NCBI GenBank assembly: GCA_022562935.1
Contig: JADFOI010000021.1
Coordinates: forward strand, 1 to 36,110
Length of the DNA: 36,110 nt
Direction: 5' to 3'
DNA from: Acidobacteriota bacterium
Lineage (GTDB): Bacteria > Acidobacteriota > UBA6911 > RPQK01 > JADFOI01
The first letter of the stretch is position 1. The number at the start of each line of letters is the position of its first letter. Under the pieces are notes generated by a model that worked only from the letters and a program-made list of their open reading frames with translations, had not been told where the DNA came from and did no database searches. Below, piece after piece: positions 1-36,110 of this stretch. Position numbers and translations under genes: made by a program.

Positions 1-134
1 AATCTACTGATTCGTGACTTCTCAATCTTCGGCTAGAAAAAATTTGGAATCACGATTTCGCGAATGACCATGACGACAACAACTACGACAATCAGAAGTT
101 CGATGAAGGAAAACCCTTTTCTGTCTTGCTGCAT
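1..134 (-). pseudogene. Type IV pilin-like gene interrupted by an early TAG (runs off window edge)
   Basis: From the ATG at 134 the minus strand encodes a prepilin leader and start of the pilin helix: KGFSFIELLIV followed by a valine-rich stretch and IPNFF, then TAG at 33-35 after 33 residues. The G-F processing site and the Glu at mature position 5 are present. A strong Shine-Dalgarno (AGGAGGTGG) lies just upstream of the ATG. The same frame stays open after the TAG (PKIEKSRISR) to the window edge, and this resembles the usual residues after IPN in pilins, so the stop looks like a nonsense mutation rather than a natural end. Two charged residues (Arg-Glu) and one extra residue sit inside the normally hydrophobic helix, which also argues for decay. 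A deliberately short pilin-like peptide is the alternative. An intact paralogue follows at 565-1017. Confidence 0.6.
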
Positions 135-317
135 AACCACCTCCTGTTAAGCAACTAAGCAAAAGGGGTTCCAATACAGCGATCCTTCTTTCACGATCTG
201 TTTAAGCGATTGATATCAAAAGAGTTAAATTTTTGGAGAAGTTTTCCTCGTGGGTTTCCAGTCGAATGGATGTGACCGGCTTTGCTACTGAGATGACCTG
301 AAATGTCAGTCGGGATC

Positions 318-367
318 GTCACTTCGTGACGACGTGCTGTCGTGCGGTTGTGCTGTCGTGCTGGCAC
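318..367 (+). repeat. Octamer array TCGTGCNN with capping hairpin (copy a)
   Basis: A small hairpin GTCAC-TTC-GTGAC (318-330) is followed by about four degenerate octamers of the form TCGTGCNN (for example TCGTGCGG, TTGTGCTG, TCGTGCTG). The same unit recurs at 524-566, 5634-5667, 5791-5853 and 21651-21680. Copy a ends 3 bp before the stop codon of the gene fragment at 371. Confidence 0.75.
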
Positions 368-370
368 AAT

Positions 371-523
371 TTATCTTCTTAAACTTTGGACGTGGTGGGC
401 TTCCCGTCTCTTCATGGATCGAATATAACCATTGAGCATCTGAACCAGGCTGATAAGTCCTCTGTCCAACTCCTCGCAAAGATTGCCAGCTATATCTTCT
501 TCATCGTAAGCAGTTGTCAGATG
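371..523 (-). pseudogene. Fragment resembling the C-terminal half of a four-helix-bundle (23S IVP-type) protein
   Basis: The frame ending at TAA 371-373 encodes an acidic helical stretch followed by CEELDRGLISLVQMLNGYIR and SMKRRE, which is like the last helix of the small four-helix-bundle proteins (23S rRNA intervening-sequence/S23 type). Only about 50 residues of plausible protein remain. Upstream of about 523 the open frame continues but is encoded by the octamer array at 524-566, so it is not genuine coding sequence. No start codon or ribosome site belongs to the fragment itself. It sits exactly between two inverted octamer arrays. The family assignment rests on the pattern of the final helix only and is tentative. 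Confidence 0.4.
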
Positions 524-566
524 GTCACGGAGTGACGACTGCACGAAAGCACGACGGCACGAATTC
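524..566 (-). repeat. Octamer array TCGTGCNN, inverted copy (copy b)
   Basis: Read on the minus strand this holds TCGTGCCG, TCGTGCTT, TCGTGCAG and then a hairpin GTCAC-TCC-GTGAC (524-536). It is inverted relative to copy a at 318-367, and the two bracket the gene fragment at 371-523. Its outer edge (GAATTC) overlaps the stop codon of the pilin-like gene at 565. Confidence 0.75.
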
Positions 567-1017
567 ATTCGCCCAGAGGTGTGTCACTGGCGGTCGCGGC
601 GCTATCGGCAGTGGTATAACGGATCACAGCCGTTTCATCGGCGAAGAAACTTCGAATGCCCGTGTTCGAGTAACCCGTTGGGCGAGCATCGATGACGAAG
701 CTGGTATCGGCAGCGCTAAGAGAAATGGAGAAGACGTAGCCATCCTTGGTTGATGATCCAACCACTGAGTCCACCAGCATACCGCTGACCAGACCTCCCA
801 TAGTGGCATACCTCCCCGAACCGACCGTGGTCACATAGAGGGTTTCGGCGTTGAGGACACTGCGGACCGTAGTAATGGCTGAGGCTTCATTGGCCACCAG
901 TTTCGACCGCATCAGGTGAGGAATTGCCATTTGGGCAATAATCCCTATGATCAAGAGAACGATAAGCAGTTCGACCAGTGAAAAACCTTGATCGGAAAAC
1001 CTCTTTGGGTTATTCAT
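565..1017 (-). CDS. Type IV pilin-like / pseudopilin protein
   Basis: A 150-residue protein with a class III (prepilin) signal: a short charged leader ending in Gly, then FSLVELLIVLLIIGIIAQM, with Glu at mature position 5 and Pro at position 22. Prepilin peptidase would cleave between G12 and F13, and the hydrophobic helix anchors the subunit in the inner membrane before assembly. The C-terminal domain (residues about 45-150) has alternating Ser/Thr/Gly-rich strands with GYVFSISL and TGIRSFFADE. This pattern is familiar from small pilins with a short beta-sheet and no disulfide pair (no cysteines are present). No strong ribosome site precedes the ATG. The stop codon abuts octamer array b. Whether it builds a pilus or a type II secretion pseudopilus cannot be told, because no assembly genes are in the window. 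Confidence 0.85.
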   Translation of the reverse strand: MNNPKRFSDQGFSLVELLIVLLIIGIIAQMAIPHLMRSKLVANEASAITTVRSVLNAETLYVTTVGSGRYATMGGLVSGMLVDSVVGSSTKDGYVFSISLSAADTSFVIDARPTGYSNTGIRSFFADETAVIRYTTADSAATASDTPLGE

Positions 1018-1231
1018 GTTTAATAAACGTCCCCTTGGGCAGCTTAATCAGCAAGAGTGGTTCCACTTCATCGTTTCCTCTCAGGTTTTCCGTCCAACCA
1101 ACTGATAGGAAAAGTATTACAGATTTTATGGGGAGGCTGCAAACGGGTGGGAACGGAGGCGATGATTGACCCTGTGGGTTACCCAAGGTGACCCTCAGTG
1201 TCACAAGCTCGATCACCCTCGTGGAATCGGA

Positions 1232-1269
1232 TTAAACCTTTTCTATTGATAGGTTTAAGGATCTTTTTT
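1232..1269 (+). terminator. Possible AT-rich hairpin plus T-tract
   Basis: TTAAACCT (1232-1239) pairs perfectly with AGGTTTAA (1251-1258) and is followed by a run of six T. As an intrinsic terminator it would act on plus-strand transcripts, although the neighbouring genes read on the minus strand, so its role is uncertain. Apart from this, the 250-bp gap 1018-1267 shows nothing recognisable; it should hold the promoter of the pilin gene. Confidence 0.25.
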
Positions 1270-2476
1270 AGCCCACAATCCGCAACAGGTAGGCACAGAA
1301 TAATCCCGCATAGTTTCCCAGCAGATATCCCAGCACTCCCATCAACAGACCCACGGGTGCCATCGACTCATAATAGGCAGCTGCCACAATAGGCGCGCTG
1401 GCGGCGCCCCCAATGTTGGCCTGACTCCCCACCGCAACCAGAAACAGGGGCGCTTTCAGCAAGCGAGCGCCGATCACCAGGAAGGCCACGTGAATAAACA
1501 TCCACACGATCCCGGCCAGCAGCAACACCGGAGCAGCTAGAATGCCTGCCAGGTCGGCCTGAGCCCCGATGGAGGTGAGAAACAGGTAAAGTGCGGCATA
1601 TCCGAACTTGGAAGCACCCGCTCTCTCGATGCGCCGCACAGGGGTAAAGGAGAGCAAGATGCCCAGGCTCGAAACCAGAATCACCAACCAGGTAAAGGAG
1701 GAGAAAATGGAAGCGACATTGGGCGCCCTCTGAAGCAAAGCCTGCTGAGTGATCTCATAGAGCCAGGCCGATAAATGTTGGCAGAGGACCGCGCCCACAA
1801 ACCCAATGGCAAGCACCATGGAAACATCCGACAATGTCATCGGTCTGAGCTGCTTTTCCTGAAATTGCCTGAGGCGCCGGTTCAGATCCTCCAAAACGGC
1901 CGAGCTCGCGTTGTTCCACCGGTCAATCCGGGATTGGTAGTTGGCCAGAAAAAGCAGCAACCCCATCCAGGTGTAAGCAATCACCGTGTCCACGATGATG
2001 ATGGGACCGATAATGCTGTCCGGCGCACCCACCGATTCCTTGATAGCAGCAAAATTCCCCCCTCCTCCAATCCAGCTTCCCGAGAGGGCCGCCAATCCTT
2101 TCCAGGCTCCAGGAGGCAGCCACTGCCCCAAAAGCAGCAGCACCAGGGGACCACCGACCACCACTCCCGCCGTTCCGAACAGCATCATGGCAATCGCTCT
2201 GGGTCCAATGCGCAAAATGGCGGTGACGTCCGTCGTGATCATCAGGACAAAGAGGCTGAAGGGCAACAAGTAGTCTCTCATCCAGTCGTAGGTAGGAGAA
2301 TCGGATGGAATCAGCCCCCAGGTGCTGGCCAAGGTGGGCAAGAAATAGACCAAAATAATGGAGGGGACGATCTTGAAGAAGCGCTCTGCCCAACTTTGGC
2401 TCGAGACCCAAAAAACCAGTGCGCAGGTCAAAGCGCAGAAGGCAAAAACGGCCATCGGGTCTTCCAAAACGGTCAT
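1268..2476 (-). CDS. DUF819 family multi-pass membrane protein
   Basis: A 402-residue, very hydrophobic protein with roughly ten predicted membrane spans. The Gly-rich segment SGSWIGGGGNFAAIKE (about 132-147) followed by IVDTVIAYTWMG is typical of DUF819 (B. subtilis YjcL type), whose transported substrate is not established. A longer in-frame start exists at 2593, but the extra 39 residues would be encoded by the inverted-repeat element at 2491-2635 and have no membrane-protein character. The ATG at 2476, preceded by GTGGGG, is therefore chosen. A further internal ATG at 2455 is possible. The element ends only about 15 bp upstream of this start, so it must lie in or replace the promoter/leader. 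Confidence 0.82.
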   Translation of the reverse strand: MTVLEDPMAVFAFCALTCALVFWVSSQSWAERFFKIVPSIILVYFLPTLASTWGLIPSDSPTYDWMRDYLLPFSLFVLMITTDVTAILRIGPRAIAMMLFGTAGVVVGGPLVLLLLGQWLPPGAWKGLAALSGSWIGGGGNFAAIKESVGAPDSIIGPIIIVDTVIAYTWMGLLLFLANYQSRIDRWNNASSAVLEDLNRRLRQFQEKQLRPMTLSDVSMVLAIGFVGAVLCQHLSAWLYEITQQALLQRAPNVASIFSSFTWLVILVSSLGILLSFTPVRRIERAGASKFGYAALYLFLTSIGAQADLAGILAAPVLLLAGIVWMFIHVAFLVIGARLLKAPLFLVAVGSQANIGGAASAPIVAAAYYESMAPVGLLMGVLGYLLGNYAGLFCAYLLRIVG

Positions 2477-2490
2477 AGCAGTGACCCCAC

Positions 2491-2635
2491 TAGCCGGGAT
2501 TATCCATAGATGGTCTACTGCAGTGCCGCAATCATCTACGCTGACTGCGCGACCCCCAAGCGGGTGCCCCCGCACGCCTTGCCATCGTGGCAACTGCCGC
2601 CCTTCGTCACGAAAACCTATGCATAACCCCGGCTA
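2491..2635. mobile_element. MITE-like inverted-repeat element, copy A (145 bp)
   Basis: Bounded by TAGCCGGGATTATCCATAG on the left and CTATGCATAACCCCGGCTA on the right, which are imperfect inverted repeats. It shares its first ~45 and last ~30 bp with the copy at 13627-13808 and its ends with the copy at 5710-5767. Inside are CCCAAGCGGG-type inverted repeats and a perfect TTGCCA-TCG-TGGCAA hairpin (2579-2593). It carries no open frame of its own and no transposase is in the window, so it would need to be moved in trans. Confidence 0.75.
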
Positions 2636-2662
2636 AACACACGGCAAACTCCGGTCAAAACG

Positions 2663-2678
2663 GCAGGGCAAGCCCTGC
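2663..2678. other. Perfect 7-bp inverted repeat in the divergent promoter region
   Basis: GCAGGGC-AA-GCCCTGC lies between the mobile element and the start of the FAD/Fe-S dehydrogenase. It could be an operator for that gene or a small hairpin; there is no further support. No convincing sigma-70 boxes were found here. Confidence 0.25.
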
Positions 2679-2734
2679 TTCGGGCCAGGTTGGCCTTCCT
2701 CGCTATTGATCTTGCTCTACGGTAGCATAGGCAC

Positions 2735-5629
2735 ATGATAAACGAGACACGACGGCTTCGACTGGAAGAGGAGCTGCGCACAAAAGTCGAGGGAGAGGTG
2801 CTGTTTGATGAGATGTCTCGTCTCATTTACAGCACAGACGCCAGCCTTTATCAGATTAAGCCCCTGGGAGTCATCCTTCCTCGCTCAGACCAAGAGATCC
2901 TGGAAACCATCAAAATCGCGGCCAGGTACGGGGTACCCATCCTCCCACGAGGAGGAGGCACCAGCCTGGCAGGACAAGCGGTACTGGCCGGCCTGGTGGT
3001 GGACTGCTCCAAATATCTAACCAAGATCGAGGAGATCAATCCGGCCGAGCATTGGGCTCGAGTGCAACCCGGGGTTGTCCTGGACAATCTGAATGAAGTT
3101 CTCAAATCCCACAATCTGCACTTCGCCCCGGACCCGGCGACCAGCAGCCGAGCCAATATTGGAGGAATGATCGGCAATAACTCATCAGGTGTCCGCTCCA
3201 TCCGCTACGGAAAGACCATCGACAACGTTCTGGAACTCTCCGTCATTCTCTCCACCGGGGAACGGTTGCTGCTGCGTCGCTTGAACGCTCAGGAGTTGCA
3301 GCAAAAGTGTGATCAGGAAGATCGAGAAGGGGAGATCTACAGGAATATTGGCAAGATTTTAGAAGAGAACGCTGAAGAGATTACCAGCCGTTTCCCCCAG
3401 GTCATGCGCCGAGTGGGGGGCTACAACCTCGATGCCTTGCTGCAGGAAGATGACTTCAATCTGGCTAAACTGATTGTAGGCTCCGAAGGAACCCTGGCCT
3501 TTGTAACGGAGGCTAAAATCAAACTGGAGCCTCTGCCCACTTACACCATGGTGTCGGTGATTCATTTCGACGATCTGCTTCGAGCCATCGATGCGGTCCC
3601 GGTGATCTTACGCCACAAGCCTTCCGCCGTGGAGATCCTGGATCACTACGGCCTGGAACTGGCTCGCTCCAACCCAACCGTGGCCCCGCTTTGTGCCCAG
3701 TTTATCCAGGGCACACCGCAGGCCATCCTGATGGTGGAGTTCAGCGGAGCATCCCAGGAGGAGGTTCAGTCCGCCTGGGCAGAAATGAAGACCAGCCTGG
3801 ATCATCAAAAAGGTCTCTATGCCTATTACGACGCCTCCACCAAAGAGACGAAAGAAACGGTATGGAGTGTTCGAAAACATGCGCTGGGAGTTTTGCTGGG
3901 AATGAAGGGGGACGCAAAGCCTCTTCCTTTCATCGAAGATGCCTGCGTACCGGTGGAACATCTCAGTGAGTATGTGGCTCGGATTCTCAAGATCTGTCGA
4001 AAGTATGACCGGCCCCTGGCCCTCTATGCCCATGCCAGTGCAGGGGTGATTCACCTGCGCCCCATCCTGAATCTCAAGCAGCAGGAAGACCTGGACATCA
4101 TGCGGGCCATCTCCGAGAAAAGTTTTGACCTGGTCCGCGAGTACGGCGGTTCCTGGAGTGGCGAGCACGGAGATGGGCTGGTGCGCAGTTACAAGAATCG
4201 CGAATTTTTTGGCGACCAAATCTACCGAGCCTTTCAAGAGGTCAAGCAAACTTTTGACCCCGTAGGCCTGATGAATCCGGGAAAGATTGTCGACGCTCAG
4301 GACATCGGTGAAAATCTGCGCATTCACCCCGCCTACCGCACTTCGGTCCCCGCCACTCATTTTCAGTTCAAACAAGAACAAGGCTTCGACCGGGCTATTG
4401 AGATGTGTACCGGCATCGGTCACTGCCGGAAAACCAACTCCGGGACCATGTGTCCTTCCTACATGGCTACGCGAGATGAAGAGCACTCCACACGAGGCCG
4501 CGCCAACGCGTTGCGCATGGCCATTGCAGGAGAGCTTGGCCCCGATGGACTGGGCAGTCCCCGGCTTTACGAGGTCCTGGACCTGTGTCTGGAATGCAAA
4601 GCCTGTAAGTCCGAGTGCCCTTCAGGTGTGGACATGGCCCGCCTGAAGAGCGAATTTCTGGCTCAATACTACAAACAGCACCGGCTTCCCCTGGCGAAGA
4701 AGCTCTTTGGCCAAATCCGGGAAACGGCTGAATGGGCCAGCCACTTTCCCAACCTGACCAACTTCCTGCTCGGAAATCTCTTTTCGCGCTGGATTCTGGA
4801 GAAACTGGCGGGGATTGACCGGAGACGAAGCCTGCCTCCCCTCGCGGGTCAGACGCTCACCCGGTGGTTCAAAGAGAACCCGGAAGGAGGGGAGTCGACA
4901 GCTCAACCAGTCGCCCTGTTCCTGGACACGTTCGTCAATTTCTACGAACCGGAGATTGGCATAGCCGCCACAAGGCTGCTGAGACATCTGAATTATCGGG
5001 TGATTCCAGTCGATGGCGGCTGCTGCGGCCGGCCCCTCATCTCCACGGGACAGCTGACCCAGGTTCGGGAGAAAGGCCTGGCTTTGCTGAAAGCCTTGCA
5101 GGAGTACACCCGTCAACAGATTCCCATTGTCGTCCTGGAACCTAGCTGTTTGTCGACCCTTCGGGATGACTACCTGGATTTGTTAGACGACGAAGCCGGC
5201 TGCGCCGCCGTGCTCGAACACGTCTTCAGCCTGGAGGAGTTCCTGACCCAGGAAAGCGTTTTGCCTCGCCTGGTGGAGAAAATAGGAAAAGGACCGGCCG
5301 AGGTCCTCCTTCACAGGCATTGCCACCAAAAAGCCCTTTTCGATACCAAGAGTTCACTGCAGGCTCTGCAAAGTCTGAAGGAGACCGATCTCAGGGAAGT
5401 GGACTCGGGCTGCTGCGGGATGGCCGGGTCGTTTGGATACGAAAAGAAGCATTACGAAATTTCCCAGAAGATTGGTGAAGACCGCCTCTTCCCTGCCGTA
5501 CGAGCAGCCTCCGCCGAGACTGAAATCGTGGCTTCCGGCTTTAGCTGTCGCGCTCAGATTCGACATTTTACCGGCCGACCGGCAAAGCATCTGGTCCAAG
5601 TCCTGGCCGGGGCCATTCGACCCGATTGA
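2735..5629 (+). CDS. FAD-linked oxidase / Fe-S protein fusion (GlcD-GlcF type, D-2-hydroxyacid dehydrogenase)
   Basis: A 964-residue fusion of a GlcD-like flavin half and a GlcF-like iron-sulfur half, the architecture of E. coli YdiJ. The FAD-binding PCMH loop PRGGGTSLAGQAV is at about 71-83, and the FAD-oxidase C-terminal domain carries HASAGVIHLRP and SGEHGDG. Two ferredoxin-type clusters follow, with cysteines at 558, 564 and 573 and at 618, 621, 624 and 628 (CLECKACKSECP). Then come two CCG domains with GGCCGRP (about 761-767) and GCCGMAGSFG (about 892). The family oxidises D-2-hydroxyacids (glycolate, D-lactate or D-2-hydroxyglutarate) and passes electrons to the respiratory chain. The exact substrate cannot be read from sequence. 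The gene stands alone, divergent from the DUF819 gene. The ATG has only a weak ribosome site. Confidence 0.9.
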   Translation: MINETRRLRLEEELRTKVEGEVLFDEMSRLIYSTDASLYQIKPLGVILPRSDQEILETIKIAARYGVPILPRGGGTSLAGQAVLAGLVVDCSKYLTKIEEINPAEHWARVQPGVVLDNLNEVLKSHNLHFAPDPATSSRANIGGMIGNNSSGVRSIRYGKTIDNVLELSVILSTGERLLLRRLNAQELQQKCDQEDREGEIYRNIGKILEENAEEITSRFPQVMRRVGGYNLDALLQEDDFNLAKLIVGSEGTLAFVTEAKIKLEPLPTYTMVSVIHFDDLLRAIDAVPVILRHKPSAVEILDHYGLELARSNPTVAPLCAQFIQGTPQAILMVEFSGASQEEVQSAWAEMKTSLDHQKGLYAYYDASTKETKETVWSVRKHALGVLLGMKGDAKPLPFIEDACVPVEHLSEYVARILKICRKYDRPLALYAHASAGVIHLRPILNLKQQEDLDIMRAISEKSFDLVREYGGSWSGEHGDGLVRSYKNREFFGDQIYRAFQEVKQTFDPVGLMNPGKIVDAQDIGENLRIHPAYRTSVPATHFQFKQEQGFDRAIEMCTGIGHCRKTNSGTMCPSYMATRDEEHSTRGRANALRMAIAGELGPDGLGSPRLYEVLDLCLECKACKSECPSGVDMARLKSEFLAQYYKQHRLPLAKKLFGQIRETAEWASHFPNLTNFLLGNLFSRWILEKLAGIDRRRSLPPLAGQTLTRWFKENPEGGESTAQPVALFLDTFVNFYEPEIGIAATRLLRHLNYRVIPVDGGCCGRPLISTGQLTQVREKGLALLKALQEYTRQQIPIVVLEPSCLSTLRDDYLDLLDDEAGCAAVLEHVFSLEEFLTQESVLPRLVEKIGKGPAEVLLHRHCHQKALFDTKSSLQALQSLKETDLREVDSGCCGMAGSFGYEKKHYEISQKIGEDRLFPAVRAASAETEIVASGFSCRAQIRHFTGRPAKHLVQVLAGAIRPD

Positions 5630-5633
5630 GTGG

Positions 5634-5667
5634 GGTCGTGCGTTCGTGCTTTCGTGCTTTTGTGGGG
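5634..5667 (+). repeat. Octamer array TCGTGCNN (copy c)
   Basis: TCGTGCGT, TCGTGCTT and TCGTGCTT follow one another directly and begin 4 bp after the stop codon of the dehydrogenase. A TGGGGT/ACCCCA hairpin (5663-5683) follows. Together with the inverted copy at 5791-5853 it brackets the 58-bp inverted-repeat element. Confidence 0.75.
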
Positions 5668-5709
5668 TGGGTGCAGAACCCCAGAAATGGCAGTCAATCG
5701 TATCGCCCA

Positions 5710-5767
5710 GCCCGGATTATGCATAGGTTTTCTACTGCAGCGACGAGCAACTATGCATAATCCGGGC
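5710..5767. mobile_element. MITE-like inverted-repeat element, copy B (58 bp)
   Basis: Perfect 17-bp terminal inverted repeats, GCCCGGATTATGCATAG and its exact complement, enclose only 24 bp that still include the CTACTGCAG seen in copies A and C. This is the minimal form of the family and probably a deletion derivative. It lies between two oppositely oriented octamer arrays. Confidence 0.8.
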
Positions 5768-5790
5768 GAGTGATGTGTGTGTAAGGTACG

Positions 5791-5853
5791 AAATCACGAA
5801 TGCACGAACGCACCACAAGCACGACTGCACAACCGCACGAACTCACGAATTGC
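5791..5853 (-). repeat. Octamer array TCGTGCNN, inverted copy (copy d)
   Basis: On the minus strand about seven degenerate octamers are visible (TCGTGAGT, TCGTGCGG, TTGTGCAG, TCGTGCTT and so on). It overlaps the last codons of the acyl-CoA ligase: the terminal Ser-Asn-Ser and the stop are read from array sequence. Confidence 0.75.
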
Positions 5854-7495
5854 TTTTCTCTCTCAATACCCGCTTCAGGACTTTCCCCAGGGCATTCTTG
5901 GGAAGTTCCTCAACAAACTCGATTCTCTTGGGAATCTTATACTTGGAAAGTTTGTCCTGACAGAACCGAACCACTTCCTGTTTGCTTAGCTCCTGGCCCT
6001 CTTCAACCACAATGTAAGCCTTGGGGACCTCTTCTCGAACAGCACTGGAAACGCCCACGACCGCCGCTTCGACGATACTGGGATGTTGATGCAGAACCTC
6101 TTCCACTTCACGAGGATAGATGTTCATTCCCGCACTGATGATCACGTCTTTTTTTCGATCCACGATGCTGAAGAACCCCTCTTCATCCATCACCGCCATA
6201 TCCCCCGTGTAGAGCCAACCCTGGTCCAACACCTGCCGGGTTTCCTCAGGCTTTTCCCAATACCCCTTCATCACCTGGGGGCCCTTAATGGCCAGCTCCC
6301 CCACCTGGCCGGGCCCAAGAGGCTCCCTGCTGTCCGGATCCACCACCGCCGCTTCCGTATCGGACACGGGAACTCCGATAGTCCCGCTCTTGCGATGTCC
6401 GTGAGTCGGGTTGACCAGGGCCACCGGAGAAGTTTCCGAGAGGCCGTAGCCCTCCACCAGCTTGCCTCCCGTGAGGCTTTCAAATTTTTTCTGGACTTCG
6501 GCCGGCAGGGCAGCTCCCCCGCTGATGCAGAGCCGAATGGAGGCCACATCCGAGCTGGAGATGCCGGGGTAACGACAGATGGTGTTGTACAGAGCCGGTA
6601 CCGCGCAGAAAATGGTGGGCCTGTGCTTTTTGATCTGCTTCATGACGTCAGCCAACTCAAAGCGTGGGAGCAGCAGCATTGTCGATTGAGAGAGGATGGC
6701 CAAATGCATCCCGGTGGTCATTCCGTAGCTGTGGAAAAAGGGGAGAACGCACAGCAGCACTTCCTTCTGGTCCTCCATGTCCCAGAGCCACTCCCGGGTC
6801 TGACAGGTATTCACAACCAAATTGCGATGGCTTAAAACAGCACCCTTGGATACCCCGGTCGTACCCCCTGTATAAAGAAATATGGCCGTATCCTGGGGAC
6901 TGATTTCTGCGGCAGCGGCCGTCGGAAAGGATTGTCCCATGAGATGACGATACTCATGGACCCCTTCCTCCTGGGCGGGATCGACCTCTGATTTGTGCTT
7001 CCAACCGTACAGAAAGGCGAGAATTCGGGGCAGGAAGTCCTGGATTCTGGTCAGGATGACTCTCTTGACCGAGGTCTTGTCCCTGACGGCGGCTAGTCGC
7101 GGATAGAGCTGATCCAGGATCACCACCGTTTCAGCACCCGAGTCACTCAACTGAACCTGGAGTTCCCTCTCCACGTAAAGCGGATTGGTGGGTACCAGGA
7201 TCCCACCCAGCTTGAGAACCGCTAGATGAGCGATCGGATAGGCGGGGATGTTGGGAAGCACCAGGGCCACCCGGTCTCCCTTTCCAATTCCCATGGAGGC
7301 CAGCGCATTGGCGAAGCGGTCCACACGGTTGCCCAGTTCCCGGTAGCGAATCTTGGCTCCGAAAAAGAGGGTGGCTATACCCTGGGGATTTTTGTCGACC
7401 GAGTCCTGGAAGAGCTGATAGACCGTCTGGTCACGATAGGGGATGGACCGGGGAACCTGCTCATCATAAGACTTGTGCCAGATCTTTTCCATCAT
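5843..7495 (-). CDS. fadD: Long-chain fatty acid-CoA ligase (AMP-binding)
   Basis: A 550-residue ANL-superfamily enzyme that activates a carboxylic acid to the acyl-adenylate and then the CoA thioester. The P-loop YTGGTTGVSKG is at 208-218, GYGLSETSP at 349-357, YTGD at 429-432, DRKKDVIISAGMNIYPREVE at about 446-465, and the catalytic lysine of NALGK is K538. Spacing and sequence fit FadD-type ligases (usual length 510-570). Chain-length preference cannot be deduced. It lies 55 bp downstream of the adenylate cyclase gene on the same strand and may be co-transcribed with it. A hairpin (7508-7538) lies between the two genes. The start is one of two adjacent ATG codons. The C-terminal end is encoded within an octamer repeat array. 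Confidence 0.9.
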   Translation of the reverse strand: MMEKIWHKSYDEQVPRSIPYRDQTVYQLFQDSVDKNPQGIATLFFGAKIRYRELGNRVDRFANALASMGIGKGDRVALVLPNIPAYPIAHLAVLKLGGILVPTNPLYVERELQVQLSDSGAETVVILDQLYPRLAAVRDKTSVKRVILTRIQDFLPRILAFLYGWKHKSEVDPAQEEGVHEYRHLMGQSFPTAAAAEISPQDTAIFLYTGGTTGVSKGAVLSHRNLVVNTCQTREWLWDMEDQKEVLLCVLPFFHSYGMTTGMHLAILSQSTMLLLPRFELADVMKQIKKHRPTIFCAVPALYNTICRYPGISSSDVASIRLCISGGAALPAEVQKKFESLTGGKLVEGYGLSETSPVALVNPTHGHRKSGTIGVPVSDTEAAVVDPDSREPLGPGQVGELAIKGPQVMKGYWEKPEETRQVLDQGWLYTGDMAVMDEEGFFSIVDRKKDVIISAGMNIYPREVEEVLHQHPSIVEAAVVGVSSAVREEVPKAYIVVEEGQELSKQEVVRFCQDKLSKYKIPKRIEFVEELPKNALGKVLKRVLREKSNS

Positions 7496-7507
7496 TCTCA
7501 GCCATTC

Positions 7508-7538
7508 CCTGAACTGACTTTCTTATAAGTCGGTCAGG
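7508..7538 (-). other. Hairpin between cyclase and acyl-CoA ligase genes
   Basis: On the minus strand CCTGACCGACTT pairs with AAGTCAGTTCAGG, a stem of about 11 pairs with one interruption. It ends about a dozen bases before the ligase ATG, close to its only ribosome-site-like sequence (CAGGGA). It could be an attenuator, a processing site or a translation-control hairpin. No T-tract follows. Confidence 0.3.
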
Positions 7539-7550
7539 GACGGATAAGAA

Positions 7551-10481
7551 TTATACCTTCTTACCGTTGGAATTTCCCCCCGGAGGAACGCACACGCCTC
7601 TTTCCTCCCATTGCCAGACTCCATCCCAATCCGGATGAGGAGGATCTTCCAGAAAGCTCGAACAGCGAGCCAGAAGGACTTGAGAGGGACGATCGGTCTG
7701 GGCACCCCTGCGAAACCACTTACAAGCCGTGTTGAAATCCTTCCGCTCATAGGCCTCCATGCCCTGGCAGAAATGCTTCTCCGCTTCCGAGAGCTGGTAG
7801 TTGGCATCTCCCAGCACCTCAATCAGCTGTGAGGGACGCTTGGTGCCTCGAATAAGCACTCGATCGATGGGCCGAGTGACAAAATGCTCTCCCACTTCTT
7901 TGTAAGTGCTGCTGCTGATCAAAATCACACTCCCATAGGATTTGGTGAGCCTCTCCAGGCGCGAGGAGACGTTGACACCCCTTCCCACTACGGTAAAGTC
8001 CATTCTTTTGACCGAACCTATATTTCCCGAAATGACATCACCCGTGCTGATGCCCACACCAATATTAATGGGCTCCAGTCCGTTTGCCCTCCTGCCCTCG
8101 TTCATTCTTGCCAGCTCGCTCTTCATGCCCACCCCTGCACGCACCGCTCGCAGCGTATCGTCTTTCTGGACATAAGGGACACCGAAGACCGCCATCAACG
8201 CATCCCCGATGTATTTATCCAAGATCCCTCGCTCTTCCAGGATGACATCCACCATCCGGCTAAAATAGCTATTGAGGAACTCGACCGCTTTTTCGGCAGT
8301 CAGGGAATCGGCAAGTGCGGTAAAATCCCGGATATCGCTAAATAAGATGGTCGCCTTGTTGCGCACGCCACCCAGAGCCTGCCGATCCGGATCTTCGAGA
8401 ACCTTGTCCACGATATCCTTGGCCATATAGCGCACCAGGGCCCGTCTCACTCTTTTCTCTTCGCTAATGTCTTCCAACACCAGCACCAGGCCGCCTTGAG
8501 CCCCCTCTTCGTGATGCTCCAGGGGAAGAATATTCAGATTGACGGAAGGATTCGTCTCCCCGAGTTGCAGTTCCACATCGTAGTCGGTGACTGCATTGCG
8601 GGTAGCGTAGACACGATCGATGTCTTGAAGCACACGTTCATTACCCAGAAAGCTGCGGATGTCGTCCCCGACGATGCTTTTGAGTTTTGAACCGAGCAGT
8701 TCCAGGGCAGCACGGTTGGCGGTCACAATCCGGTAGTCATGATCCAGGGTGATGATGCTGTTGGAGATACTCTGGCCGACACTTTCCAGGTAGTTTCTCA
8801 TCTCCGTCGTATCTTCGTACAACTGGGCATTCTGAAGGGCTACGGCGATCTCCGAGCTGAGAAGCTTCAACAGGTCTTCATCTTCCCGATCGAATACGGC
8901 CCCGTTCTTGTTCATGGCCTGGGTCACGCCGATGATCTCACCCTGGGGGTTCAAGATAGGTGCCGCCAGGACCGTTTTGGTGCGAAAACCTGTCTCTCTG
9001 TCGAAGGCAGGGTTAAAACGGGGGTCCTCATAAGCATCCTTAATGTTGATCAACTCACCGGTGCGGGCAACATAGCCGGCCAGACCTCCCGAAACAGGAA
9101 AGCGGATGACGGCTCCATTCATGCCCTCAGCCCTCTTGGACCACAGCTCTCCCGTGGTTGAATCCACCAGAAAAAGAGAGCTGCGCTCAGCATCGAGAAT
9201 CTCCGAGATCTTGCTGACGATCTTGTCGATCAGGACATCCAGATCCAAGGTCCGGGTCAGTGAGGTGGTCACGTCCAGCAGGATGGCCATTTTCTCATGA
9301 CTGGCGACAATCTTCTGATAGAGTCGAAAATTCTCAACGGAAATGGCGGTTTGATAGGCGAAAGCCCGGAAAAGCTTTTCGTCCATCTCATCAAACACCC
9401 CCTCCTTCTTGTTGATGATCTGAATAACCCCCACGATTTCCCCGCGCAGATTCTTGACCGGCCCGCACATCATGGACTTGATGCGGCAGCCGCTACAGCG
9501 GTCGATTTCATCGTTGAAACGGGCATCCTGGGAGACATTCGGTACATTGACCAGCTGATCATTCTGGGCCACCCACCCGACCAGTCCTTCGCCCGGGGGT
9601 ATCCGGATCTGGCGGCTCTTCTCGTTCTGAGCCACCTTGGACCAGAGGCCCTCAGAAGGATTCTCCAGCAAAAAGAGGTTGGCCCGTTCGGCATCCAAGA
9701 CCTTGCTGGCCATATAGACCACCCGGTCAATCAAGGCCTCGACATCCATCCGATGAGCCAGGATCTCGGACATATCCACCATCTGCTGAAGGTTCTGGAG
9801 GAACGTCTTGGTGGCTCGAGTCTCGTGCACCACTTCCTGAAAACGGAAATTGGTCCGTCGAATTCTCTTGATGATGATGTCCAGGAAATTTCTGGCCAGA
9901 GTTGGGGCCCGGTCCATGCTGCGGGTCAGATCGTCGTAATAGATCTGCAGAAGTTGTATGTTGGTCAAGGCACGGACTGAGGCGGAACGTCGACCGTCCG
10001 AAAAATACCCCATCTCTCCGATCGATTCTCCCGAACCCAGCGTAGCCAAACGAATTTCTTCGTCGGTACCATCTTTCCAGAAAACGGCGGCCTGACCGTA
10101 AACGATCACGTAAAGACAATCCCCCATCTCACCCTGGCGGATAAACTCTTCGCCGGCGGTCACGCTTCTCTCTCCGACGAAACGCGTGATGTCCCTTAAC
10201 TCCTCTTCGTCCAATCCGGTGAAGACAGGACTGGTCAATAGCCGGTCCAGTCTTTGATCGTGGAGCGCCCCAATCAAGTCCTCTCGGCTGATCGCCTCCA
10301 TCTCCAGCAGTATTTCGCCCAGGTGCATCTCAACGCCTGTCTCGACCAGCTCCTTTTGACGCAAGAGTGCCTTCTCCAGTGTCTCCGGATCACACTGCAG
10401 GTATTCGGCGATCTTTCGACGATCGCGGCTCTTGTAACTCAGCTTGAAATTCAGCACATTATTGGGCTTGTATACCGTCAT
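7551..10481 (-). CDS. Multi-sensor adenylate/guanylate cyclase (cNMP-GAF-GAF-PAS-cyclase)
   Basis: A 976-residue soluble signalling enzyme. Order: N-terminal helical segment resembling the GspE/MshEN fold (about 20-80), cyclic-nucleotide-binding domain (84-205, with [19 protein letters not shown]), GAF (245-385), GAF (410-555), PAS (560-675), class III nucleotidyl cyclase (700-890) and a short TPR-like tail. The cyclase keeps both metal aspartates (D716 and D760 by position; D719 is also present in FSDIRDF), the purine-selecting pair K756 and T830, and the transition-state residues N837 and R841. It should be catalytically competent and is more like an adenylate than a guanylate cyclase. The cNMP domain suggests product feedback, and GAF1 carries a Cys pair (CSGC, 329-332) that could bind metal or sense redox. 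Likely first gene of a cyclase-ligase unit. Confidence 0.9.
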
Positions 10482-10568
10482 AGGAGCACCGTAACTGATT
10501 CCCCGTCAAGACTTTCTGCCTTCCGAGATGGATAACCTTCAGTCTGGCTCAAAGGCCCCAGAGGATGC

Positions 10569-10582
10569 GTGACCATGGTCAC
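10569..10582. promoter_or_regulatory. Perfect 14-bp palindrome upstream of the cyclase gene
   Basis: GTGACCATGGTCAC is an exact palindrome centred about 95 bp upstream of the cyclase start and is a plausible dimeric regulator site. The 190-bp gap 10482-10672 otherwise contains one GGCACC-type hairpin repeat at its far end and no clear promoter boxes. Confidence 0.35.
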
Positions 10583-10636
10583 AGGCCTCGCGGGGACGTT
10601 CGGCGTAGAGAAAAGAGAATAGAAAATAGAGAGATT

Positions 10637-10677
10637 TCGGATTCGGATTCGGCACCTGAGGTGCCTCCCACGTCAGG
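10637..10677 (-). repeat. GGCACC-TCA-GGTGCC hairpin repeat
   Basis: A perfect 6-bp stem with a 3-nt loop (10651-10665) sits in a longer conserved unit (GTGGGAGG before, GAATCCGA after, on the minus strand). The same unit occurs near-identically at 32196-32229, with two degenerate neighbours. It begins exactly at the TCCTGA that holds the stop codon of the transsulfuration gene. Confidence 0.7.
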
Positions 10678-11836
10678 AAGTGACGGATAAGGCCTGATCG
10701 AAGTCCTCGATAAGATCCTGGGTAGCTTCAATTCCCACCGAGATTCGAATCAAATTGTCGGTAATTCCCAACTGCTGACGCTCTGGCAGGCTCAAACCGG
10801 AATGGGTGGTGGTGACCGGGCGCGTCACCAGGGTCTCCACACCCCCCAGACTGGGGGCAACGATGGCCAAAGTGGTCTGCTCTATAAAGCGCTGGGCCGC
10901 CTCCAATCCACCCTTCACTTCAAAACTCACCATCCCGCCGCATCCTTCGAAGAACTCACAAGCCCTCTGGTGGTGGGGATGAGTCGGGAGTCCCGGATAG
11001 TGGACCTTGTCTACGGCAGGATGGTTATCCAGAAACTGGGCAATCTTCAGCGCACTCTCATTTTGATATCTCACCCTCAGGGCCAGCGTTTTGATCCCCC
11101 GATGCAGCAAAAAACAGGCGTGAGGATCCAACGACCCACCCAGGTGGTTCAACCGGTGCCTGATCTTCTCTATCTGGCTGGCCCGGCCGATGACCGCACC
11201 CGCCACAATATCAGAATGTCCATTCAGGTACTTGGTGGCGCTGTGAAGAGACAGATCAAAACCCCATTCCAGAGGGCGAAAATTAACGGGGCTGGTAAAG
11301 GTATTATCGATGAGGGAGAGCAGATCATTTTCCCGGGCAAACTCAACGACAGCCTTGAGATCCGCCACCTCCAGGAGAGGATTGGTCAAGCTTTCGACGT
11401 AGACGGCCCGGGTGTTGGGGCGCAGTTTCTCCTTCCAGGAATCGGGATCATCCCCGTCGATAAAGTCAAAGGAAAGCCCGAAAGAAGAAAAGTCCTTGCT
11501 GATGAAATCATGGGTGCCACCGTAGAGCCCTTTCTGGGCCAGTAGATGATCTCCCGAGGAGAGCACGGTGAAGAAGGTGGTGGAAATGGCCGCCATCCCA
11601 CTGGCCGTCACCAGTGCCTCCTCGCCCTTTTCCAAGGCGGCCAGCTTTTGATGGAGCGCTTTATGGTTGGGCGTGTTGTTGAGGCGAATATATCGAAGGT
11701 CGTCATACGGGCTTTCACCGAAGTACTCGAAAGTCGCCGATTGGAAAATGGGCATACTGACCGCACCTTCAATGCGCGGTTCAGGCTCGCCGGCATGGAT
11801 GAGTTGGGTTTCCAGAGATTTGAACTTTCGTGCCAT
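10673..11836 (-). CDS. PLP-dependent transsulfuration enzyme (cystathionine gamma-synthase/beta-lyase family)
   Basis: A 387-residue Cys/Met-metabolism PLP enzyme. The PLP-binding lysine is K202 in the motif SATKYLNGHSD. SGMAAIS (79-85) and the phosphate-binding region, and the C-terminal SVGIE, are as in the family. Members interconvert cysteine, homocysteine and cystathionine, or eliminate sulfur from them. The synthase, beta-lyase and gamma-lyase activities cannot be separated by eye. A good ribosome site (GGGGAGGA) supports the ATG at 11836. The gene stands alone and divergent from the deaminase. Its stop codon lies in the first bases of a hairpin repeat. Confidence 0.88.
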   Translation of the reverse strand: MARKFKSLETQLIHAGEPEPRIEGAVSMPIFQSATFEYFGESPYDDLRYIRLNNTPNHKALHQKLAALEKGEEALVTASGMAAISTTFFTVLSSGDHLLAQKGLYGGTHDFISKDFSSFGLSFDFIDGDDPDSWKEKLRPNTRAVYVESLTNPLLEVADLKAVVEFARENDLLSLIDNTFTSPVNFRPLEWGFDLSLHSATKYLNGHSDIVAGAVIGRASQIEKIRHRLNHLGGSLDPHACFLLHRGIKTLALRVRYQNESALKIAQFLDNHPAVDKVHYPGLPTHPHHQRACEFFEGCGGMVSFEVKGGLEAAQRFIEQTTLAIVAPSLGGVETLVTRPVTTTHSGLSLPERQQLGITDNLIRISVGIEATQDLIEDFDQALSVTS

Positions 11837-11943
11837 GGATAGTCCTCCCCGGGCATTGTATTCCCTCTCGTTGAACCTCTGAAAGTCTGTTGTCTTCGCT
11901 CCTTCGTTCTGAGCGCGTGCGAGGTATCAGATTTCAGGTTCTA

Positions 11944-12016
11944 GGTTTGAATTTGTTTGGAATTTGGAGTTTTGAATTTTGAATTTCCGCAGACCGCGGT
12001 CAGCGGTCTGTTGCCT
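11944..12016 (+). repeat. Composite heptamer repeat (TTTGGAA then GGTCTGC families)
   Basis: About six TTTGGAA/TTTTGAA-like heptamers run into TTTCCGC and then GC-rich heptamers built on CAGACCG/GGTCTGC. The junction (TTTTGAATTTCCGC then GACCGCGGTC) is almost identical to that at 21817-21845. It occupies most of the space between the divergent transsulfuration and deaminase genes. Confidence 0.75.
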
Positions 12017-12048
12017 TTCACTTCCTCACACTCTAACCTAGGGCCTTC

Positions 12049-12537
12049 ATGAACGTGAAAGCCCTACCGGATGATCCGCTCTCCACCCCAGCGGATCAGG
12101 AATTCATCCGGCGCACTTATGAACTCGCGCGAAACGCCCGTGCCCATGGCAACCGTCCCTTTGGGGCCTTGCTGGTTCACGACGGAAAGACAATAGCCGA
12201 GTACGAGAATACGGTGAGCACAAGTGGGGATGTCACCCAGCATGCGGAAACGGGTCTGGTGGCGCTGGCCACCCCGCAATTCCCCTCGGATATCCTGTCC
12301 CAGAGTACTCTCTATACCAGTACCGAACCCTGCATCATGTGCTGTGGCGCCATCTACTGGGCCGGCATTCCCAAAATGGTCTATGGCACGACGGCCAGCC
12401 AAATGAGCAAAGTGCTGGACAGGGACTCTGTTGCCTTTCCCGCTAGAGAGGTTTTTCAACGGATCCATCCCCAAATGATGGTGGTAGGCCCGGTGATGGA
12501 AGAAGAGGGGTTGAAGGTTCATTCCGATTCGAAATGA
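12049..12537 (+). CDS. Nucleoside/guanine-type deaminase (CMP/dCMP deaminase fold)
   Basis: A 162-residue zinc-dependent deaminase. The HAE motif (H65, E67) and PCIMC (P94, C95, C98) provide the zinc ligands and proton-shuttling glutamate. The fold and length fit single-domain nucleoside or guanine deaminases rather than tRNA adenosine deaminase (TadA), whose characteristic surrounding residues are not seen. It should hydrolyse an exocyclic amine of a base or nucleoside. The exact substrate is open. No strong ribosome site lies upstream of the ATG. The aldo/keto reductase begins 42 bp downstream on the same strand. Confidence 0.85.
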   Translation: MNVKALPDDPLSTPADQEFIRRTYELARNARAHGNRPFGALLVHDGKTIAEYENTVSTSGDVTQHAETGLVALATPQFPSDILSQSTLYTSTEPCIMCCGAIYWAGIPKMVYGTTASQMSKVLDRDSVAFPAREVFQRIHPQMMVVGPVMEEEGLKVHSDSK

Positions 12538-12579
12538 CAGTGAACACCAAGGAGAGAATCAAGCAAATGAGGTGAAGGA

Positions 12580-13629
12580 ATGAAATACAAACTATTGGGA
12601 GAGTCTGGATTGAGAGTTTCTGAGCTTTGTCTGGGGACCATGACCTTTGGCGAAGAACGGGGAACCATGGGCAACACCAAAAAAGAATGCCGGAAAATCT
12701 TCGATGCCTTTGCCGACGTCGGTGGGAATTATATCGATACCGCCAACGTCTACATGTACGGCACCAGCGAAAAATGGGTGGGAGAGTTCGTGCATTCCCA
12801 GCGGGATAACTTCGTTGTGGCAAGCAAGTATACGCTGACCATGGATCCTGACGACCCCAATGCCCATGGCAGTCATCGAAAGAACCTGACCCGGTCTCTG
12901 GAAGGGAGTCTCAGGCGCCTGAAAACGGATTACCTCGACATCCTGTTGGTTCACGCGTGGGATTCCATGACGCCGATTGAGGAGACCATGCGCGCTCTGG
13001 ATGACTTCGTAAAGGCGGGCAAGGTGCTCTATCTGGGCGTATCCAACACTCCCGCCTGGGTCGTTGCACAGGCCAATACCCTGGCTCACTTGAGGGGTCT
13101 GACGCCTTTCGTGTCTCTGCAGCTGAATTACAGTCTCATTGACCGAAGCATCGAGAGAGAATTTTTACCCATGGCGGCTTCCATGGATCTGGGGGTGATG
13201 GCTTACTTCGTGCTGGCTGCAGGTATCCTGACCGGCAAATACAATGAGGAGACAGAGGGTCCCACAAGGCTTGGCCCCAACAGTCCTGTGGGCATTTTTG
13301 AAATTGAAAAAGAAAAACTGGAGGTGGCTGCGGAGGTCCTCAAGATTGCCAAAGAAATTAATAGAACTCCCTCACAAGTGGCCCTAAACTGGGTCAGGCA
13401 GCGGCGAAGGAAACCGGTGATGATCCCCATCCTGGGTGCCCGAACCGAAGCCCAGATCAAGGACAACCTGGGGTGTCTGGATTTTGACCTGGAACAGGGC
13501 CATTTGGATCATTTAAATGAACTCTCCAAACCCCAACTGGGATACCCCTATCAAGTCCTGCAATCGGAAATGTACCGGGACCTCATCTACGGAAATACCT
13601 TCGATCTGATCGAGAACCACAGGTTATAG
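12580..13629 (+). CDS. Aldo/keto reductase
   Basis: A 349-residue NAD(P)H-dependent TIM-barrel oxidoreductase. The catalytic tetrad is visible as D53, Y58 (in DTANVY), K83 (ASKYT) and H125 (LLVHAWD). The cofactor-binding C-terminal part includes PILGARTEAQIKDNL. It resembles the YajO/PdxI-like and potassium-channel beta-subunit-like AKRs, which reduce diverse aldehydes. A strong ribosome site (GAGGTGAAGGA) precedes the ATG. The TAG stop is the first three bases of the inverted-repeat element at 13627-13808, so the present C-terminus may differ from the ancestral one by a few residues. Confidence 0.88.
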   Translation: MKYKLLGESGLRVSELCLGTMTFGEERGTMGNTKKECRKIFDAFADVGGNYIDTANVYMYGTSEKWVGEFVHSQRDNFVVASKYTLTMDPDDPNAHGSHRKNLTRSLEGSLRRLKTDYLDILLVHAWDSMTPIEETMRALDDFVKAGKVLYLGVSNTPAWVVAQANTLAHLRGLTPFVSLQLNYSLIDRSIEREFLPMAASMDLGVMAYFVLAAGILTGKYNEETEGPTRLGPNSPVGIFEIEKEKLEVAAEVLKIAKEINRTPSQVALNWVRQRRRKPVMIPILGARTEAQIKDNLGCLDFDLEQGHLDHLNELSKPQLGYPYQVLQSEMYRDLIYGNTFDLIENHRL

Positions 13630-13808
13630 CCGGGATTATGCATAGATTGCCTACTGCAGTGCCGCAATCTTTCAGCGTGCTGCACCGCGACCCGCAAGCG
13701 GGTGCCCCCGACCCGCGCAAGCGGGTGCCCCCGCACGTGGCGCAACGCACTCATCGCGGCGCCTACGCGGCGCACTTCGTCACGAAAACCTATGCATAGT
13801 TCCGGCTA
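13627..13808. mobile_element. MITE-like inverted-repeat element, copy C (182 bp)
   Basis: The longest copy, from TAGCCGGGATTATGCATAG to CTATGCATAGTTCCGGCTA. Internally it holds two tandem copies of a GCAAGCGGGTGCCCCCG module, where copy A has one, and a GCGCC/GGCGC hairpin. The end CGTCACGAAAACCTATGCAT is identical to copy A. No open frame. Its first bases form the stop codon of the aldo/keto reductase. Confidence 0.78.
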
Positions 13809-13814
13809 CTGCCA

Positions 13815-13843
13815 TTGCCTTTCCCCTCTACAGGCTATATATT
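13815..13843 (+). promoter_or_regulatory. Sigma-70-like promoter for the amidohydrolase gene
   Basis: TTGCCT (13815-13820), a 17-bp spacer and TATATT (13838-13843). This predicts a start near 13850 and an ~80-nt leader. It lies just beyond the mobile element. Confidence 0.5.
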
Positions 13844-13929
13844 TGGGGCCATCTCAAAACACTTTTATGGTGCCCAGCCCATGAGAAGATCGGTCCACAA
13901 ACTATAAGTTCTTAAGGGGGACAAGAATC

Positions 13930-15327
13930 ATGACTCGAAAAGCCTATCTGACTCTTCTGGCGAGTCTCTTTCTGGCGGCTTGCCAACCCACCTCGACTCC
14001 TGAGTCCCAGGATTCGACTCTCGTCGTCATCACAGGCGCCACCGTCATCGATGGGGTATCGTCCACACCCATCGAGAATGCGGTCATCGTCATCGAAGGC
14101 GACACCATCCAGGCCATCGGAAGCGCGGGAAGCGTAGAGGTTCCACCGGGCGCACAGAGAGTCGATGCCAGCGGAAAAACCATCATCCCGGGAATCTTCA
14201 ACCTTCACGCTCACGTGGCCAGAAGCGAAGGGATGGAATCGGACGACCAGTTCTATAACCGGGAACGGATTCAGCGGGACGCCAACCGTTACCTTTATTA
14301 CGGCATCACCCATATGGTCTCACTGGGAATTGACCAGGAACCGATGATCGGCTTTCTGGAGGATCAGCGAGCCGGCAGAACGGGTGGGGCGCGGCTCTAC
14401 TCGGCCGGGTATGGTTTTGCCGCTAAAGATGGATGGATTCCCGGCAACCCCAATCTCAACCGGCCCACCACACCGGATGAGGCCCGCCAGTTGGTTCAAG
14501 AGCTCGTTCAGGAAAGGCAGCCTGATGTGATCAAGATCTGGGTGGACGATCGCCTTGGTGAGCTTCCCAAACTGACCCCTGAGCTGTACGGGGCCATTAT
14601 TGAGGAAGCCCATAGCCAAGGCATTAAGGTGATGGCTCACATGTACTACTTGGAGGACACCAAGGAGCTGATTCGACGCGGCGTGGATGGACTCGCTCAC
14701 AGCGTGCGAGACCAGGAGGTCGACGATGAGTTTCTGAGACTGGCCAAGGAAAATGGGGTCACCCAGGTGGCAACGCTGGTGGGACACAGTTCCCGTCTCG
14801 CCTATGCCGATGGCCCCGATTTTCTGGATGATCCTGCTCTGCCCGTTTTGTTTCCGCCCCTGGTTTTGGAAACGGTGAGCGGTCAGGAATATCAGGCGAA
14901 TCTGGCCAACAGTCCGAACCTGGCAAGTACTCGAGAAGTCTACGCAACCGCGGCAAAGAATCTGGCCAAGGTTGCGGCCGCCGGAATACCCATTGCCGTT
15001 GGAACCGATTCGGGAGGACCGGGGCGATTTCAGGGCCTCTGGGAGCACCGTGAGATGGAACTGATGGTTAAAGCCGGCCTCACACCCATGCAGGCGATTC
15101 AGGCCGCCACCGCAAACGGTGCCAAGTTTCTTGGACTGGAAGATCAATACGGCACGCTGGAACCGGGCAAGATCGCCGACTTGATTATCCTCAATGCCGA
15201 TCCTCTGGAGGACATCCGCAACACCAGAAACATTGATGAGGTATGGATGAACGGCGAACGGGTCAACCGTGCTGATCTGCCCATATCCACGGCTCCCCCG
15301 ACTGCTCAAGAACGCGAAACCAGCTAA
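13930..15327 (+). CDS. Secreted lipoprotein amidohydrolase
   Basis: A 465-residue metal-dependent amidohydrolase of the imidazolonepropionase-like group. The N-terminus is a lipoprotein signal (LFLAAC, lipidated C18), placing the enzyme in the periplasm or outer membrane. The metal site is complete: H93 and H95 (NLHAHV), a likely carbamylated K202 (IKIWV), H237, H257 and D360 (GTDSG). The C-terminal GTLEPGKIADLIIL is typical. Relatives act on amides, peptides or cyclic ureides. The substrate is not deducible. A good ribosome site (AAGGGGG) precedes the ATG. An ankyrin lipoprotein gene follows 92 bp downstream and may belong to the same transcript. Confidence 0.87.
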   Translation: MTRKAYLTLLASLFLAACQPTSTPESQDSTLVVITGATVIDGVSSTPIENAVIVIEGDTIQAIGSAGSVEVPPGAQRVDASGKTIIPGIFNLHAHVARSEGMESDDQFYNRERIQRDANRYLYYGITHMVSLGIDQEPMIGFLEDQRAGRTGGARLYSAGYGFAAKDGWIPGNPNLNRPTTPDEARQLVQELVQERQPDVIKIWVDDRLGELPKLTPELYGAIIEEAHSQGIKVMAHMYYLEDTKELIRRGVDGLAHSVRDQEVDDEFLRLAKENGVTQVATLVGHSSRLAYADGPDFLDDPALPVLFPPLVLETVSGQEYQANLANSPNLASTREVYATAAKNLAKVAAAGIPIAVGTDSGGPGRFQGLWEHREMELMVKAGLTPMQAIQAATANGAKFLGLEDQYGTLEPGKIADLIILNADPLEDIRNTRNIDEVWMNGERVNRADLPISTAPPTAQERETS

Positions 15328-15419
15328 AGTGTGTTTCTACTTACTGATTTCACACTTGCAGCAGAAGGGTTTACAATCGGTGACGATGCAGTTCGTCCTG
15401 CCTGAAGAGGAGGTGCGCG

Positions 15420-16169
15420 ATGTCCGAAAGAATAGGGTTTCCCATTTTGGCGGCACTGCTGATCGCATCCTGCAGTGGGGGACAAGACCTCGATTCGTCA
15501 AACTTTCTTGCCGCAGTCAGTGACGGCCAGACCGAAACAGTCCAGTCCCTACTGAGCGCAGGCGCGGCCGTCAATGAGACGGATGAAGAGGGAATGACCC
15601 CGCTCATGCATGCCGTGTTGAAAGATCACCCGGACACGGTGAAGCTCTTACTTCAAGCGGGTGCCGACGTGAACGCCAAGGACCGGGATGACTGGACTGC
15701 ACTGATGTTCGCGGCGTTCGTCGGTAAGACGGAAACGGTGAAGGCCTTGCTGGAAGCGAGCGCCCAGGTCAATGAGAAAAACTCCTTTGGCAGCATCGCA
15801 CTGATCCATGCGACGTTGAACGGTCAAACGGAGTCGGTGAACCTGTTGCTGGAAGCAGGCGCCCAGGTGAATGAGAAGGATCAGTTTGGATGGACCGCCC
15901 TGATCCGAGCGGCCAGACGAGGTGAAGCTGAAACGTTGAAGGCGTTGATCGATGCTGGTGCCGACGTCGATCAGGTGGATGAGTTCGGCTGGACTCCCCT
16001 GATGCGGGCGGCCTTGAACGATCAACTGGAAGCGGTGAAGAGACTGGTCGATGCCGATGCCGACTTAAATCTTAAGGCGACAAACGGCAGGACCGCACTG
16101 GTCATGGCCCAAGGACAAGACCACACCGACGTTGTTGAGTTCCTCAAAGCCGCAGGTGCTGCAGAATAG
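15420..16169 (+). CDS. Ankyrin-repeat lipoprotein
   Basis: A 249-residue protein with a lipoprotein signal (LLIASC, about residue 18) and then about seven ankyrin repeats of 33 residues filling the rest. The repeat signature is GxTPLMHAVLKDHPDTVKLL, LLxAGADVN and so on. The repeats are very regular, as in recently expanded arrays. Ankyrin domains bind other proteins; a periplasmic or surface partner is expected. It may chaperone or tether the neighbouring lipoprotein amidohydrolase (inference from position only). A ribosome site (GAGGAGGTG) supports this ATG. Confidence 0.87.
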   Translation: MSERIGFPILAALLIASCSGGQDLDSSNFLAAVSDGQTETVQSLLSAGAAVNETDEEGMTPLMHAVLKDHPDTVKLLLQAGADVNAKDRDDWTALMFAAFVGKTETVKALLEASAQVNEKNSFGSIALIHATLNGQTESVNLLLEAGAQVNEKDQFGWTALIRAARRGEAETLKALIDAGADVDQVDEFGWTPLMRAALNDQLEAVKRLVDADADLNLKATNGRTALVMAQGQDHTDVVEFLKAAGAAE

Positions 16170-16214
16170 TTCAACCGCCCGGCCAGATTCACCACAAAGT
16201 TTGGGCACAAACCG

Positions 16215-18167
16215 ATGACTAACCTGGCGCAAAAATCGCTGCTCGTTTTGGCCGCCATCATTATCCTGGTGTTGGTGGGCGTCAGTATTTTTCTGCTCAC
16301 CCTGGATCCCAATCGATACCGTGGCTATATCATCGACCGTCTCAGTCAGACCCTGGGAAGACCGGTCGAGGCCGCCGATGTGGTTCTGGAATGGGTCCCG
16401 TTGAGTCTAACTCTCAACGACATCCGGGTGGCCGAGAGTCCCGATTTCGAGGGGGAGTACATCTTGAGCGCCCAGGCCATTGGCATCCAGGTCACTCTCT
16501 TGTCGCTTCTGAGTGGCGACCCGTTGGTGAGCGAGTTCCAGGTGGAAAAGCCCACCATTTACCTTCGTGAGGATTCCTCCGGCCAGTGGAACATCACCCG
16601 GCTGGGTCAAGCCTCCGGATCCGGCAGTGAAGTCAAGCTGGAAGAGACTTCAGGCGGGGCGCCCATTGAGACACCGGTGCGAAACTGGGTGCTCAATGAG
16701 GGCACGGTGGTTGTGGAGCGCAGTGGACGCCAGCCGCTGCGCTTGGAAGGCATCAACCTCACTTTTTCCAATATCAGTACCCAACAGCGCTTTCCTTTCC
16801 AGATCCGTGCCGCTTTCCAAGGGGACACCCGACTCCAAGCCAAAGGTTGGATTGGACCGCTCAACCTCGATTCCTTCGCTGATACGCCCTTCTCCGCCGA
16901 GGGACAACTGGAGGCCAATCTGGAATCCTTGAGGGCAACTCTTCAGGATTGGGTCCCCCAGATCACCCCTTTGAGCGGCCGGATGACCTTCGACTGGAAC
17001 CTCTCGCGAACCGACGAGACTCCGCTCAGGGTAAGCGGTAAAGTCCATCTTGAAGATGCCTCTTTGCAACCTCAGGGTTTTACCCGTCCTTTCACCATCC
17101 AGGAGGCCGATCTTGAATTCGACCCCCATCAGGCTGAGTTGAAGAATCTGAAGATAGCGATCGGGGAAGGAACGATTGAAGGCTACGCCAAGGTGAACGA
17201 CTTCGAGGCTCCAAGAGTCGAGTTTGAGTTCGGCGGAGACTATCTTGATGTCTCGGCGCTGGAAAGCTTGATCGACTTTTCCCAAAAGCCTTCCCGAAGG
17301 GACAAGCAAGGGGAAGGACAAGCCGACCAGGGAGGGAGTTGGTTCAACAAGATGACGGGGAGCGGACAGTTGAGTTTCAAAAAAGTTCAACACGGGACGC
17401 TGATCCTTGAGCCCTTTGAAGCAACAGTTCGCATTGCTCACTCGCAGCTGCTCTGTGAGCCCATCAGCTTTGGTCTTCACGGGGGCACCGGTGGCGGTCG
17501 ATTGCAGATCGACCTTTCCCAGTCCGAGCCCTCCGTTTCCTTCAGCGTCCAACTGGAGCAGGTCGATGCAAATCAACTGCTCTCCGCCAACACCGAGTCC
17601 AAGGACAGACTGTTCGGGAATTTGCAGGTCTCCCTTCAGCTGGAAACGACCGGCGCCGAGCGAAAGCGGATCTTCGAAACCGCCAGAGGTCAGGGAACCC
17701 TTCGGCTCACCGAGGGGCTTTTGGGTCTGCTGAACCTGGGAAGGGAGGTGGCAACCATCAATAACCTGGTGGGATTGCCCTTCACTGAGAAGGACACCAC
17801 CCTGGAAGAAGTGTCTTCCACCTTTCAGATCGCCGACGGCTGGGTCCGCACCAAGGATCTGATCATCAGAACACCAGCGTTGACCCTAAGCGCGGTGGGA
17901 GGAATCAGTCTCAACGGCGAGCTCGACTTCGAGGCAACCGCGGCCTTCACTCCCGAAGCCAGCCAACTGCTCTCGGGTCCCGCCGCCGGCCTCTTTGGCC
18001 GTATCTTTACCGACTCATATAAACGGATCGTGATTCCCTTTGACATCAAGAGCAGCTTTCTACAGCCGGAGTTCAAGCTGGACGGAGGTCGTCTGCTCAT
18101 GATGCGACTCGGTGTCTTTTTGACTAAACCTCCGGAACCGCCCCAGGAGGAAACGCCCCCGGAATAG
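16215..18167 (+). CDS. AsmA family protein
   Basis: A 650-residue protein with one N-terminal membrane span (about 8-31) followed by DPNRYRGYIIDRLSQTLGRP, the characteristic AsmA start, and a long beta-rich periplasmic region. The C-terminal part (about 480-630: GLLGLLNLGREVATINN, FQIADGWVRTKDL, LDFEATAAFTPEAS) is the AsmA_2 region. Family members bridge the inner and outer membranes and affect outer-membrane lipid supply, indicating a diderm cell. It follows the ankyrin gene by 45 bp on the same strand. The C-terminus ends in a Pro/Glu-rich tail. Confidence 0.87.
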   Translation: MTNLAQKSLLVLAAIIILVLVGVSIFLLTLDPNRYRGYIIDRLSQTLGRPVEAADVVLEWVPLSLTLNDIRVAESPDFEGEYILSAQAIGIQVTLLSLLSGDPLVSEFQVEKPTIYLREDSSGQWNITRLGQASGSGSEVKLEETSGGAPIETPVRNWVLNEGTVVVERSGRQPLRLEGINLTFSNISTQQRFPFQIRAAFQGDTRLQAKGWIGPLNLDSFADTPFSAEGQLEANLESLRATLQDWVPQITPLSGRMTFDWNLSRTDETPLRVSGKVHLEDASLQPQGFTRPFTIQEADLEFDPHQAELKNLKIAIGEGTIEGYAKVNDFEAPRVEFEFGGDYLDVSALESLIDFSQKPSRRDKQGEGQADQGGSWFNKMTGSGQLSFKKVQHGTLILEPFEATVRIAHSQLLCEPISFGLHGGTGGGRLQIDLSQSEPSVSFSVQLEQVDANQLLSANTESKDRLFGNLQVSLQLETTGAERKRIFETARGQGTLRLTEGLLGLLNLGREVATINNLVGLPFTEKDTTLEEVSSTFQIADGWVRTKDLIIRTPALTLSAVGGISLNGELDFEATAAFTPEASQLLSGPAAGLFGRIFTDSYKRIVIPFDIKSSFLQPEFKLDGGRLLMMRLGVFLTKPPEPPQEETPPE

Positions 18168-18170
18168 TTG

Positions 18171-18182
18171 TGTAGCGTCCGC
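18171..18182 (+). repeat. Half of a REP-like unit upstream of the hydrolase gene
   Basis: TGTAGCGTCCGC is the exact reverse complement of 19902-19913 on the other side of the hydrolase gene. The match extends with one mismatch to about 15 bp. Confidence 0.5.
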
Positions 18183-18196
18183 AGTTGGAGGTTTTT

Positions 18197-19879
18197 ATGC
18201 CGATGAAACGGATTTCACTCACTCGTATTTTCGTTCTTTCTCACACTCTGGCTCTTTTGATGAGCACCGCCCCTCCGCTTTGGGGCCAAGCCACTTCGGT
18301 AAGCCAACCCGTTTCCTCTTCCGGGACAGAGTTCAGGGCTCCCACAAAAGAAGTACACGGGAAACTCATCGGCCAGGAAGATGTCCTCATCCAGGAGGTG
18401 GTCATTGCCGATTCAGATCACCGCTATCGCCGATTGGACGTGGGAGTCAGCGGGACGGTCGAGGGCTGGGCGATCAAGCAAGACCTCCCCATGCCCCAAT
18501 TGGCCTCTGCACCCGACTTTATCTACCCTCAAGGCGGCATCCACACGCCCCGTTTCCACGGAACACTGAGATACGAGGCCTCCAAAGGCACCGGTATGAC
18601 CCTCATCTATCCGGAAATCGGGACGGCCTGGAACCGGAAATTATTCGTAACTGTCCACGGCTCCAGCGGCTCTTTCCGGCAAGGAACGCTCAAACCCTGG
18701 AATAAGCTCCTGGATCCTTCTCAACCTCTGGGAGATATCAGCAAATACGAGAGACTGATGCTGGATAAGGGCTATGCCATCGCCAAAACAAGGCGCAATG
18801 CCAGCACGACGGGAGACTATCCGGTGCTCCTGGATGATGGGGACATCCTGGAAGGATGGAATCTCAATACTCACACCGGGTTTATTTTGGACCTGGTCCA
18901 GTTGGCCGAAAATCTTTTGAAGGACCGCTTGGGAGAAAAGCCCTTGCGCACCTACTGGTATGGGCATTCCGCCGGCGGAATGATCGGCCGGCTCATTAAT
19001 TACAAACCTGGAGAGAACTTCGATGAAAGCGGAGAACCCATCATTGATGGATTCCTGAACGACGATTCCGGAGGCGGGAGATATCTGCCTGTTGTAGAGG
19101 AAAATGGCAAGGACGTTCTGTTGGTCACGGAGAAAGATCGGCAAAGATTCGTCAAGACCATCGAAATCCCCCATCAGTTGTTCATGCGCCAAAGGAGGCC
19201 ACGACCGGGTGTGCCCAAATGGCTCTCTCCCGTTTACCTCGTCAACCATAGAATGACCACCAAGATCCTCCAAGACAAAGGCCTGGGAGACAAGCTCCGG
19301 ATGTACGAGGTGCGAGGAATCAGTCACATGGGCGGGGAATACCTCAAAGATGGGAGAGACGGAGATACTGTGATCCTGGATCTCTCACGCCTCATGGATG
19401 CTTTGATGGATCGTCTCGACGATTGGGTGGAAAAGGACATCGCGCCCCCTCCCACCAAAACCGACTGGTTGGAGCTGGGCGACGTGGATGGGGATGGGGT
19501 CAACGAAAACGAGGCTATCGCCCTTCCCGAAGTGGCCTGCCCCCTCGGCCTTTACTACCCTCATCCCCCTAGCCGGGGAGTAAACGGGGACAGTTGGACA
19601 AGCTTTGCCGCCTTTGACGGCCAGAGTCTGGAGCCCCAGGATGGCCGTGGAGTCTTTGTCGACATGAACCTGAACCGATACCTGGACCAACGGGAGAGTA
19701 TGGAGCAAGCATGGCAGCGACTCGGTCTCTTGAAGCCCGGGGAGAGATTCAGTCGCAGCAAGTACCAAGCCTGCGGTGAAGCTTCCGTAGCCGAGCTGAA
19801 GCAAGAGAAGCTGATCACCGAGCGGGGAGCTGCCCGGTATCTCCAGGAGGCCTCACGAGTCGATTTTCCAGGGGAATAG
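18197..19879 (+). CDS. Secreted alpha/beta-hydrolase-like protein with calcium-type loop
   Basis: A 560-residue exported protein with a Sec signal peptide (cleavage probably after LWGQA). The nucleophile motif is YGHSAGGM (GxSxG). A second conserved part, DVDGDGVNENE, resembles a calcium-binding DxDxDG loop, and the tail contains GRGVFVDMNLNRYLDQRES. The protein looks like the tannase/feruloyl-esterase-like alpha/beta hydrolases that are common as large secreted proteins in soil bacteria, but the substrate is not identifiable. The ATG at 18197 is chosen because GGAGG lies 5 bp upstream; a TTG at 18185 would put the ribosome site inside the gene. The gene is flanked by short inverted repeats (18171-18182 and 19902-19913). 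Confidence 0.75.
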   Translation: MPMKRISLTRIFVLSHTLALLMSTAPPLWGQATSVSQPVSSSGTEFRAPTKEVHGKLIGQEDVLIQEVVIADSDHRYRRLDVGVSGTVEGWAIKQDLPMPQLASAPDFIYPQGGIHTPRFHGTLRYEASKGTGMTLIYPEIGTAWNRKLFVTVHGSSGSFRQGTLKPWNKLLDPSQPLGDISKYERLMLDKGYAIAKTRRNASTTGDYPVLLDDGDILEGWNLNTHTGFILDLVQLAENLLKDRLGEKPLRTYWYGHSAGGMIGRLINYKPGENFDESGEPIIDGFLNDDSGGGRYLPVVEENGKDVLLVTEKDRQRFVKTIEIPHQLFMRQRRPRPGVPKWLSPVYLVNHRMTTKILQDKGLGDKLRMYEVRGISHMGGEYLKDGRDGDTVILDLSRLMDALMDRLDDWVEKDIAPPPTKTDWLELGDVDGDGVNENEAIALPEVACPLGLYYPHPPSRGVNGDSWTSFAAFDGQSLEPQDGRGVFVDMNLNRYLDQRESMEQAWQRLGLLKPGERFSRSKYQACGEASVAELKQEKLITERGAARYLQEASRVDFPGE

Positions 19880-19880
19880 A

Positions 19881-19913
19881 CTGTAGTGGCTGGCTCAGAC
19901 AGCGGACGCTACA
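19881..19913. repeat. REP-like palindromic unit between convergent genes
   Basis: TGTAGTG pairs with CGCTACA, enclosing an inner GCTG/CAGC stem. It lies in the 41-bp gap between the convergent hydrolase and ruvB genes and may serve as a bidirectional terminator, although no T-tract is seen. Confidence 0.5.
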
Positions 19914-19920
19914 AAAGCCT

Positions 19921-20961
19921 TCAGGAGAACAGGTCCTTCTGGGGCGCAGACTGGGATGGGGTCTGAGGCTTCAGGCCAAAATGGTGGTAAGCCCGAGGAG
20001 TCACCATACGACCGCGCGGCGTGCGGTTGAGGAATCCAATCTGAATCAAATAGGGTTCATAGATATCCTCAATGGCGTCCTTCTCCTCACTGATAGCTGC
20101 CGATATGGTGTTGACGCCCACGGGACCCCCTCCGAACTTTTCAATGATGGTCAGCAAAAGTTTTCGATCGATCTCATCAAAGCCAAAGCGGTCCACATTG
20201 GCCAAGTCCAGCCCCTGGCAGGCCACCTCATGATTAATGCTGCCGCCCGCTCGGACCTGGGCATAGTCGCGAACGCGCCTTAAGAGACGATTGGCCACTC
20301 GGGGTGTCCCCCGGCTCCGCCGAGCCACCTCCAAAGTACTCTTCTCGTCGATCGTCACCTCCAAAATCTCCGCCGAGCGGCGGACGATGGTGGCCAGACT
20401 TTCCAGATTATAAAAATCCAAGCGCTGAACAATGCCAAACCGGCCTCGTAGGGGGGAGGTCAACAGTCCCGTTCGTGTGGTGGCTCCCACCAAGGTAAAT
20501 TGAGGAATATCAAGCTTGATGGAACGGGCTCCTGGACCCTCTCCGATAATGATGTCAATCTGGAAATCTTCCATGGCCGGATAGAGGATCTCTTCGATGG
20601 AAGGATGAAGGCGATGGATTTCATCGATAAAGAGGACGTCATGTTCTTCCAGATTGGTTAAAATGGCCGCCAGATCCCCCCGCTTCTCAATGGCGGGCCC
20701 CGAGGTGGAGCGGAAATTCACATTCAACTCATTGGAAATGATGTGGGCAAGCGTGGTTTTCCCCAGTCCCGGAGGGCCGAAAAGCAAAACATGATCGAGG
20801 GCTTCCCGCCGCTGTTTAGCCGCTTCCACAGAGACCTTGATGCTGTCCTTGAGCTTTTGCTGGCCAATGAAATCGCGCAGAAATCGAGGCCTTAGGCTGT
20901 TTTCAAAAGTGACCTCGTCCTCCCGGTGGGAGGGATCCATGATGCGCTCTTCGGTCTCCAT
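19921..20961 (-). CDS. ruvB: Holliday junction branch migration ATPase RuvB
   Basis: A 346-residue AAA+ motor that drives branch migration of Holliday junctions with RuvA. The Walker A is [10 protein letters not shown] (61-70), Walker B DEIHRLHP (113-120), sensor [18 protein letters not shown] and C-terminal winged-helix segment [18 protein letters not shown]. Length and all motifs are standard. The ATG at 20961 lies 25 bp downstream of ruvA on the same strand, so the two form an operon. ruvC is not adjacent. Confidence 0.97.
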
Positions 20962-20986
20962 CTAAGTGCCTCGCTTCTTTAAGTCC

Positions 20987-21583
20987 CTATTTCCGGGCTT
21001 TTCTTAGCGACTCCCTCAAAAGAGCCTCAAAGGAATCCGCCTCCACTTCCTGCCGCGCCCTGGCGACTGCCCTGTCGGCAGTATGCTTAGAATAGCCCAG
21101 ATTGACCAGAGCCGACACCACGTCACCCTGAAGAGAACCGAACACACTCCCCGCTGGGGCTTCCTCGAGCTGGGGAAACCATTCCATAACCTTGTCTTTC
21201 ATTTCCAGGACCAGGCGTTCAGCGGTCTTCTTCCCCACTCCCGGGATCTCATTCAGCTTGACCACATTCTCGTCGGTCACCGCCTCGACAAATTCGCCTA
21301 CGGGCAGTCCTGAAAGAATCGCCACCCCCAGTTTGGGACCAATTCCCGAGATCTGAATCAGTTGCGTGAAAAGCCTTTTCTCCTTGCTTGTAGAAAAGCC
21401 ATACAGCCTAAAGGCATCTTCCTTAACATGAGTATAGATATTCAGACTGACAGTGTCTCCGGCCTCTCCCAACTCATAATAGGTGGAATAAGGAATCAAC
21501 ACTTCATACCCCACACCGCCCACATCCACCACCACACGATCGGCCGCTTTATCGGTCAGCACGCCCTTTAAATGAGCAATCAT
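20987..21583 (-). CDS. ruvA: Holliday junction branch migration protein RuvA
   Basis: A 198-residue protein with the OB-fold N-domain (MIAHLKGVLTDKAADRVVVD), the two helix-hairpin-helix motifs (ISGIGPKLGVAILSG and IPGVGKKTAERLVLEM), and the C-terminal RuvB-binding three-helix domain (VSALVNLGYSKHTADRAV). It tetramerises on four-way junctions and loads RuvB. It precedes ruvB by 25 bp in the usual order. A TATAAT lies only 8 bp upstream of the ATG, so the message may be leaderless; no ribosome site is present. Confidence 0.96.
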   Translation of the reverse strand: MIAHLKGVLTDKAADRVVVDVGGVGYEVLIPYSTYYELGEAGDTVSLNIYTHVKEDAFRLYGFSTSKEKRLFTQLIQISGIGPKLGVAILSGLPVGEFVEAVTDENVVKLNEIPGVGKKTAERLVLEMKDKVMEWFPQLEEAPAGSVFGSLQGDVVSALVNLGYSKHTADRAVARARQEVEADSFEALLRESLRKARK

Positions 21584-21591
21584 TTCCCGAA

Positions 21592-21597
21592 ATTATA
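21592..21597 (-). promoter_or_regulatory. Possible -10 box (TATAAT) of ruvAB
   Basis: A perfect TATAAT on the minus strand puts the expected transcript start about 2 bp from the ruvA ATG, implying a leaderless mRNA. No good -35 box is seen at 16-18 bp because the upstream DNA is repeat sequence. Confidence 0.3.
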
Positions 21598-21618
21598 GAG
21601 GAGACAGGAGACACAAGA

Positions 21619-21869
21619 GCGCCCTTTGGGCGCGTTCGTCACTTCGTGACGTCGTGCTGTCGTGCCTTCGTGCTTTCGTGCGCGCTCCGCGCGCAAGAAA
21701 CGGGGAAAAAGAATTCGTTTTGAATTTGGAATTTGGGATTTTGAATTTGTCTGGAATTTGAAATTTGAGATTTGGAATTTCCGGCCTCCGGCCGGCAGTT
21801 TGGGATTTGGAATTTTGAATTTTGAATTTCCGCTGACCGCGGTCTGCGGTCTGTGGTCTGCGGTCAGCG
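21619..21869 (+). repeat. Composite repeat cluster: four hairpins, octamers and two heptamer families
   Basis: In order: perfect hairpin GCGCCC-TTT-GGGCGC (21619-21633); hairpin GTCAC-TTC-GTGAC (21638-21650); octamers TCGTGCNN (21651-21680); perfect hairpin GCGCGC-TCC-GCGCGC (21680-21694); TTTGGAA-type heptamers (about 21718-21780); perfect hairpin CCGGCC-TCC-GGCCGG (21781-21795); more TTTGGAA heptamers (to 21830); then GGTCTGC heptamers (21832-21869). It fills the gap between ruvA and the aldolase-dehydrogenase gene and supplies the latter's TGA stop. No protein or RNA gene was found in it. Confidence 0.85.
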
Positions 21870-23966
21870 GGGCGTAGCCTCGGGCAGCCCCCCATCCACC
21901 GGGATCGTGGCCCCCGTGGTGGGGGTTTGGCGAGTGCAGAAAAAGAGGGCAGCCTTGGCCACGTGTTCCGCTGTAACTTTGGCTTTGAGCAGATTGCGGT
22001 TCTGGTAATAGTCTTCCAGTCCCTTTTCATCCAGTCCCCGGCTGCGCATGCGCTCAGGTCCCACCTCCGCCCACAAACCGGATTTGCGCTTTCCTTCCGA
22101 GAACACCGCGTCGGGCGAAACCATATTGACTCTTACATCGATCTCCGCCAATTCGAGGCTGGCAATACGTGCCAGTTGGTGAGCGGCGGCCTTGGTGGCA
22201 CTGTAGGCCCCGAATTGAGCTCCGGGCGCAAAGACGTTCTTGCTGGAGATGACCACCACATCCCCACCCGTTCCCTGGGCCCTAAAATGCCTTCCCGCCG
22301 CGGCCAGCATCAGGAGGGTCCCTTCCACGTTCACCCGTTCCACTCTTCGGAAATCCTCCACATCCATCTCTTCCAACGAAGAAACCAGAGCCACGCCCGC
22401 ATTCACCAGGACCAGATCCACACCTCCCCAGGTTGCAATTATGCTGGCGAAGCCTTCCGCGATCGAGTTGGAATCGGTGACGTCCAGAGGCACCCCCAGG
22501 ACCCGCTCACCGAATCGGGATTGCAATTCCTTCACCAGATCATCCAGTCTGTTGCCGGGCAAATCGGTCACGGCTAAGTGACAGCCCTGCTCCAAAAAGA
22601 CCCGGCTGAGTCCGGAACCGATGGCCCCTGCAGCCCCCGTCACCACCGCCACCTGCCGGCTCAAAGGAAGCTCGCTTCCCTCCAGCTTTTTGTGCTGCAG
22701 GGTATGGTACTCCATGGCGAAAAACTCGCTTTCGCTCAGGCCTTCATAATCGCCCATGGCTCCGATTTTGGCCTTCACCTCGAGGGTTTGAGCCGTGATG
22801 TCGCGACAGACATTAGCGGCAAAAACATCCTTGCCAGAGCAGGCCGCACCCAGACCCGGCATTAAAATCACCCGCGGAGCAGAATCAAAGCGAGTGGAGA
22901 CGGTTTCCGACTGTGCCGAGTTACGATCCAGATAATTCTGGTAGGAGGTGCGATACTCCTGGATAGCACCGGCTATTTGATCTCGCAACTGGGAGGGCTC
23001 TTCGTAGGCGGGTGAGTCAATCCACACAGGAAAGGCTTTGGTTCGAATCAGATGATCGGAAGTAAGAGGCGGGCTTAAGGCCAGTTCCCTGCCCCGGTCC
23101 GAATCCACGAAATCGAGAGTCGCCTTGCTGATCAAAGGCCTTAAGATCATGCGTCGGTAAGTTTGATCGACTGCGTTAGGCTCAGCCAGTAGCCCCCTCA
23201 GAAGAGGGGCCACCTGGACCCACCTTTGCTCGGCCTTCTTCAGCGGTGTGGAGACGGTCACGTTTAGAGATTTGGATGCCTTTTTTGCCACATATTCTTC
23301 CGCCTGACTCACCAGCTCGATGGTGCTCAGATAAGACTCCTGTGCCGTATCCCCCCAGGTGAGCAATCCATGTCGCATCCACACCATGGCCCGCTTCCCG
23401 GGATGGGTTTCCATCGCTGCCGCCGTGGCCTGGGCCAACTGGAACCCGGGCTTCACGTAATCCAAAACAAGGACATCCTCTCCCAGGGCTTCTTTGACCA
23501 CCTTTTGGCCGTCCGCTTGATTGGTTAGAGCCAGGATGGCATCGGCATGAGTGTGGTCCATGAATTTTTTGGCAATGAAGGCGTGGACCAGGGTTTCAAT
23601 AGAGGGGGTCGGAGACTCACAATCCAAAAGATGAGTTCGGATTTCCCGGACCATGGCCTCATCGGAAAGCTCCGCCAACTCTCGCAGTCGTTTCAGGTAT
23701 TCCAGATCCAGAGCCGGATGACCCTGGGGTTCGATCGTCAACAGATCGTAGCCGGAGGCCTTCACAAAGACGGATTCGAGGGATTCTCCCAGAAGGTTGG
23801 TGTAACGACTCTTGACCGAGGTGTTGCCTCCGCCATGTAGAACCAGGCTTTTCTCAGCGCCAAGTAGCCTGGCCGAGTAGGTGCGGTAGGCCAGATCTTC
23901 CCCCCACTGGGCCGCATATTGCGACACAAATTCACCCGCCTTCTTATCGGACCAGCTGCTTTTCAT
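21864..23966 (-). CDS. Class II aldolase / short-chain dehydrogenase fusion (rhamnulose-1-phosphate aldolase-like)
   Basis: A 700-residue bifunctional protein. Residues about 20-270 form a class II (AraD/FucA/RhaD-like) aldolase with HGGGNTSVK (43-51), the zinc-binding DHTHAD (137-142) and RHGLLTWG (198-205). Residues about 437-690 form an SDR dehydrogenase with the Rossmann TGAAGAIG (443-450), NAG (522-524) and the catalytic Y588-x3-K592. This is the YuxG/RhaD-AdhB type, which cleaves a ketose-1-phosphate to DHAP plus an aldehyde and handles the product redox step. A longer frame to 24128 exists but overlaps the epimerase gene and is not protein-like; the ATG at 23966, 7 bp after the epimerase stop, is chosen. 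It is the last gene of a three-gene operon. Confidence 0.87.
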   Translation of the reverse strand: MKSSWSDKKAGEFVSQYAAQWGEDLAYRTYSARLLGAEKSLVLHGGGNTSVKSRYTNLLGESLESVFVKASGYDLLTIEPQGHPALDLEYLKRLRELAELSDEAMVREIRTHLLDCESPTPSIETLVHAFIAKKFMDHTHADAILALTNQADGQKVVKEALGEDVLVLDYVKPGFQLAQATAAAMETHPGKRAMVWMRHGLLTWGDTAQESYLSTIELVSQAEEYVAKKASKSLNVTVSTPLKKAEQRWVQVAPLLRGLLAEPNAVDQTYRRMILRPLISKATLDFVDSDRGRELALSPPLTSDHLIRTKAFPVWIDSPAYEEPSQLRDQIAGAIQEYRTSYQNYLDRNSAQSETVSTRFDSAPRVILMPGLGAACSGKDVFAANVCRDITAQTLEVKAKIGAMGDYEGLSESEFFAMEYHTLQHKKLEGSELPLSRQVAVVTGAAGAIGSGLSRVFLEQGCHLAVTDLPGNRLDDLVKELQSRFGERVLGVPLDVTDSNSIAEGFASIIATWGGVDLVLVNAGVALVSSLEEMDVEDFRRVERVNVEGTLLMLAAAGRHFRAQGTGGDVVVISSKNVFAPGAQFGAYSATKAAAHQLARIASLELAEIDVRVNMVSPDAVFSEGKRKSGLWAEVGPERMRSRGLDEKGLEDYYQNRNLLKAKVTAEHVAKAALFFCTRQTPTTGATIPVDGGLPEATPR

Positions 23967-23973
23967 CGATCGC

Positions 23974-24696
23974 TTAACTATGGGCGTGAGCACGCAAGTG
24001 ATCCAGCATGAACTCGGCATTCTCAACAGGATTCTTGCCGTCAAACACCGCACTTCCTGTGACCACGATATCCACTCCTGCAGCGGCCAGATCGGTGATG
24101 TTATCCCGGGTGACGCCACCATCGACACAGACCAGTATATCCCTCTCTGCTTCTGCGACCATCCCCTTTACTTTTTCGATTCGAGCGAAGGTGGAAGGGA
24201 TGAAGCTCTGCCCGCCCCAACCCGGATTGATGCCCAAAAGCATGATCAGTTCCACCTCATCGATCAGGGGTGTAAGAACGGCCAAAGGAGTTCCGGGATT
24301 GAGCGCAACCCCTCGAACCAGTCCCCGGGCGGGATCGTTGGCATTGCTCATTTGACCCAGTTTCTGAAACACACGGTGGATGTGGGTTCCCGATTCAGCA
24401 TGGACCGTGATCACATCCGCCCCGGCAGCCACGTACTCATCCACCTTCTCCAGTGGATCCTGGATCATCAAATGGATATCTTTCAGTAAAGGGGTCTTCA
24501 AGGCCTTCACGAAGGCGGGACCCACCGTCATCATGGGCGTGAAACACCCGTCCATGACATCAACGTGGGCCAACTTCACATCGGTTTTTTCCAGCAGGGA
24601 GACTTCCGAGCCCAACTTCATCAAGTCGGCGGCAAGCACACCTACACTGAGGGTGGGAGAGAGCTGGCGAAGAAGCTCAAAGTTGGTGGCTGACAT
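23974..24696 (-). CDS. rpe: Ribulose-phosphate 3-epimerase family protein
   Basis: A 240-residue TIM-barrel epimerase. Metal ligands of the family are all present: H44 and D46 (HVDVMDG), H75 (DIHLMI) and D192 (VDGGV). The phosphate-binding NPGWGGQ is at 157-163. It interconverts ribulose-5-phosphate and xylulose-5-phosphate, or a related ketose phosphate such as allulose-6-phosphate. The placement between an LsrF-type enzyme and a sugar-phosphate aldolase suggests a dedicated catabolic epimerase rather than the housekeeping one (inference). Its ATG overlaps the upstream stop codon as TAATG. Confidence 0.88.
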   Translation of the reverse strand: MSATNFELLRQLSPTLSVGVLAADLMKLGSEVSLLEKTDVKLAHVDVMDGCFTPMMTVGPAFVKALKTPLLKDIHLMIQDPLEKVDEYVAAGADVITVHAESGTHIHRVFQKLGQMSNANDPARGLVRGVALNPGTPLAVLTPLIDEVELIMLLGINPGWGGQSFIPSTFARIEKVKGMVAEAERDILVCVDGGVTRDNITDLAAAGVDIVVTGSAVFDGKNPVENAEFMLDHLRAHAHS

Positions 24697-25598
24697 TAAG
24701 GCGCAACTTCCACCTGTTTCTTGTCGTTCTTTAAGCTCTGGTACAACTCATAGGCCTGCTGAGGTTGCATCCCTTGGTGGACGACGGCTCCTACCGCCTG
24801 GATCATGGCTTCCGGCCTATCCGACTGAAAGATGTTTCTTCCCATATCCACCCCTGCTGCTCCCTGATCCACGGCATTGTAGGCCATGGTCAGAGCATCC
24901 AGCTCAGGCAACTTTTTGCCGCCGGCCATGACGATGGGGACGGGACAGCAGGAGGTCACGGTCTCAAAGCCATCCGGGACGTAGTAGGTCTTGACGAAAT
25001 GGGCACCCAATTCCGCACACATTCTGCAGGCCAGGCGCAGATACTTGGCGTCTCGATTCATATCCTTCCCCACAGCGGTCACGGCCAGGACGGGGAGACC
25101 ATGTCGGTTCCCCAGATCCACCAGGGTGGTCATGTTGTGAACGGATTGAGTCTCATATTCTCCCCCGATAAAGACCTGGACCGCGATGGCGGCCACGTTC
25201 AGTCGAAGGGCGTCCTCCATAGACACGGCAATGTGTTCGTTGGAAAGCTCTTTCAAGATACTGGGACCACCGCTGGCTCGAAGCACCACACCTCCACTAA
25301 AACTGGAAGGAACGGTGGTTCGAAGCATGCCCCGAGTGAGCATGAGAGCGTTGCAGGAGCCCAGAAGAGGAAGGATCTTGACATCCACCCGCTCCAAACC
25401 GGTGGTAGGCCCCATGAAATAACCATGGTCGATGGCCAACATCACGGTGCGTCCTGATTCGGGATTGAAGATACGTGAAAAGCGATTTTGCATTCCCCAG
25501 TCCAGCGAGTTGGAGCCCCGTAAAAAGAAAGGCTTATTCTCCATGGGAATATCCGAGTAAAAATCTTTCGCTTCTTTCATCTTTTCCAAGTCAGCCAT
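24696..25598 (-). CDS. lsrF: LsrF-type 3-hydroxy-5-phosphonooxypentane-2,4-dione thiolase / class I aldolase
   Basis: A 300-residue DhnA/LsrF-family TIM-barrel enzyme. It follows the E. coli LsrF pattern closely along its length: [36 protein letters not shown], the Schiff-base lysine K203 in VKTYY, and [17 protein letters not shown]. LsrF transfers an acetyl group from a phosphorylated AI-2 breakdown product to CoA, releasing DHAP. No LsrK, LsrG, LsrR or Lsr transporter gene is nearby, so the substrate here may differ. The ATG at 25598 has a textbook ribosome site (AAGGAG, 7-bp spacing); the longer frame to 25655 is rejected. First gene of the operon with the epimerase and the aldolase-dehydrogenase. 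Confidence 0.88.
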
Positions 25599-25647
25599 GG
25601 TGGTCTCCTTTTTTAAGAAACACGATCTGTGCTTGCTTGCTAAGAAC

Positions 25648-25674
25648 GGTAGCAACTACCAAGGAGGATTTCAA
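25648..25674 (-). promoter_or_regulatory. Candidate promoter with embedded operator for the lsrF-like operon
   Basis: On the minus strand TTGAAA (25669-25674) is followed 17 bp later by TACCGT. The spacer and -10 region contain the inverted repeat GGTAG-TTG-CTACC (25648-25660), a position expected for a repressor site. The -10 match is poor, so this is tentative. Confidence 0.3.
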
Positions 25675-25704
25675 GAAGCAAAAAGTCTCTCTGGAAAGGG
25701 TGGA

Positions 25705-25732
25705 TTGCCACGACACTCCCTAGTGATACAAT
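25705..25732 (+). promoter_or_regulatory. Extended -10 sigma-70 promoter of the purine operon
   Basis: TTGCCA (25705-25710), 16-bp spacer and TGATACAAT with an extended -10 TGn (TACAAT at 25727-25732). The start is expected near 25739, giving an ~80-nt leader before purS. No purine riboswitch or PUR-box-like element was recognised in the leader. Confidence 0.6.
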
Positions 25733-25820
25733 AGCGCTTCGGGGAGTTCGCAGATCCCAGTCAGCGTTCGGGGTCAAAGCAATCTGCGAAAAATCCGAAA
25801 CAATCTGCGTGATCGGCGGG

Positions 25821-26063
25821 ATGAAGGCCAAAGTTATTGTTCGCTTAAAAGACGGAGTTCTGGACCCCCAGGGTCAGACCATTCAGCGGTCCCTCAACAA
25901 GATGGGCCATGAGGTCACAGAACTGCGTCAGGGAAAGTACTTTGAAATCGAGTTCAACGGCATGAAGGACGAGAGTGCCGTTCGACAACGGGTGGAAGAA
26001 ATCGCTGCAGACGTCCTCTGCAATCCGATCATCGAAACCTTCGAGATTGAGGATATTTCGTGA
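25821..26063 (+). CDS. purS: Phosphoribosylformylglycinamidine synthase subunit PurS
   Basis: An 80-residue protein with the PurS sequence pattern ([19 protein letters not shown], then GKYFEIEF and PIIETFEI). PurS dimers hold PurQ and PurL together and let ammonia pass between them. The ATG at 25821 is used; the four extra upstream codons from a GTG at 25809 are unlikely. It overlaps purQ by 4 bp (GTGA). Confidence 0.95.
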
Positions 26064-26749
26064 AGTTCGGAGTCGTGATCTTCCCCGGCTCAAACTGCGA
26101 TCACGATACCCACCACGTGCTCAAGTCGGTGCTGGGACAGGAGACGGTCTTTCTCTGGCACCAGGATACCGATTTGCAGGACGTGGACACGGTCATCCTT
26201 CCAGGGGGCTTCGCTTATGGAGATTACCTGCGCTGCGGGGCCATCGCCAAGTTCTCTCCCATCCTGGAGAGCGTGCGCCGGCACGCCCAGGATGGGAAAC
26301 TGGTGGTGGGAATTTGCAATGGCTTTCAAATCCTGCAGGAGGCGGGACTCCTGCCCGGAGTGATGCTGCGAAATGCCGGTTTGAGGTTCGTCTGCCGACA
26401 CGTCTGGCTGCGCACGGAAAACAATCAGACCCTTTTCACCAACGCTTGCCAGGAAGGACAGGTCCTGAAAATCCCGATTGCCCACAACGAAGGGAATTTC
26501 TTTATCTCGAAACAGGAACTGGCCGAGCTTCAGGAAAACCAGCAGATTGTTTTTCGCTACTCGGATGCCCAAGGAGACGTTATTCCCGAAGCCAATCCCA
26601 ACGGCTCCATCGACAGCATCGCCGGTGTGATGAACCGTCAGGGCAACGTGATGGGCATGATGCCCCACCCCGAACGGGCTTCGGAGGCTTTGCTGAATTC
26701 CGAAGACGGCCGTTTCATCTTCAAGTCCATGATCAACAGGGTCCACTAG
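26060..26749 (+). CDS. purQ: Phosphoribosylformylglycinamidine synthase glutaminase subunit PurQ
   Basis: A 229-residue class I glutamine amidotransferase that supplies ammonia for FGAM synthesis. The catalytic triad is C86 (GICNGFQIL), H203 and E205 (MPHPERA). It starts with GTG overlapping the purS stop and ends 1 bp before purL. Confidence 0.96.
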
Positions 26750-26750
26750 A

Positions 26751-28952
26751 GTGGAAATTACTCTCGATCTCATCGAAAGCCACGGCCTGACCACCGAAGA
26801 ATACGAGCAAATCCGAAAGCGCCTGGGCCGTGAGCCCAATCTCACCGAGCTGGGCATCTTCTCGGTGATGTGGTCGGAGCACTGCAGCTACAAAAGCTCC
26901 CGACTGCACCTGAAAAGGCTTCCCACCCAGGGTCCGCAAGTACTCCAGGGACCGGGTGAGAACGCCGGGGTCATCGATATCGGAGACGGACTAGCGGCCG
27001 TCTTCAAGATGGAATCGCACAATCACCCCTCCTTGATCGAGCCTTTTGAGGGCGCGGCAACGGGAGTGGGGGGAATCATTCGCGACATTTTCACCATGGG
27101 AGCGAGACCCATTGCCCTCCTGAATTCCCTGCGCTTTGGACCTTTAGAGGACACCGCCAACCAATTGATCATGGAAGGGGTGGTGGCGGGAATCGCCGGC
27201 TACGGCAACTGCATCGGCATTCCCACCGTGGGCGGGGAGATCCAGTTCCAGGAGGCTTACAGTCACAATCCCCTGGTCAATGTCTTTTGCCTGGGTATCG
27301 CTCCTGCCCATGAGATCTTTTTAGCCCGGGCCTCCGGAGTGGGCAATGCCCTCATCTATGTGGGAGCCAAGACGGGACGCGACGGCATTCATGGCGTCAC
27401 CATGGCTTCGGAGGAATTCAGCGAAGACTCTGAGTCCAAGCGGCCCAACGTCCAGGTGGGCGATCCCTTCCTGGAGAAACTTCTTTTGGAAGCCTGTCTG
27501 GAGGCCATGAAAACCGGAGCCGTGGTGGGAATCCAGGATATGGGGGGAGCCGGTCTGACCTGTTCCACCTGCGAGATGGGGAGCCGTGGAGAGGTGGGCG
27601 TTGAGATCGAGTTGGCTCGTGTTCCTCAGCGCGAAGAGAAGATGACTCCCTACGAGATCATGCTTTCGGAATCCCAGGAGAGGATGTTGTTGGTTGCCGA
27701 AAAGGGACGTCAGGAAGAGGTCCTGGAAATCTTTCAAAAATGGGATCTGGATGCCGTGGTCATCGGAGAAGTGAGTGAGGGCCACGACCTGACCGTTTAC
27801 GATCAGGGAAGCAAGATCGCCCAGATGCCCAACAAGGCCCTCACTGAGGAGGCACCCGTCTACGACCGGCCCGCTCAAAGACCGGCCTATCTGGACGAGC
27901 TTCCTCGCTGGCAGGATCTGGATTTTCCGGAGCCTTCCGATTACAACACCCTGCTTCAGGAAATCGTGAGCTCCCCTCACCTGTGCAGCCGCCGCTGGGT
28001 CTTTCAACAATATGACCACATGGTTCAAACCAATACCGCCATCCTGCCGGGAAGCGATGCGGCCGTGCTTCGCTTGAAGGGAACGTCAAGTGGGCTGGCC
28101 GTGAGCCTGGATGGAAACAGCCGTTACACCTATCTGGATCCCCGAATGGGCGCCATGCTGGCAGTCGCCGAAAGCTGCCGCAATGTCGTCTGCTGCGGGG
28201 CCCGCCCCTTGGGCGCCACCAACTGTTTGAACTTCGGCAGCCCTGAAAATCCGGAGGTGATGTGGCAATTCATCGAGAGCGTGGAAGGTATCAGCCAGGC
28301 CTGTGAAGTCTTTGCTACCCCTATTACCGGCGGCAATGTCAGTTTTTACAATGAAACCAACGGGGCTGCCATCCTCCCTACCCCCATACTGGGAATCGTG
28401 GGGAAGCTGGAGGACCTGAAGCAGATCCGGGAGTCTTTCTTTCAAAAGGTGGGAGATTCCGTCTATCTGTTGGGAGAAACGCGAGCAGAACTGGGTGGCA
28501 GTGCCTATCTGGAGCACCTGGGACTACCCCTTAGCGGACCCTGCCCGGCTCTCGACCTGAATCAAGAAAAAGCCCTTCAGGACAAGCTTCTGGATTTGAT
28601 CGCTCTGGAATGTATTGAGTCGGCTCATGACGTCTCCGAGGGCGGCCTTCTTTTGAGCCTGGCCGAATGCTGCTTCCCACGCACTCTTGGGCTTACCATG
28701 GAAGCTTCCACCCCGTTGCGGCCCGATCACTATCTTTTGAGCGAGAGCCCCAGCCGCATAGTGGTTTCGGTAAGAAAAGAAAAGGAAGAAGAATTCCTGA
28801 AAAGGGTTTCCGATCTTGACGTCCATAAGCTGGGAGAAGTGACGGATGAGATTTTTCAGGTCTCCGTCAATGAGCAATCTTTGATCTCCGTTCCCATTAC
28901 ACGTATATTCCAGGTATGGAATAGCTTTCTGGATGGAGTGTTTGAACATTGA
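26751..28952 (+). CDS. purL: Phosphoribosylformylglycinamidine synthase subunit PurL (small type)
   Basis: A 733-residue PurL of the three-subunit (PurSQL) system, converting FGAR to FGAM with ATP and ammonia. [11 protein letters not shown] (about 41-51) holds the conserved histidine, and MESHNHPS and the second-half [10 protein letters not shown] mark the two ATPase-like halves. It starts with GTG one base after the purQ stop, and its stop overlaps the TTG start of purF (TTGA). Length and motifs are standard. Confidence 0.96.
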
Positions 28953-30466
28953 GCAACCAATATCTGGAAGATAGGTTTCACGACGAATGCGGAGTGTTTG
29001 GGATCGCCTCTCATCCGGACGCGGCCCGACACACCTATCTAGGCCTCTATGCGCTTCAGCACCGGGGACAGGAGTCTGCCGGAATCATCAGCACCGATGG
29101 ATCACGGCTCTACCAGGAAAAGGGGATGGGCTATGTGGCCGATGTCTTCGATGATGAGACACTCAGCAGACTGCCGGGAAATTCCGCCATTGGACACGTC
29201 CGCTATTCGACATCGGGGGACAGCTCTCTAGCCAATGCTCAACCCATTGTCTCCAAGTCCTGGCGTGGTCCCATCGCTTTAGCCCACAACGGAAACCTCA
29301 TCAACGACGTGCGTCTTCGCCACAAGCTGGAGGCCGACGGAGCCATCTTTCAAACCACCAGCGATACCGAGGTCATTTTGCACCTTCTGGCCCGCTGTCC
29401 CACCCCAGATCTCGACCAGGCCCTTCAGGAGGTTCTCCGTCAAGTGCAGGGCGCTTACTCCATGGTGATCCAAACCACGGACCGGCTTTACGCCATTCGG
29501 GATCCTTTCGGGGTTCGGCCGCTCTGTCTGGGCCGCATGAATGGGTCCTACACGCTGGCCTCGGAGACCTGCGCCTTTGATCTGATCGGGGCTGAGTACA
29601 TTAGAGATATCACTCCCGGAGAAATTCTGAGAATTGAGAAGGACCAACTTCATTCCAGTTTCCTCCCACCCGCCCCTCGACATGCCCACTGCATCTTCGA
29701 GCACGTTTACTTCAGCCGTCCCGACAGCACGGTCTTTAACAAGAGCGTTCACCAGAGCCGTTACCAGATGGGACGACAATTGGCACGAGAGTGTCCCGTG
29801 GAAGCAGATCTGGTGGTTCCCGTCCCCGACTCGGGCATGACCGCAGCTCTGGGGTACTCTGATCAATCGGGCATCCCCTTCAAACTGGGCTTGATCCGCA
29901 ATCACTATGTGGGCCGTACTTTCATTGAACCCAAACAGTCCATCCGCCATTTCGGCGTCAAGATCAAGCTCAATCCCGTCAAGGAACTCCTGGAGAATCA
30001 AAGAGTGATTTTGATCGACGATTCCATTGTCCGGGGAACCACCAGTGGCAAGATCGTTGAGATGGTTCGATCCGCCGGTGCTCGAGAAGTCCATTTGAGG
30101 ATCAGCTCCCCTCCCATCATCTCCTCCTGCTACTACGGAATCGACACCCCCACCAATGAAGAGCTGATCGGAGCCAATAAGGTCGTGGAGGAGATCCGCG
30201 ACTTCACCGGAGCGGACACCCTAGCCTATCTCTCTCTTGAAGGGATGAAGGAAGCGGTTTCCGATGGGCAGAACTTCTGCAGCGCTTGCTTTGATGGCGA
30301 ATACCCCATTTCCATTTCTCTGGAGTCTCCTCAAAAGAGCCTCTTCGAGTTGGAAACGTCCGAAGATCGAAGACAAGGGGTGGCGGATCGGAGGGAGGAG
30401 ACGGAAGAGACAGAACAACAGACAACAGACCGCAGACCGCAGACCGCAGACCAGAAGACAGGTTGA
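28949..30466 (+). CDS. purF: Amidophosphoribosyltransferase PurF with repeat-derived C-terminal tail
   Basis: A 505-residue enzyme for the first step of purine synthesis (PRPP plus glutamine to phosphoribosylamine). C14 follows a 13-residue propeptide and would become the N-terminal nucleophile after self-cleavage. The PRPP loop is [13 protein letters not shown]. Cysteines in [19 protein letters not shown] and [11 protein letters not shown] match the 4Fe-4S ligands of the Bacillus-type enzyme, so oxygen-sensitive regulation is likely. The start is TTG, overlapping the purL stop. Typical PurF proteins end soon after this last Cys pair. Here about 30 more residues (rich in Asp, Arg, Glu, Gln, Thr) are encoded by the heptamer repeat at 30408-30500, and the stop lies inside that repeat. 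Confidence 0.95.
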
Positions 30467-30500
30467 AATTCGAAATTCAAAACCTGGAACTTGGAACCCC
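30408..30500 (-). repeat. Composite heptamer repeat overlapping the 3' end of purF
   Basis: Reading plus, ACAACAG and ACCGCAG heptamers (30415-30453) are followed by AAATTCG/TTCAAAA and CTTGGAA-type units to about 30500. This is the reverse orientation of the composite at 11944-12016 and 21799-21869. Its GC-rich part is translated as the end of PurF, and the AT-rich part fills the purF-purM gap. Confidence 0.75.
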
Positions 30501-30510
30501 GTAGACGCTC

Positions 30511-31551
30511 ATGACTCAGGACTCGGGTCTCACCTACCGCGACAGTGGCGTGGATATCGATCGCGCCAAGCAGGCCAAGGAACGCATCAAGGAGCTGGCC
30601 CGATCCACCTTCAATTCCGCGGTATTGAGCGATATCGGGGCTTTCGCTGGACTCTACCGTCCCGATTGGAGCAACCTTCAAAAACCGGTGCTTGTCTCCA
30701 GTGTCGATGGGGTGGGGACCAAACTCAAGATCGCCTTTCTGACCGGGATTCACAATACCGTGGGGATCGACCTGGTCGCCCACTGTACCAACGACATTCT
30801 GGTTCAAAGGGCCTTTCCCCTCTTCTTCCTGGACTACATCGGAACCGGAAAACTGGAACCTGAGGTGATCGAGCAGATCGTCCACGGATTAGCCCAGGGC
30901 TGTTCCCAATCCGATTGTGCTCTTTTGGGTGGAGAAACGGCCGAAATGCCCGATTTTTATCGAGCCGGGGAATACGATCTGGTGGGGTTTATCGTGGGTC
31001 TGGCCGATGAATCCAAGGTCCGGGAATGGGGTCAGGTCAAGAAGGGGGACGTCCTGATCGGTCTTGCCTCCTCGGGGCTTCACACCAACGGATATTCCCT
31101 GGTTCGAAAGCTCTTCTTCGAGCAGGAAAAACTCACCATCGACAGCCACCTGGAGGAGCTGGGCAAGACGGTGGGTGAGGAGTTGCTGATACCTCACCGC
31201 AACTATTTGCCTGTCATCAAGGAACTGATTCAGAGCGATGATCTCAAAGCGCTGGCCCACATCACCGGCGGAGGAATCACGGGGAATCTGGACCGGGTCC
31301 TGCCCGATCACTTAGACGCCGTCATCCAGAGGGGAACCTGGGAGATTCTTCCCATCTTTCGCTTCATTCGAGAGCGAGGAAAGGTGGAGACCGAGGAAAT
31401 GTACCGAACCTTTAACATGGGGATGGGAATGATTCTGGTGGTTGCCCAGGAGCGGGCCCAAAGGGTGCAGGACTTTCTAGCCGCCCGTGACGAGCAATTC
31501 TACTTGATCGGTGAGATCACCGATGGTTCCGGAAAGGTTCTATACCGGTGA
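30511..31551 (+). CDS. purM: Phosphoribosylformylglycinamidine cyclo-ligase PurM
   Basis: A 346-residue AIR synthetase, closing the imidazole ring of FGAM with ATP. SSVDGVGTKLKIA, GGETAEMPDFY and the C-terminal MGMGMILVV are family signatures. It starts with ATG directly after the repeat that separates it from purF; no clear ribosome site remains. Its stop overlaps the purN start (GTGA). Confidence 0.96.
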   Translation: MTQDSGLTYRDSGVDIDRAKQAKERIKELARSTFNSAVLSDIGAFAGLYRPDWSNLQKPVLVSSVDGVGTKLKIAFLTGIHNTVGIDLVAHCTNDILVQRAFPLFFLDYIGTGKLEPEVIEQIVHGLAQGCSQSDCALLGGETAEMPDFYRAGEYDLVGFIVGLADESKVREWGQVKKGDVLIGLASSGLHTNGYSLVRKLFFEQEKLTIDSHLEELGKTVGEELLIPHRNYLPVIKELIQSDDLKALAHITGGGITGNLDRVLPDHLDAVIQRGTWEILPIFRFIRERGKVETEEMYRTFNMGMGMILVVAQERAQRVQDFLAARDEQFYLIGEITDGSGKVLYR

Positions 31552-32150
31552 AAAACGTCGCCATTTTGCTGAGCGGCCGTGGCTCCAACTTTCTAGCCCT
31601 TTCCGATGCCATTGAAGCCGGGCAGATTCCCGCCCGTATCGTTCTGGTCGTTTCCAACAAGCCCGATGCCCCGGGTCTAATCCACGCCCGGGAGCGCAAC
31701 TATGAGGCCGTCTGCATTCCCTCAGCGGGGATTGAGCGGGAAGCTTATGACCGTCAGGTGGTCGAAGAACTGAGCGCACGCCAGGTGGACGTCGTTTGTC
31801 TGGCCGGCTTCATGCGGCTCTTGAGTTCCTGGTTCGTCCAGCAGTACCCTCGGCAGATCCTCAACATTCACCCCTCGCTGCTTCCCGCCTTTCCCGGCCT
31901 GCACTCCCAAAAACAGGCTCTGGAGTGGGGGGCCAAGGTGAGCGGCTGCACGGTCCACTTTGTGGACGAGAAACTGGATCACGGTCCCATCATCGTGCAG
32001 CGCTCGGTCCCGGTCCTGGATCAGGATACGGAGGAAACCCTCTCAGCGCGGATCTTGGAGCAGGAGCATCAGATCTACCCGGAGGCTCTCAAGCTGGTGT
32101 GTGAAGCAAAGGTCCGTGTCGAACAAAGACGGGTGCTCATCCGAAAATAG
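31548..32150 (+). CDS. purN: Phosphoribosylglycinamide formyltransferase PurN
   Basis: A 200-residue folate-dependent GAR transformylase. The catalytic residues N106, H108 and D144 occupy the same positions as in E. coli PurN (NIHPSLLPAFPG and DHGPI). It starts with GTG overlapping the purM stop, and is the last gene of the operon. Hairpin repeats begin straight after its stop codon. Confidence 0.96.
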   Translation: MKNVAILLSGRGSNFLALSDAIEAGQIPARIVLVVSNKPDAPGLIHARERNYEAVCIPSAGIEREAYDRQVVEELSARQVDVVCLAGFMRLLSSWFVQQYPRQILNIHPSLLPAFPGLHSQKQALEWGAKVSGCTVHFVDEKLDHGPIIVQRSVPVLDQDTEETLSARILEQEHQIYPEALKLVCEAKVRVEQRRVLIRK

Positions 32151-32272
32151 GCCTCCTGAATCTGGGAGGCACTTGTGCCAAGCTACCTCATCCCTCCGGA
32201 ATGTGGGAGGCACCTCAGGTGCCGAATCCGATAACCCCTCAAGGAATGTGCCCAGACACCTCGAGTGCCGAA
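32151..32272 (+). repeat. Three degenerate copies of the GGCACC hairpin repeat
   Basis: Unit 1 (about 32153-32184) has GGCAC-TT-GTGCC. Unit 2 (32196-32229) has the perfect GGCACC-TCA-GGTGCC and matches the copy at 10637-10677. Unit 3 (32240-32272) has a decayed GACACCTCGAGTGCC. They lie between the convergent purN and Haem_bd genes and could end transcription of both. Confidence 0.7.
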
Positions 32273-32273
32273 T

Positions 32274-32738
32274 TCACTCTTCATTCATGAGGCCCATCCT
32301 CTCCTCTTCCGTCCACTCACAGATCACCCTAATATCCCGCTCTTCCAGATGAGCTTCATCATGCATCCAGCGATAGGGAAGCAGGGGCATCTCACCCTGA
32401 GTGACCAGCTCACACATCTCCTCCAGCAGGTGAATCTCCTCTTCCCGATCGTATTGGGCCCAATTGGAATGATTCATAAGCCTGCGCCCAAAGTTAACGT
32501 TATCGATGACAAACCAGGAAACGGGAGCCACCTTGCTGTACCAGGGCCAGACCGTCTTGTGAGAATGGCAATTCTGGCAGGCCCGCTCAAAAATGGCACT
32601 GACTTCGGGAGTCACTTTGAGGTGGGCTTGAACCGTTCGCAGCGGATCGATGGGAGGATTGGTCTTCTCAGGTCCCAGGAACTGCAGGAGTATCAAAAAA
32701 GCGGGAAGTCCAATGGCAAACCGGTACTGTACCTTCAC
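32274..32738 (-). CDS. Haem-binding domain (Haem_bd) cytochrome-like protein
   Basis: A 154-residue protein with an N-terminal membrane anchor/signal (about 5-22) and one haem-attachment motif CQNCH (C54, C57, H58), followed by SHKTVWPWYSKVAPVSW and a distal conserved region MPLLPYRWMH. This is the small periplasmic Haem_bd (PF14376-type) family, whose partner is unknown. The initiation codon is GTG with GAGG upstream; the nearby ATG is followed directly by TAA. The stop abuts the hairpin repeats. Confidence 0.82.
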   Translation of the reverse strand: MKVQYRFAIGLPAFLILLQFLGPEKTNPPIDPLRTVQAHLKVTPEVSAIFERACQNCHSHKTVWPWYSKVAPVSWFVIDNVNFGRRLMNHSNWAQYDREEEIHLLEEMCELVTQGEMPLLPYRWMHDEAHLEERDIRVICEWTEEERMGLMNEE

Positions 32739-32825
32739 GTTACATCCTCAAGGAGAGCTCAGCTTTTCCCCAGATCGCCATGGAATATTTCAGGATATGG
32801 ACCCTGCTGTCAACCCGCCGCAACC

Positions 32826-32855
32826 TTGTATTCAAGAGTACCCTTGGCTTATACT
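32826..32855 (+). promoter_or_regulatory. Promoter of tRNA-Ile
   Basis: TTGTAT (32826-32831), 18-bp spacer and TATACT (32850-32855). The transcript would begin about 12 nt before the mature tRNA. Confidence 0.45.
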
Positions 32856-32874
32856 TCACCTCCACTCACGATGT

Positions 32875-32953
<79 letters not shown>

Positions 32954-33116
32954 AGGAACTTCCTTTAAACACGACAGTTATATCCCAAAGAGGGTGCGCA
33001 GCTTGAAGACCACTGCCGTGACACACTGAAACATCCGGAACATGTGAAGGACACGGATGCGTCGATTAAGAAGGCCCTTAGAAGGAAATGGCTCGTCCCT
33101 CGGAGGTCACATAGCT

Positions 33117-33183
33117 CCCGTTGCCTTTGACCCCCTCCAGAGCGTACCATTGAGCAAGAATCACAGCCCACATCGAGGGAAAC
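33117..33183 (+). repeat. 65-bp imperfect direct repeat, left copy
   Basis: Begins CCGTTGCCTTTGACCCC, continues through GAGCGTACCATT, and ends CACATCGAGGG. It matches 34604-34662 in the same orientation at roughly 70% by eye, with small gaps. The surrounding 288-bp stretch 32954-33241, between the tRNA and the selenoprotein gene, has no gene that can be supported. Confidence 0.6.
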
Positions 33184-33241
33184 ACATTTAAACACGCCCA
33201 GGCTTCAAGACCGAGTCGAGAGGTGAATAGAGGTAAAAATC

Positions 33242-33973
33242 ATGACTCAGAATCTTCCATACAATTATGAGGGTTATCTTCCTGGTGAGGAAGAAGAGGA
33301 GGATTTTTCAAGATTTCAACAAACGCTAAAGGTAGGTACGGAAGCGCCGGATTTTGAGGCCACGCGTCTTGAGGACGGAAAGAAAGTGAAGTTGTCAGAT
33401 CTGACAGCCCGATCCAATGTCGTTCTTGAATTCGGAAGTCTAACCTGACCGTTTTGTGGCATAGCCGGGCCGGCTATGGAGAAGCTTGCCATCGAATACC
33501 AGGACACAGGATACGACTTCGTGTTTGTCTATACACGGGAGGCACATCCGGGAGAACTCCGCCCCCATCACACCCGTTTCGAGCAGAAGCTGGATCAAGC
33601 GAGAGCTTTTCAGTCTCAATATGACATCAAGCGCCCCATCCTGGTTGACAGTCTGGACGGGGCTGGACACCGGGCATATGGGGCCCTTCCGGACATGCTG
33701 TACCTGATAGGGAAAGGCCAGCGTTTGATCTGGTTCAAGGCGGACTGGACGGATGCCGACACCCTAAGAATTATTTTGGAGTACCAGATAAAACGGACGG
33801 AGATGCGGCAGGCTAACCGAAAGGTAGGCCCCAATTATTGCGAGTTCCTGGGATTCCGGCCTCGGATGTGGGATCGATTTGTCGCACACCTCCATACTAA
33901 CGGGCCCAAGGCTGTGGCCGATTGGGAGCGGGCCATGGCCTATTGGAAAGAACACCCGCCCAGCCATGGATAA
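33242..33973 (+). CDS. Iodothyronine-deiodinase-like selenoprotein (TGA at 33446-33448 read as Sec)
   Basis: A 243-residue thioredoxin-fold protein if the TGA at codon 69 is read as selenocysteine. Residues 35-68 (APDFEA, DGKKVKLSDL, NVVLEFGSLT) lead into U69-P70-F71-C72, which matches the deiodinase active-site pattern FGSxTUPxF. The same frame continues with YQDTGYDFVFVYTREAHPGE (His in EAHP is conserved in deiodinases) and RAYGALPDMLYLIGKGQRLI to the TAA at 33971. A bSECIS-like hairpin lies at 33460-33478. A ribosome site (GAGG) precedes the ATG. The protein has no signal peptide and an acidic N-terminus. The substrate in bacteria is unknown: it could be a reductive dehalogenase or a peroxide or thiol reductase. 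The Cys three residues after Sec (UxxC) is unlike animal deiodinases. No Sec machinery is in the window. An ordinary premature stop is the alternative, but both sides and the hairpin argue against it. Confidence 0.85.
33460..33478 (+). promoter_or_regulatory. Candidate bacterial SECIS element
   Basis: CATAGCCG-GGC-CGGCTATG: a perfect 8-bp stem with a 3-nt loop whose first two bases are G. The loop starts 20 nt after the last base of the TGA (19 nt between them), inside the 16-37 nt range known for bacterial SECIS elements, where at least one G among the first two loop bases is expected. It lies in the coding sequence, as in other bacterial selenoprotein mRNAs, and would bind SelB. Confidence 0.75.
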
Positions 33974-33991
33974 AGATCCAGGGTGCACATT

Positions 33992-34031
33992 GGCAGAGGT
34001 CCCCTGGAGATCAAGGCAACGGGACTCTGCC
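33992..34031. terminator. Strong hairpin between convergent genes
   Basis: GGCAGAGGTCCC (33992-34003) pairs with GGGACTCTGCC (34021-34031) with one bulged base, followed on the plus strand by GGGGCCTTTTCC. It lies between the selenoprotein gene and the convergent lipoprotein gene and probably stops transcription of the former. Confidence 0.45.
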
Positions 34032-34077
34032 CCTGGGGCCTTTTCCATTGCCCTCGGACCCCGCCAAACAGTTCCAT

Positions 34078-34548
34078 TCAGTGCGCCGGAACCACCCGTG
34101 GAGTGCCGACCTGGGGCCGTTTCACCTCGCTGGTTGGGAGTGTGACTTGATAGATGGGATCACCGCTGGCTGACAAAAGTTGAAAGACGCCACCCAGATT
34201 GGGATTGTCGGACTGTCCTCCCAGGAAGGTCACAGAGCTGGCTCGAACCCGTCCTTCCAGCACCTCATCCTGCCGTTCCCAACGATACTGACCGGACTCC
34301 AGACGGGTCGGAACACCAATGCGAAAGAGCAAGTCCAAACGCAAATTCGAAGACGGGGCTTCAAAAACGAGTCGGACGGGCAGGCGATCCCCATCTCTTC
34401 GACCCTCCAGGGAAATCATCTGGTAATCGGTCAGGGTGCTTTCCTCTTGCAGGTTCTCGATCCTTGCTTCTTCGATATTCCGGCAATAGGAGAGGAGGAA
34501 AAACGCACTACAAACCAGCAACCACAACCGCTTGGGTGAAAGAATCAT
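34078..34548 (-). CDS. Small hypothetical lipoprotein
   Basis: A 156-residue protein with a lipoprotein signal (LLVCSAFFLLSYC, lipidated Cys about 22) and a beta-rich remainder with no recognised domain. It contains alternating strands (RLPVRLVFEAPSSNLRLDLL, ASSVTFLGG). The ATG at 34548 is preferred to the TTG at 34560, but neither has a ribosome site. It lies convergent to the selenoprotein gene and within the segment framed by the two 65-bp direct repeats. Confidence 0.6.
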   Translation of the reverse strand: MILSPKRLWLLVCSAFFLLSYCRNIEEARIENLQEESTLTDYQMISLEGRRDGDRLPVRLVFEAPSSNLRLDLLFRIGVPTRLESGQYRWERQDEVLEGRVRASSVTFLGGQSDNPNLGGVFQLLSASGDPIYQVTLPTSEVKRPQVGTPRVVPAH

Positions 34549-34603
34549 CAGCGCACACAATTATCGCACATTGGGTGGATCATCCCATCAGGGTCAGGGA
34601 TTT

Positions 34604-34668
34604 CCGTTGCCTTTAAACCCCTCGGAGCGTATCATTTTGCGAAAGCGACACACATTAAGGGGGGCAAA
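34604..34668 (+). repeat. 65-bp imperfect direct repeat, right copy
   Basis: CCGTTGCCTTTAAACCCCTC, then AGCGTATCATT and CACATTAAGGG, in the same orientation as 33117-33183. It lies just upstream of the histidine kinase gene; the left copy similarly precedes the selenoprotein gene, so the repeat could also be a shared upstream regulatory sequence. Confidence 0.6.
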
Positions 34669-34735
34669 GCCATTTCCATTCAAACCAAGATCTTATTGCC
34701 AACACTTTCTCATCAAACTGCTTGAAGCCATCGTC

Positions 34736-36110
34736 ATGCAGGAAAAATCCCAAGCTAAGATAGAGACCGTACCAGGGACCAACGCCCAGGAGGGAATATC
34801 TCGATTGCTGTTGGAATACAAAAAGGTGTGCGTGCTGCTCAGTGTTGCCTTCTACATCTCAGTTTTTTTCCTTCTTTATCCAGTCATCATGACCACGCTT
34901 ACAACAATATTCTCCGTAGTCCCGGTAATAGTTGTGGGATGGGTATATGGGTTGCGTGGTGGTCTCGTTGCGGGACTGCTCAATATCCTCTTGAACACGT
35001 TACTTCTGAACCTAGCTGGACATGAAGGAGTAGGTTGGGATGCGTTAGTATCAAGTGAAGGAGGAATCCTTGGATCGCTCTTCGTGGTCCTAGTCGGCAT
35101 GGCGATAGGCAAGCTGAGTGACTTAACTCAGCAACTTCAACAAGAAATCCATAGCCACGAGCAGACGGAGGAGGAGTTGGCAAGGAGCCACCAGAGTTTG
35201 GAGTTGCGAGTCGCGGAACGCACTGAGGAACTGTCCAAGCAACAAGAGGTGATTTCCGAGGCCCAGAGCCTTGCCAAGTTCGGCACCATAAAAGAGGATC
35301 TCCAGACGGGTGAACGGTGGTGGTCCGATGAGGTTTATAACATCCTAGGTATTTCCCCCCAGAAATGTACACCTACCATTGAAGTCTTCCTAGAACATGT
35401 TCATCCACACGATAGGGAGCGGCTGAAAGAGGTGATGGCCAGAGCCAGAAAGACTGAGACCTCAAATCTTGAATACCGAATTATTCGTTCCAGTGGAGAG
35501 GAGCTAACGGTTGACTCGCGGAGAAAGATTCACTATGACGAAGCGGGAAATCCTGTTCGGTTGATTTCTACGCTCCTGGATATCACAGAGCGCAAGCAAG
35601 CGCAGGAGGCCCTGAAAAAGAGCGAAGAGAGCCTTCTGGCAGCCCAGGAAATTGCTCACTTTGGCAGCTTCGAACGCAACCTTCAAACCGGAGCAGGTTG
35701 GTGGTCAGATGAGCTTTTCCGGATTCTGGGTATCTCGCGCCAGGAGTGTGAGCCCACCTTTGATGATTATCTGAGTCACGTTCATCCTGAGGATCTGGAA
35801 CGCGTGAAAGCAGTGAGCTTAAGAGCCAGTGAGAAGGCTGGTATTTATAGGCAAGATTACCGGATCATCCGCCCTAGCGGAGAGATCCGAACCGTTTATA
35901 ATCAGGTCAGGACCTTCAACGATGAATCTGGAACTCCCATCCGATGGGTTGGAACCATCCTGGACATCACAGAGCGCAAGCAGGCAGAATTGGAAATCCA
36001 ACGGGCACACACCCAGTTGTTAGCTTTGAGCAGGCGCCTGATCCAGACCCAGGAGCAAGAGCGCCGAAGGATCGCATTGGAACTCCATGATCAGTTGGGT
36101 CAGGAACTGG
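34736..36110 (+). CDS. Membrane PAS-PAS histidine kinase, HisKA_3 type (incomplete at window end)
   Basis: The frame opens at ATG 34736 and stays open to the window edge (458 complete codons). The N-terminal part has about four hydrophobic spans (about 32-120) with VVGWVYGLRGGLVAGLL, then a coiled linker (about 128-175). Two PAS domains follow (about 175-290 and 301-425), each with the WWSDE, LGIS and HVHP(H/E)D motifs and a closing LDITERKQA, a clear internal duplication. The H-box ERRRIALELHDQLGQEL puts the phospho-acceptor at H451, the HisKA_3 (NarX/DegS-like) class, whose partners are usually LuxR-type regulators. The ATPase domain lies beyond the window. The ATG has only a weak ribosome site. 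Confidence 0.88.
   Translation, partial: MQEKSQAKIETVPGTNAQEGISRLLLEYKKVCVLLSVAFYISVFFLLYPVIMTTLTTIFSVVPVIVVGWVYGLRGGLVAGLLNILLNTLLLNLAGHEGVGWDALVSSEGGILGSLFVVLVGMAIGKLSDLTQQLQQEIHSHEQTEEELARSHQSLELRVAERTEELSKQQEVISEAQSLAKFGTIKEDLQTGERWWSDEVYNILGISPQKCTPTIEVFLEHVHPHDRERLKEVMARARKTETSNLEYRIIRSSGEELTVDSRRKIHYDEAGNPVRLISTLLDITERKQAQEALKKSEESLLAAQEIAHFGSFERNLQTGAGWWSDELFRILGISRQECEPTFDDYLSHVHPEDLERVKAVSLRASEKAGIYRQDYRIIRPSGEIRTVYNQVRTFNDESGTPIRWVGTILDITERKQAELEIQRAHTQLLALSRRLIQTQEQERRRIALELHDQLGQEL

Follow-up and report, generated by a model that had tools for sequence, protein, structure and literature searches.

The gene at 33242–33973 on the plus strand of the window (the whole 36,110-nt stretch of Acidobacteriota DNA analysed here) very probably encodes a cytosolic selenoprotein of the PF00837 superfamily, in which UGA codon 69 is recoded and Sec69 and Cys72 would act together as a reductase. 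The internal UGA is almost certainly read as Sec: the selenocysteine machinery of the source genome, the conserved TGA, purifying selection and the SECIS elements of homologues all support the original prediction that this gene makes a Sec-containing protein. The gene and its features are as follows.

33230–33234, plus strand: Shine–Dalgarno-like GAGGT, read from the sequence
33242–33973, plus strand: deiodinase-like selenoprotein gene, 243 residues, ATG start, TAA stop
33446–33448, plus strand: in-frame TGA, residue 69, predicted Sec (TGA in 7/7 full-length homologues, Cys in distant ones)
33455–33457, plus strand: Cys72 codon (UPFC), proposed resolving cysteine (alignment A2)
33460–33478, plus strand: putative bacterial SECIS hairpin, 8-bp stem, GGC apical loop at 33468–33470 (folding and homologue comparison)
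33539–33550, plus strand: EAHP (E100, H102), deiodinase proton-relay signature, invariant in 23 rows and aligned with Dio3
33755–33970, plus strand: C-terminal helical extension, present in the 7-member clade, without Pfam match

The frame consists of 243 codons plus TAA, with the GAGGT site 7–11 nt upstream of the ATG and one internal TGA at codon 69, within FGSLT-TGA-PFC; the single in-frame TGA flanked by continuous frame on both sides is thus as originally described. A 174-codon open stretch follows the TGA (p ~0.001, taking the window composition as the chance model). Third-position GC is 0.40 in 33242–33445, before the TGA, and 0.64 in 33449–33973, after it. The expectation that the gene would be split into fragments of 68 and 165 residues without recoding was borne out by the ORF listing, in which an ATG at 33476 opens the 165-residue ORF; gene callers would split the gene in the same way, suggesting that real selenoproteins of this type are hidden in annotations. 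The known motif of iodothyronine deiodinases, FGSxTUPxF, had been cited for comparison. In animal deiodinases the motif ends in Phe; the window protein shares the FGSxTUP part but reads UPFC, with Cys in place of the final Phe. A promoter and terminator scan found neither.

Full-length homologues, including the C-terminal part, were found in seven of the 396 Acidobacteriota genomes searched, counting the source genome itself. The relatives are those of G001 (93 % protein identity) and of G038, G053, G066, G257 and G111 (39–45 %). TGA stands at the same codon in each of the seven, followed by Cys at +3 (UP[FY]C), and tRNA-Sec was found in every one of the seven genomes. More distant homologues (L029, L030, L002, L059, L060 and L062; genomes or loci G018, G002, G000:C44, G267, G361 and G061) carry Cys at the Sec site. 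Whether position 69 is Sec or Cys among homologues had been named as a check, and the pattern recovered is TGA in 6/6 full-length relatives and Cys in the distant ones. Measured against the G001 gene, dN/dS comes to 0.11 for the part preceding the TGA and 0.13 for the part following, the latter value indicating that the region past the 'stop' is translated and selected; with purifying selection on both sides (dN/dS ~0.1), the gene has not decayed beyond this one stop. A single-protein search of the genome contigs returned the 93 %-identical relative (L055) as its sole match, and a plasmid collection search gave one weak Mycolicibacterium match, annotated as deiodinase-like. Apart from ECF sigma/anti-sigma genes, which only G038 and G066 have, the homologues share no neighbour genes; as gene order is not conserved, no neighbour points to a substrate.

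The source genome is a fragmented MAG (3.44 Mb, 188 contigs, 89 % complete). It holds all four components whose presence was in question, each over cut-off: tRNA-Sec (anticodon TCA, 71.4 bits), selA (574 bits), selB (362 bits) and selD (374 bits), the last with an in-frame TGA of its own (CAGUASK, Sec-type). Two closely similar selB copies are present (L016 and L017, on G000:C19 and G000:C24), one of them cut by a contig start; this suggests either a duplication or that the MAG mixes strains. On C24, selB is followed by a TatA-like gene. Two tRNA-Sec genes above cut-off were seen in each of four relatives, G024, G032, G033 and G040. Global reassignment of UGA was ruled out, since TGA is the ordinary stop of 8/20 main window genes.

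The hairpin, CATAGCCG-GGC-CGGCTATG, starts 11 nt past the TGA and its loop starts 19 nt past it, confirming the predicted 8-bp stem with GGC loop at 33460–33478. By itself it is modest evidence, marginally better than chance, and it becomes convincing only together with the homologues. Against dinucleotide shuffles it gave z = -1.15, with 29/200 shuffles equally good; under a synonymous-codon null, P(stem >= 8) was 0.10 and P(MFE) 0.037; and under a SECIS-shaped rule, P was 0.026. Because the hairpin alone is barely unusual, the original identification of a SECIS needed outside support. The rule asks for at least 4 bp, an apical loop of 3–8 nt with G in the first two positions, and a loop start 14–26 nt past the codon; it was framed after the folds had been inspected, and its terms match the published bacterial consensus. 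Such a hairpin follows the codon in 21/22 TGA homologues versus 0/12 homologues with a sense codon at the site (rank test p = 1.6e-6, the rows not being independent by descent), so the SECIS claim, near chance level on the window hairpin, holds once the homologues are included. Within the 7-member clade, the 8-bp hairpin (7-bp in G257) and GGC loop are retained in most members, G111 having a weak 4-bp version only. In the codon-aligned sequence, the hairpin centre of the window pair lies 2 nt away from that of the G038 group; as the GGC hairpin is retained despite this register shift, both arms changed together. An Rfam gathering scan of the window matched tRNA alone and no SECIS family.

Two readings would dispense with selenocysteine. 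In one, a Cys codon has been mutated or misread to TGA, leaving a pseudogene or a sequencing error; TGC/TGT to TGA is a one-base change and the assembly is a MAG in 188 contigs, but the same TGA occurs in six further genomes, dN/dS downstream is ~0.13, and both SECIS and full machinery are present. We give this explanation next to no credence: a TGA that is conserved elsewhere in the phylum, in other families, refutes it. The other reading is also very improbable: the UGA would end a 68-residue peptide and the ATG at 33476 would start a second, 165-residue protein. Such an ATG-started ORF does exist, and termination normally competes at UGA; however, the thioredoxin fold would be cut at its catalytic motif, and in the Cys homologues L029, L002 and L030 one continuous gene spans the same region. 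We rejected the two-gene reading on these grounds.

The recoded protein matches two Pfam families above their cut-offs, PF00837 (T4_deiodinase; 48.4 bits, cut-off 27) and PF00578 (AhpC-TSA; 46.1 bits, cut-off 26), and for the G111 protein PF00578 outscores PF00837. In a search with a family profile built from alignment A2, mouse Dio3 reached 104 bits and Dio2 reached 90, the next best being ResA at 49. The invariant residues of this 23-row alignment include F64, G65, T68, U/C69, E100, H102 and P150; Cys72 is present in 7/7 clade members, with no Cys at that column in the other 16 rows. An AlphaFold2 model of the window protein (pLDDT 84, pTM 0.75) superposed on the Dio2 core with a target TM of 0.77 and an rmsd of 2.0, yet the best Foldseek match was ResA, at an E-value level equal to that of Dio2, and Prx was likewise not separated. 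As the model matches ResA as well as Dio2, fold alone cannot decide the family.

In a small tree, the seven full-length homologues form one clade (97/94), and mouse Dio2 and Dio3 group with six other acidobacterial Sec proteins (94/94; drawn as open). On sequence grounds, the window protein is thus placed in the deiodinase superfamily but outside its animal-type branch. The original label 'deiodinase-like' therefore holds for superfamily membership, with Dio3 and Dio2 scoring above ResA, and fails for the animal-type branch; it tells of ancestry and says nothing about the reaction catalysed. The six proteins beside Dio2/Dio3 (L066, L068, L069, L033, L034 and L035) have FGS(Y/H)TUPPF, a long insertion past EAHP and a GPFGF-like end, and the two tested reach 102–109 bits to PF00837. 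They are candidates, as far as their sequences go, for the bacterial stem of the animal deiodinases, and with this tree the bacterial origin suggested in 2005 becomes testable on particular sequences.

We propose that SelB with Sec-tRNA-Sec would decode UGA 69, helped by the hairpin directly downstream, for which the evidence is comparative. As nucleophile, the Sec69 selenolate would occupy the position where helix 1 of a thioredoxin/peroxiredoxin fold begins, probably assisted by a proton relay of Ser66, Thr68, Tyr97, Glu100, His102 and His109-110. The corresponding residues S66, T68, U69, Y97, E100, H102 and H109/H110 are retained in alignment A2, and the relay described in work on Dio2 and Dio1 comprises Ser127, Thr129, Tyr157, Glu160, His162 and His182 in Dio2 numbering (PMC11592359). 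The electrophile that Sec69 then reduces would most likely be a peroxide or a disulfide/S-adduct. Judging from its conservation, Cys72 may resolve the oxidised selenium by forming a selenenyl-sulfide within the molecule, to be opened by thioredoxin or a small thiol as cofactor. Similarly, DIO1 is resolved when a proximal Cys forms an intramolecular selenenyl-sulfide (PMC9141512); that Cys is at -2, whereas Cys72 lies at +3. Our guess is that the substrate is more likely a peroxide or disulfide than a halogenated aromatic.

Animal Dio1-3 (PDB 4tr3, 9h48) resemble the window protein in their thioredoxin/peroxiredoxin-like fold, FGSxTUP motif, Ser/Thr/Tyr/Glu/His relay and Sec nucleophile. In contrast to them, it lacks the N-terminal membrane helix and the D-insertion (loop-D), has Cys at +3 and an extra C-terminal extension, and uses a bacterial rather than eukaryotic SECIS. 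The absence of the D-insertion is evident from the loop between EAHP and the second His, which is ~9 residues shorter than in Dio3. In the Dio enzymes, loop-D provides substrate contacts and Arg275/Lys241 form the carboxylate clamp (PMC11592359). In the window protein, ADWTDA replaces the animal-like bacterial GPFGF and no counterpart of the clamp was seen, although the Dio alignments stop short there. With loop-D missing and no clamp counterpart seen, iodothyronine deiodination is not expected.

These comparisons bear on two other accounts of what the selenoprotein does. It could be a true reductive dehalogenase, in which Sec69 applies the chemistry of animal deiodinases to another substrate, removing the halogen of a bacterial aromatic compound such as a halogenated phenol or a derivative of iodo- or bromotyrosine. 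The retained relay (S66, T68, Y97, E100, H102 and His at 109/110; Dio roles in PMC11592359) and the deiodinases as nearest solved relatives by profile speak for this, but the missing loop-D, the lack of a visible clamp counterpart, the extra Cys72 that makes a thioredoxin-like UxxC, the lack of any halogen-metabolism gene among the neighbours, and the grouping of animal Dio2/3 with other acidobacterial proteins rather than with the window clade make it fairly unlikely. We also doubt, rather strongly, that the protein is a general redoxin of the AhpC/TSA or TlpA/ResA type whose resemblance to deiodinases is limited to the surroundings of the active site. ResA/TlpA and AhpC/TSA proteins do share the fold, the window UxxC sits in the place of their CxxC as in thioredoxins, and both the PF00578 score (46 bits) and the level Foldseek scores of ResA and Dio2 fit such an account. 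However, these proteins lack FGSxTU and EAHP and reach about half the family-profile score, the profile sets Dio3/Dio2 (104/90 bits) apart from ResA (49 bits), and FGSxTU, EAHP and the E-H relay are common to the whole domain. A Sec69/Cys72 reductase of the PF00837 superfamily remains our preferred reading. A more far-reaching proposal sees the UPxC clade, with its C-terminal helical extension, as a separate bacterial enzyme subfamily restricted to Sec, which would reductively dehalogenate a halogenated compound from the environment. This seems to us quite unlikely; if true, bacteria would have had deiodinase chemistry before there were thyroid hormones.

Bacterial selenoproteins resembling deiodinases have been on record since a Sargasso Sea survey (Zhang 2005, PMC1088965), and a 2026 review lists them as PF00837 with UxxC, giving MFL2763324.1 as the example and describing their biological functions as largely unresolved (PMC13188914). 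The window gene is thus a well-supported further member of a known family and not a new kind. Compared by description, the catalogued proteins likewise combine PF00837, a bacterial SECIS, UxxC and coexisting Sec and Cys forms; the C-terminal extension and YNY N-terminus of the window clade may define a subclade among them. A literature search for deiodinases in Acidobacteria found no relevant paper in the library covered. The NF038285 model ('deiodinase family protein') gave 72.4 bits, under its curated cut-off of 250; the deiodinase domain aligned over model positions 173–320, and the first 170 model positions are unmatched by the window protein.

One Acidobacteria genome carries at least four TGA-bearing deiodinase-like genes together with Cys and Thr forms, and such a Sec/Cys/Thr series is a natural set for asking what role the fold plays without thyroid hormone. 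A second TGA gene of the source genome (L005, G000:C131:12753-13211, minus strand) joins EF-hand repeats to a deiodinase-like domain with the motif FGCLTUPPF and to a C-terminal part that matches DsbD_N weakly; in its relative L037 (G004), EF-hand-like repeats are found at the C-terminal end instead. At G000:C111:5701-6630 lies a tandem deiodinase-like pair (L004/L006), of which one member has MGSSTUPPY (TGA) and its neighbour GSSTT, the latter probably without a nucleophile given GSSTT in the Sec/Cys place; G002:C231 holds a similar tandem pair. Finally, the deiodinase-like proteins L064, L065 and L067, from one acidobacterial family, have Ser in place of Sec/Cys (SVSSPSF, SASSSNF), yet keep REAHP.
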